The notes beneath the pieces are model-generated. The model was not told the origin of the DNA. It saw only the letters and a list, made by a program, of their open reading frames with translations, and did no database searches. The translations under genes and the position numbers were made by a program. Positions 1-64,000 of a stretch of DNA of 64,000 nt are shown here, one piece after another; position 1 is the stretch's first letter, and every line of letters begins with the position of its first letter. The DNA is from Monosiga brevicollis MX1 (lineage: Eukaryota; Opisthokonta; Choanoflagellata; Craspedida; Salpingoecidae), in the NCBI RefSeq assembly GCF_000002865.3, contig NW_001865044.1:127528-191527 (forward strand), given 5' to 3'.

Positions 1-105
1 GACAAGGTTGTCATGGGCTGCCTTGAGATTGGTGCGGGAAGCCTCGCCATTGGTGGCCCACTCCTCGTCCCACTTGGCGACGCGTTCACTGGCATCGGGC
101 GCCAT
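1..105 (-). CDS. N-terminal fragment of an unrecognised protein
   Basis: On the minus strand an ATG at 105 opens a frame that runs off the window after 35 codons. It starts MAPDASERVAKWDEEW and is hydrophilic and charged, with no motif I recognise. The ATG sits in a purine-poor CC-ATG-G context like other starts in this window. The rest of the gene lies before base 1, so no function can be given. The start is moderately supported; identity is unknown. Confidence 0.45.
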   Translation of the reverse strand, partial: MAPDASERVAKWDEEWATNGEASRTNLKAAHDNLV

Positions 106-1930
106 GGCAGTGTCGTGCAGAAGAGACACCGGCAGGTTCTGACAGCAATTGAACCACAAAGCGCAGCCAAAAAGAAGAGAGAGAGAGAGAGACAAGCCGC
201 TTGGTATCTTTTACAGTGACTCCTAGGCGATGACACCCAAGATGAAGCGAGTTTACGAGCAGGCATGAGGTACGAGGCACGAGCAACTCTTCGCAGCCAA
301 GGGTGTGTGAGGCACTGGCAGCCACGCCTGGAGTCACCCGAACAAATGCATGCTTGTGGACTCTGGCTAATGAAGTTGTTACGCGTTCACGGACCAGGCC
401 GCCTACTATGGCGGGCCAGCTGTGCTGGCAAGTGCCAACAAGCTGCCGGACCCGTGCCCGCAACCGCACTGCAGTGGACTCTTCCCTTCATCCCTCAAAT
501 AAGCAAGCAAGACACCGTCGCGTTGCAGCAAGCAAAAGCACGAGGCAGCACCTGTCGCCCCCGCCGCCCGCCCCCCNNNNNNNNNNNNNNNNNNNNNNNN
601 NNNNNNNNNNNNNNNNNNNNNNNNNNAAGCAAAACCCGGGGGCGGCCCCTGTGGCCCCCGCGGCCCGCCCCCCCCCCCCCCCCCCCAACGTACACAATCC
701 CAGGATCAAGGCCACAGGCGCACCTCTCGTACCGTCAAAGTCCAGCCAACCGCCGTTTCCAACCGCTGAACGCCACTCTCTCCGCCAAAGGAAAAAAAAA
801 TGACGACAAATCGATGACGGAAAGACAAAGTGGTGAGCAGAGATGAGCGTTGAGAGCTGGTTCTGATTCAGAGATTGGTAGTGTTGAAGCGATGCTGGCA
901 GAGATTAAGAGGATCATGAGAATATGGACTGTTATTGACGTTGGGCAGTGCAGAGAAAGATCAAGAACAAAGTGTATGTCAGAGAATTTATCAAGCACAG
1001 CCTTTGTTCCAGAGAATAAATTGTAACAAGAGCACAACGTGAGAGCGAAACGAAAGCGATGGAAAGTCAGAGAGACGTAACAAATTGGATCGCAAGCACG
1101 TGAAAAGCAGCAGTAAAATGGTAAGAAAGCAGAGACAGAGCGTGAGCAGCTTGGCTACCTATGGCGCCAGAGATCTGGCGCCCGTGGACGGGATCGGAGA
1201 TGCGCAGGGCAGCGACTGGCAGCAGTGAACATAAATCACCTGCCCAGGTTTGCCAAGACAGGCTCAACCTTCGTTGTCAACCAGCTTGTCCTCCAGGCAA
1301 AGCGCTCGCCTGCAACGCTGCTTGCTTGAGGCACGTGAAGGCACGAGGTGCGCTGACTGGACCATTTGTCCGGTTCGGTCCAACCCACTCATAGGCCCGT
1401 CCCCGAGTCCTCTCTCATCCCCGCTCGTCCCGCTCGTCCCGCTCACCTTTCTCGCTTCTCTCCCCAACTCTCCCCATCTCTTGCGTCTTTTGCCTCGCTC
1501 TCTTTTCCTCGTATCTCGATCGCTCTGGCCCCCTGTAGTAAAAAGGAGTGGCCCTTTACTCTGAATTGGGCGTGAAGGTTTCTCTGTCTCTTCCTCCTCT
1601 TCTTCTTCTTCTTTAGGGTTCCTTTTGATTTCCTTTCTTGCTTTGGACCAAAGGCGCCAGCTTTGAGAAGGTGTGTGGCTCTGCCGCCGGAAGAAGCACG
1701 TGACTGGATCACGTGCAACACAACTGGTGGCTGCCCGCCTGGCTTTGCAAGAAGCAGTCGCGCACAGAGCTCACGCCCGAGGCAAGCATGATTTGATATC
1801 TGCATGTGTAGCTCATGAGAAGATGGTGAAAGTGACGACATTCAACCCGATTCGATGCTATAATTCAGAGAGTGTGTGTCGTGCACGATGGCTCGAACAG
1901 GCCGAGCACCCTGAGGGCTGTGAGCACGGT
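106..1930. other. Spacer without a supported gene
   Basis: About 1.8 kb between the ATG of the first minus-strand gene and the stop of the sulfhydryl oxidase gene. It contains a short GA run near 175-200, the 50-N gap in a C-rich tract, and A/G-rich DNA at 830-1130. The open frames here lack family motifs and change frame at the C-runs. I see no gene I can support. Confidence 0.5.
577..626. other. Assembly gap (50 N)
   Basis: Fifty unknown bases inside a C-rich tract. The sequence on the two sides is similar (see findings), so the gap probably reflects a hard-to-sequence C-run rather than a true 50-base distance. Confidence 0.99.
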
Positions 1931-2885
1931 TCAATCGCAACTGCCATCTTTCCAGCCCTGAGATGCCCGGGCCAGATGCAAAAGACAATCGTCAGCCGGA
2001 TTTCGAGCAGAGATGCACAAAGGAAGGCACCGGTGATGAGCCACGGCTTTGCATACCGTGTGCCAGCGCTCCTCGACTTGATCGCAGTCAAAAATGGGCT
2101 TGCCCAACCGCTCGTTGACGTCATTGTGGGCGCTACCCAAACACCCCGCAGACAGCATCGTGAGCTGCAATGAACAGGGAAAGAAACCACTTGCAAGAAG
2201 GATGATGCCGCAACTGCCGGCAGGCAAGACTGACCCACAAAGCCAGCGTGCAAAGGCTGGCCCAGATGAGGCATCCACAGGATGCGCCTCAATATAATGC
2301 CTAAGTCCAAACAATCATCAGGCTGGTGGACCACATGCTGTGCAGTCCAAGCCCGTCATAATAATGTCTCTGGCGCCAACCTTACCCGAGATGTTCGCCA
2401 CAGTCGCGACAAGGGTAGAAGCGCCCAACCAGACGCATCATTTCGGCCATGTCCTTGCGGTCTGCCGCGGACGGGTCGCGCGGGAAGTAGGCGGCCATCG
2501 TATGCAAAAAGGCCCACGACTTGTTGCCGAGTGACAAGTAATCTTCAGGACAGCCGAGCGTCTCGCCGAGGGGTTCAGCCGCTGAAGTTGACGTGGCCGC
2601 AGCCGCCGCTGCTGTTGCTGCTGCGGTGGCCGCGGTTGCGGTGCCTGGACCACTGCTGCTACTGCCCTCGCCACCCTGACCTGTCGTGGCTGAGGCTGTG
2701 GCAGTGGAAGTAGAGGCAGAGCTGGTCGACCCTTGGGCAGCGCCCTTGCGCTGGGCTTGAGCAGCGCGTACAGCACTGGGGGAAGGTTTCTCCTTGCCGC
2801 TAACTTGCTTAAACATGTCACCAAAGCCGTTGCAGACTCGGCAGGCCTTGTCAAAGGCCGACTCCTTTGGTGCCTCGGCTGCCAT
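1931..2885 (-). CDS. GFER: Erv1/ALR FAD-linked sulfhydryl oxidase
   Basis: Four exons: 2885-2386, 2300-2235, 2132-2057, 1957-1931. All phases close, giving about 222 aa. Family role: FAD-dependent thiol oxidase of the mitochondrial intermembrane space, reoxidising Mia40 in the disulfide relay. Seen: an N-terminal CRVC pair like the CRAC of human ALR, a long Ser/Ala/Thr-rich linker, then WAFLHTMAAYFP, the active-site FYPCRDCGEHL, ARWLCGAHNDVN, LGKPIFDC and the hallmark C-terminus GWKDGSCD. The last exon encodes only those eight residues plus stop. The start is the ATG of MAAEAP; the frame is open slightly upstream but without an ATG. It is transcribed away from tectonic, with about 0.94 kb between the two starts. 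Confidence 0.93.
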
Positions 2886-3198
2886 GCTGACCGACCGGGT
2901 CAACAATCACCGATGCGCGCAGCTGGCACAGCTTACAACGCCGGCTATGAGACCCAGGACAGCACTTGATGCACTTTGTCCGTTGGAAACCGGATGCACA
3001 GTCCGACCAATCCTGTTTGCCTGCTGACCAATCCCACACGCCAAGGCCACATCAGCTTGCACACACGAGCCATGGCACCAGCGGCGGGAGCTCTCTCTCC
3101 TGACACTCAGTGAGGCACCCAAGCTCCATCCTCGCTCCTTCTCCCTCGCCAAGAAGCACGCCATACCACCCACCCACACACACACCCACACACACACA

Positions 3199-3249
<51 letters not shown>

Positions 3250-3827
3250 GCGTCGAGCGACCCGTGCAGTTCAGGCCCGACGCACCTCATCCAGCAGCGC
3301 TTGCGCGCATGTTGCACTCAAGTCATTGAGAGAGAGAATGAGCTCTCGCTCAGGCGCAGAGATATATGCCAAACGTGGTACACAAACAGAGATAGAGAAG
3401 CTGACTGGTTTGAATGCTAGAGAGGATGGCGTGGCAGGAGGATGGCGTAGAGTAAAGTTGAAGGTATAGTGAGAGAAAATATGATAGCAAATACGTCTAT
3501 AGAGATGTAAACGAGCGAATGAGAAACACCAGAGAGACAATCGTTTGCCAAAGTATCCCAAGTGTGATGTATTTTACACTTCCGCTGACGGCGGTTTTTC
3601 TCTCTTTTTTTTTTTTTTTTAAATCTCTCTCTCGACGCGACGGGCGACGGGCGACGACGGTCGAGGTGCATGAGAGAGGACGAAGAGGCGGAACTGATGC
3701 ATCTAATTGGCCGTTAGTATCGATTTACAGTGATAGCTTTAGCCTGAGCCATTGCTCCTTTGCCTTGGACGCTTCGCTACGGGATCTGTGAGTGTGGCAG
3801 CGAGAGGACGGGGGCGTCAAGTGAGCC
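2886..3827. promoter_or_regulatory. Divergent GFER/tectonic spacer with CA repeat
   Basis: The starts of two divergent genes lie 942 bp apart, so the promoters of both must be here. The spacer holds a CA run at about 3176-3233 that passes into a CG alternation (to about 3252), and a T-run near 3606-3620. I see no convincing TATA element. No gene is supported inside. Confidence 0.5.
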
Positions 3828-6674
3828 ATGGCTGGGCGAAGAATGTGGAAAGGTCTTCCGCTATGGTTTGCCCTGTTGGCCATCATAGTGATAACACCTG
3901 GGCTGGGCAACACCACCGTCGCCACCACTGCTGGCACCACTGTTGGCACCACCACCACCCCTGCCTCCGTGCCTGAAACAACGGCTTCCACCTCGATCGT
4001 CTCGACTGGTGAAGCCACAACCACGACAACGACAACGACAACGACAACGACCACTGCTTCCACAACAAGCACGACGACGCCTGCGGCAGCCGCAGGCCTC
4101 TATTTGTTTGATGATTACGCCACAGCCAGCGAAGATCTGCCGCCCGCCGAGTATACCGCCTTTCCCGCCACCCGTGATTGGCACGACCCGGGTTTTGGCG
4201 CTTGCCCTTGCAACCTCAATGATGGCCTCTGCGATTGGGACTGCTGCTGCGATACCGACTGCAACTCAAACGATCTGGCCTTCTTTTCCACCGCTGCCTG
4301 TGCATCCCAGGCCCGCACGCTAGGCGATCCCCGTGCTTGTGTCCAACGCAGTCTCCTCAAAACAGTCAACCGCGTAGAGGAGGTGACGACCAGCAACAAG
4401 GACATTTTGTGCATTGAGCACGACAACAATGAAGACCGCCTTTTTTATCACCCCCCGCGCCTCGCCGCCAACAGTGCCGCCTTTGAGCAGCTTGTCGCAG
4501 GCGATGCCGAGATCGTTGGACTCGCAGATGCGGCACTCAGCACTTATCCAGACTTGACCTCCAACTCATTCTACAACCTGACCCTCGGCGAGATCATGTT
4601 TCTCTCTGATGGTAACATCAGCCAAGCCAGCTTCTTCTGGCCATGGACGATTCAAAGCCAGCTGGGACCCAACTGTCTTTCAGAACCTGTGTACTTTGGT
4701 GCCACGCAGAAAAGCACTTGCACCCGTCTCACAAAAGATCTCGATTTACCTGCTTTATGCGCCATTCCGCCCCCCACCAACATTCAACGTGGCAACGGGC
4801 TCATCAACACCTTCACGCGTGCCATTCCCGCCCTCTTGGCGACCTCCGTCGACCTAGTTGTTGATGGTAAGCCCCGGGGCATATGCCTGCGACTCTCAAG
4901 ATTCTATGTGCCGGTTTCTCACCGCTCACGTGGCTCTCCGGGTCCCTCAGGCACCCCATGTAACACCTCGGCTTGCACCTGGCCCGAGACAGTCGCCAAC
5001 ACCACCCACTGCCACGGCCTTACCACCCAGGTATGCCAACCTTGCACTTGGCAATACCGCAAATTTGTACACCACCATGCCGTCATCGCGTGCAGCGGAT
5101 CCGCTCAGATTTGCGCACCCCTGTCGTGGTATCGTGGGTTGGCATAGGTGGACGTTTCCCTGATTTTGAATCCACGCACCGGCGCATCGACGTTACAAAT
5201 ACAAAGCGTCAAGCTGGCCATTACAACGGCAACCCTCGCCGCAGGCAGCACCAGCTTGTACGTACAGAGATGCATCCATACCGAGCAGCCCAGTTCCTGC
5301 AACTCCCCCTTCCCTATCTGCCATGGCCCTCTCATCTGCAGACCACATCTGGCCATGACTTTCCGCATAGGTCCCAAACCGTCAACATCGACTATGCATA
5401 CGGCACCGTGGATCGGTACGATCTAGTCCAAACCAGATAGGGTCGATCTGGGTCGCCGCACTTGTGTTTACGTTCTTGGATCTTTACCACGTTGATGTCC
5501 AGCCAGCGGCTCGTCTAATTGCAGCTCTGCTTTCTTCCAACAGGGAACTATCCGGCAATCCCGGCTACCTCGCGCAAAAGCCTGGTCAGGACCCTTCTTC
5601 CCAAATCAAAGTCATTATGCGTTCTTCAACCGCCGTCCACCTTGCTTCTTCTTACCCCCTCGATCGGTGCTCTTTCATCTCTTCCAGTTTTGGCTGGCCT
5701 TGCTGGCAATGATGCTGTTGATTTGGCCAGTACAAGTACCGAATGGCTGCACACCATGGCCACGCCTACCGGGGCCGCATGCAGTGGCGCCTTTACGTAC
5801 GTGCTGCCAGAGAGAACTCATTCGCGCACAGGTCTGCTCATGCATTTTAACCTCGCCCTCTTTGGCCCTTTTCGACACAGACCGGTGCTCTTTGGTCAAG
5901 AACGCACCACCGCCTGCCGGTTGCGCGCTGTTGTAGCGGCGACCAACAGCAGCCTCATGTGCACAACGCTTCGTGCGGAGGTGGAAGAGGCCCTACTCTC
6001 CGCTCGCCAACACCAATCCAACTATGTTGTGGGCGTGTATGGCAATGCTGACCCGAATCAATTGGATGAATGGGCTCCGATTGTCGACGCCAACTACCAA
6101 CCGCTTGAGCCATCGGGAGATGGCAGTGCCATTTGCTCAGCAGTTCTGACCAGCGTCGCTCTTAATTTGGCCTGGGCCAAGTAGGTTGCTTCTGCTGCTG
6201 CTTGAATTTGGCCGATGCCCTTCATGTCAGAGGACTCATATTGGACCTAAACTGCTCTTAGCACCGGCCTTGTAAGCAGTCCACAGGCTGCAATTGTTGG
6301 TGCGGCCTTTGATTACAGCTTTGCTGCCATTCCCTTCAGCTGCACAGACACGGAGTGCCGAGCCTCAGTGGCGGTCAGTTTTGCAGCGCGCGTTGCTGAC
6401 CCTCCTCTCTTGACGCCTGCCTGTGACGGTTGTTGCCTGATGGTGCTCTTTAGATTCAGAGTCAGGTCCGCTTCGTTGACGTTTCGGAGCAGCCAGAATA
6501 CATCCGCAAGCGGGAACCTGGTACGTTTGGCCTGCCCTCCGGCGCACTCACGACTACCCCATCTCGCATCCCAGCTCCTGCTTCTCACATGCGCACCATC
6601 ATCATGATTCTGTCCTCAATTGAGCCACAGATTTGCTACAGGACCTGCCAGAAGACTTTTTCTATCCTTTTTGA
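3828..6674 (+). CDS. TCTN1: Tectonic family protein (ciliary transition zone)
   Basis: Nine exons: 3828-4866, 4951-5030, 5148-5257, 5544-5584, 5688-5796, 5881-6180, 6262-6373, 6454-6520, 6631-6674. All phases close; about 633 aa. Tectonics work with the B9/MKS complex at the base of cilia. Seen: signal peptide (LPLWFALLAIIVITPGLG), a mucin-like Thr run at about residues 30-85, the diagnostic CPCNLNDGLCDWDCCCDTDC, then VDVSLILNPRTG, LSGNPGYL, TPVLFGQ, VRFVDVSEQPEY and the terminal DFFYPF. Ending at that motif with no later membrane segment resembles tectonic-1 rather than TCTN2/3. The family is certain; the paralogue number is inference. The last acceptor was chosen because only it reaches the DFFYPF frame. 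Confidence 0.92.
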
Positions 6675-6942
6675 GCGGGTCGGCAGCGCCTCTGTTTCAG
6701 GCTAATTATCATGTCAAGGGGAGCGCAACTCAACACCATGGCCCGCAAGTTGATCGGCGCAGCTTTGTAGTTGTTCCGGAGTCGCCTCAACCACAAACAA
6801 CTCTGCTGCCAGCGCCTGGCTAGGCGCGGCTGGTGCAGGCGCCACGCCAAGCCGTATTGCTGCCTCGCGTCGCGCAACCGACCCCACCTAAGACATTATC
6901 AACCGAGTGAGCTCTGGTCCGATGCACAGGCCATCGCCCACC

Positions 6943-7292
6943 TCAAGCAGAGCCTTTGGGACGCACCTCCTGAAGAAATAGACGATCTAATTGATGCAAC
7001 CAGGCACCGTCATCCTCGCAATCGGCCACGTACATGGCCACGCAGTCAACAATCTGTCCGAGAAAACGGGCTCCGTGAGCGCGCAATGAAATCAGACTGG
7101 CAGCACGCGGAACCAAAGTACTCGTGCACTTCGTGTCGCCTCAACGTACCCGTTGTTTCAGATTGAGTTGATACTGATGCTCGGCTGCCTCGGTCGGCTT
7201 GCGGCAGTGCTCCCACACCACCTGGAGGGCCTGGAGCAACATGTTAAGGAGACCATTTGGTCTGTTGTCTTTTGCTGCACCCACAACACTCA

Positions 7293-7332
<40 letters not shown>

Positions 7333-7734
7333 GAAAAATGGAAACGTGTTCAAAGTCTCGTACCTTGAGTAGGTCGACCGGGAATCCATCAATGTTTAAA
7401 CGGTGGCCTGGCCAACAAAAGGCGTTGACGACCGACGTCTTCACCTACAAACCGTCCCATTAGCGTCTGCTCGCCTGCCTAGCAGTGCGATTCAACAAAA
7501 CTGCCTTACTTTGTAGTTGGACACGGCTACGAGCTCGTGCACAAGATCTGCAGCCACCATCTGGACAACACCGCGTTCCCGCGGAACATGAGGAGCCTGT
7601 TGGCCGATCGGACGTCAACTTTGCAACCATCATGTGATCAAGCACAAACCTGGAGACGCTCATCGCGAAGACCGCTGCGCTGACATGCATCCATATAACA
7701 ACCCAGCCCACGACAGGCGTTCCAGCGCACCTAC

Positions 7735-7777
<43 letters not shown>

Positions 7778-10700
7778 CACCGAGAGCCCAAAGAAGCAGA
7801 AGGTTGTGGTAAGCAAGCCCTGAGACCGTTTCGGCGACGCTGCAAAGCACGCAAACCTTGGCGGGGCCATGCTTGGCGGCTTTGCGCAGTAGTTGGCCAA
7901 GCTCGTGCAACATCTAGTCAGTGCCAACACGAAACATTCCAAATTGTCAGGGTGAAACCACACGTCTCGACACGACCAGGGCACTTTGGTGCAACCACGC
8001 AATCGCAACGTGCCTGTAAGTCTTCGGCCTCTGTACTCAGCAAGTAGACCAGCCCTGCAGCAGCACGTACTGCATTGGAAACCACCTGAGCCCGGAACGT
8101 GGTGAGCCGCCGCGAGATTTCCCGCTACCACCTCACTAGATCCTTCACGCCAACTCCCCGTGCATCCCACCCACCTTGTCCTTTGCAGATCGGAGCATTT
8201 TGCAGGTTTGCTGATTCACGGCCGTACGTAGATCTTGGGAGATGAAATCGCAACGATAGTCATTGGAGCCCATCAACTTTCGGAGCACGACATCCCCAAA
8301 ATTTCCTATGCCATAATGCCAACCAAGCCAAGTTCAGTTTCCAAAGCCCTTTCCTCAGCGTGTGTTCAACGGGGCCTGGAGGTTGATTGTCTACCAGCTG
8401 TGTACGTACCCAGAGCCCAGGAAGCCCGCGCTGTGACTGCGACAGCTGAATCCTCGCATCGCTTGACCAGAGTCTCGAGACAGTCGGTGACAAACAAGCC
8501 ATCGTCAGCCAAGCAATTGTAGTTGAGCAACTGGCCCAGTGCACTACGTGTCCGGTGCATGACCACACAAGCCCAAATGGTTAGCATGCTGCTCCCATCG
8601 GACCTCACACAAATAACAAGCGCGCGCATGTATGACACCCAAGGCATGACATAACATCGGCTCATATGGCAGCAGAATGCACTCAATGACAAAACAATGA
8701 TCGCAGGTGATTTATCAGACACATGACAGTGGCCATCGTACCGACACGCGGCCGCGCGAATGGATGGTTGCTCATGCTCACTCAGCCCAAGTAGCAGCGC
8801 TGGCAGATGGCGCTGTTTCCAGCCCTAGGAGCAGAGAATTGGTTTTAAGATTTACAATGGCAATCGCCACCACCTGCGCACGCACTGGACCTGGTGGGTA
8901 GGCTCGGTAGTCATAGCCTACCTCAAGGCGTTGAAACATTGTCTCGCCCACTGCAGCAATTGCATCGCACACAACCGAAGAGAGTGTTGGCGAATGCTGA
9001 TCCAACAACCGTTGCAACCCATGCGACGTCATAAACTCCCAAAATGAAGCCATCTACGACACACGACTGGTGAGACCTCGTCACAATGTACGCCCGAGGA
9101 AACACTTCTAAGCGAGCACTGAAACAACGCTACAAGCCGACTCACCCGCTCCAGATGAGATTCGCTCAGCGAAGTACGCTGCAAGGCTACGCAAATGTCC
9201 TCAGCCAGCTACAAAAGCAAACACCGACCAGACAAGGTAATGGTCAAAGCACGGCCACAAGAAATGATAGAGAGCTCGCGGTCCCAGGCGAGAGAGCAAG
9301 TGCGGCCCACCTTGACGGTGTGAAGTAATAGAGCAGCGTCGCTGCTGCTGCTGGTCAACCTGAGCCCGATTGATTGCAAGAGCGAAAATAAGAATTTACA
9401 AAGGAAAAAACAAAGTCACGTGTTGTCAGTGCTGGGCTGGCCATGCTCACCGTTCCACCAGTTTCAAGTGGCGATCCATAGCGTCCAACGAGACGGCTGG
9501 ACTGCCACATACATGTGCGCTCAGTGTGTGGATGGCTTCGCCTTGAAGCTGGGTGTTAACGACGTCAGAATCGTTCTCAGCCTTTGTATAGCACGAGAAG
9601 GTGAATCAGCATCAGCAAGTCCCAAGCAGCACCAGCCATCATTTGTGGTCGATGACTGTCTTACCATCGACAAAAAGAGGCCCCACAATGTATCTGAACC
9701 AATGGGTTGTGCGTGCAAACGCGACGCAAAGGTTGACTGATCGACCTATTGGCATGATAATGGCGCAAGACGACGTGTCAAGGCAAGAACGCAACTGCTA
9801 AACCCAATGCGAAACCCGATGCTCCCCAAGCAGGCAAAGATAGGTAAAAAAGGAAAGAACAAGGAAGGGGAGGGCGGATTGTCGTTTGTGAAACATGCGC
9901 CATGCAAAGGGGCTTGAAACATACCTGGCTGGTAAACACATTAGCCAGCAAGCGCAGGCCCGTAGAAACGAGATTGTGGTGTACTATGAAGCACAAATAT
10001 CAACCCGATACAAGCGAGTAAGGTGCTGCGCTTTCCAAGGGGTTTTGACTGCACAGAATAGCCGCTCCAGTCCAGGAGGCACAAGCACCAAACATCATGG
10101 TACGGCCAGCGTCCTCGCACCGTGGGGCGTGCCAGCTGATTCAAGGAGAACAGCAACGGCAGTGGCAAAGAGGGATGCGTAGTCGTCTTGCAGCGCGGCG
10201 TAGGGGACGATGACCAAGAGCTGCTCCAGGCAGCGGATGCAGGCTACAGTCGAGTGGAACGTGTTGGCACGTTGCAGAAGTTGAACCAAGCCACGGTGCA
10301 AGCCATACAGCATGTTGGCAAAGGATTCCGCCAAAGACGTAAAGGCTGTGCCGCGGCGTCGGTTCGATGCGGATTTAATCAAATTGCTTGACTGATTGAT
10401 CATGGTTGCAATCAACTGCAGGGTGGCTTGCTGAGCTTGCGGAGCAACCTCCAACTCCAGGCTCTCCAGCAAGGAGCCGTGAGCGGACGGGCCCGCCCCT
10501 GCTCCAATGATAGCATCCGGAATGAAGGTTTGCCAGTACACGTGCAAGAGACGAGCCGGCAACCGGCGGAGTAAGTGGTGGGCAGCCTCGGTGGCTGCCG
10601 CCCGCACTTGACTGGCCGAAACCCTAATGGCGCGCTCAGATTGAGATGCTCGTGTCGTGTGCAAAAATGAGAGCTCGAGCTCATGCCTGAACAGCAACAT

Positions 10701-12722
10701 ACTTTTTGCCTTGGTTCGTTGTGGGTGTCGCGTCAGACAGCTCTGATTCGGAGACGCCTGCAGCATTCGTAGCACTGCGGTCTGCTGAGCCTTGTGGCCG
10801 ACGACGGCGCCGCATCTGTTTGTTGCCAGAACTCGTCGCTGAGCTGCCAGCTCCAGGGCCACCTCGGCCCGTCGAATCGCGGCGGTTCGCATCACCACGT
10901 CGCTGCTGCTGCTGAGGAGCGCGATAGCGCTCGGAGGCCACGTCTGCAGCTGCGCTTCGTCGCAAGCTGGGGACCTTGACACGGGGGGTATGAGGAGGGC
11001 CCGGCGCGCTCTGTGAGGCCCGCGGAGATCGCGTGGTGCTGTTGCTATCATCTTTGCTCGGCAAGGCCCCACGCGTGGTTTTTCCGGTTGACATGGACGG
11101 GTTGGTGCTCTGTGACGTCGGCTGCGGCTCTGGCCGTGGCTGCAACGCACCGACACTTTGAGCATGCCGTGTGGGAGGTGCATAGCGCTATGCCACCGAG
11201 AAAAAGAGAGAGTGTGTGTGTGAGAGGCCACAATTGATTCAAAATGTGAGCTCGCACGCAACCTGGGTGTTGTGGCCCATTTTTTTGCTCAGCCTCGCCC
11301 GCTCTGAGCCTGGGTGAGACCAGCTTCATGGGCGTACCTCCAGCGGGTCGTAGAACTTGGTTGAAGATCCCGAGCGAACCTCTACCACCCATGAGCCCGG
11401 ATGGCGTGCCACCTGTTGGGCTGCTGCAATGTCGCAAAACATCAAGGCCTTCACCGTGGCCAAGAGATAAAGGGCTTCCTCATCTGGGATGTTGGTTGCA
11501 ACGTCGACAACGTGCTGGAGAGTCTTGAGAGCAGCGGAAAGAAGCTGGCAAGAAAGAAGACATTTGTTTGGAAATAAGGCATGAGGCGAAAACACGTCTG
11601 TCGATGAGAGACTGTTTGCCTAGATTGTGCCGAGCAATGCGGCACAGATGTCCACCGGACCAAAAATATGCGAGCGTCCGTCAAACCTTGTAACGAATGT
11701 AAGGGTCCACCTCCTCCATAGGTGCTTGCAAATTTTCAATCAACACACGTCGAAAAATGCTCATGGCTTTAGGCAGGGAGGCATGTTGTCTATGATGTGA
11801 GCATGAAGGTAGACGATGAGCAACGAAGCGGCTCGGGTCTGTTACGGAACCAGAGACGCATCACGTCGCGGACGCACGAGGTCAGCTGCTGTTTGCGGAG
11901 GTTGGCACAAGCATAGCCGAGGCATTGGATGGCAAGTCGGCGGGCCTGCAGCTGGTCGTTGGTGATGCTTGCCAGTGACTCGAGCAAACCAGAAGAGCCA
12001 ATGAGCTGCTCGCGCAACTATGTGAGCGACGACATGGCCACCGCATTGTTAGCTAATGTGTGAGACGAGCTTATTAGTTGATAGACGGGACATACATGGA
12101 CTGAGACGTTGATGGAGTCGTAGACAAGAGAGGAAAGCGCGCGGAGGCCATGGAGAGTGACATCTGTGTTGGCATCGGGGCCGCGCGAATAGCGGCGGAG
12201 AATACCAACCACCGTCGCCAGGATGCCCTCGAGCACCCCCTCATCAAGTTCAAGCTATGCATGCAGCCCAGTTCATTCAAAGATCAGAGCACGCTCGAGC
12301 AACATGGTTTTTGAGGCACCGATGCGGTTTTGCAGTCCCCCGACATGCGTCGTCAAGGCGCAGCCAGCCCACCAGTCATCCACAGAGACTGAACAACCAT
12401 GATGGCATGGTCCCTGAATACCAGGAAAACGCCCACTCCCTACTCCCCAAGGTGAGCACAGTAGACCTACGTTGTCCTGGTGGTAGAGGATGTTGGTGAC
12501 AAACTTGCAATAGTGGGCAGCGGGGCGGGGGTCGTCCTGCAGATTGGCTGGCGTAAACAGGGTCAGCACGAAGCGAGCGTCCTTCTCTTCCACCCCGGGC
12601 AAAGGAAACCGCAACTGCGCCAGTCCCGACAGTGCTTTTTGCCACACGCCCGGCTTGGTCCGCTCTGTCGGTGACTGCAAGCAAGCCACCAGAGCGACCC
12701 ATTCCTGCGACGACGCTGCCAT
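6943..12722 (-). CDS. HEATR6: HEATR6-like HEAT-repeat protein
   Basis: At least 22 exons, among them 12722-12471, 12254-12096, 12017-11846, 11766-11687, 11544-11338, 11187-10703, 10623-10121, 9983-9925, 9736-9665, 9581-9451, 9359-9311, 9208-9146, 9053-8922, 8824-8742, 8660-8410, 8305-8175, 8085-about 8014, 7913-7857, 7730-7650, 7596-7510, 7444-7364, 7230-7150, 7053-6943. Phases close throughout except that the exon ending near 8014 has an uncertain (possibly GC) donor. About 1,150 aa, close to human HEATR6. Landmarks: HVYWQTFIPDA, SPTLSSVVCDAI, LPALLLGLSEHEQPS, VTARASWALGNF, CKMLRSAKDKVVSNAVRA, KVRWNAC. Between residues about 290 and 455 is a low-complexity Ser/Arg/Gln stretch. The molecular role is poorly known; a helical scaffold is the family expectation. 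It converges on tectonic (268 bp apart) and diverges from DCTD. Confidence 0.88.
7291..7329. repeat. CA microsatellite in a HEATR6 intron
   Basis: About 19 CA units between two exons of the HEATR6-like gene; on the coding strand it reads (TG)n. Confidence 0.9.
7738..7771. repeat. A34 homopolymer (T-run next to an acceptor)
   Basis: A near-pure A tract on the plus strand. For the minus-strand HEATR6 gene it is a T-run directly before the acceptor of the VRWNAC exon, so it serves as an extreme polypyrimidine tract. Confidence 0.9.
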
Positions 12723-13087
12723 CTCTCGCGCGCGCGCCCTCAAAGATTCAGAAAAAAAAAAATCAGAAAAAAAATACTGATGTCAGCATATTTTATATTA
12801 CAGAAGGTGGTTGTATTTAGAGGGTTGTGACCGTTATTGTCAGATTAAAAAGGGTGCAGGGAGGTGAGCGTCAGCGTCCGGGGAGGACGAGGGAGGAGGA
12901 GGGGCCTCCCTCCCCATGGGCAGCGGCACGGCTGTGTTGAAGACGGGGTTGGAGCAGGTTGTGTTGGGTGGTCAGGAGGTGGGGGAAGGGGTTGGAAGGT
13001 CACGTGTGGGTAAGCGGCGAAGAACAAGACGCGCTCATGGTCTTGAATTGTGACACCATCAGGCAACAGAAGAAGAAAATTTTCACC
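12723..13087. promoter_or_regulatory. Divergent HEATR6/DCTD promoter spacer
   Basis: Only 365 bp separate the two ATGs, so both promoters lie here. The half near HEATR6 is AT-rich, with ATTTTATATTA near 12788-12798; the half near DCTD is G-rich (12850-13010). No gene is seen. Confidence 0.5.
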
Positions 13088-14020
13088 ATGGCCGATCCTG
13101 GCAAGCGCGAAGACTACATCAGCAAGGAATGCTGGTATATGAGCATGGCCATGCTAGCAGCCAAAAGATCCAAGGATCCCAACACGCAGGTTTGGCACTG
13201 CCGTTGTTTCTCTCTCACATGCAGCGCCCGTATGCCAGGCCTCGACCCTCTGCGTGACAAGCCCGCTGACCCACCTGATCTGCCTAGGTGGGTTGCACCA
13301 TCATCAACCCGGATGGCATCGTCGTGAGCATGGGCTACAACGGCTTTCCCATTGGCTGCTCGGATCAAGAGGTGTGTGTCATGGCCATTGAGACCCGTGC
13401 GCTGCCTGCTACCGACCGCTGCCCGCATGAGGCAACGATTCACACCTGATGCCCACGCTTCCAGTTGCCCTGGCAAAAACATAGCGCAAACCCTCTCGAG
13501 ACCAAGTTTCCCTACGTGTGCCATGCTGAGATGAACGCCATTCTCAATACCAATGACGAGAGCGTGCGTGGCTGCACGTTGTACGCCACGCTTTTTCCTT
13601 GCAACGAGTGTGCCAAGATGATCATCCAGGTCTGTATCAGCACGCAACCAGCGACACACGTCACAAGAAGTCGCTTTTGGCTCTGTTGCAGCCCCTCACG
13701 AACGCTGCCCCACAGGCAGGCATTGTGGAGGTGGTGTATTTATGTGACAAATCTCGAGATAAGCCCTTGGTGCAAGCCTCGCGCCACATGTTTGATCTCT
13801 GCGGTATGGACTGGCTCGAGCACGCGCGGGCCTGGTCCGTCCCTGCCTGTCTCATCTGTGCCTCATCTGTGCAATGCAATCCCCATCTGCTGCCGTTCCT
13901 TGCTGAAACTCTGGGCCGCTGGCAGGTATCAAATATCGACCGTATCGTGAGCAAGCGCATCGCCAGCTTCAAATTCGCTTTGACCAATATCGACAGCCGT
14001 CAACCACGGCCTCTTCGTGA
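13088..14020 (+). CDS. DCTD: Deoxycytidylate (dCMP) deaminase
   Basis: Five exons: 13088-13189, 13288-13371, 13465-13629, 13716-13803, 13926-14020. Phases close to 177 aa, matching the usual 178. The enzyme deaminates dCMP to dUMP, feeding dTMP synthesis; it is a zinc-dependent, allosteric cytosolic enzyme. Seen: [20 protein letters not shown] at the start, [21 protein letters not shown], the zinc/catalytic motif CHAEMNAI, the second zinc ligand pair FPCNECAK, then [11 protein letters not shown] and the C-terminal block [10 protein letters not shown]...LQIRFD. The start ATG (CACC-ATG-G) has a good context. The C-terminus depends on a phase-1 intron at 13804; reading through it would lose the conserved tail. 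Confidence 0.94.
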
Positions 14021-14401
14021 GGGTTGTGTCGGCAAGCTCGCGCCAACATCTTCTGTCGCGTTGCGGGCGGTCTCAATATCATTTGTGTGCCTGAACTTTC
14101 CCGTTTCTACGTGTCTGCGTGTCCTTGTTCAAGTTGCCATTCTGTCATCAACGTGATTGGTTATGCTGCGCATAACCACACGACTCCTGCTACACCTTGC
14201 TCTCTGCGCGTCTCTCAATAATTTCAATGAGAACATCAGCCCTTGCCAGGAGTTTTTGTCAGTCGACGTGAAGAGACCGGTGAAAGATCATGGCACAGGC
14301 AGTATCGAGGTAGAACTGTTCGATGGCTCAATTTCGGGCACTCGACCACCTCCACGACCCTGCTCGGTCCGACTCGGGGATTAAAGAAAATTTATGGGGG
14401 A

Positions 14402-17118
14402 TCAGGTAGGTCGGAGATGTTGCTGTGAGTCGGCAAATGTATAACGCAACCGAAACGCCTCAGCTAGCAGAAGCTCAATCTCTGCGTCTTGCCACGCACT
14501 CGTGGGCAAATTTTGCAACGCTGGCATCAAGTCCTGCGGAAAAAAAAAAACAAGAAATGAGCGTGACTCGGGACCCGTTCCATATTCCTTGCGCTCTCAT
14601 TCTCGCTCTCTCCCTCGTGCAGGTCGGGTGAGAACCCAACGAAAATCGTTGTGCTAGCTCACCTCCATGTCAAACTTGCTCTGCAACTCCTGTGAAAAGG
14701 TCTTGAGAAAGGCTGCACATACATAGACGTGGAAATCGGCAAACCCGTTGCTCTCGGCCAGATATGTATCCCACTACCCACATCCAAGAAAAAAATAGAG
14801 GGCACATGAAACGTCAGTCAGACGATAAATACGTGATGCTGCCAAAGGAACCCTCCCCCCAAAAACGATTGAGATGGCTCGCTATAGACGAGGCCACCCC
14901 AATGCCCAAGAACAACTTCTGCACATCGAGATGTTCATCGTGGCCCCAGCAAGTAAGTTGAGTCACCGTACCAGGCGCACGATGCAATGGAGAGGCATCT
15001 CGCGCATCAGCATGCAGTTGATCCAACGGAATGCAAAGCGCACATAAGGTACACCACAACTCATCAAGTGATCGTGCAAGGGCACTATTACAAAGCATAT
15101 GCGCGTTTGCGTGCAAGCGACGAAATGAGCCTCGAGCCTGACGGCATCACAAGCGGTTGAGAATGGCACCCAATACCTACAATCAATGCGCTTCATCAGT
15201 TCTTCCAGGGATTGCAGCTTAGCCTGTACACCGGGCTGTTGAGCCGTGTAGTTGTCCTGAGACACAAGCCCCAGAAGACTGGTCAGGTGACAGAGGCAGG
15301 GTGTCCGGGTGGCTGGACCATTTCATGGGCCCATGACACAACCAGATAGTAATGTTCAAATGATGGCCAAACCTGGATGCCGTCCAAAAGCCGAGAGAAG
15401 CACCAAAAGGTATCAGCTTCGACGCTTCCCAAGTCTACCTCGTCAACTTCACCCGAATTAACATCTGCAATATCCAAGCCTGTACAAAGCAGCCACGGCA
15501 TTGGTACGGGTAATGTTTGAGATGTGAAGGCGTCCACGACCTGCCTCAAGCCGACATTGCGCCCCTGGCGCAGTTGCGCCCGCAACATCGCACGCACCTG
15601 TGTGGCGGTGCAGGAAGACGGCAAAGAACGGAGTGGCGAGGTCGTTCATGCCTTGTACGTAGCCCGAAGCTGGGTGACGGATGGCCCAAATATAAAGGAC
15701 TCGCTCTAACATCTGCAAACAATTTTTCGAATGTGCAGGTGCATACCCAGTGAGACATCTTGTTGCAATGCAAACCTTTTGGGTGCACATTCGCGCTCTC
15801 GACGTGGCAGGCACATTGCCAGCAGTAGGGAAAGGCACACACCTCCTTCATGACTGGCTGTTGAAAGGTCCGAATCGCAGGGCTCGTTCTAAGAACATCA
15901 ATCTGGATCTGATGAAAGGCCTTCTGGTTTTGAGCATCCAGTCGCGTGCCGTAGTACTGCCCGACAAATCCACGATACTCGTCTCGCTTGCGCTCCAGTG
16001 TGGCATCGCGACGCTGAATGTTGGCTGGTAGGTAGCCCTATGTTCATACCGAGTGATTTGACGTTCAATGAGAAAATTCAAAAGAGGCAAGTCTGCATGC
16101 CGGGTCCATGATCGAGTTGTTGCAAGGGGCCACACCGAGAGAATCATCCAAGTGGTGGCCCTTGACTCCTGCGGGCAACCGGACCATGATAGCTCCTTCA
16201 AGCGACCTAATTTGAGGTGTGCACACCCGTGAGCCAAGACCTCCACATGCTCACCAGGCAGGCGGCTCTGAGCTACACACCGATATCGAGGCTTGGGGCG
16301 GCGAGAATTGCATTAAACTTGTCTCGGCGCATATCTGCCTTGGAGCGGAAGCTAACTGAAGATGCTTGAGCATTCTGCTTCAGCTTGGCCGAGTTTGATT
16401 GAATGGTTGCTGGTGCTGACGCTGGGGGCACAGGCGAGGCGTCATCCCGATCAGCTGCCAAGGCAGCCGCTGCGTCGATGGCGGAGGGAGCATTGGGGTG
16501 GGTATGTGCAGTCGATTGCACGCGCTGCTCAGTCGTGAGCTGACTCTGAGTTTTGGGAACGCTTTCCGGGGATGTCATGCTTCGCTGCCGTGCAAAATGA
16601 GGCCCTGCGTCGGCGGGTGCGCTGCTCGGCTCTTTGGCGCTGGACGAGGACGTGAGACGGCCTCGGGCAACAGCATCCTCGCCTGAAGCTCGCGTCGAGG
16701 AGTGTGACGCCACAAGTTCATCTTCACCATCGCTCCAGGCGCCGTCAATAGCCTCGTCAAAATCTGAAAAAGAAGAACTAGCATGCCTGGCGTCCCTCGA
16801 GCCCCGATGTTAGGACGCATGAGAAATACTGGGATCGACGGGGATGGCAAGAAGAACACGGACGCCGGGACATGGTCTGGTGCTCACCTGGGTTTGCCCT
16901 CCATGCTCACGGGCCGTGCACTAGACAGCAGGAGAGCAAAGGTAAACGCACAAAGAGAAGTAGAAACAAGATGATGAGTCAAGCGCGAGAGGCATGTGGC
17001 TGAATCTCAAGGCCACACGCAAAAATTCCTACCGGCCTGGCCCTCGGCCCGTCATGCGTCGCCAAAAGGAAGTGGAACCGGCTGGGGCCGAAGAATCGGC
17101 CGAGGGTTCAGCTGCCAT
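14402..17118 (-). CDS. TBC1D22: TBC1D22/Gyp1-type Rab GTPase-activating protein
   Basis: Exons 16763-16281, 16206-16136, 16037-15843, 15712-15598, 15479-15373, 15256-15177, 15137-14972, 14773-14663 and 14533-14402 all agree in phase. The TBC domain accelerates GTP hydrolysis on Golgi Rabs. Seen: LSWSGCPQESRATTW (Arg-finger region), GYLPANIQRRDATLERKRDE, IWAIRHPASGYVQGMNDL (Gln finger YVQG), ADTFWCFSRLLDGIQD, FAFRWINCMLMREMP and AWQDAEIELLLAEAFRLRYTF. A likely first exon, 17118-17033 (MAAEPSADSSAPAG...FWRR), resembles TBC1D22B, but joining it to 16763 needs a phase change I could not resolve (a small exon near 16920 ends in the wrong phase). An extra segment of about 24 residues sits before the FAFRW motif. 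It converges on DCTD. Confidence 0.9.
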
Positions 17119-18322
<1,204 letters not shown>

Positions 18323-19760
18323 ATGCTGTGGGGTGTGCTGCTGGCTGCGCTACATGCGTGCGCCGGGCTGTGGAGCTATTGGCAGCGAGCTGCAGGACTC
18401 TTTCTACGCCTATTCCTGGCAGTGACCCAGCCAGTGTCTGTGGAGAAGCTACCGGACATTGTTCGCGGCTTTGCCAAAACACCACGTCACCTGTGCATAG
18501 CCGTGGTGGAGGATCAGCTGCATTACCAGGACCTGGCCACCTTGGTGGCCTGGGCCGTGGCAGCGCGAATCCCTTACATCTCCGTCTGGGATCCAACGGG
18601 TGCGTAGATGCCAGCCGGGCCATGAGAAGCTAGTGCAGGTTTGCAAAAGAGTACTTGCAGGGTGCAACGATGCAGAACCTGGCATGCTGACCGCCCGCGG
18701 TCTGAAATGATAGAGCGCGTCTATTGCAATCAGCAATCGTTGTGGAAACTCGTGGACAAGACCATGCTAGCCTTGCCGGCCCCCTGTGGAATTGGCTACG
18801 AATTTGTTGGTGCGTCCTGCCCCCTTGACTGATGCCGGCGGTGGCAACGGCATCAGATGATACGCCTTTGGCTCAGTGAAGGCTCTTATGTTGTTGGCTT
18901 GTGTTGCCGTGTGGCATTACCAGCTGCGGGGACGAGCTGTGATGAGGGTCAGTACAACACGCATGTCACAGCCTTTGGCCTGCGCCATGGCAAAGCGGAC
19001 GTGGTGCGCGCCGTTGTTGAACTTGCAAAAAGTCGGACCACAACCAGTGATGCGGCCTCTCGCCTGCAGGTCTCAGACCTCGACAGTGCGTTGACACGTA
19101 AGACCAGGCGTGATCTACTCGGACTTGCTTCACCCCGACTCGATCTTTCCTTGCACCTCTTTCTTCTTTCGTTGCTTCTTTCTGTTCTCCATTCTCCTCC
19201 TTCTCTTCCTTCTTCTCTTCCTCTTCCTCCTTTTCTTCCTTCTTCTTCCGCTTCGCTTCCTCCTTCTCTTCCTCTTCTTCTCATTGTTCTTCTTTTTCCC
19301 TTTCATCTTGTGTGCTCTTTCGCTTTCCTTTTTCTCTTTGTTCGCGCGCTTCTCTTCTTTGGTGACGTCCTGCATTCTGTTAGAATGGATCATGGGTATG
19401 CTTGCGAGGTTTTTTTATTGCGCTCACGCTTGGTGCCTTGCCTCGATTGCTGTGATGGCGAACCCAGCACATCTGATGGGCTTTCCCGACCCCGACTTGG
19501 CCATTGTTTGTGGATCAGAACCCGTTCTTCACGATCTCTTGCCATGGCAATTGCGCGTCACTGAGCTGTCGTGAGTGGACCTACCCCAAGGCCCTTGTTG
19601 TTGTCGGGCATTGTGTGCGCACACTTGCTCTCGCCTTTTCTTAAACATACCACTGCTTTCTTGCTTTAGGTTTGTGCCTACGCACAAGCAGATGGGGCTG
19701 CGCCGCTTTGTGGGGTGCCTGGCCGCCTATGCACGCTGTGAGCAGCGCTTTGGGCATTGA
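18323..19760 (+). CDS. NUS1: NUS1/Nogo-B receptor, subunit of cis-prenyltransferase
   Basis: Five exons: 18323-18599, 18714-18809, 18924-19097, 19468-19570, 19670-19760. Phases close; 246 aa. NUS1 pairs with DHDDS in the ER membrane to make the long-chain polyprenol for dolichol. Seen: a hydrophobic N-terminus (LWGVLLAALHACAGLW) as membrane anchor, RIPYISVWD matching the family's ISYISVYD, GKADVVRAV, the signature FPDPDLAIVCG, LPWQLRVTE and a terminal CEQRFG that keeps the family's essential C-terminal RxG motif. Intron 3 is an extended TTC/CTT-rich pyrimidine tract. The N-terminal half of exon 2 is weakly conserved and its acceptor was picked by phase and length. Confidence 0.9.
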
Positions 19761-20812
19761 GTGCTCGGACATGAGCTGAGCTCCGTCTGCTGCTGCTTGA
19801 AGCCTTTGTTGCTGCCAGCTTATGAGTTTGTCGCTGGTGGCGATGAGGAAATGCCGAGCAAGAGAGAGTGAAGAGGTGCCCTCTGGGGTGATCACAAAGG
19901 ATGGACCGCACGGCAACGCCCCACACACAGCTCCTTGGTCGTTTAGAACAATATGCGCGCGCAAACAAAACGCGATTGGTCCAGTTGTCGGTCATTTGTA
20001 TTTCCTTTTTATTCTAGCTCGTGAGCTGTGGCTGCGGTTGAGGTTGAATGTGATTGGCGCGGGAAGCGCTTAGGTCTCCAATGAGTCTTGTCCGTTATAA
20101 TCGAGTTCCCAATTATTCATTGTTGTCTTGGGGACGAGCGCCAACTCACCAGTCAGTTTGACGGGACTTCAAAAGCCCGCTTATGTTGCGTCGCGTCTTT
20201 TGGTGGGGTTTTTATTCTTGGCTGCCTTCTCGTGATCGTCATGTGAGCTGGACAGATCTGTCCGAATTGGGCCCTGCAGGCCCAATATTGAGATGGGACT
20301 CGATGTACCTGATACGCTTCGCATGTGCCGTGGCACGCCCTCTGCAGAAAAAAACTCATGCCATGATGTGAACCAGAAGAACCATGTTGCGTGACCCACC
20401 ACCTCCTCTCACCCAACCATTTGACCCGGAAGCTCCAGACACGCAGACTGGTGCTGGGTCACCACCACCACCACCACCACATGGACACCAGCGCCGACGC
20501 GATTCATATCTTGTCGTGCCCATCCCACTTCACCCACAACGCCTGGCTCGAAAATCATCAGATTTGTGCCGTAAGCATAACATTGTTCGTACACGTTTCA
20601 AGACCGGGCCAGGACGAGCAGGGCTCCCCATCACGAGCCCTGTATCGAGTGCTTTTGAATCATGGTACGGTCTCTTCGGGATTGAAGCCCCTGCTCCCTC
20701 CCGTAGCGACGTGCCGACTGCGTGGTCCGAGCGTGCCACAATGAAACAGTGTCGCCCTTTGTAGATTGATTCCCCATTTCCTCCAGGTTGTGGCGCCACA
20801 CACACACACACA

Positions 20813-20814
<2 letters not shown>

Positions 20815-20860
<46 letters not shown>

Positions 20861-20883
20861 CTCTCTCTCTCTCTTTCTCTTTC
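20815..20883. repeat. (CT)n microsatellite
   Basis: Alternating CT with a few T insertions, directly following a short CA run at 20799-20814. Confidence 0.9.
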
Positions 20884-21312
20884 TCTTCTTTTTACGAAAT
20901 TTATGGGTGACAAAAAAAAATTGAGCCTTTCGCAAGGCCATTGAATTTCGCATACGTGGAAGCAAGTTAATCAAACATCAAGCTGGGGATTTACCACACG
21001 TTCAACACCCCTGTCACATTCGCGACGGATACCTTTCAAGCTTCGACGTTGACACCCCCTCTACACACTGAAACGTCTTGCAATCTCGCCCCTCTGGCTC
21101 GCCTTTTGCCTCGTCCTTCAAAGGAAGTCCTTATCCTCCAGGACGATACCCACACACCCACAAACACACACCCACACACACCCACACACAACAACAACAC
21201 AAGGTCAGCTGTGGACGTGGACGCACAAGATCTTGCCAACACCATGCAAGCTGAGAGAGAAAATGGCACGGGTCGTGTGTTTCTTTTGTTTCTGCTCTCA
21301 CTCTCTGAATCT

Positions 21313-21400
21313 CATATTCTTCTCTCTCTCTCTCTCTGTCTCTCTCTCTCTCTCTCTGTCTCTCTCTGTCTCTCTCTCTCTCTCTCTCTGTCTTTCTCTG

Positions 21401-21437
<37 letters not shown>

Positions 21438-21494
21438 GTCTCTCTCTCAAACTCTCTCTCTCTGTCTCTCTCTCTCTCTCTGTCTCTCTCTCTC
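21313..21494. repeat. Imperfect CT repeat leading into a gap
   Basis: CTCTGT-interrupted CT repeat running directly into the following N block, which suggests the gap is caused by the repeat. Confidence 0.93.
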
Positions 21495-22039
21495 NNNNNN
21501 NNNNNNNNNNNNNNNNNNNNNNNNNNNNNNNNNNNNNNNNNNNNNNNNNNNNNNNNNNNNNNNNNNNNNNNNNNNNNNNNNNNNNNNNNNNNNNNNNNNN
21601 NNNNNNNNNNNNNNNNNNNNNNNNNNNNNNNNNNNNNNNNNNNNNNNNNNNNNNNNNNNNNNNNNNNNNNNNNNNNNNNNNNNNNNNNNNNNNNNNNNNN
21701 NNNNNNNNNNNNNNNNNNNNNNNNNNNNNNNNNNNNNNNNNNNNNNNNNNNNNNNNNNNNNNNNNNNNNNNNNNNNNNNNNNNNNNNNNNNNNNNNNNNN
21801 NNNNNNNNNNNNNNNNNNNNNNNNNNNNNNNNNNNNNNNNNNNNNNNNNNNNNNNNNNNNNNNNNNNNNNNNNNNNNNNNNNNNNNNNNNNNNNNNNNNN
21901 NNNNNNNNNNNNNNNNNNNNNNNNNNNNNNNNNNNNNNNNNNNNNNNNNNNNNNNNNNNNNNNNNNNNNNNNNNNNNNNNNNNNNNNNNNNNNNNNNNNN
22001 NNNNNNNNNNNNNNNNNNNNNNNNNNNNNNNNNNNNNNN
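21495..22039. other. Assembly gap (545 N)
   Basis: Run of unknown bases between a CT microsatellite and unique sequence. Its length may be an estimate from the assembler. Confidence 0.99.
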
Positions 22040-22351
22040 TAGCCGCTTGCATGGTGATTGGCACTCCCCTCGGCCCCCTCTCCCCCGCGTCTACACGCAT
22101 CACAAAGTACACACATACATGTTCGAGCAAACCCAGCCGCACACTCGACCAGGCTCCTCCCACATCCCAGTCGCAAGCACCCCCCTTGAGCTGTTTTTCT
22201 TCTGGATGTTCCCTTGACGACTGACCGGTGTGTCTCGCTGTTTGCCAACCTAGACGTGTCAGGAAGCAGCTGGCCAGCCGCAAGGTCATCCTCGCCCATA
22301 CACACGCACACTCGCACGCACGCACGCAAGCTGCAAAGCCCACCGGTCAAC

Positions 22352-23047
22352 ATGGATTACGGTGCTGAACACCAGGATCTGCTTCCAGCTCCCTTGGATT
22401 ACGACCCCAGTCGCCTGGGTGTCTTTGGCCCAGCAGCTGGTCTCAACTCGGGTGATATCCCGCCAGCCGACATGCTAGGAACCATGCCCGACCCCACCTT
22501 CGCCGCCCCCGAACCACCGGAGAGCCACCACGACAACCCCCCGTCACCGAGCCAGCTTTTGCAATCCCTGGACATTGAGGCCGTCATTCAAAGCCTGAAC
22601 AACGTCGCGGCCGCCCCGTTTCGACCTCGCACCTCCGCCCCCGCTTCTGTATCCGGCACCCCGCGCAACTACTCGACAGCCAGCAGTGGTGCCAGTTCGC
22701 CCACCCATGGCTCTCGCTCACGCCGCAACTCCTCGGACAGCCGCCGCCGCCGTAAGGAACCCAAGCGCGAAGAGTTTGCCACCGACGACGAGTACAACCT
22801 CGCTTGGATCAAGTGGCGCCAAAGCCGAGACTCCAACAATCGCTCCGTCAAGCGCTCTCGTGAAAAGGCTCGTGAACGCTATCAGGAGATTGAGATCCAA
22901 AAGGACCACCTCGTTCAGCATAACACTGAACTTCTCAACCAGCTTCGACAAGCCCAACAACTTGCCCTTCGATGCTGGCGTGAACCCGCCCAGTTGCGAC
23001 CCGAAGACATTCAATGTCTCCAGAGCTGGGCCGACGCTGGCCTCTAG
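22352..23047 (+). CDS. bZIP transcription factor, C/EBP-like basic region
   Basis: A single exon of 231 aa starting at CAAC-ATG-G; the frame is open further upstream but the upstream part reads CA-repeat DNA, so this ATG is preferred. Residues about 1-130 are acidic/Pro/Ser-rich, likely an activation region. Residues about 125-140 hold a Ser/Arg run. The basic region at about 155-180 reads DSNNRSVKRSREKARER, fitting the bZIP pattern NxxxVxxSRxKxR, followed by a short zipper (QKDHLVQHNTELLNQLRQA) with about three heptads. Expected to bind DNA as a dimer in the nucleus. The match is to the C/EBP/PAR branch; orthology cannot be settled by eye. Confidence 0.82.
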   Translation: MDYGAEHQDLLPAPLDYDPSRLGVFGPAAGLNSGDIPPADMLGTMPDPTFAAPEPPESHHDNPPSPSQLLQSLDIEAVIQSLNNVAAAPFRPRTSAPASVSGTPRNYSTASSGASSPTHGSRSRRNSSDSRRRRKEPKREEFATDDEYNLAWIKWRQSRDSNNRSVKRSREKARERYQEIEIQKDHLVQHNTELLNQLRQAQQLALRCWREPAQLRPEDIQCLQSWADAGL

Positions 23048-24717
23048 TGTTCCGACGCGGAAGGCTTTGCTCTTAATTCTCTTATCCTTTTTTTTCTCTC
23101 TCGCTCAATGTCTTCCGCGTCCCCGACTTGCGGCTGAGATCATTTCACTGGATGGCGAAACTAGCTGATCATGCCCTTCTCCTCTCTGTGGGCTTGACCA
23201 CCTCGCCTCGTCCTGCTATCTGTGGAGCATCTCGTGCCCCTTCCCTCTTCCTCCAAGTTGGCTCCACCCCAACTTGTCCTGTTTGTTTGAATTGGTGTCT
23301 CTTTCCCGTGTCTTGTGCAGCTCGGCCCTTCCCCAGTGTGCTCTGAGCCGCCCATACGTTGGCGCTCTCAGCCCATCGTTCATTGGTGCCGTGTGCGTGT
23401 TGCGCTTGCGCTTCGCGCTTGTTCTTCTTAGGTCTTCCTTTCCCATAGGCTGCCTTCAACCTTTGTCCCAAACACAAAAAGCACACAAAACATTTGCGTC
23501 TTCGTGTACTTCTCACCCTTTGGTCCCTGCGTTGTAGGTGTATTTGTCGTTGTTGTTGTTGTGCCTCTCGTGCTTTCATTTCGTTTTGCCTTCTTCTGCT
23601 CCTGCTTCCTCGAGTCCTTTCTTCTTCCTTTCTTTTTTTTTTTTTTTTTCTTTCTTCAATCTTTTTTTGTCGCCATCTTGGCCTGTGCCTGCTGCATGTG
23701 TTGGCCCCTGTCCCTTATTGGCACCTGGCTGTCCACCACTTGATGGTCATTTCTTCAATGCCTTTTCGCTTTGAGAGACATGCCTCTTGTGCTTCTGGGA
23801 AATAATAAGGGCCGTGACAAAGGAGACACACTAAGGCATGGCGCGATACTACTACCCTGTCCCTCCACTTGAGCAATCACGTGCCACAGCGCGCGTTGTA
23901 TCCTTCTCAGTCATAAGCAGTGGGTCCAGTTCGGTCCGCGCCCCCGTGTCCCTGTCGATAAACGTCCTCTTTTCGTACAATTTCTTTTAAGCGAATATCA
24001 GCATATTTTTAGCCTATTTTTGCGCATTTTCCGTTGACATGTAAAAAAAATTAAATTTTTATCCTTTGAACGCACGCGGTGTGCTATTATTTCGTGTCTG
24101 TGTTCCCGGCTGGTCCGTCCTCGCTCTCTGTGCTGGCTTCTGGCCACTGACTTGTCATTCTTGCAATTAAAGTCCTATACGCACAAGCTGTCCCCCCACC
24201 CCTCGTAATCACAATGCATGTCTATCGTGATGATTTGTCAAGTATGTTGATGTTCGTATGGGGAAGGAAAAGGTCGTGCCAACATTAAAGATTCTTCAAC
24301 GCCAAGCAGCTGCAGATCCCGGCTGCAAATTCAACTTCACTTCAAGCCGTCAATGCTGTCATCACCCTTGCTTCATACGCCTACGGCGTTGTGCCATACA
24401 ACACTTGCTTCTCCCGATCAAGGAATGAGCGCTGTGCCAGATGCGGGACTTGAGGCCCAGAAAGGAGAAACGACCAAACAGCCAGCTTGCAAGCTTATAA
24501 TTCACCTATACCGGCAGTGCGCACATCACAGACAACGCTCACGTGGTATAAACAACAAGAGATACAAGTGCTACTTCTAAGGTTCTGCTGACCAGACCGG
24601 GCTTTTAGAGGGCGGCGAGTTACACGCGCCAACGAAGCGGAAGGAAAAAAACTGTGGTGGTGATTTTTCAAGGGCCTCACCCGTCCAGAACCAAGATCAA
24701 GACTGACAAAAGTACAA
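23048..24717. other. Convergent spacer, no supported gene
   Basis: About 1.7 kb between the bZIP stop and the RING-gene stop. The first 750 bases are pyrimidine-rich with a T-run at 23632-23650. The middle (23990-24080) is AT-rich. I see no coding signal I can support; both 3' UTRs must fall here. Confidence 0.5.
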
Positions 24718-26052
24718 TCACACCACAACCACCTTTTCAACCAAGGCCTGCTCAGCCAAGACGCACTGCGCGTTAGACACCTGGCGCTTGAGGTTGCCAT
24801 GCCAACGTTTCTGCAGCACGCGTACAGGGTCAGCCTGCTGTTTGCTCATCTGCATGGTGGCCAAGCCTGAGAGGACACGAAAAAAACAAACAAACGTGGA
24901 AGTTTAATGACTCAGATCCATCTTAGAAAGATGCAGACATCACATCGGCGTGCAAGGTGGGCACCGGCCGCGCGGCACAATGAATGCACGTACTGGAGCC
25001 GGTAGAGCCGGACACTCGATGGGCTGCACAAACAAAACAGCCGTGTTGCTTGCTGCACGATTCCCAACACCATGAGCGAGGTGAATAATGGTGCCTCGAT
25101 AAAACGAAACGGATGGCGCTGGCTTCGCAAACGCACCGGACACATTCGTAGCAGAGGGCATGGCCACAGGACAAGCTTGTCTTCAAGCCCTACATTACAG
25201 CATTCAATCACACACGGTGAGGAAACGGGCCAGCGTGCGAGCAGCAGCTCTCAAATGGGATGCCATGAGTCATACCAGAGAGAAGCAGTCAGGATTGGGG
25301 CATGGCAGGGCGTCACGGGAGGGACCCGCAGCCGCTTCCTGACTTGCATCGTCTCGACGCCAGTGTTTCTGGTCAGTGCTCATCAGCTGGACCAGATCAG
25401 TCAACTGCGTGAGGTATTGATCTAGTCCGCCCAGAATGGCTGCCACCTCTGAGTTCGATGGCGCGGTGCCAGCGGACGATGCTGAAGAAAAGCAGCCACA
25501 TGATGAGCGAGCAGAGGCCCTCGAGTGTGTGCCTGATCGAGAGCTGCAGCTCGAGGTCGAGGTAGATGGCTGAGACGCCGAGGACTGCTCATGAGCCTCG
25601 CCGTCCGACTCTGCATCGGCGTCGGAGAACACCGCGTCGATGAGATCGTTGTCGTTTTCATCAGCAGCTTGTGAAGTCTCCAAGAGCGGACGCAAGCGCG
25701 CCACGTTGGAGGCACAGGCTTGAGCCAAGCGCTCCAAGCGCGCCAGGCGAAGAGTGCTGAGCTTATGGCGACTGCGCTGTATGCCTGGGTGGCGTCCCCG
25801 ATCCTCCCAGTCTTCGTGAAGGCGAACCACCGCCAGGGCGGCACGCCGGTTGCAGAGATGAACTTTGGCAGTGCGCATTTCTGCTTCTGAGAGCTGAATG
25901 CTGCTACTGGACGCGGCACGCTGAGAGGCAAAGGGGTAGGCGCCACCGCTCACGGGTGTCGAGTCACGCGGCAAAATGACGCGCGAGGCGACGGGGGTGG
26001 CCTGGTCTTGATGTGCCGGCCGTGGCCGCTGGGCAGCGTCAACAGTGGTCAT
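24718..26052 (-). CDS. RING-like zinc-finger protein
   Basis: Four exons: 26052-25276, 25189-25137, 25052-24994, 24866-24718. Phases close; 345 aa. Residues 1-240 are Ser/Ala-rich with a helical Arg/Leu segment (LARLERLAQACASNVARL) and an acidic DENDNDLIDAVFSDADAESD stretch. Splicing brings together PCPNPDC, then LSCGHALCYECVRKQHGCFVC: the order C..C, CxH, CxxC, CxxC fits a RING finger at about residues 252-285, although the first pair is spaced CxxxxC instead of CxxC. RING proteins are usually E3 ubiquitin ligases; that function is inference. The tail after the finger is helical (LQKRWHGNLKRQVSNAQ). The last exon was found because only it gives a stop in phase. Confidence 0.6.
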
Positions 26053-26968
26053 GGTACCAAAATGCGGCGAGAGAGTGGCTTGCTGAATGCGTGCGTCGAA
26101 GCGGCTAGCAGCTAGGGCAGCGGTAGACAGGAGGCGGAGCGCTCGGGGCCAAACACACCAGTCAGTAAGCTGGCAGGGGAGCAGAGAGAAAAATGACGGT
26201 GGTGGGTAGGTGTCCGTGAGGCTGAAGCCGGAAAACTTGATCTCGGTCCGAGAGGACAGCCTGTTGGATGCACTTGTTTAGGTCGAAAAGGTATACGGTG
26301 TTGGCAGAAACACGCGCCGAGTGGCCAATTCGGATGGAATTTTCATGTGCAAGGCCAGGCATGATCACATGCGATCTCACTGGCAGCCAGCCGCAGCAGC
26401 ATCCCAGCCACGCTGCAAACTCTGGAGTTGCTGGATGCATTCCATTACCCCCAAAGCGGTGGATGCGCTTTCGCGCAGCTGGACCAGCGTATGGGGGGGT
26501 GCAGAACAAACCAGAAAAGATTGTGCATCACATTCGTGTGGCAAGCCGTTAGTTCATGCAGAAAAGAACAAACGGCAGATTTTTCTTTTTTATGCCAGTG
26601 CCTTCACCCCAACCCAATCTTGCCCATCTTCTCGCGTCTCCTTCATTCCGCCCCCGCGGTCGCACAGGTCCCCGACCGGGCACCACCTGCGTCGTCCCGA
26701 CAACAACACAAACTACTTGACTCGGTCTACATACCAAATGCATGCTCGCTTGCACATGTCAGCGTCGCTCGACAAGACCAATTGTCAGACAGTTGTCAGA
26801 CAATAAAATACAGTTGTCAGACAAATCGAACTGTTGTTGTTGTGGTTTGAAGAGGACGGGATGAATTGTTGTAGAAGAATATTGCCTTTTCGACGTTTTA
26901 TTAATGTCAACAAGCTTAACAAACGCAGCACATAAACTTGTTGCTGTTGCGAGTTGCGTTGATCGAGC
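26053..26968. promoter_or_regulatory. Divergent RING/ACOT13 spacer
   Basis: 916 bp between two divergent ATGs. Contains three copies of a 10-mer, TTGTCAGACA, at 26782-26823. The minus-strand frame 26509-26162 has no family signal. Both promoters are expected here. Confidence 0.5.
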
Positions 26969-28003
26969 ATGATGCTGGTCTGGAGGAGTGCGGCACGGGT
27001 CGTGCAGGCCACGAGCGGTGGCCGGCTGCCCAGGGTGGGCCAGAGCGCGGCTGTGCACTTGAGTGCCGGGCGTCAGATGTGGAGGGCGTTTTCAGCGGGC
27101 CAAACGCCAGTGTTGCGGTCTTGGGGCAGTGCGGTATCAAAGCTCTGTGTTCGGCAAGCCTCGGGTTCAAGCCAAGATGGCACCAGCAGCACCGACGGTG
27201 ACAGCGGGACTAGCTCCACGCCCAAGCAGCTGAGCTTTATCGAAAAGGCCATGCTGAAGGGCGCTAATGCCCTCCTTGGCGGTGAGTTGAACGCAAGGGG
27301 TGCTGGCTTTCAGTCCCGCCTGTGCTTGTCATCAGTCACATCCGAAAGCGCACCGTTCTCACTGACCTTGCTCCTACTCTCGCTTCTGCTGCATTAGCGT
27401 TTATCTCCAAGGGCGGCTTCGATTCGATCTTTACCAAAGCCCTAGAAATCAGCCATCTCGGTCAGGACAAGGTTTGCGTCACCGTCACCGTTACCAAGGG
27501 CCTTCTCAACAGCTATGGTATGCTCCACGGCGGGGCCACCATGACCATCATCGACATTGTCGGCACGCTTGCGCTCCTCTCTCGCGACGTCAACAAAGCG
27601 GGAGTTTCCGTCGAAGTCAATACCAGCTTTATTAGCGCCGCTCGCGAAGGCGAGCAGCTCATTGCCGAAGGCCGGTCAGTTGCACTCCCCAGAACACTCT
27701 AGACGTACCCCTTCCCATCAATGCAATATCCTGCCGACACGGCTTGTCAAGGGTTCCTCGCCTGTCAGCTCACCACACGCACGCATCGATCTCTCTCTAT
27801 TTTTGAAACCAGTGTATTGCGCCTAGGCCGCAAACTGGGCTATACGCAGGTTGATATCATCAATCCCAAAACTGGTCAGTGCCCGAACTGAAGCGAGCCA
27901 ACCTCGAGCCAGACCAGAGCTTTGCCTGCCTCATGTGTGCCGCTTTGATGCTTTTGTTGCAGGCCAACTCGTGGCCACGGGCCGACACACAAAGGCAGTT
28001 TAA
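26969..28003 (+). CDS. ACOT13: ACOT13/THEM2-like hotdog acyl-CoA thioesterase, probably mitochondrial
   Basis: Four exons: 26969-27281, 27398-27674, 27813-27874, 27963-28003. Phases close; 230 aa. The family hydrolyses medium and long-chain acyl-CoA as a hotdog-fold tetramer. Seen: an Arg/Ser/Ala-rich N-terminus of about 65 residues without acids (MMLVWRSAARVVQATSGG...), typical of a mitochondrial presequence; then VCVTVTVTKGLLNSYGMLHGGATMT-like core with the catalytic GxLHGG element, VSVEVNTSFISAAREGE, and the terminal TGQLVATGRHTKAV that matches the family's GKLIAQGRHTK end. The protein is longer than human ACOT13 (140 aa) because of the presequence and a Ser/Thr-rich linker. An AATAAA at about 28175 may be its polyadenylation signal. 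It converges on SMC2. Confidence 0.9.
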
Positions 28004-28352
28004 AGTGGATCTCGACCCACCACGTCTTGATCCTCGCTTGCCCTCTGCTTTGTCAAATCTTTGTTTGGAGCAAGCCCGATCGTTGAAGAAGTTTCAGCAA
28101 GGTTCCAATTGGTTTATTGCACACACGTCTGCCAAGCCAGATACAGAGTCATCGGACCCAGCCACATGAAATCAAAAATAAAACTTTCTACACATCTATA
28201 CAAAAAGCGAGACCGCCATATCTTGCTGTGCGACCCCCGCATGACTTCTGACATGAGCCGGTTAAAAAGGAAAGAAAAAGAGAAGAGACGAACCAAATAC
28301 ACAGGAAGGACCAGGACGCCTGCGCCATCACGACAACGGCCCACGGCAACAC

Positions 28353-31300
28353 TCAGTTACTGGCGGTCAAACCGGCGCTACGGCCTTGCGTCCGCGCCGC
28401 CTTCTTGCCACGAGCGCGGGCGCCTTGCGAGCTGTTTTCCTTATCAACAGGCTCTTGCAGGCTGGCGGGACCCTGTGCATAGCGGCGCACCGTGGAAACA
28501 CCGTCCACAAACTTGGTCTTGAACAAGACGTTGGCATTGTTGAACATGCCGTCCTTGAGAGACACGACAATAAACTGCGACTTGTTGAAGTGCGTGCGCA
28601 GCATCTGGCCAATGTTTTGCGTATGACTCAAATCCAAGGCCGCATCCACCTCGTCCAAAATGTACAAAGGTGCTGGCTTGAACAGCAAGAGCGACAGAAT
28701 CAGCGACAATGCAACCAGGGAACGCTGGCCACCGCTGAGCTCCGTCAAGGACTCCTTCCACACATCGCCAAAGGCAATCTAACAAATCATGACCAGGTGA
28801 GCAGACCAAAGGTACATCGTCGGGATCTGAGAATAGTATCCCGCACTGGTCCCTTGAGGCTTGAAGAACACATACCTTGACTTCCAGACCGTCCAAAACG
28901 CTGGTGCCCTCAACTGGTTCCAACTTGGCCTTGGTGCCCGGCAAGAGGGTCGAGAAGATGGAGCCAAAGTCGCGGTTGACCTGTGCATACGCCTTGAGCA
29001 GCGCCTCGTTCTTCTTTTCATCCAGCTCCTTAATGACAGCCTCAATCTATACATATCACCCAGCGTCATGAGCTGCTTCTTCACAGCCACAGCCGTCTTG
29101 TTTCAACGACAAGGCACCCGAGGCGAAAGGATCCCTATCTTGTAAACCTGGCACAGCGACTGACCTTTTCTTTGTCTTGCTCCACAATGGCCTTCTTCTT
29201 CAGAAGGTCGTTGTACTTGGCCTCGGCCTTTTCAAACATGCTCAACACCTTCATGTTCACAGTCTTCTCGAGCTTGGTCTACAAAGCAGCACGTGGATAA
29301 ACTGAGTCCACACATGCGAGGTCTTCTCTCCTGACAAAAATTCAGTTGAGCGACTGTGCTTTCATTCTGTCTCGCTTTCAAACGCACCTGGTTTGCCAAA
29401 AGGGCTCGCAGACGGTCACGGCAGAGCGCAGGATCACGACTGGCATCTCCCTTCTTGATCTCAAATGCAGTGCCGGGCTTGCCAAAGTGTGCCTGCTCGG
29501 ACTCGATCCATGCGTTCTCCTGAAGCAGGCGGCGCACCGTGTTCAGGGAAGTGGCCTTCTCAGTTTGCAGCGTCTGTTGCGTGTGCTTGCTCTTCTTGGC
29601 CTCGATTGTGGCCTCGTCAATCGCCTCGGACAGCTCGCGCACGAGTGCCTTGAGTGAAGTGATCTCGGAATCAATCTCCATCAAGCGCTCCTTGCGGTGC
29701 ATGAGGCTAGTTATAACATCCGAAAGAGCAGGGGCAATGTGAGAAGACGCTTTACAGTCAAGCCCCTGACGCGGGTGTGGCTTACATGAGCCTTGCATGG
29801 CACCAATATAATGTAGGAGAAAACAGACTTACTCAGCATCACGCTTGCGGAAGGCTTCTTGACGACGCTCAACTTCAGCCGTCAACGTCTCCTGCACAGG
29901 GCCCATGGCCGCGATGGTCTCTTCCTGCGCCTTGACTTGCTGCTGCAAAGAGGCCAACTCAGCCTCCAGGCTTTCTACTTCAAGTACACCCTCATCGTGG
30001 GCTGACTGTGCGCGGTCCATGTCTGCCTGCAAACTATCACGGGCCTTGCGGGCTGCCTTGAGTTCCTTGTCAGCCGCCTTGAGTTTGGCGTCGCGTTGCG
30101 AGGCAAACTCAGACTCTTCCTTTTGCAAGGCCTTGACACGGGCCTTTGCAGCCGCCTCGGCGGCCTTGGCCTCCTTTTGCTGTTCGCCGGCCTGGATCAG
30201 TTGCTCCTCCAAAGCTTGCACCTCGGAAACAGCCTGGCAAGTGCATCAAGAATGACAATGAGGATCGACAAAGGCTGAACAACAGGGGTCTGTGCTTTCT
30301 GGTGGGTCCCAGGCAGCCTTGCCCAGCTTGGGGGGATGTTGACTGTTGACATGATAAACCCATTTCTTTACTATTTTCACGCCCCTTGAGCACACGACTG
30401 CTGTATCATCACAAAGAAAACGCTTTTGAAAGGGGCAGCACGAACCTTGTAGTGGACGTTGGAATCAAGGCGGACAAGCAACACCTCCAGTTCACTCGCC
30501 TTGCCGTCACGTTGGGCCGTGAGATCTTGGCAGAGAGCTAGTGCCTTGTTGACCTCCTTAATCTCGCGTTTGATGGCTTCCAGCTCGGCTTCGGTGGCGC
30601 TCAGTTCCTGCTTGAGCTGTGCCAGCTTTTGGAGCTTGTTGAGCAGGCCTGCAGATGAGCTCTTGGCACCACCACTGAGCACACCCGAGGGGTCAAAGGA
30701 GTCGCCTTCGAGGGTCACGGAACGAGTCATGACGCGCTTGTTGAAGGTCACCTACACGCGAGATCAAGATGAATGCAGTAACGCGAGCAAGTTGGCTGCA
30801 GCGAAGGAACAGTCGCCCGCCAATCGAGTCCACTTGTGCTTACCTTTTCTGCGGCATCAATGCTGCTGCACACGAGGGTGGAGCCAAAGATGTTCTTCAT
30901 AGCTGCATCGACTTCCGCTGGGTAGCCAACGAGGCTGAGAGCGAGGTCGACGTTGGCGTCGCCCACCTGCTTCTTTGCCTCGGCCACAACGTCTGGCTTG
31001 ACGGTGCGCTGGCTAATCTTGTTCAAAGGGATGATGGTCACACGCCGCTGAAGCTGGCCCTTGGAGAGGAGCTCCTTGGCCGTAACCTCGTCATCGACGA
31101 CTACCTGGTAGAGCTTGCTGCCCGCGGCCACTTCGAGGGCCGTGCTCGTTTGGTGGTCCTTCACCTGCACTAGCTCGGCCACCAGGCCCTTGACCTTGCT
31201 GCGGTCAAAGTTCGGGTATGGGTCACGGTAGTCAAAGCTGACGGCCGCCAACTTGGCACTGAGGTCAGCCACTTGATCCTTGAGTTGCTGGCGGCGCGTC

Positions 31301-33205
31301 TCGAGATGGCTCTGCTTTGAGCGTAGTTGGTCAAGCTGAGCAGGGTCGGCCTGTACCTCTTGCAGCTGGGCCTCGATGGCGGCGACCTGCTCCTGCAGTT
31401 GCGCCACCATCTTGTGGTTCTTGGCGTACTCCTTCTCCGAGGCTTTGGCTTTGGGACGCTTGTCTTTGAGCTCGGCTTCAAGGTGCTTGATGGCGTTGGT
31501 GGCCTTTTGCTGGGCCGATTGGGCCTCAGTGGCAGTCTCGTTGGCCACACGCATCTCCTCGGCAAAGCTCTTGCTTTCGCCATTGACCATGGTCATGCCC
31601 ATCTTGACGGCTTCCACCCCACGTTGTGCAACGCGCACGCGCTCGTCAGCCTGCTCAAAAGTTGCCTTCATGTCCTCGTACGAGGAGCCAGCGGATGCAT
31701 TCTCGCTGCGCTTGCTGGCGAGTGCTGCCTGGGCTTCATCGATGGCCTTGTGAATGTCTGCAAGGGCTCGGCGCTCTTCCTCCTGTCCTTGAAGATGGGT
31801 GTCAAGCTCGGCCTTGGCCTTGACGAGCTTCTTGGAGAGGTCGGCCACCTCGGCCTCTAGGCGCTGCAGGAGGTCATCGTGCTGTTCGCTGGCTCGCTGC
31901 CTCTGCTTGAGCTCCAGATTCTGCTTCTCGTTGTCGCGCTCCATTTCCTTGCGACGCTTGTCTGCTTCCAAGGCTTTGATGCGGGCGTCCAATTCTTCCA
32001 GCTGTTGTGAGCTGGACTGCAGGCGCTGCTCAGCGGCTTGATAATCGCAGGCAACGACAAAGCGCGAGAGATGCTCAACTTCAGTACGAGTTTTGGTGTA
32101 CTCGAGGTAAGCTGAGCGGTCCTGGCGCAGCTTGTCCAGGGTAGGCGTAATCTCCTCGTCCAGAAGCTGGTTGATGTGCTCAAACTTTTTGTCCTTCTTG
32201 GCCATCGTCTTGTACGCGGCCTGCTTCTTGGTCTCGTACATGCGCGTGCCAGCGGCTTCCTCGATCATGGACAAGATCTACCACGACAAGCAAAAAGGGC
32301 ATGAATCGACGATTGAAGGTCAGGCAAGCATGCACGCGCTGGGAAGGCACGGCAGCCCACATGTGGCAAAAGCAGGCTCACCTCTGGGGGCTTCATGTTG
32401 AGAACCTTGGTGATGCGACCCTGCATGATCAGGAAGTGAGGGTTATTGACATTGAGCTGAACTGAGTGGAACAGATTTTGCACACGCTGAGGCTGAGCGT
32501 TGTGCCCATTGATAAAGTACTTGTTGCGGCCACCGATGATGATCTGTGAACCACAGTTACACGGAAATGAGAGAGTGAGTATGGTGGCTGAAGATGCGCC
32601 TGCCGCTCTGCACACGCGTGCTTACCTGGCGGCAGATGGTGATCTCATCATGGGCCTCGTAGCCAACGGGGCTCTGGGCCTTGTCACTGTTGTCAAAGAC
32701 GATGGTGACTGAGGCGCGGTTCACACCGGCCTGACCTTGCTTATACACAAGGTCTTGGAGGTTGCCAGCGCGGACCTAACGAAGAGGTAGGTGACATGAG
32801 CGTACAAGTGATGCTGCTGGCTGATGTGGGCTTGAGGTGGTCTTTCTCTGCTGGGCTAGGTTTCCTCCCAATGATGTAGAGAAGAAGAGAGAGGAAGAGA
32901 GAGAAGAGGGAGAGAGAAGGCAAATGTGAAAAGCACAATTACCTGGCTGAGGTTGGAAATTCCAAGGACAAAACAAATGGCATCGAGAATGTTTGATTTG
33001 CCGCTGCCGTTGAGGCCAGTGATGGCATTGAACAGCGGATCGAAATCTGGCACCACGGTGCGGTGGGCATAGGACTTGAAGCCATCGATAATGATTTCCT
33101 GCATGGCGGTCGGTCGTGCGGGAGGAAAGCATCAGTTCAAGAGCACGAACGCGGGCAAACACGGCGACGCGAGAAGCAAAGAAGAAAGCTGACCTTGACG
33201 TGCAT
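28353..33205 (-). CDS. SMC2: SMC2, condensin core ATPase subunit
   Basis: Eleven exons: 33205-33194, 33098-32943, 32775-32626, 32543-32382, 32277-30844, 30751-30446, 30233-29833, 29706-29388, 29278-29165, 29046-28876, 28778-28353. Every phase closes; 1,216 aa against about 1,197 in human. SMC2 pairs with SMC4 in condensin to compact mitotic chromosomes. The first exon encodes only MHVK, the conserved SMC2 start. Seen: Walker [14 protein letters not shown] at residues 32-44, the SMC2-specific [14 protein letters not shown], two long coiled coils (about 175-500 and 680-1020), a hinge between them, the ABC signature [18 protein letters not shown] and Walker [13 protein letters not shown]. The C-terminus is a short Lys/Arg/Ala tail. 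It shares a divergent promoter region with UTP25. Confidence 0.97.
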
Positions 33206-33738
33206 GATGGCGGTCGTCTGAACTTCAGATGACCCGCTTTGGCAGCGACAATCGAGTCGCGCCGAACACAAAGTGGGGTGGGATGAAGATCAAGACGCGG
33301 GTAGGAGGCGGGGAAGAAGAAGAAGAAGAAGCTAGAGAAAGAGAGGGAGAGGGGAAGAGAAAGAGGAAACGGACGAGCAGGCAAAGTCACCCCCGGAAAA
33401 AATGCTCAACACCCTTGCCCACCCGTGCAGTCGCGTATCAAATTGCAAAGCAGCAACACAAAGCCACCAAGCGCACTCGAAAATTATTTTTTTGGAAAAA
33501 CGAACGTCTCTCAAATTGAAAACGCAAGAATTTCAAATTTTCGCGCGAAAACCTCATCTTTAGAGGATTGTAAACAGCTGTACACGACAGCTGTTGTTCG
33601 ATAATCCGGAGAGAGAGAAAAGTGAGAGAGAGAAATAGAGGGAAAGAGAAAGGCAGAATAAACAGAGAGAGAGAGAGAGTTATGAACGAGATAAAGAGCA
33701 AAGAGAGAGGGAATTGTCAGCACCCACGTTGGGAGTTT

Positions 33739-33769
<31 letters not shown>

Positions 33770-33797
33770 TTCACTCAGGCCGAGTGCAAGGACGACC
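33206..33797. promoter_or_regulatory. Divergent SMC2/UTP25 spacer
   Basis: 592 bp between the two ATGs. Contains GA-rich and CT-rich runs (33602-33680, 33738-33770) and an AT-rich patch at 33480-33540. Both promoters are expected here; no gene inside. Confidence 0.5.
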
Positions 33798-37336
<3,539 letters not shown>

Positions 37337-37736
37337 GGATTGGGTCTTGAGGCAGTGTCGGAAGAGACCGTTGCTGAAGCTTCGACTGTGAGCATGGTCT
37401 ACTTCGCGTCTGTGCAAGGATGTACATGTGATCGCGCCGGCATGACAAAGCCACTCGTGTTCTCGTTATCTTTCTCTTTAATTGACAGTTGAGGATTTTA
37501 CGCACACGTATTAGCATGAACGAGTCACCGCCTTCTCCCCGCAAAGATGTTGCGACATTGATGAAGATGCGCGCTGCAACATACAGATTCCAGCTCAGAA
37601 AAGACGGGTAGAGGCTTCAAATCCCAACATCCCTCAGTCACACACACACACATGAGTCAACGAGCAGAAGCTTTGCTTTTCAAAAGCTTGGTGGGTTGGT
37701 GATGCTTTGTCTTTGGTGGCACGTCGCCGGAGCTTG
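37337..37736. other. Convergent UTP25/MORN spacer
   Basis: About 400 bp between two stops, holding the 3' ends of both genes. A short CA run lies at 37638-37652. No gene seen. Confidence 0.5.
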
Positions 37737-38928
37737 CTAGGCAGACATGAAGTTGTGCGAGCGGAAAGCGCATCCAGGCTCGCTGCGCTCTTCTCGGCCA
37801 CAGCACGACCAGACCCCAGGGGCCTCACCCTCACCGCGATATGTGCGATCTTCGGTGAAGCGTCCCGAGTGGGCACTGAAAGTCAGCGAGATGTATCAGG
37901 CATGAGATCAAAGGATGAGAATGTGCATGGCACTTGCGCAAATCAAGCAGACGGGAAGGCCTCACCGGCATGCCCAGGCATGGTTGTTACGGTCGCGCGC
38001 CTTGCCATTGCAAAAGTAACACTACCAAACGACGAGATCGGTCAAGCCAAAGAGGGATGAATGTGAGGAATAACTAGAGGTAGCGCGAAGGGGTTGGGGC
38101 GCGAACGGGTTGGATGGTTTGGGCAGTGAGAGCTGGGCCTGCGCAAACCCCGTTTCGGGTCGCTGACCTGCATGGCGGCCTCGTCTTTGGGTACTTCCAC
38201 TTCGATTGTTTCAGGTTCCTCGCCACCGGCGACAAACTTTTCATTGGGAACAGCCTCGCGAAGTTTTTTGCGTGCCACACGCTTGCCTTCGGCGTCATAT
38301 TTCTCTGTCCAGTGCGTTCCCGTACTATCAACCACGGCAAACTGGCCGGTCTTCTTGTTAGCCTCCCAGCGTCCTGAGCAACAGAAAGACAGCTGTGAGC
38401 CCTTCCCGGCACTGGGTGGCTCTCGGTTCTAGACTTTGCCCGGTAAATGCACAAACGCTCAAACCTTTCCACTCAATACCCTTGCTGGAGACGTAGACGC
38501 CTTCGCCATTGGCTCGTCCGTTGCGAAACTCGCATTCATGCACATCGCCGTTCTTCAAATACATGTAGCCATGACCTGCACAGCATGGCGTTGAGGTGAG
38601 ACGTCGCCCAGTGACAGTCACACGATTTTGAAAGCTTGCTTGCTTTAACACGAGCACACCGCCCTCATTGGCGGTGCGTGGCTAGTGAACGCTGGGCGCA
38701 AGCAACGTCGTACCATCCGGCTTGTTGTCGTAGTCGACCTGACCCACGTAGACCATGCCGAATTCGCCAAATCGGATAACTGCGACAAGCCAAGAGGGAG
38801 TCAGCTTGATGCCTGCTTTGTGATATGCAATAGCAGCCATTGCACGCACTTTTGTATCCTGCGTCGCGCAAGGCAGCTGAGGTCTCGTCCACCCAGGTGG
38901 CATCGTCATTCTCTGGCTTGTCGGCCAT
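37737..38928 (-). CDS. MORN-repeat protein with C-terminal Cys/His domain
   Basis: Six exons: 38928-38850, 38779-38714, 38575-38465, 38373-38168, 38021-37966, 37875-37737. Phases close; 218 aa. Residues about 30-95 contain MORN-like units: GEFGMVYVGQVDYDNKPDGH, YMYLKNGDVHECEFRNGRAN and GEGVYVSSKGIEWKGRW. Then an acidic GGEEPETIEVEVPKDEA linker. The last two exons make a compact Cys/His segment: CYFCNGKARDRNNHAWAC, HSGRF, GVWSCCGRE and PGCAFRSHN, which looks zinc-binding. MORN repeats often bind membranes or protein partners; the cellular role here is unknown. The tail exons are supported by matching phases and by Cys/His density rather than by a recalled orthologue. Confidence 0.7.
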
Positions 38929-39310
38929 GATAGCTGCGAAACAAATATCGACCGGCACCACAAATCGCATCAAAGGCAGCCAGACAAACGCAGACCTGCT
39001 TCCCACTTCATGAAGACTTATTGCTGCCAATGATGGAACTCTGAGTATCAAGTACCAAGCAACACACACACACACACACACACACACCCAGAGGCAGACA
39101 CAGACAGACATACATGCATACACTGAGCGGCGAGCAGCGGGCAGTGCCTAGCCCTGGACCCTCCCTCCGATGTCTTGTTACCTTTTTTTTTTTGAAGAGA
39201 GAAAATTCAAAAATTTTGAATTTTTTTTCTTTCTTTGTTTCTGTGTTGACACATCTCTGTCTTTGTCTCTCTCTCTCTCTTTCTCTCTCTTCTCTCACCA
39301 CACAAACAAA
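38929..39310. promoter_or_regulatory. Divergent MORN/DUF202 spacer with CA repeat
   Basis: 382 bp between two divergent ATGs. Contains a CA run at 39061-39089, a T-run at 39182-39193 and CT repeats at 39266-39292 directly upstream of the plus-strand ATG. Confidence 0.5.
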
Positions 39311-40797
39311 ATGGCGCTGGCGCACTGGCTGAGTCGTCTGGGAAGTTGGACACGAGCAGGGCCACGGGGTGAGCTGGGCGTTGGTGGCGTTCTACAGCTA
39401 CAGAGGAGCTACCATGTCAATATGCTTTGCAGCTCGTCGCGGATGGGGCGAGTCAGCGGCACTAGGCCGCTTATGACGCAGCCTTATTGCTGCGGACAGC
39501 GAGCGCGCCAAGCGGCACCAGGTCGATCTGTACTGACCCTTCGGACCCTGTCACACGCCAAAGGCCAGCCCTCTCGCGTAGCCGCTGGGTCACAGAGGAT
39601 AACTTCCGCACCATGGTCTTCATGTCGACGTCACACCTCCATCGATCGCCCCCCCGCTTCCTGGGTATGTGCTGCCCGGAAACCAAATGCTCGACGCATT
39701 CAGTGCAGGAGACGCGGGTGCCTGTCCACGACCTCTTTTTGATGTTGATTGACCTGATGCATCTGATTGACAGACGCTGCGCTTAGCACATGAGAATGGA
39801 TACCTCTCTTGGACGCGCAATGCCGTCATTACTACAGTTGCAGCAGCGGCATTTTACAACATCGAACCGCTCGCCTCCACGGGTACATGGCGTATTGCAA
39901 AGGAGCATGCCACTTCACAAAGCAACCCTCATGCCGCCATGCCACTCTGCTGCTGCGCCCATCAACCGTGCTAGGCTTATTTTGCATGGGCTCGATTTTC
40001 ATGACCGTGGGTACAGGACATTACTGGCGTCAGCTGTTCGCATTGCGGTGAGTGAGTCGGGGCGTTGCGGCACGCTTGGCCCCCGGTACCTCGCATTCTC
40101 CCTTCCTCGTGAACCACACACCTCCTCTTGCCCGTCCATTTGAGTGATGCACTCGATGGCCTTGCCGTTCTAAAGAAAGTGTCAGCTCAACCCCGGACCT
40201 CATGTGCCGATTTTCCTTGCTTGAGCTTTAGGCGTGCATTACACGTGACCGCCAGTGAGGGTCTTTGGCTGCTGGCCATGTCCCTTGTGGTGTTCCTCTC
40301 TTGGTCAGTGGCCATTTGGTCTCTCCTGGATGGCGTGCCAGTGGCCTTGGATCAGTCAGAGGTGAGCTCATCATGCTACCAGAGTCTATGGCGGCTTGTC
40401 ATTCATTTCTGCTTAATTTCTGCTTAATTTCTGCTGAATTTTCATTCATTTTCACGAAAAAGAGACGATCGCTGCTTGCACAACTACTGCCCCGCTCCCA
40501 TAGACATTGCAACACTATGTTGCACGGCGCGGCCGCTCGGCGCGCGCGCAGGCAAGCCGTCTTGAAGAGAAGCGGTGGCAGGAGCGCCAGGCGCTACTTC
40601 GGCAAGTGCTGGAAGTTCAGACTGCTTTGGCTCGCTACTACCGAACCGAATCTGTTTGGTCAAGCCTGTTGCGCACCTTTTGGGGCATGCGTTCTCCTCG
40701 GCTTCTCGAGCTCGAGGATCGCCTGGAGCAGCTCCAGCTGGCCATGGAGCCTGATATAGTCATGAGCGTGTCCAAATCCGTTGACCCAAGGACTTGA
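39311..40797 (+). CDS. DUF202-like membrane protein, probably mitochondrial
   Basis: Five exons: 39311-39664, 39774-39882, 39975-40047, 40232-40361, 40504-40797. Phases close; 319 aa. Residues 1-118 are Arg/Ser-rich and almost free of acids, like a mitochondrial presequence. Exon 2 reads LAHENGYLSWTRNAVITTVA, matching the DUF202 pattern ERTFLAWxRTALAL; exon 3 gives a second span (LFCMGSIFMTVGTGHYWRQ), again like DUF202's second helix ending in YWRxxxL. Exon 4 has a third span (LWLLAMSLVVFLSWSVAIW). Exon 5 is a charged coiled coil (EEKRWQERQALLRQVLEVQ). Function of the family is largely unknown. Exon choice rests on phase and hydrophobicity. Confidence 0.6.
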
Positions 40798-42148
40798 CCC
40801 GACAGTTGCTAGCGTCAAATTCGTGCTCACTTGAGCACTCCCACTACTTTCGCACACTCAGTGTCGGTCACTATAAGTCTTTTTACTGAAACCCCCATAG
40901 CTGCTGTGACCTCACTCATGCACACCCACACTTAGACCCCCCGATTCCTGGCACATGCCTTGGGGCCATAAGCTTGCCACTATTGTTGTTTCTCTTTGTT
41001 ATGACACCTGCGGTTGGGCACGGGTTGCACTTTCCCTATCCTTGGGATTGAGCGGCTCTACAGCGATTCTAACGGTGCACCTGATCTGGTCACTGTGAAT
41101 GCTTGCCAACCGCAGCTGGTTCAATTGACCTCAAGACACCATCAAAGCTTTCGCTTCGTCCCGACGGACGTCTCTCAAACCTCTCTCAAAACGCTTCCTC
41201 AAATCTACGCGCTTCCTTGCAACCCAAAACCGGCCTCCAGACGTGCTGGAGCCTGACACCTGCTTGGTTACTTGGCTGCTAGGTTTCTCTTTTTCTTTTC
41301 TGTTCTATTTCTGTTAAGTCCGTCGTGTGTCCTGACCGTTACGGTTGCAATTTACATTTTTTCGCGCGGTGCTGGAGCCTGACAGACAGCGACTGTGAAG
41401 CAGGAGTTCCAAGTTTAATTGTTTTTAAGGGGTGCTTTCAGCTGCTTCACGAACGAACAGTTGATTCCAATCAACTCGGGGTGAGGGCGAGTGGAAGAAA
41501 AAGGGTCTTGAGAAAATCAACTTTGTTTGCCTCCCTCCACTGATCACTTTCTGTTCTGGCGAGCGATGCTCATGTTTGCAATTGTGCGATGACCTGAAAA
41601 ACACCTGTGGTCAGGCTCTACAGCGAGAGAGGTCAGGTTGCATTCCAAGTAGGCGCATGCGTGTTGGGAAAGCAGTTTAGAGGATTTGAGAGCTGTCCGT
41701 CAAGACGGCGTTATGGTGTCGATTGAACCACCTGCGGTCAGCAAGCATTCACGTCCAGCTCACCGTGAAAAAAGCTCGATCCAGAGAACAAGGAAAGTGC
41801 GACCTGCATCCAACCGCAGGTGCCCCAACAAGAGGAGAGACAACGGTAATCACACAAAGTCTGCCCAGAGATTTCAAAGTACACGAAGCGCGCAGGGGCT
41901 TGTTCATGTGTCCCATCAAGGCAAGTCTCTACAGGTATGTCTAGGTGTGTTTGTCAGTGAGTCAAGTCGCACAATTGCCCATCGGTGACATTGTGTTTAG
42001 GGTTTCTGGCGAGGAGAAAGCTGGATGTATGCGAAAGCAGTGGGAGAGTCTAAATCCGTGGGCGTACGGATTCGACGCTGGCACTTGTGTTTGTGTTCCT
42101 GATGCTTGGATGTTTGTCGCTTTCCTTGTATCTGCGGTCACAGGTGAG
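40798..42148. other. Convergent spacer, no supported gene
   Basis: About 1.35 kb between the DUF202-like gene and the large minus-strand fusion gene. Short open frames (for instance 41686-41988) have no motif and poor coding character. I see nothing I can name. Confidence 0.45.
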
Positions 42149-45100
42149 TCAAAGGTTAAAGAGGCAGAAGTAATCAGCCAAACGCTCCGCTGCCTCCGCA
42201 GCAGAACCACACAGCTCGCTGTTGGCCATATATCGGAACTCGTCAGTTGGATCACCATCTTGAAGGACAAAGAGCCGATCCAGTGCTGGCGCCACGTGGC
42301 CAACATGCTCTCCATACAACACAACCATTTCGACGCCGTCCCTTGCCATGGCCTCGCACGCTTTTAGAAAATCATTTTGGGCTTTGTACAACACTTTTTG
42401 GACCTTGGCGGCTCGGTCGCTTGCTAAAATTTTTTCAAGCACGTTGACAGGGCCACACAGGCCCACAATATTGTTGCGAGGAGCAAGCGTCAAGTGTGCC
42501 AGCAGCGCCAAGTGGTCAGAGCCTGTTGCTTGCGCGTGCAGGTGGTGCGACTTAACTCGGCACCACAACGCACGAGAGCACAAAATGTAGGCCTTGCTGT
42601 GTTGCGACGTGGACTGGAGCGACTCAGTGTTCAGGTCCACGTATCCCTTCGTTTGGGTCAGGTACTCGTAGACAATGTGAGAAGGAATGTCCAGTCTGTC
42701 CGAGGGGCTCGGGGCTTCAGACGTCCGCTCGGGCGATGCATTGAAGCTAACGCAGAGAATGTGCGGCAGGCATGTCAGCTGCAGCTCATGGCAGTCCGCT
42801 GTTAGGGGCCTCTTAAAGTAACCTCGTAAGCATTTCCTCAGTGATTCGACTAGCTGTAGTCGATCACAATCGGTTTGACTTGTCAGGTGAGTCGAAACTA
42901 CTGCTAAATCACAGGATTCAAACCCCTTGACAACGCGAAGCACGGTGTTTTGGCAGCCAGTGTTGTCATGAAACACCTCGGTCTGCTCACTGGCATGACG
43001 GGCGAGTATGGCGTTTCCAATTGTAGCGTTTGGGTAGGCCTTAAAGAAGGGGAATGTATCTCCCACTTGCGCAGCCAACGCGTCCAATGCAGTGTGGTCT
43101 GAGGACGAGCTCGGCCGCAAGGGCTCACGCCCAGCGGGCAGAGGGTGCTTGACTTCTTGCAGGCAAATCACGTCTGGTGCAAACAAGGAAACGCATTTGT
43201 TGACCTCATGATTTAATAGTCGCGATCGGGACGGATCAAAAAATTCGTGAACGTTTAGTGTCATAACACGCAGGTCGCTGCGGCACGTGTTGCTTGTTGT
43301 CACTTGAAGTGATGGGAGCGCCCGTTTGGCAGCGGATATGGCCTCATCCCGGAGGTTTTGAGGGTACTGCGGGATGGTTCCCTCCAGTTCGCGTCCGATG
43401 ATCTCTATCTGTTTGAGCAGTTGCGAGTGTTCCAGGCGAAGGTTGATGGCGTAGATAGAGTCGGAGAAGGGGTTTGAGTCGTCGCGCCGGCCACCGATCA
43501 AGTACACGGTGTGACCAACCAAAGTGGCGGTCCAGCCTGTCAAAGGGGGAAGTCGTGATGACTGATCCAGATCGGCATGTGGCTTCCACTCGCTCCACAC
43601 CAACTCATCACCATTCGATGCAGCGTTGTGCTGACTTTCACAGAGTTGCAACTGGATAATGTGAGAATGACGACGGAGAGCCTGACACCTCGACCCGAAA
43701 GTACGCGTGACATGCTGGCGAGCTCCATGCTTGCCTTTGGAGCGTGGAACATCGCCTCCAAACACAATGAGTCGACGGTCAGCTTCATCCATGACTGCCG
43801 CAAAGCCAACAAGCGAAGCTCGACCAGTCTCGCCGAGGTTAACGTGGTTGGTGATATGCATTGTGACTGTTGGGTCTTGTCCCAATGGAACGCGCTGAAT
43901 GCGGGACAGTGGCTGATGAAACCCACCTACCACTAGCAGCGCATCCCCTTGTACGAGCACCCAGTGTCGGTGCACCGCCTTCAGTAGAGAGCCTTGCTTT
44001 GTCCAGCGCACTTTTGGACCTTGTCCGTCTAGTTCAGCGCGCCACACGTCGTGAAGGCTGCTTTTCGCGCAGCCCCCAATCACATAGAGACATCCTTTAT
44101 GCAAGGTAGCAGTGTGCCGGCACCGGGGGTCAGGCCACTTCTCACGGTTTGCAGGCCGCTGAGATATCCATTTGTCATCGTGAATGTTGTAGAATAGCAA
44201 GTCGTTGAAAGAAACTGGGCAGCTAGAGCCACCAAAGCCACCAAAGACGACAATGAAATCGTTCCAGTGCGTGGCCGTGAACGAGTAGCGCCCTTTCACT
44301 GGCATGCCACGCATAGGCTTCCAATCACTCACGCCGTCGCTGCTCAGTTCAGCCCTATAGACGGAGCGCAATGCTCCTTTTTTGCTGTTGCCACCGAGCA
44401 AGTACAGGTACTTGTGCTTGGGGAGGGCCACATACACAACTGCGTGGCCATCACAGGCAACTGGAGCTGACCGCCGCAGTTTTTGAAAGGGCAGGCGCAT
44501 CACAAGCTCACTATTTCGCATTTTAAGAGCCTCAACAATGCAGCCTGTGTCTTCTGGAAGGACAGAGTTCACAAATTGACCGATTTCATCCATCAAGGTA
44601 TGCTTCGTGTCGGGACCACCATACATCTGCATGAATGAGTCAAAGCCCGTCACGCTGGCGTACAGCCAGGCGTGTTCGTTTTTCAAGCTTTTTAAGAGGA
44701 GGAGTGGGTTTTCTTTCAAAGGGCGATTGTGCTTGCCGTCCTTGGCCAGATCTTCGGCCAACGTGCCATCAAGTGCCCTATCTACCGCAAGGCGGACCCA
44801 ATGCCCGCTACTTGGGCGCCAGCCGTAGACTGCCTCATGTTCACTCGCAAGCCGATCAAACGTGTCAGCATCGCCGGCACAATACCAGTTGCCGAGGAGC
44901 ACATCCACCGGCAGCAGGGCCAGGGCGGCACTGCGCAGCCGTTCAGAAGGCGATGGGTCGGGTTGGAACTCTAAATTTTCCATCAATAGCAGCGACCAGC
45001 TCACTGGTGCTGATGGAGCAGGCAGCCCGTTGACTGGCTCCCATTCAAAGCTCAGTCGGTACAGCACGCAGCGTGGAGCGTGCTCACTGCATAGCATACG

Positions 45101-45760
45101 ATATGCACCAAAGCAGGCGAATTCATGATAGCTCTGCTGAACCAACTCTTCACCAAACAGCACTTGCTTTTCCAAGTCAACGTTTGGCCGTGGCGTCCGA
45201 GCAAGCCATGTCGTCCCATTGACAATCAGTTTGAAAAATCGTTTGTTTGCCGTGCTGACGCGCTCGGCGCCGAGCGAGGTGCGATCATTCAGGGCTGCCA
45301 TGAGACTGTCCTCAGATGGAAAGTCTGCTCGGTCTTTGTCCACAAACTGGGGCACGAAGACACTCTCACAATTTGTGCAATTAGTTCGTAGGAGTTCGAC
45401 CTTTTTGAAAGGGATCTCGCAGCTCACGAGCACCTCGTCGGAGCGCCTCGATCGCTGAATGGCCTGCTTGTTTGACAGGTGCTGATCTTGGAAGTACCCC
45501 TTGTCCAACCGACACACGCGATCACTGGGCAGGCCAGCCTCTTGCACCACTGCGATATCGGACAGGCAGCCACCGAAAGCAAGAGCCACGTTCAAGTCGG
45601 CCGTAAATGACAACACGTGTGTAGAGCCGTTGAGCACATGGTCTTGAATTGTGTCATTTTCGAGAGGGCCTTCAAGAGGATCTGCGGCGCAGAGATACCC
45701 CCTTTTGTCGGCCTCTTGCCACTCCTTGGGGCGGAGAACCCGAAATAGAGTTTGGGGCAT
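42149..45760 (-). CDS. Intronless multidomain protein: ART-like, kinase-like, Kelch, EEP
   Basis: One uninterrupted frame of about 1,203 codons. Start is the ATG at 45760 (MPQTLFRVLRPKEW); codons above it are non-ATG. By position: 1-130, an ADP-ribosyltransferase-like pattern (FRVLRP, then HVLSFTADLNVALAF, then SDEVLVSCEI, i.e. R, SFT, E). About 165-430, resembling HipA/effector kinases: FKLIVNGTTWLART, VLFGEELVQQ, LLPVDVLLGNW and HWVRLAVDRAL; the usual GNWD Asp is Tyr. About 440-780, Kelch units: YLYLLGGN, FIVVFGGFGG, CLYVIGGCA, ALLVVGGF, RLIVFGGD, TVYLIGGR. About 830-1095, EEP fold: RVMTLNV, VICLQEVK, VVSTHL, GSDHLALLAHL, but the usual GDFN reads VSFN. 1095-1203, unrecognised, ending LADYFCLFNL. 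Domain calls are by eye. Substrates and role are unknown. It is the only long intronless gene here besides the small bZIP. Confidence 0.8.
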   Translation of the reverse strand: MPQTLFRVLRPKEWQEADKRGYLCAADPLEGPLENDTIQDHVLNGSTHVLSFTADLNVALAFGGCLSDIAVVQEAGLPSDRVCRLDKGYFQDQHLSNKQAIQRSRRSDEVLVSCEIPFKKVELLRTNCTNCESVFVPQFVDKDRADFPSEDSLMAALNDRTSLGAERVSTANKRFFKLIVNGTTWLARTPRPNVDLEKQVLFGEELVQQSYHEFACFGAYRMLCSEHAPRCVLYRLSFEWEPVNGLPAPSAPVSWSLLLMENLEFQPDPSPSERLRSAALALLPVDVLLGNWYCAGDADTFDRLASEHEAVYGWRPSSGHWVRLAVDRALDGTLAEDLAKDGKHNRPLKENPLLLLKSLKNEHAWLYASVTGFDSFMQMYGGPDTKHTLMDEIGQFVNSVLPEDTGCIVEALKMRNSELVMRLPFQKLRRSAPVACDGHAVVYVALPKHKYLYLLGGNSKKGALRSVYRAELSSDGVSDWKPMRGMPVKGRYSFTATHWNDFIVVFGGFGGSSCPVSFNDLLFYNIHDDKWISQRPANREKWPDPRCRHTATLHKGCLYVIGGCAKSSLHDVWRAELDGQGPKVRWTKQGSLLKAVHRHWVLVQGDALLVVGGFHQPLSRIQRVPLGQDPTVTMHITNHVNLGETGRASLVGFAAVMDEADRRLIVFGGDVPRSKGKHGARQHVTRTFGSRCQALRRHSHIIQLQLCESQHNAASNGDELVWSEWKPHADLDQSSRLPPLTGWTATLVGHTVYLIGGRRDDSNPFSDSIYAINLRLEHSQLLKQIEIIGRELEGTIPQYPQNLRDEAISAAKRALPSLQVTTSNTCRSDLRVMTLNVHEFFDPSRSRLLNHEVNKCVSLFAPDVICLQEVKHPLPAGREPLRPSSSSDHTALDALAAQVGDTFPFFKAYPNATIGNAILARHASEQTEVFHDNTGCQNTVLRVVKGFESCDLAVVSTHLTSQTDCDRLQLVESLRKCLRGYFKRPLTADCHELQLTCLPHILCVSFNASPERTSEAPSPSDRLDIPSHIVYEYLTQTKGYVDLNTESLQSTSQHSKAYILCSRALWCRVKSHHLHAQATGSDHLALLAHLTLAPRNNIVGLCGPVNVLEKILASDRAAKVQKVLYKAQNDFLKACEAMARDGVEMVVLYGEHVGHVAPALDRLFVLQDGDPTDEFRYMANSELCGSAAEAAERLADYFCLFNL

Positions 45761-46637
45761 GCCCACGTCTCGATTAGGGATTGGATACCCTTCGATTTCT
45801 TTTTTCCAAGCTGTCCGAACAGCATCAAACTGTAGCGGGAATGAAGCGAATCACTGTATTTCTTGACATGTCGAGCAAAAAAAATCAAAAATAAACAAGA
45901 GACAGAGATTGTGAGTCGACGACGATTCACAAGACAGAAAGGGCGTCTACGCCGCACAAGAAAACGCACCTTGTCCTTATCACGCAGCTTTTGGCGAAGG
46001 CCACCGTTAACACACGTCTCTCTTGTGTCTCAAAGTCAAAAGTTGGTATACCCCAAAAAACGACGACGCGGAGACAAAATTTGAACTGCTGGTGATCGTC
46101 CAAAGTAAGCATCACGAAATGGTTGTGAGAGCGCAGACATGAAGAACTGTCAAAGCAAATCTACGAGCGAGCTGCGAGCGCATACCGCAGACTCTCGAGA
46201 ACGCCTGCGAAGCCAGCCACAAATTGAAAGAGGCTATAAAAAAAAAAAATGATGTTCACGGGCGGGCAGTGTCTGCTCTCAACGAACTGGAGGAGGTCCA
46301 GAATTGGCAATGTTTTGGTTTCAAGTTATGCAAGACACGGTGGCTCAGATCAAGATCACCTCAAAATCACAATGTCCTCACTCATAATGTTAAAATAAAA
46401 GTAGAACACCTTCGCACTTTCGCATCGCGATCAAGCTAGTACCCTTGACCCAGTCACAAGCAAGTCCCTGACTGGGTCAAGGGTATTGTGCAAAACGAAG
46501 AGTGTCCACGCTGCTCGTCACATCGGGGATTGAATCGATTGATTAATTACAATCTAGGTGCCGATGTCTAGGCCGGCGAAGCTCAAGCATCTTGCGCAAA
46601 GAATAATACAATGTAATTTTTTGCGAAACCACCAGTT
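45761..46637. other. Spacer with a perfect 17-bp inverted repeat
   Basis: 877 bp between the stop of receptor kinase gene A and the start of the fusion gene, both on the minus strand. It should hold gene A's 3' end and the fusion gene's promoter. AT-rich patches lie at 46230-46250 and 46385-46405, and the hairpin listed separately at 46440-46485. No gene supported. Confidence 0.5.
46440..46485. repeat. Perfect inverted repeat, 17-bp arms, 12-base loop
   Basis: Left arm TACCCTTGACCCAGTCA at 46440-46456 is exactly complementary to TGACTGGGTCAAGGGTA at 46469-46485. It lies about 150 bases downstream of the gene A stop. Confidence 0.95.
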
Positions 46638-48030
46638 CTATAGCATGGTTTCATCCGTGCCTACGTCCAAGTACAGGCCGACATGTCCCGAAATCCTGGG
46701 GGCGGGTATGTCGAGGCGCTCCAAAGCCGCCCAATGCTATTCAGCAGGTGCCAGAGTAATGTCAGCGCAAAATAATAAATCAACAAGGCCGGCTTCCCCA
46801 TGCCGAATATACGTACCTGAGGCAGCGTGCGACGACGCAACACGATAAAGTTGGGTCGTAGTTCGCCATTGACGGTCAGGCACGACTGAATCAAGGCATC
46901 AATCAAGGGAGGACAGCTTTTTGGGCTGGCCAAGACCGGTTCGTTCTCAGGCACCCGACCAGCATAGGCTGCCAACAGGCGTTCCACGACTTGCTGATCG
47001 TCCAAATCATTAAAAGGCATCTAGCGCGAAAGGTGAAAGGTGCTTCAGCAACAGCGCTGTCACAGCCAGATGGTCGATGGTGTTGTCCAGCACAAGCCTT
47101 CAGCCAAGTGACCAGGATGGGCACTCTAGTTGGCATAACCAGCACACACACCTCGCCAGCGCTCCACATTTCGCAGAGTAAGCAGCCATAGCTCCACACA
47201 TCTGATTCGGAGGTGAACTTTCGATCCACAATGGTACTGGGCGCCTGTGCCGAGACACAACAAATAAGCACAAGCACGCAGTGCCCAGAGACCACACCAG
47301 GCGACCGTGATCAAGCAACATGCAGTCAGACACCTACCATCCAGCGCACAGGCATCGGGCGCGATGTTTTAATGCGATAGTAGCACTCCTCTGATTCCGT
47401 GCCAATCGCCATTGTGCGGGACAACCCGTAGTCAGCCACTTTAGCATTCAGCGCACGGCCAATCAGCACGTTTCTCGCCGCCTATGGTTGTGTTCGCCGC
47501 AAAGTTGAGGGTTGCCAACACCGCAACTTGTACCAACTCTCCTTCGACGACTTACCAAATCGCGGTGGACAATGCCCAAGCGCGCGAGCTCAGCCATACC
47601 ACTGGCCACCTGCAAGAATGCAGACGCCCGCAAAACCACCTGAGTGATCATACAAGCTCACATGCCATATCTGCATCTCGCAATGGTCAACACTCAATGG
47701 TGCGAGGCCAGTGAAACCACGATGCCACCTCACTTCAGACCGTCAATAACTAACCTGGTGTGCAATGTAAATGAGGTCTGTTTGGCTCACTGACCGGCCT
47801 CGATCTTCGAGCCAGCCCTCAAGGGAGCCGCCTGGCATAAACTCGAGAATCATCGCGAGGTGACCGTCAGTCGTCTGACTCGTGTGCAGCAAACCCACTA
47901 GATTGGGGTGATGCAGCTTCAACATCATTGTCACTTCGGACATGAAATCCTCGCGCAAACTGGCGTCACGAAGTGTTTTGACGGCCACTTGTAGCGTGCT
48001 CCCATACTGATTGGCCATGCTCATTAGCTG

Positions 48031-48093
<63 letters not shown>

Positions 48094-51000
48094 AAAAAAA
48101 AAAAAAAAAAGAACAAGGGAAAAAGAACGAGCAACAAAAACAAGATTAGGAAAAAAAAAGCGATGGGCTCACGAGGTAGCGCCACGAGCCGGGAATCAGG
48201 CACGTACATTGACCTCTCCAAATTCGCCCTCGCCGAGCTTGCGCACAAATGTCAGCTGCGCAAATGGGATGTCTAATTGACGCTCTCGGTAAGTCGATAA
48301 AATCGCGAGAATCACGTCGCTGCAACGTTTGACGCGCCCCCGTTTCATAACCTCTGCAAGTTGAGGCAAACCCGACTCGCTCAGCGCCGGAAGTTGGGCG
48401 CAGAAATCTATTATAAATTGTCCTGCTGCTCGCACCACCGCCACTTCGTCGGTGCTCTCAGCACTGGAAGGCTGCAAGGGGCAGTTGCGTAGCCTCACGC
48501 GCTCTTCCTCATCCAAATAACAGTTGTCAACTGTAAAGTCAGTAAAGTACAAGTGCCGAGAAGCCAAATACTCCAGTCCCACCATCACCTCCTCAAGCCA
48601 TCGCTGTCCGGTTTCCACAGGCACTGATGCATTGAGGTGAGCCGTTAAGGGGGTAACATAGCTATCAACTAAAACCAGTTCTTCTCCATTTGATGATTCC
48701 GCCACGGCACGAAGCATAGGTAGGGCAATGCAGTCCAGCTTGCTGCGCAAAGCCAGCTATATGGTTCAAGTCATCGTGAGCAAAGCCACGGGGGTACAAC
48801 AGCGGTACCAACTGTAAGCCGTTTGCGCCCAAACGCACCACGCGTTGAATGTCTTCAGAACAGCCTCGCGCAATACATTCCACCTAGGGCCGGGGAACGA
48901 TCGAATAAGATGCAGTTCGAGTGCATATTCGTCTGGTTGCGAGATATCCTACCAGCTGTCCATTCAAGTTGAAAATGTTCTCATGACCAGGCTCCGACAC
49001 GAGCCTAACATCAGACCAAAACACGAGGCGTCTCAGTCACTTGTCATGCTATTGAGCGGGGACTCTCGTGGCAGTAACACACCGATCGACGGCTATGCGG
49101 ACAAGTTGAGTCGGCACCATCGTGGCATCCACCGCCATATAAGCATTCTCCTCTTGCAAAGCAGCCACGAGCGCACTATGGAAAGCGTAACATATCAGAA
49201 TTAACGCACATGCGTGCGGTGACCGATACAGTTGTGAGATAAGCAATCCAGTCAAGCATCTCAATGTCAATTTCGTGTCGTACCCGAAACGTGGTCGTGA
49301 CCGGGGTTGCGTTCTGAGGCAAGCTTCAATCAAGCGCTGTGCAAGCGGATCCTCCACGACGGGGAGCGCTGGCAGCGCATTTGTGACGCTGGCGGACACG
49401 AATTGACGTTCAGGCATTTCTTTGTATGGCATCTGACCGTTGTTATATACCTGCCAGAAAAACCTTTAGCGTCGAAAGTACCAAGTCAGACACAGTGCAA
49501 GCGAGTCGATGCGCTCACATGACAAAGCACACCCAATTCTTTTTTGGAACGAGAAAAAAAATAAAGGCGTGCCAAAGCCACTGACCGTCCAAATGCAAAG
49601 ACATCCGACTTGAAGCTAAAATTGCCATCCTGCCAAACTTCTGGACTCCAGAATCGGCGATCAGGTGCCAGCTGCGAGGCAGCTGCGTTCTTGGTCATGT
49701 ACTCTTCCGTAAAATACACGTCTCGAGACAGGCCTATTCACATGTCCACTGATTGAATTTCCACGCTTCTGGTAGTACGCCATTGCCATCGTGTAAACTC
49801 TTTCTTGGCTGGGAATGTCACGCACCAAATCCAGCTAATCGGACGTCAGTGATGTCACTGCACGCATAGATGCTGTGTGCCCCCAAATTGCGATGCACAA
49901 TCCCCATGCTCTCCAAAAAAGAGCAAGCCGAAGCCACCTAGAAGTTCAGTTCCGGCTCGGCCTCGAGATCAGCGGTGCAAGGAGTGGAATGTCCAAGCAC
50001 CCCTGGCTTACGCACCTTGAGGCATATTTCTCTGCCTTGAGCTTGAGTCACTTTGTATTGCGCCAGCGCAACATCCAGTGGCCCCTGTTGAATTTCCTCA
50101 TATAGCTGGAAATGTGATGCCAATCAAACGACAGTGAGTACATAGGTCTCACCTAGTTGCCCGTCCACACACGCAGGCCAGCATACCAAAATTTGAACGC
50201 GGTCGTCCGATGCAAGGTGGTGCACCTTGAGCACATTAGCATGTTGCTGCAAGCAGAGTAAAAGACGTGCTTCTACAAGCGCACGCTCGACGTTTGGCTG
50301 CTCTTCGGTTGTTGGAAAAGCCGGCAGGTATACGCCTGAATAGCATTTGCGCGTCGAGCTCAAGGTCATGAATCCTTGATCAAATGGCAAGGTTGCAAAA
50401 ATACTTGCTTGTCGCTTCAAGGTCACTTCTCGGGCGCTCACAGTCATAGCGGCAAGTTGTGACGTCTAAGTGAAGAGTCAAGCACATGCACGAGAAACAG
50501 TCGAGTCGGATCAACATTGTGCAGAAATAACACAGCCCTCCCTCCAGAAAAAAAAAAATTTAACAAAATTAACAAAACGCAAAACAAAACCCCCGGCCCA
50601 CCAAGCCAGTGTACAGCCGCATGATCGATGGAGGACGTGACTCACGAGCTCTGTGCTTTTTTGAGCCACACGGGCATACTGTCGGGCAAAAACAGCGGCT
50701 GAAGCCTCTAGGGCCCACACCGGGCGGTCGAGCTTGACGCGACGAGAACACATAAAAATTATGATGCCCAGCACCAGCAAGCCCAAGCCTGCGCCCATGG
50801 CACTGGCGATCACAACCATGCCAGAACTACTTCTTGAAACTAGGGAAGCTTCAGTCGTCGCGATGGTTGTAAGCTCTGCCGTCGTGGCGATGGTCGTTCT
50901 TGCATCACAATTGATACTGTTGGAGGAGTTGATGGGGGCCGGAAACGCAAAGCTAGTGGTGTCATCTTCAGCTGTCAGCTGCAGCTCGTCTCGATAGAGG

Positions 51001-52229
51001 GTCGTGTTGATTTGTAGATCTCCATCGGAGGACTCGAGGCTAGGGGCCCAATAGATCCGAGTTGAATCATTCGTAATTGCCATGGTGTCCAACGTCGCGG
51101 TGGTGTACCGTACTCGGAAGAACTCATAACAATCATAAGCCACAAAAGTTGGATCAGGTGGGCCTAGCTGGGCATGCCCTCGTTGGTAGCGCAAGCGAAG
51201 TTCACCATCACTACAACCGCCAAGAAAATCAATGTTAGACGTTTCCCAGAGCTGGCAGCATTCAAACTCATCCCATCCATTATCACAATCTTGAACGCCG
51301 TCGCAGTACTGGAAATTGGTAATGGTATTGCTGTTATCCGAGCAAGTCAGGTTCAGAGTCTCCTCATACACCACGCATGATGTGGCCATATTGTCATTCC
51401 AGGATGGATTTGTGGTCAAGATGGGTAGTGGTGTGGGTGCCGTCACCGGCAGCAGAGCAGTGCAGTCGGTCAAAGCCTCAAGCCCACACGCCTCCGGAAG
51501 CCAAATTGCGCTGCAGTTTGGGGACATGGCAGAAATCAGCAAATCCGAGCGAATTTCCTGTATGGGATTAAAGCGAACATCCAAAGTATCCAGCTGATTC
51601 TCAAACGGTAGATGGATGGCATACAATCGCGAAAGCAAGTTGTGGCTGAGATTGAGATATTTCAGGCTGTAAAGAGATTGAGCAGCCAGCTCATGTACGT
51701 ATTCAAGTTTGTTGTTGCTCAGGTCCAAACGTTCGAGTTGCTGAAACATGACCACGTTGTCACGGTGACACTTATGCAGGTTATGATTGCGAATCACGAG
51801 CTGCTTCAGATCACTGGGTGCGCCACCGCGTGGCATTATTTTAAACCGATTGGCGGTGTTAGCGCCATCACATATCAGGCTGGGACGCCCGTCCTCCGCA
51901 TCAAACGTAACCTCACAGCCGGCATTGGCGTACACCTCGTTGAGTTGTCCAAACACACGGTTGAGCAAAAAATAGCCTTTGGGGTGACAATCATAGTGGG
52001 TCCACCAGAACTTGCTCAGGCAATCGCTGCCTTCATTGGGATTTAAGATGCAAGTAGAGTTGATACTTGCGAGCTTGATGCCGTTCTGATCCTGCAGGTC
52101 TGAACAATCAAAGCATTCTGGCGTGGTGTAAACATTTTTTGCAACGAGAAGATGCACCGGGCACCCAGGAGCATCTGCAGCCAACGCCACAGTTAGAGCA
52201 GCAAGAATCCAAAAGGTCACACGGTACAT
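46638..52229 (-). CDS. Receptor tyrosine kinase A: LRR-LDLa ectodomain, pseudokinase(s), tyrosine kinase
   Basis: Sixteen exons: 52229-50646, 50465-50187, 50105-50016, 49937-49826, 49733-49586, 49463-49284, 49175-49083, 49004-48953, 48883-48809, 48756-48208, 48027-47755, 47609-47556, 47481-47338, 47244-47152, 47020-46817, 46736-46638. All phases close; 1,342 aa. Signal peptide (VTFWILAALTVALAADA); LRRs (LERLDLSNNKLEYV, LKYLNLSHNLLSRL); an LDLa-like CDGVQDCDNGWDEFEC; membrane span about 470-494. First kinase-like domain: VHRNLGAHS and AGFGLSRDVYF, with HRD changed to HRN and DFG to GFG after Ala, so probably inactive. A second segment keeps only fragments (GLEYLASRHLYFTDFTVDN). The third is intact: LGEGEFGEV, VAVKTL, IVHRDL-AARN, ADYG (DFG variant), PVRWM, DVWSYGCLLCEMWS. 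AARN and PVRW mark it as a tyrosine kinase. Exons 2-4 match gene B in length, as do several later ones. Ligand unknown. Confidence 0.9.
48031..48088. repeat. GA microsatellite in a receptor kinase A intron
   Basis: GA run followed by an A-run at about 48094-48110, in the intron before the VAVK exon. On the coding strand this is a CT/T polypyrimidine tract next to the acceptor. Confidence 0.9.
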
Positions 52230-52704
52230 GGCTCGGACAACCAACCAGCGCGCCTCCGAAATAATATCGTGCACGCCCCTCAGCCGTTCGCGCCTCGTTC
52301 TCCCCACCACAAATCTCAACGTGACCTCGTGAGAACACCCACACGATCACATCAATCCTTCAGATCAACAATAACCTCAGCAGGCACAGACACGCGCGAT
52401 GCCGTCTCAAGTCATACATAGGTCTGATGCTGCCATCGACTGCCAAAACATTGCGCTCACGTGCAAAAATCACAACAAAATGATGAACAACAAACAAAGA
52501 AAAAAAAATGATGAAGGAAGAAAAACGTTGTCAAAAAAGAAAAGTTAGGGAGGCTGAGTTTAATTTAAGATGCTCGGAAGTAAACAACGCGATGGCTGCG
52601 CCCAGACAGTCCAAGTCCTATCGACAGTAAAAAGCTCGGGCTCATGTCTTGTCGGAAGTATGACCAAGTACAATGTCACTTGAATTCGGTGTATGGACGG
52701 AACA
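52230..52704. promoter_or_regulatory. Spacer between receptor kinase genes B and A
   Basis: 475 bp between gene B's stop and gene A's ATG, head to tail on the minus strand. Gene A's promoter and gene B's 3' end must share it. An A-rich patch lies at 52490-52510. No gene seen. Confidence 0.5.
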
Positions 52705-55700
52705 TCAGATGCGGGATTCACTGAGAGAGCCAGATCGCTGAAAAACTGTCCCGGAGCCATGAATCAAAGGCACCCAGGCCTATCAAAGTCACAGCCAAGT
52801 GCAGTGGTGAAGGCAAACCGGGGTAAATTGAATAAACGAAAAGCACCAGGCACAACTTACCTCGGGACGGGTGCGCTGAACCAGCAAGGCAAAGCCTAGC
52901 CGGAGCTCCGGGTTGATACACAAACACGATTGGATCAGGTCGGAAATGCCCGCGGGACACCGTGATGGTGATGCCAACACCACGGCGCCATCCTTCAGAT
53001 GCCCCTGCAACGCCGCCACCAGCCGCTCCAACACCTCGGCATCCTTCAGTCGTGCATACGGCAACTATTCGCCACAAAGGTAGCAAAACAAAAAAAAGCA
53101 CAGCAAGCAAACAAGCAAGCAAACGAGCAAGCAAACAAATAAACATCCTGTCATGTCACATCCGCACAGGTCCCGGGCCCAATGCACACCCCGCTCGCAT
53201 ACACAACAACGCCTCTCCCTCCTCTTTCTCCAACAACACCAACCCAGCTCCCACACAGCATCTGCTCTACCCAACATCCTCCCCGCCTCATCCACCATCC
53301 TCCGCCGGCGTCAAACTCACCTCGCCGCCGCTCCACATCTCAACACACAGACATCCATAGCTCCACACATCACTCCGTACATCGCACTTTCGCGACAAGA
53401 TGCTCTCGGGGGCCTAACAAAATCATTCCCCAGGGAGGAGGATGAGGAAGAAGAAAGAAGACAGAAGAAAGAAGAAAGAAGAAAGAAGAAAGAAAAGAGG
53501 GCCGTAACCAACCAACCATCGCTACCGCCACATCCCTCACAACCCTTCACCATAGATCCACGCGCGCACGAGGGCATGGCCCACTGCCACTTACCATCCA
53601 GCGCAAGGGCATGGGCTGTCGCGTCTTGATCCGGTAGTAGGCATCCGAGTCGTCCCGACCCAGCTGCATCACCCGGGAGAGGCCAAAGTCTGCCACTTTG
53701 ACATTCAGGCACCGCCCAATCAACACGTTCCGTGCCGCCTACGCTCAACCAGACGTAGCAAGGAGCGAGGCACCGCCGCCACAGTGGCATTGAGGCCCAG
53801 CCCAGGACAGCGAGAGGGAGAGAAAGAGAGAAAGAGAGAAAGAGAGAAAGAGAGAAAGAGAGAAAGAGAGAAAGAGGGAAAGAGAGAAAGCGAGACAGGG
53901 AGAGAGGTGAAGAGAAGTCGAAGAACAACGACGCGCACAATCCATCCACCACCACACGATAGATACACAAGATGCCAGGGCACATACCAGATCGCGATGC
54001 ACAATGCCCAGTCGTGCCAGCTCATTCATTCCCATGGCCACCTACGCCACCACCAACACCAACACCAACATTATCAGCATCAGCATCAGCACCCTCCATC
54101 GGCATCCGAACCACAGCGGCACCATCCGTCACGGTGCCCTGACCTGGTGCGCAATCAACAACAGGTCCTCGTGGCTGACTCGGGTGCCTCGTGCCTGCAA
54201 CCACCCCTCCAGACTCCCCTGCGGCATGTACTCCAGTACCATCCCCGGGTGGCCCTCCGCCGTCACGGTCGTGTGCACCAAACCCATCAGATTTGGGTGG
54301 TGCATCTTGCTCAGCATGGTCACCTCGGCCACATACTCCTTGTGATGTTGCGCCTCCAGCAGCAGCTTGACTGCCACCTGCCGTGTGCTCCCGCCTTCTC
54401 GCAGCGTCATCAGCTGCCCACATCAATAACCAACCAACCCCAAAGTAGCAGAAACAAGGCGACAAAACCAACAGCACACAATATCCAATCAGTAACCAGC
54501 CACGATATACATGCCAACTACCCCCAGTATCTGCAACTTCATCTTCATCTTCATCGTCATCTTCATCTTCATCTTCATCTTCATCTTCATCTTCATCTTC
54601 ATCTTCATCTTCATCTTCATCTTCATGCCCACACACTCAACCCCCCCACTCCTTGGCCCGGCCCCACCCCCTCGGACAAGTCACATACCGAAACCTGGCC
54701 AAACTCGCCCTGGCCGAGCGCACGCACAAACGTCAGCTGCTCGTACGGTAGCTCCAGACGCCGTTGTCGATCCAGTGACAATAGCGCCAACAGCCCATCG
54801 CCGCACTTCTTCACCCGTCCTCGCCGCATCACCTCGCCCAGTTGGCGCAGCTCCGACTGGTCACGTAGAGCTGCCACCAGCTCGCACAGGTCCACCAAGA
54901 ACCGACCCGCCGCCTTGACCGTCACCACCTCGTCCAGTGCACCACCACCGCCGCCGCCGCCACCGCCGCCACCGGTGCTCACGCTATCGCTACGTCTCGA
55001 CGCGTTGTCTTCGGCAGATGCGCCCAAACCTGTCAGCCCCCACTGTCGACCATAGTCAAGCTTCAGCACCCCATGGCGCGTCACTCGAAAGTCCCCCACC
55101 CTCAAGTCCTCGAGCAGCACACGACGCGAGGCCAGATACTCCACAGCCTCCAGCGCATTGCGGCACAGGCCCAACGCCGTGTCCAAGTCCATGTTGGCGT
55201 GAAGCTGAAGGTAATCTGTGAGGGATGTGCTGGCAAACGGAGCCAGAATGCTGGCCTGGTTGCCAACACGGGTGTGAGCCACGGGCATCTGAAGATGCTC
55301 GTGGAAGATGTGCCGCGTTCGGGCCATGACGGCATCGAGCCGATCCAGGGAGCAGCGCTCCACCTCTTGAAGCTATAGAGTAGGTGATGGCACCGAGAAA
55401 GGGGTGGTGGGGTGAGGGGAGGCGAGAGCCGGAGAGGTAGCGCTCAAGGCCCGACTCTGAAATCAACAACGACAACAACTTAGTAGTCTCGCTGCCAACA
55501 CCAATGCCGATCATCCTACCTTGATGGGGTCCTGGTCATCCAGCTTGGTGTAGACGCGAAGGGCCTCGAGTCCAGCCACCGGAACGAGCCTATCAGACAG
55601 AGGAAAGCGCCACACCACGCCACACCAATCCACACCCGGGCCATCTGTGTCAGCACGTGCGTATGACACACAATGCACGAACGAAGAACACCGGGACGAG

Positions 55701-58700
55701 GCAAGAGAAGACCCAAGGAGAGTTTGGCCAGAACACTTGCCGAGCGCCTTCAACATGTTGCATGATCCGAGTGTCGAAATCGGCACCGGCAAACTCGGCC
55801 ACGCCCGACTCGTCGCCCTCGACGGCACTGGCCCAGGCGGCCGCCAGCGTCCTGAACACGCCCGCAAGAGAAGGTGAATGTGCATGAGGCTCGAATCATG
55901 TCAAGATAACAAACAAGGGGAGGAAGGAAAAAGGAAGGAGGGAGGGAGGGAGAGAGAGAGAGAGAGAGGAAAAGGACAAAGAAACGGGGGAAGATCAAAA
56001 GGGCAAAATCAACGCCACAGGAAACCAAAGGCTACGCACGCAAAGTTGGGGCGACTCTCGGGCTTGATACGAAGGCACTGTAGGATGAGGCGACGCGCGT
56101 GCTCGCTGGGAATGGCACGAACAGAGGGTGGCGTGCCCTGTTGGACGTGGAGGGCAATGGACTGGAGCGACATGCCGGGGTAGGGCAGTTGACCTTTGTT
56201 ATAGACTTGCCAGCAGAGCCTGTTGGGTGTGGAGCCGGGTGGAGCCAGGTGGAGCCGGGTGGTAGTGGAGGGTGCACAAGACAAGGCAGAAGGGGCAGGT
56301 TAGTAAGCGGGGGAGGCGATGGGCCAAACGGGATTAACGAGTGAGGGCCTTCGGGGAGCTGAGATGACGATGCACGTCACTGGGGATGGAAGACTTACTG
56401 GCCATAGGCGTAGACGTCAGACTTTGTACTAAAGATCTGGTCACTCCACACCTCCGCAGACCAGAATCGCTTGGCTAGTTGCTTTGAAAACTCATCGTGA
56501 GTGTCTGAGCTGCCCATGGCTGTTGCTGATGCCATCGTGGCTTCATTGACAATCGTACGAGCCACATACTCTTGTGACAAGTATACATCCCTCGCAGTCG
56601 CTGTGAGGCGAGCCAAAGCAATCGTGAGAGAAAAAAAAAAAAAATAGATAAAAAAAGAGTAGAAGTCACGCCAATCATCGGTCGAGGTAGTCATGTCATC
56701 GAAGGAAAGCGTTTGACGCACTGATATTGGCAAGGCGGACTTCGGTAATATCTCCCACACAAAAAACCGAATGGGCACCCAAGTTCCGATGAACAATGCC
56801 GAGACTGTCCAGAAACGAACAGGCTTCAGCGACCTGCCAAACCACGCTGTCGCTTAGTACAGATAATCATTGATCACACTAAGCAAAGAGCAGGTGCAGT
56901 TACGTACCCGTTGGCAGATAAGGGCAGATTCTTTCGGGTTTGGAGCATCCAACCGCAAAACATCGGCAAGTTGGGTGTAATTGCTCATATCGTAGATCTA
57001 TTGACAAATATTTTCATGAGCTCTGAGGTGTTTGCATCGCATACCACGTTGACGAATCACAATATTGACGAAACGCAAGCAAACATACCAAAATGAAACC
57101 GTCTTTCATGGTTGAATAGCCAGCAAAGTTGAGAATGTGGCGGTGTTGATGAAGACAGTTGAGCAAATGCGCCTCCACCACCAAATCAAGCGCCGCTTCC
57201 CAAGCACCCGGCTGCAGGATCTGCTGATTTCCTATCCAGATGGCGTGTCGCGATTGCCGGTCGTGCTGTAGGGTGCACGTCGCGTGGCTGAAGTGACCAT
57301 GGTTGAGTTGATCAGATATTTTCCACTGCATGACTTCCACCGCTCCAAGCAGCTCCATACGAGCAAACTACATGTCAGTGCCATATGCATCGGTCAGCCC
57401 AAAGCCAAGAAGCCCGATTTCAGCGCATTGGTGGTCGCGCGAAAAATGTAGCAAGAGGCCTCGCACAAAGTGGTCAAACCTGATTTGCATCATCACGCGC
57501 CGCTTTGTTGTAGAGGCTGCAGAAGATGTCTCGGCCCTTGACAAGCAGGCTACTAATGGGTTTCTATGGTCGGCCAAGCAGGACAGCATTTTCGGTTATC
57601 TTGGGCTTGTCACTTGCGCAGTCACGCAGTGTTGTCTTCGTAGGTTTACGCGCAGAATAGTATGCCATTATAGAAAAAATAATATCAAGAGTTGACGCAC
57701 CATCTCTATTGCAGAGCCATCTATACGGCGTCTCCTGTTGCGAAAAGCAAATACAGCCACGATGGCCCCAATCACGATCATCGTACCGACTACCGCGCCC
57801 ACGATAGGCAAGATATCATCGCGGTGGGACCGGGAGGGGATACCCTCTGGCAAAGGTGCCGTGGTTAGAGTGTTGCCGACTCGCGTAGTCTGCTGTGTTT
57901 GATTGGCGTAGATGATGATGTCATCGCCGAGATCAAATTCGCCAAGCATGACGTGTACATAGCGCTCTAAATCCACTGTCAAATGAGCCAGAACGTCAAC
58001 GGCTTCTTCGATTTGAATGTTCCACACGAGGCGGACGTAGTCTTTGGATACATTGACCATGGGATCAAATCCAGATACTTGCAGCTGGCGATAGTGGGAG
58101 TTGACACACGTGCCGGCAACGGCATCCAAGTTGGCAGCTCGCATTATAGCGCGGCCACGCAGGAAGAAGAATTTGAGGTAGTTGTTCACGCAAGCTCCAA
58201 TCAAAGCTGCTTCGGTGTAAATGGCGGGTGGTTCACACATGAACTCGTCACTCCCATCCGCACAATGTCGATAGCCATCGCAGAACTGATGAGTCTCAAA
58301 GGTGACGCTGCGGTCGTTCAAGCACGGTGCAGGTGCCCGATTCGCGTTCAAAATTCGGCAGCTAGAATTTGTTGCACCCTGCACCTCGATCGGCCCATAG
58401 CAACGGTTCTGCAGGGTCCATTGACAGGTTTCTGACTGAGGCAATTTTAGTATGTATGCTGGGCGCTGACGGCAGTCGCGTGGGAAGCAGGCGTCAAAAA
58501 TGCTGATGTCCATCTTGGTGACGGGGTTGTTGGTGAGGTCAAGCATCTGGAGGAGGCCATAGGATGGAAGCATCGTACCGTCCAAGGCGGCAAAATCATT
58601 GTTCGACATGTTGAGGTGTGTCAATCGGACCAGCGGCTCAAACACAAAATTTCCAAGGCGTACAAGCGTGTTGTGGGCAAGGTTTAGGTACCGCAGCTTG

Positions 58701-59182
58701 GCGTAGCCGTGAACATTGTGATGAGCCACGTAGGAAATATTGTGATGCGTAGCCTCGATCCCGACAAGGTTGGACGGTGCTCCACCATCAGCCAAGCGAT
58801 CAAGCATGTTCTCTTGTCCCGGTACGCCGCGGCAAATGAGCTCAGGCTCGTCGTCAAAGCTTCCTCGAATTGTGCAGCCCGCTTGCTCGAAACGGGATGT
58901 CATATTGCCTGCTTCATCCAATACAAAAGTACTGTCTTCGATGCAACGAAAGTGGGTCCAGAACATGTAGCGATAGCTTTTGTCAAAGCTGCAAACAGTG
59001 CCGACAGGCACGGAATCTTCCCAATATCGGCCACAGTCGGTTTTCAAGGGCCCAAATTCTACAGGAATGAGGTGATCGCGAAAACCCAAGAGCCGAATAG
59101 GGCAGTCGGACGCGGCATGGTGCCAGAGGCCGAAAAGAACGGCAGCCAGAAGCGGCGTCACCACAGCCTTGCCTTTCCCCAT
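52705..59182 (-). CDS. Receptor tyrosine kinase B: LRR-LDLa ectodomain, pseudokinase(s), tyrosine kinase
   Basis: Fifteen exons: 59182-57701, 57367-57089, 56997-56908, 56833-56722, 56600-56399, 56219-56040, 55851-55741, 55589-55520, 55372-54689, 54413-54144, 54041-53988, 53738-53595, 53413-53321, 53064-52861, 52779-52705. Phases close; 1,349 aa. Signal peptide (VVTPLLAAVLFGLWHHAAS), LRRs (LRYLNLAHNTLVRL, LTHLNMSNNDF, LQMLDLTNNP), LDLa (FCDGYRHCADGSDEFMC), membrane span about 457-480, then a basic stop-transfer. First kinase-like domain has VHRNLGAHS and LANIT where DFG should be. The middle segment has VEYLASRRVLLEDLRVGDFR and a Gly run. The last kinase is intact: LGQGEFGQV, VAVKLL, VHRDL-AARN, VADFG, DAYYRIK (possible activation-loop tyrosines), PLRWM. 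The intron after 55741 has a GC donor. The last exon is poorly supported beyond phase. Confidence 0.88.
53812..53900. repeat. GAGAAA tandem repeat in a receptor kinase B intron
   Basis: Tandem GAGAAA units between the HRDL exon and the AARN exon. The same intron in gene C has a shorter version at about 63378-63426. Confidence 0.9.
54537..54626. repeat. CTTCAT hexamer tandem repeat
   Basis: About 15 near-perfect hexamers in the intron between the G-loop exon and the VAVK exon of gene B. It yields an apparent Ile/Phe reading frame on the plus strand that is not a gene. Confidence 0.93.
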
Positions 59183-60461
59183 TCTTGATTCTATATCATG
59201 CCATTTCGAATCGTCAGAGGTGGGTTAAAGCGGCGAACAAGGCTTGCTGGTTTCCATGTTAAAAAAAAAGGCGGGGGCTATCCGCCCCGACCCAGCGAGA
59301 CACAAAATGATCGAGGCAAAGGGGGAGAAGCACGAAAAGCAAAGACCATGAAGAATAAGCTTGGAGGTGTTTCAGGATGTACCTGGTAGCTGGGAGGAAG
59401 GCCCAAGGCCGCCGGTCACGTGGGGCAAGCGCTTGGAAAACCGAAATTGATTCACGCCCACTTGAGCTTATACCGCAGCACATAAGGGCACAACCGGACA
59501 AGGAGCCTGGGCTTGTTGTTCTCTGACGCCCAGAGTATATTTTTCTCACACATCAGACAGCCATTCTTGCTTGCCATCCAAAAGCACAACACGACACGCA
59601 GGGCCATGAGCCAGAGGGACTCTGCAACGTACGGAAGGTGCTCGGTCGGGTTTCGCCCATCAGAGAGAGAGAGAGAGAGAGAGAAGTGAGAGAGAGTTTG
59701 AGAGAGTTTGAGAGCGTTTGAGAGAGTTTGAGAGAGTTGAGAGAGTTTGAGAGAGAGAGAGCTGAAGCGAGCAGAGAGAGAGAGAGAGCTGAAGCGAGCA
59801 GAGAGAGAGAGAGAAAATGCTGATGCACATGTGATGAAATGGCCCACTCATCTCTAAATTCGAACCAACACAAACTCCAGACTTTTCTACGATAACTTGT
59901 TAAAGTGTTTGTTTGATATGGACATCATCTTCAACATTTGATACAAAAACGCATCAGGAGTGGGCCAAAGTGTCGATCGTGAGAAAATGTCATACTTTTC
60001 GCTATGGAAGCGTCGCTTGTTGCGGAGACACTTGGCCCCCAAAGCGTTCATGTCTAGGAGGCGCTATGATGCTGTCGAGAAGGCCGCAATTCGCCGGGCA
60101 GCGGTGAAGAAATTCTGGGCCGTGTTTGCGGAGGTGTTGTTGCGTTTGGCGTGATTCGATTCACCCCGATCAGCATGATAGGGTTTGTCATTTCGCTTGG
60201 GTGATCGCAGCACATTAGACATCTCGACTATCGCGGGTCAATTTCGAGACCATACGACCGAGGGTTAGAGCCGCTTTTCGCGCAGATCCCGATTGTCCGC
60301 CACGCATCGCTGCCTTTGTCGATGGAACCGGATATCCGATCTTCAGGCCCGGTGGTCGCAACCGTAACCAGCGGTTGAGCTACGACGGCAATGCAGCTTT
60401 GTTGTGTTGGTTTCAGCTTTGGGCTGAATCTCATGGATCAATGCGACTCGTTTGGTTTTAC
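59183..60461. other. Gene B upstream region with GA repeats
   Basis: Gene B's promoter should be near 59183-59600. GA repeats with interspersed GAGAGAGTTT units occupy about 59661-59815. A plus-strand frame of 54 codons at 59988-60154 is very basic and has no partner exons I can find. Nothing here is confidently coding. Confidence 0.4.
59661..59816. repeat. GA/GAGAGAGTTT tandem repeats
   Basis: Three GA blocks separated by repeated GAGAGAGTTTGA-type and GAGCTGAAGCGAGCA units, about 0.5 kb upstream of gene B. Confidence 0.9.
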
Positions 60462-60924
60462 CTTTGATACGAAGGAGATGCGTCTGAGCCGCGTGCTTGA
60501 ACTGGTCCGAGAACATAGGCCAGCCCGTCATGTGTTTTTTGAAGACTGCGGCTATGCGCACACCCAACTCACGGGCTTGTAATTGCAAACCCATCGTCGT
60601 ATACTGACAGCCACGAGCGCTCAAATCTTGTCTTGAGTGCTGTCTTTATCAAGTACCCTTGCTCACCTGGTTTGGGTTTCGCAGGACTATGAGCGTTAAG
60701 CTAAGGCTGTCCATGTCAGTGTCGAGCACATCATTGGAGCAGATGGATACGGTTCGAACCCGATCCTGCTTGCCTGACATCGTAGCCTTGAGTTCAATGC
60801 TCATGCTTTCCTGCGTGACGATTGTATCAAGAATGTGTTTGGGTATCAAGTTCTTCTCCCGACGCTTGAGAAGCAGATCATGCGGCATCGCACTGTCAGA
60901 TCTGAACAATCGGTTTGTTTTCAT
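60462..60924 (-). CDS. Possible two-exon hypothetical gene
   Basis: Exon 60924-60667 opens at an ATG and ends at a CAG|GTGAGC donor; exon 60603-60462 follows a TGTCAG acceptor and ends at a G|GTAAAA donor. A third short exon may end soon after near 60430. The frame reads MPHDLLLKRREKNLIP, then IVTQESMSIELKATMSG, then LQARELGVRIAAVFKK. It looks protein-like but I recognise no family, and the opposite strand of exon 2 also carries an open frame. Treat as a candidate only. Confidence 0.25.
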
Positions 60925-61155
60925 TCACTTGATGCACAACCTGGTGATGGTATACCGATGGAAAACTGGAGTGGTAAATATAAACAGCAAATCAATTTCA
61001 GGTTATCAACGATGCAAGAATACCTCACAGGCTCATGGCTGAAGAGCATGTGTGGCCACCGGCCTTCCAGCCCTGACGCATAAATTCACCTACTTTGTCT
61101 CGATCAGACACCGTCATTCATGTGACATGCTTCATTTCAATTAATTATTGTCTAT

Positions 61156-61910
61156 TCAGGCTGCCTCCACTTTGGTGATCATTTGTCCAATGTTACCTTT
61201 GATGCGTATATAAATTTTTTGCGTTGGGGAGGAAGGGGTGGGTGGCGATGTAGCTCTCGATGCAGATGCCACAATCGATGACGCAAGTGCTTTGCAAACC
61301 GCCAAAACCTCTTTCATCATTTCGGCGTACGCTACGCTCTGCTGTTTCATCATCTCGGCTTGCGCTACGCTCTGCTGTTTGATCACCTCCATCGCCTCAC
61401 GCAAACGTGCTCGATCATTTTTGGAGCGTCGTCGTTCTCTTCTCCAACGGCGCTTGTTCCGAGCCTCCCAGTCCAGCCATCGTTGCGCTTTTTCACGCGA
61501 GTCAATATCTACAACCAAGTCGAAACCACATTAGACGCCTATGAAAAAGGACTTGTCACAATGTGACAAACGCGTGGGAAGCCTGCATCGCACCACTGCT
61601 ATCGCGTTTGGCACGCGAGCGAGACTTGGCCCGCCGCCTAGTCTTCTTTGACTGGCCATCGTTGAGTCCTGGGACCGTGGCGTTCGGAGCGGAAGGGGTG
61701 TCCGCACACACCTCGTCCGGAGAAGGGAACAAGACGAAGAAATCCTATGCACCAAGGGCATATGAGGAACCGCAGGGGGAAGCGATCTTTCGTTATCTTG
61801 TACAAATCTCACATAGCGGGGTCGGTTGAGCACTCGCACAGACACGGTATCAAAGACACCCGACTCACGTCCGAGACAGATTCGGTGGCCTCCAATCCCG
61901 AGAGAGCCAT
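61156..61910 (-). CDS. Hypothetical basic coiled-coil protein
   Basis: Three exons: 61910-61869, 61744-61594, 61508-61156. Phases close; 181 aa. The first exon ends at a strong GAC|GTGAGT donor. The protein has an acidic/Pro start, a Lys/Arg run (KKTRRRAKSRSRAKRDSS), then AQRWLDWEARNKRRWRRE and RRRSKNDRARLREAMEVIK, followed by an 11-residue duplication, KQQSVAQAEMM and KQQSVAYAEMM, continuing as a helix. It resembles small nuclear DNA-binding/coiled-coil proteins, but the basic region lacks the bZIP Asn/Ala/Ser spacing. Function unknown. It lies between the duplicated kinase genes B and C. Confidence 0.5.
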
Positions 61911-62251
61911 CGTAACGGTCAAATGCACAAAACATAATATGTTTGCAATCAGAAATGACATGACTTCATCTCTCATAAAATCAATGAAATTATCATTTCC
62001 GTAATTTCCGTAGGAGTCAAGAGAGAGAGAGAGAGAGTGTGTGTGAACTGCTTTGTAACGGAAAAGGCAGTGGTACACAGAGGAGTGAATGTCGTTGGCA
62101 GTGCCACGGCTGGCAACGCCACAGTCCATGGAAAAGCGCAGTAGAAGGGTTTTCAATTCGGAGGTAAGGAATAAAGCGAAAAAAGCGAAGATATAATGAC
62201 TTTGTCAACAAGTAAATCAAAGTTCGAAAAGTATTCAGAGGTCGTAGTGGA
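61911..62251. other. Spacer between coiled-coil gene and receptor kinase C
   Basis: About 340 bp with a short GA run at 62020-62042. It should hold the promoter of the coiled-coil gene and the 3' end of gene C. No gene seen. Confidence 0.45.
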
Positions 62252-63943
62252 TCATAGACTGGACTCTAGCAGAACCGCATCGTCTTGAACCAGCGCAAAG
62301 ATGGCATTGGCTTGAAAGGCACCGGATATCAGACGATGCCAGCCCTGGTTGCAAGTTGTTCCATGAAGATGTGAGCGTCAGAAGGATGAATGACCAGCCA
62401 TCAAGAAGCACCATACAAAACTCACCTCGGGACGGGTGCGCTGAACAAGCAAGGTAAAGCCCAGCCGGAGCTCCGGGTTGATACACAAACACGATTGGAT
62501 CAGGTCGGAAATGCCCGCCGGACACCGTGATGGTGATGCCAACACCACGGCGCCATCCTTCAGGTGTCCTTGCGATGCCGCCACCAGCCGCTCCAGCACC
62601 TCGGCATCCTTCAGTCGTGCATACGGCAGCTATTCGCCACAAAGGTAGCAAAACAAAAAAAAGCACAGCAAGCAAACAAGCAAGCAAACGAGCAAGCAAA
62701 CAAATAAACATCCTGTCATGTCACATCCGCACAGGTCCCGGGCCCAATGCACACCCCGCTCGCATACACAACAACGCCTCTCCCTCCTCTTTCTCCAACA
62801 ACACCAACCCAGCTGCCACACAGCATCTGCTCTACCCAACATCCTCCCCGCCTCATCCACCATCCTCCGCCGGCGTCAAACTCACCTCGCCGCCGCTCCA
62901 CATCTCAACACACAGACATCCATAGCTCCACACATCACTCCGTACATCGCACTTTCGCGACAAGATGCTCTCGGGGGCCTAACAAAATCATTCCCCAGGG
63001 AGGAGGATGAGGAAGAAGAAAGAAGACAGAAGAAAGAAGAAAGAAGAAAGAAGAAAGAAAAGAGGGCCGTAACCAACCAACCATCGCTACCGCCACATCC
63101 CTCACAACCCTTCACCATAGATCCACGCGCGCACGAGGGCATGGCCCACTGCCACTTACCATCCAGCGCAAGGGCATGGGCTGTCGCGTCTTGATCCGGT
63201 AGTAGGCATCCGAGTCGTCCCGACCCAGCTGCATCACCCGGGAGAGGCCAAAGTCTGCCACTTTGACATTCAGGCACCGCCCAATCAACACGTTCCGTGC
63301 CGCCTACGCTCAACCAGACGTAGCAAGGAGCGAGGCACCGCCGCCACAGTGGCATTGAGGCCCAGCCCAGGACAACGAGAGGGAGAGAAAGAGGGAAAGA
63401 GGGAAAGAGGGAAAGAGAGAAAGCGAGACAGGGAGAGAGGTGAAGAGAAGTCGAAGAACAACGACGCGCACAATCCATCCACCACCACACGATAGATACA
63501 CAAGATGCCAGGGCACATACCAGATCGCGATGCACAATGCCCAGTCGTGCCAGCTCATTCATTCCCATGGCCACCTACAGCACCACCAACACCAACACCA
63601 ACATCAGCATCAGCATCAGCACCCTCCATCGGCTTCCGAACCACAGCAGCACCATCCGTCACAGTGCCCTGACCTGGTGCGCAATCAACAGCAGGTCCTC
63701 GTGGCTGACTCGGGTGCCTCGTGCCTGCAACCATCCCTCCAGACTCCCCTGCGGCATGTACTCCAGTACCATCCCCGGGTGGCCCTCCGCCGTCACGGTC
63801 GTGTGCACCAAACCCATCAGATTTGGGTGGTGCATCTTGCTCAGCATGGTCACCTCGGCCACATACTCCTTGTGATGTTGCGCCTCCAGCAGCAGCTTGA
63901 CTGCCACCTGCCGTGTGCTCCCGCCTTCTCGCAGCGTCATCAG
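62252..63943 (-). CDS. Receptor tyrosine kinase C, 3' part (cut by window end)
   Basis: Visible exons 63943-63674, 63574-63521, 63303-63160, 62978-62886, 62629-62426 and 62344-62252. The first five match gene B's in length (270, 54, 144, 93, 204) and phases agree. They encode the intact kinase from QVAVKLLLEAQHH through VHRDL-AARN and VADFGLSRVM to RTRPE. I see two residue changes from gene B in the 204-base exon (Leu to Ser in LVAALQGH; Ala to Thr in LGFALLVQ). The last exon (GWHRLISGAFQANAIFALV...) has no similarity to gene B's. The 5' part, with ectodomain and membrane span, lies beyond 64000. Confidence 0.9.
63378..63426. repeat. GAGGGAAA/GAGAAA repeat in a receptor kinase C intron
   Basis: Shorter counterpart of the gene B intron repeat at 53812-53900; it explains most of a 35-base length difference between the two copies. 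Confidence 0.88.
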
Positions 63944-64000
63944 CTGCCCACATCAATAAGCAACCAACCCCAAAGTAGCAGAAACAAGGCGACAAAACCA

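What the first reader, a model, noticed from the sequence alone, without database searches (positions are those of the whole stretch)
42149..45760. A single-exon fusion of ART-like, effector-kinase-like, Kelch and EEP domains
Seen directly: a 3.6-kb open frame with R/SFT/E-type elements at the N-terminus, a FGEEL...LLGNW block, six Kelch-type GG units and EEP motifs with SDH near the end. Established: ADP-ribosyltransferases and HipA-like kinases occur as effector or toxin modules in bacteria; Kelch repeats are binding propellers; EEP proteins cleave phosphoesters. Inference: this combines a nucleotide-modifying module, a recognition propeller and a nuclease-like module in one chain, which could be a previously undescribed defence or nucleic-acid-processing protein. 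I know of no protein with this order.
Basis: partly seen in the sequence, partly recalled or inferred. Interest (0 to 1): 0.85.

Follow-up and report, generated by a model that had tools for sequence, protein, structure and literature searches.

The report
ART–pseudokinase–Kelch–nuclease fusion protein family
A protist gene joins an apparently intact ADP-ribosylating module, a kinase module that looks dead and resembles one from bacterial viruses, a binding propeller and a nuclease-like module; a distant relative has the same four-part order, so this appears to be a real and conserved kind of protein.

Summary
In detail: one open frame of 1203 codons on the MINUS strand, 45760-42149, with one match in its genome. 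The order is conserved: ART-like, kinase-like and Kelch blocks recur in relatives, and P0004 (1167 aa, 30% identity) also carries the C-terminal EEP.

Kelch: six blades. ART-like block: R7, S51, T53, E109 kept in 10/10, 10/11, 11/11, 11/11, weak DUF7587 hits in some relatives; ART fold not shown. Kinase-like block: homologous to a module of phage head/ADP-ribosyltransferase proteins (profile score 72; 60 shuffles, maximum 22); catalytic residues 9/9 in phages are mostly lost in the eukaryotic family, so probably a pseudokinase. EEP: P0004 keeps seven of seven aligned ExoIII positions, the window five, so here it probably only binds.

Best reading: an ADP-ribosyltransferase aimed by a propeller, with a dead kinase and, here, a crippled nuclease module. 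All activities are inferred; defence is untested.

The parts
42149..45760 (-). Whole open reading frame, 1203 aa (P0002), ATG to TGA
   Evidence: one match in own genome
45311..45760 (-). ART-like N-terminal block, residues 1-150; R7 (45740-45742), S51/T53 (45602-45610), E109 (45434-45436)
   Evidence: columns R 10/10, S 10/11, T 11/11, E 11/11; DUF7587 PF24494 hits below cut-off in some relatives
44465..45283 (-). Kinase-like block, residues 160-432, predicted pseudokinase (b3 position R188, NW-x position Y293, RxD position A325)
   Evidence: profile homology to phage kinase-like module; residue table
43433..44470 (-). Six-blade Kelch propeller, residues 431-776
   Evidence: PF24681 3e-29; six GG units
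42482..43279 (-). EEP (exonuclease III-like) block, residues 828-1093; GDxN aspartate replaced by S1005 (42746-42748), xDY aspartate missing before Y1058, SDH kept at 1081-1083
   Evidence: PF03372 below cut-off; alignment with P0004 and E. coli ExoIII; EEP of P0004 aligned at 6e-19 pairwise; codons
42152..42475 (-). C-terminal tail of unknown nature, residues 1096-1203, not present in P0004
   Evidence: no Pfam hit; not aligned

Best explanation
This is an intracellular, multi-module ADP-ribosyltransferase-type protein of a protist, a member of a small conserved, apparently eukaryotic family. The N-terminal R/SxT/E block transfers ADP-ribose from NAD+ to a target. The kinase-like block, inherited from (or sharing an ancestor with) a module that phages fuse to ADP-ribosyltransferases, has lost its ATP/Mg and catalytic residues and acts as a pseudokinase that positions or regulates the ART. 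The six-blade Kelch propeller picks the target. The exonuclease III-like EEP block was a working phosphodiesterase in the family (residues intact in P0004) but in this copy has lost two catalytic aspartates and most likely only binds, possibly nucleic acid. Shown: order, conservation, kinase-module homology, residue losses. Inferred: ART activity, pseudokinase role, Kelch targeting, EEP activity in P0004 and binding here.
For: Same four-module order in P0004, and the first three modules in P0003, P0005, P0007, P0008, P0009; EEPs of P0002 and P0004 homologous. ART residues nearly invariant over 11 sequences; weak DUF7587 hits (P0007 9.3e-5; P0012 1.3e-4, P0009 0.0065, P0010 0.038; 3 of 7 members, best 3.7e-5). 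Kinase block against a 9-phage profile: probability 96.6, score 72.0, 206 columns; 60 column shuffles maximum 22.2; ART block as negative control 11.8; against 88 phage sequences score 82.6. Catalytic residues phage/eukaryote: b3 K 9/9 v 2/10; NWD aspartate 9/9 v 1/10; DN aspartate 9/9 v 5/10 and asparagine 9/9 v 2/10; RxD aspartate 9/9 v 0/10; N172, D286, N291, R323 all 9/9 and 10/10. In phages the same chain holds an ART domain: PF01129 1.8e-7 in L025, phrog_3895 in L027 and L031. EEP residues: window 5 of 7 ExoIII active-site positions, P0004 7 of 7.
Against: No Pfam or PDB hit to a named ART or kinase for the window protein or its N-terminal half, and no PHROG hit; none for the family profile in the PDB. 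The ART block is not detectably similar to the phage ARTs (score 11.6; 27 of 60 shuffles as high). The kinase block and the phage module are not significantly similar to single sequences of E. coli HipA or an AFK-like protein, so that the phage module is a kinase rests on its motifs. Without the divergent P0008 the kinase-phage score falls to 48 (the shuffles were run with P0008 included). D327, kept in 9/10, could stand in for the metal aspartate if the alignment is shifted by two; helix-C glutamate is kept in 7/10. Two of five phage proteins scanned had no PHROG hit (L029, L033). No structure model or experiment.
Confidence: 0.5

Rival explanations
1. The N-terminal block is a DUF7587-type domain that is not an active ART: it binds NAD/ADP-ribose or a protein only, and the R/SxT/E residues are structural.
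For: The only named similarity is DUF7587, a domain of unknown function; no paper in the held library has that name; no similarity to phage ARTs; no [EQ]xE pair (S107-D108-E109).
Against: R, SxT and E in the expected order and nearly invariant across 11 divergent sequences; the kinase-like partner occurs in one chain with ARTs in phages.
Confidence: 0.2
2. The kinase-like block is still an enzyme, using D286, N291 and D327 or another chemistry (as known for some pseudokinases such as SidJ and SelO; recalled).
For: D286, N291 10/10, D327 9/10 and RPN 11/11 are strictly kept; D286-x4-N291 mimics the kinase D-x4-N spacing (recalled).
Against: D286 and N291 are also invariant in the 9 phage versions, which have the separate NWD aspartate, so they look structural; Lys, NWD, DN asparagine and RxD are mostly or wholly lost.
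Confidence: 0.2
3. It is a relative of actin-fragmin kinase (AFK): kinase followed by Kelch, acting on actin.
For: AFK has kinase then Kelch (recalled); the phage module aligns with an AFK-like protein over helix C to the metal loop in the right order; Dictyostelium has four AFK homologues, only one with all putative catalytic residues (PMC1420674, passages).
Against: Scores not above the shuffles' maximum (the score, 18.6, lies below the 20.7's shuffles); PF09192 not hit by the 11 members scanned; a separate AFK-like gene lies elsewhere in this genome.
Confidence: 0.08
4. The EEP and tail are decaying or still active, so the protein here is either drifting or a nuclease.
For: EEP synonymous codon score is below that of the other blocks (-0.018 v +0.055 to +0.067); two aspartates lost.
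Against: Frame fully open through the 427 codons after the Kelch block; the other five active-site residues kept; in-frame codon score of the EEP still above its five other frames.
Confidence: 0.15
5. Two neighbouring genes read as one frame.
For: No transcript data.
Against: P0004 has the same join with a homologous EEP; the two lie on different sides of supported branches.
Confidence: 0.02

Closest known systems
Phage head/MuF ADP-ribosyltransferase proteins with a kinase-like module (for example Pseudomonas phage Jeremy, Aeromonas phage ST4, Morganella phage Mecenats66, IMG/VR L025)
   Same: Homologous kinase-like module in one chain with an ADP-ribosyltransferase
   Different: In the five phage proteins examined the ART is C-terminal, with STS (four) or CTS (one) and ExE, the kinase residues are intact, a MuF-like hit (25.9 bits, cut-off 29.6) was seen in L025, and no Kelch or EEP hit in L025, the one scanned against Pfam
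DUF7587 (PF24494)
   Same: Weak hits over residues ~27-149 in some relatives
   Different: The hits with scores shown are below the family cut-off of 27 bits; no hit for the window protein itself
Exonuclease III / APE1 branch of the EEP superfamily (xth, PF03372)
   Same: P0004: xth 1.8e-8, below that model's cut-off, PF03372 1.1e-7, seven of seven aligned ExoIII positions kept
   Different: Fused to ART-like, kinase-like and Kelch blocks; window copy lacks two aspartates and has an extra tail; P0004's PDB hits are weak, 7e-4 (uncharacterized EEP) to 0.065 (AP endonucleases)
Kelch propellers of the KLHDC2/LZTR1 type (PF24681, PF24981)
   Same: Six blades, E 3e-29
   Different: No BTB or other ubiquitin-ligase module hit in the chain
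Actin-fragmin kinase of Physarum (PF09192)
   Same: Atypical kinase followed by Kelch (recalled)
   Different: No sequence match; no ART or EEP recalled for AFK

Membership tests
ADP-ribosyltransferase, R-S-E type | R, [ST]x[ST] and E in this order | tested here: met
   R7 10/10, S51 10/11, T53 11/11, E109 11/11
ADP-ribosyltransferase, R-S-E type | [EQ]xE pair before the catalytic E (arginine and some other clades; recalled) | tested here: not met
   position -2 is S107 in 11/11
ADP-ribosyltransferase, R-S-E type | ART fold | not testable with these tools
ADP-ribosyltransferase, R-S-E type | profile similarity to known ARTs | tested here: inconclusive
   DUF7587 only, in some relatives and below cut-off; none to five phage ARTs
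Phage ART-associated kinase-like module | profile homology over the module | tested here: met
   score 72, 206 columns, 60 shuffles maximum 22
Phage ART-associated kinase-like module | catalytic residues K, NWD, DN, RxDxGG | tested here: not met
   K 2/10, NWD aspartate 1/10, DN: D 5/10 and N 2/10, RxD aspartate 0/10 in eukaryotic members; window has R, Y, T-F and A
HipA kinase | profile similarity to HipA | tested here: inconclusive
   single E. coli HipA sequence; not above shuffles for the eukaryotic block or the phage module
Actin-fragmin kinase | PF09192 match | tested here: not met
   no hit in the 11 members scanned
Kelch propeller | repeated hhhGG blades | tested here: met
   six, PF24681 3e-29
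EEP / exonuclease III | seven active-site positions aligned to ExoIII N7, E34, D151, N153, D229, D258, H259 (numbers recalled) | tested here: not met
   window 5 of 7, P0004 7 of 7
EEP / exonuclease III | PF03372 match over cut-off | tested here: inconclusive
   window 19.0 bits (whole protein) or 20.8 (piece), below 24.5; P0004 32.3 bits, above
Anti-phage defence system | match to a known defence protein model | tested here: not met
   PADLOC 0 of 4 proteins at E <= 0.1

The most novel reading that the evidence does not exclude
The family is a eukaryotic 'mark-and-cut' machine built from phage-type parts: the ART marks a nucleic-acid (or nucleic-acid-bound) target chosen by the Kelch propeller, and the intact EEP of relatives such as P0004 cleaves at or near the mark, while the former kinase serves as regulator; the window's copy has become a mark-only version.
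Probability: 0.12. Interest if true: 0.88.

Novelty: new variant of a known kind. Interest (0 to 1): 0.6.

Why it matters
It shows a conserved protein architecture in a protist that pairs an ADP-ribosyltransferase-like block with a kinase-like module that I found otherwise only in phages, where the two are also paired. That suggests a long-lasting partnership between the two modules and a possible route from phage effector parts to cellular machinery. The natural series (kinase residues intact in phages, mostly lost in the eukaryotic family; EEP residues intact in P0004, crippled here) makes it testable which module does the work.

Tried and rejected
Two-gene artefact: rejected, P0004 has the same join. 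PDB hits of the window protein to T-cell receptor chains and others and of the family profile to three unrelated proteins at E 0.29 to 1.4: set aside as chance. AFK membership: not met. Viral or prokaryotic relatives: scans with A2 of viral and genome contigs confirmed none (24 and 55 pattern matches); the kinase-only scan of genome contigs confirmed none of 39 and of viral contigs 1 of 35, L025, which opened the phage lead. These scans need short exact patterns, so they are weak as proof of absence. The window's N-terminal half against phages and P0007's against plasmids by tblastn: no match at E <= 1. A phage-type kinase in the own genome: none found, not a proof of absence. DUF7587 search of the own genome rang nowhere, controls included, so it says nothing. 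Ten paper searches listed no paper that I could recognise as describing this architecture; listings were capped (for example 8 of 665, 8 of 14, 10 of 22). Of the papers, listings with the starts of abstracts were seen, and passages of eight were read. The ART regular expression over 79 phage loci (15 of 76 frames with a complete end) is strict and unvalidated.
Full report
Observation. The reported frame is real and lies on the minus strand, 45760 to 42149, 1203 aa from ATG. A random open frame of 1233 codons at the local composition has a probability near 10^-23. The window lies in a 39.5-Mb genome of 57 contigs, and searches with the whole protein, its C-terminal third and the relative P0007 each found only this one place (such counts are lower bounds). 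P0008 found this place and some Kelch-region stretches elsewhere.

Order and conservation. Protein searches found P0003 (832 aa), P0004 (1167), P0005 (973), P0006 (752), P0007 (834), P0008 (780) and P0009 (816), plus shorter P0010-P0012. They come from public sources without organism names; an intron suggested by P0006 (below) points to eukaryotes (inference). P0004 aligns over 88% of the window protein at 30% identity and is named by its source as an EEP-family hydrolase; its EEP aligns with the window's at 6e-19 in a pairwise comparison. P0003, P0005, P0007 and P0009 end close behind the Kelch block at about one homologous place; whether the EEP is missing or hidden behind an intron cannot be told without their DNA. 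P0006 carries an in-frame insert that looks like an unspliced intron. In a tree of 10 members (P0012 left out) the two EEP-bearing proteins lie on different sides of supported branches (long branches flagged), so the EEP was probably present in the family's ancestor, or was gained twice.

ART-like block. R7 is kept in 10 of 10 members that have this end, S51 in 10 of 11, T53 in 11 of 11, E109 in 11 of 11. Pfam gives no ART or DUF7587 hit for the window protein but weak hits to DUF7587 in relatives: P0007 9.3e-5, 3 of 7 members of A5 with best 3.7e-5, P0012 1.3e-4, P0009 0.0065, P0010 0.038, P0011 none; those with scores shown are below the cut-off. Residue -2 from the glutamate is serine in 11 of 11, so the [EQ]xE pair of arginine-type and related ARTs (recalled) is missing. 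A profile comparison with the C-terminal ARTs of five phage proteins shows no similarity (score 11.6, 27 of 60 shuffles as high). The ART assignment is therefore a motif-level inference.

Kinase-like block. Searches of Pfam, the PDB and PHROGs found no kinase. A kinase-only scan of viral contigs gave one confirmed locus, L025, an 883-aa phage protein with a Pfam ART domain (PF01129, 1.8e-7) and a Phage_Mu_F hit below cut-off, backed by PHROG head-morphogenesis hits. Its kinase-like region matches 19 phage records, four of them annotated as ADP-ribosyltransferase or toxin of that name. PHROG ART models match L027 and L031 of five proteins scanned; L033 and L029 had no hit, though L033 is annotated as ADP-ribosyltransferase and a separate gene with that name lies near L029's. 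Of nine phage proteins taken here, five were aligned at the C-terminus: four show STS, one CTS, and five of five an ExE. Profile comparison of the eukaryotic block with the nine phage modules: probability 96.6, score 72.0, 206 columns, against a maximum of 22.2 in 60 column shuffles and 11.8 for the ART block as a negative control; without the divergent P0008 the score is 48.0. With 88 phage sequences it is 82.6, and 48.7 without P0008. That the phage module is itself a kinase is inferred from its K, E, NWD, DN and RxDxGG pattern; comparison with single sequences of E. coli HipA and of an AFK-like protein was not above shuffles (scores with 88 sequences, 23.4 and 18.6, also lie below the shuffle maxima of 23.8 and 20.7).

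Loss of catalytic residues. In the joint alignment the nine phage modules keep b3 lysine, helix-C glutamate, the NWD aspartate, DN and the RxD aspartate in 9 of 9. In ten eukaryotic members the lysine is found in 2, helix-C glutamate in 7, the NWD aspartate in 1 (P0007), the DN aspartate in 5 and asparagine in 2, the RxD aspartate in 0. N172, D286, N291 and R323 are kept in 10 of 10. In 79 further phage loci the lysine motif is found in 77, NWD in 72, DN in 72 and RxDxGG in 71, by simple patterns. The window has R188, Y293, T300-F301 and A325. This is the pattern of a pseudokinase. Against this, D327 is kept in 9 of 10 and could serve if the alignment is moved by two residues.

Kelch and EEP. 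Six blades. The EEP is closest to the exonuclease III type in P0004 (NCBIfam xth 1.8e-8, below that model's cut-off; PDB hits weak). Aligned with E. coli ExoIII (ExoIII numbers recalled), P0004 keeps seven of seven active-site positions; the window keeps N836, E869, N1007, D1082 and H1083 but has S1005 for the GDxN aspartate and lacks the aspartate before Y1058. The changes span several bases at two places, so simple sequencing error is unlikely (inference). The tail 1096-1203 has no Pfam match.

Mechanism. Most likely: ADP-ribosylation of a target held by the propeller, tuned by a former kinase; the EEP in this copy binds rather than cuts. Each functional step is inference. The pairing of an ART-type block with this kinase module both in phages and in this family is the strongest hint that the two work together. 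Phage ARTs fused to MuF and packaged into the head are described (PMC9503650, passages), as are polyvalent proteins with ARTs and a distinct group of kinases (PMC5512222, passages); the passages I saw do not describe this kinase module or this family.

Verdict.

Noticed in passing
   Followed up: partly
G000:C56:1008773-1009485: An AFK-like kinase (PF09192, two exon pieces over the cut-off) lies elsewhere in the same genome.
   Followed up: partly
window 46906-47295 (-): A stretch matching part of a protein kinase domain (PK_Tyr_Ser-Thr 3.6e-7) just upstream of the gene, same strand.
   Followed up: no
window 50514-52346 (-) and 57671-59224 (-): Two single-frame proteins with leucine-rich repeats; whether they are paralogues was not tested.
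   Followed up: no
window, within 21298-22224: Run of N (assembly gap or withheld stretch), seen as X in the translations, inside simple repeats.
   Followed up: no
P0008, kinase-like block: The most divergent relative has the kinase-like block closest to the phage form (mean identity to phages 22% against 18% for the family) and may be an intermediate.
   Followed up: partly
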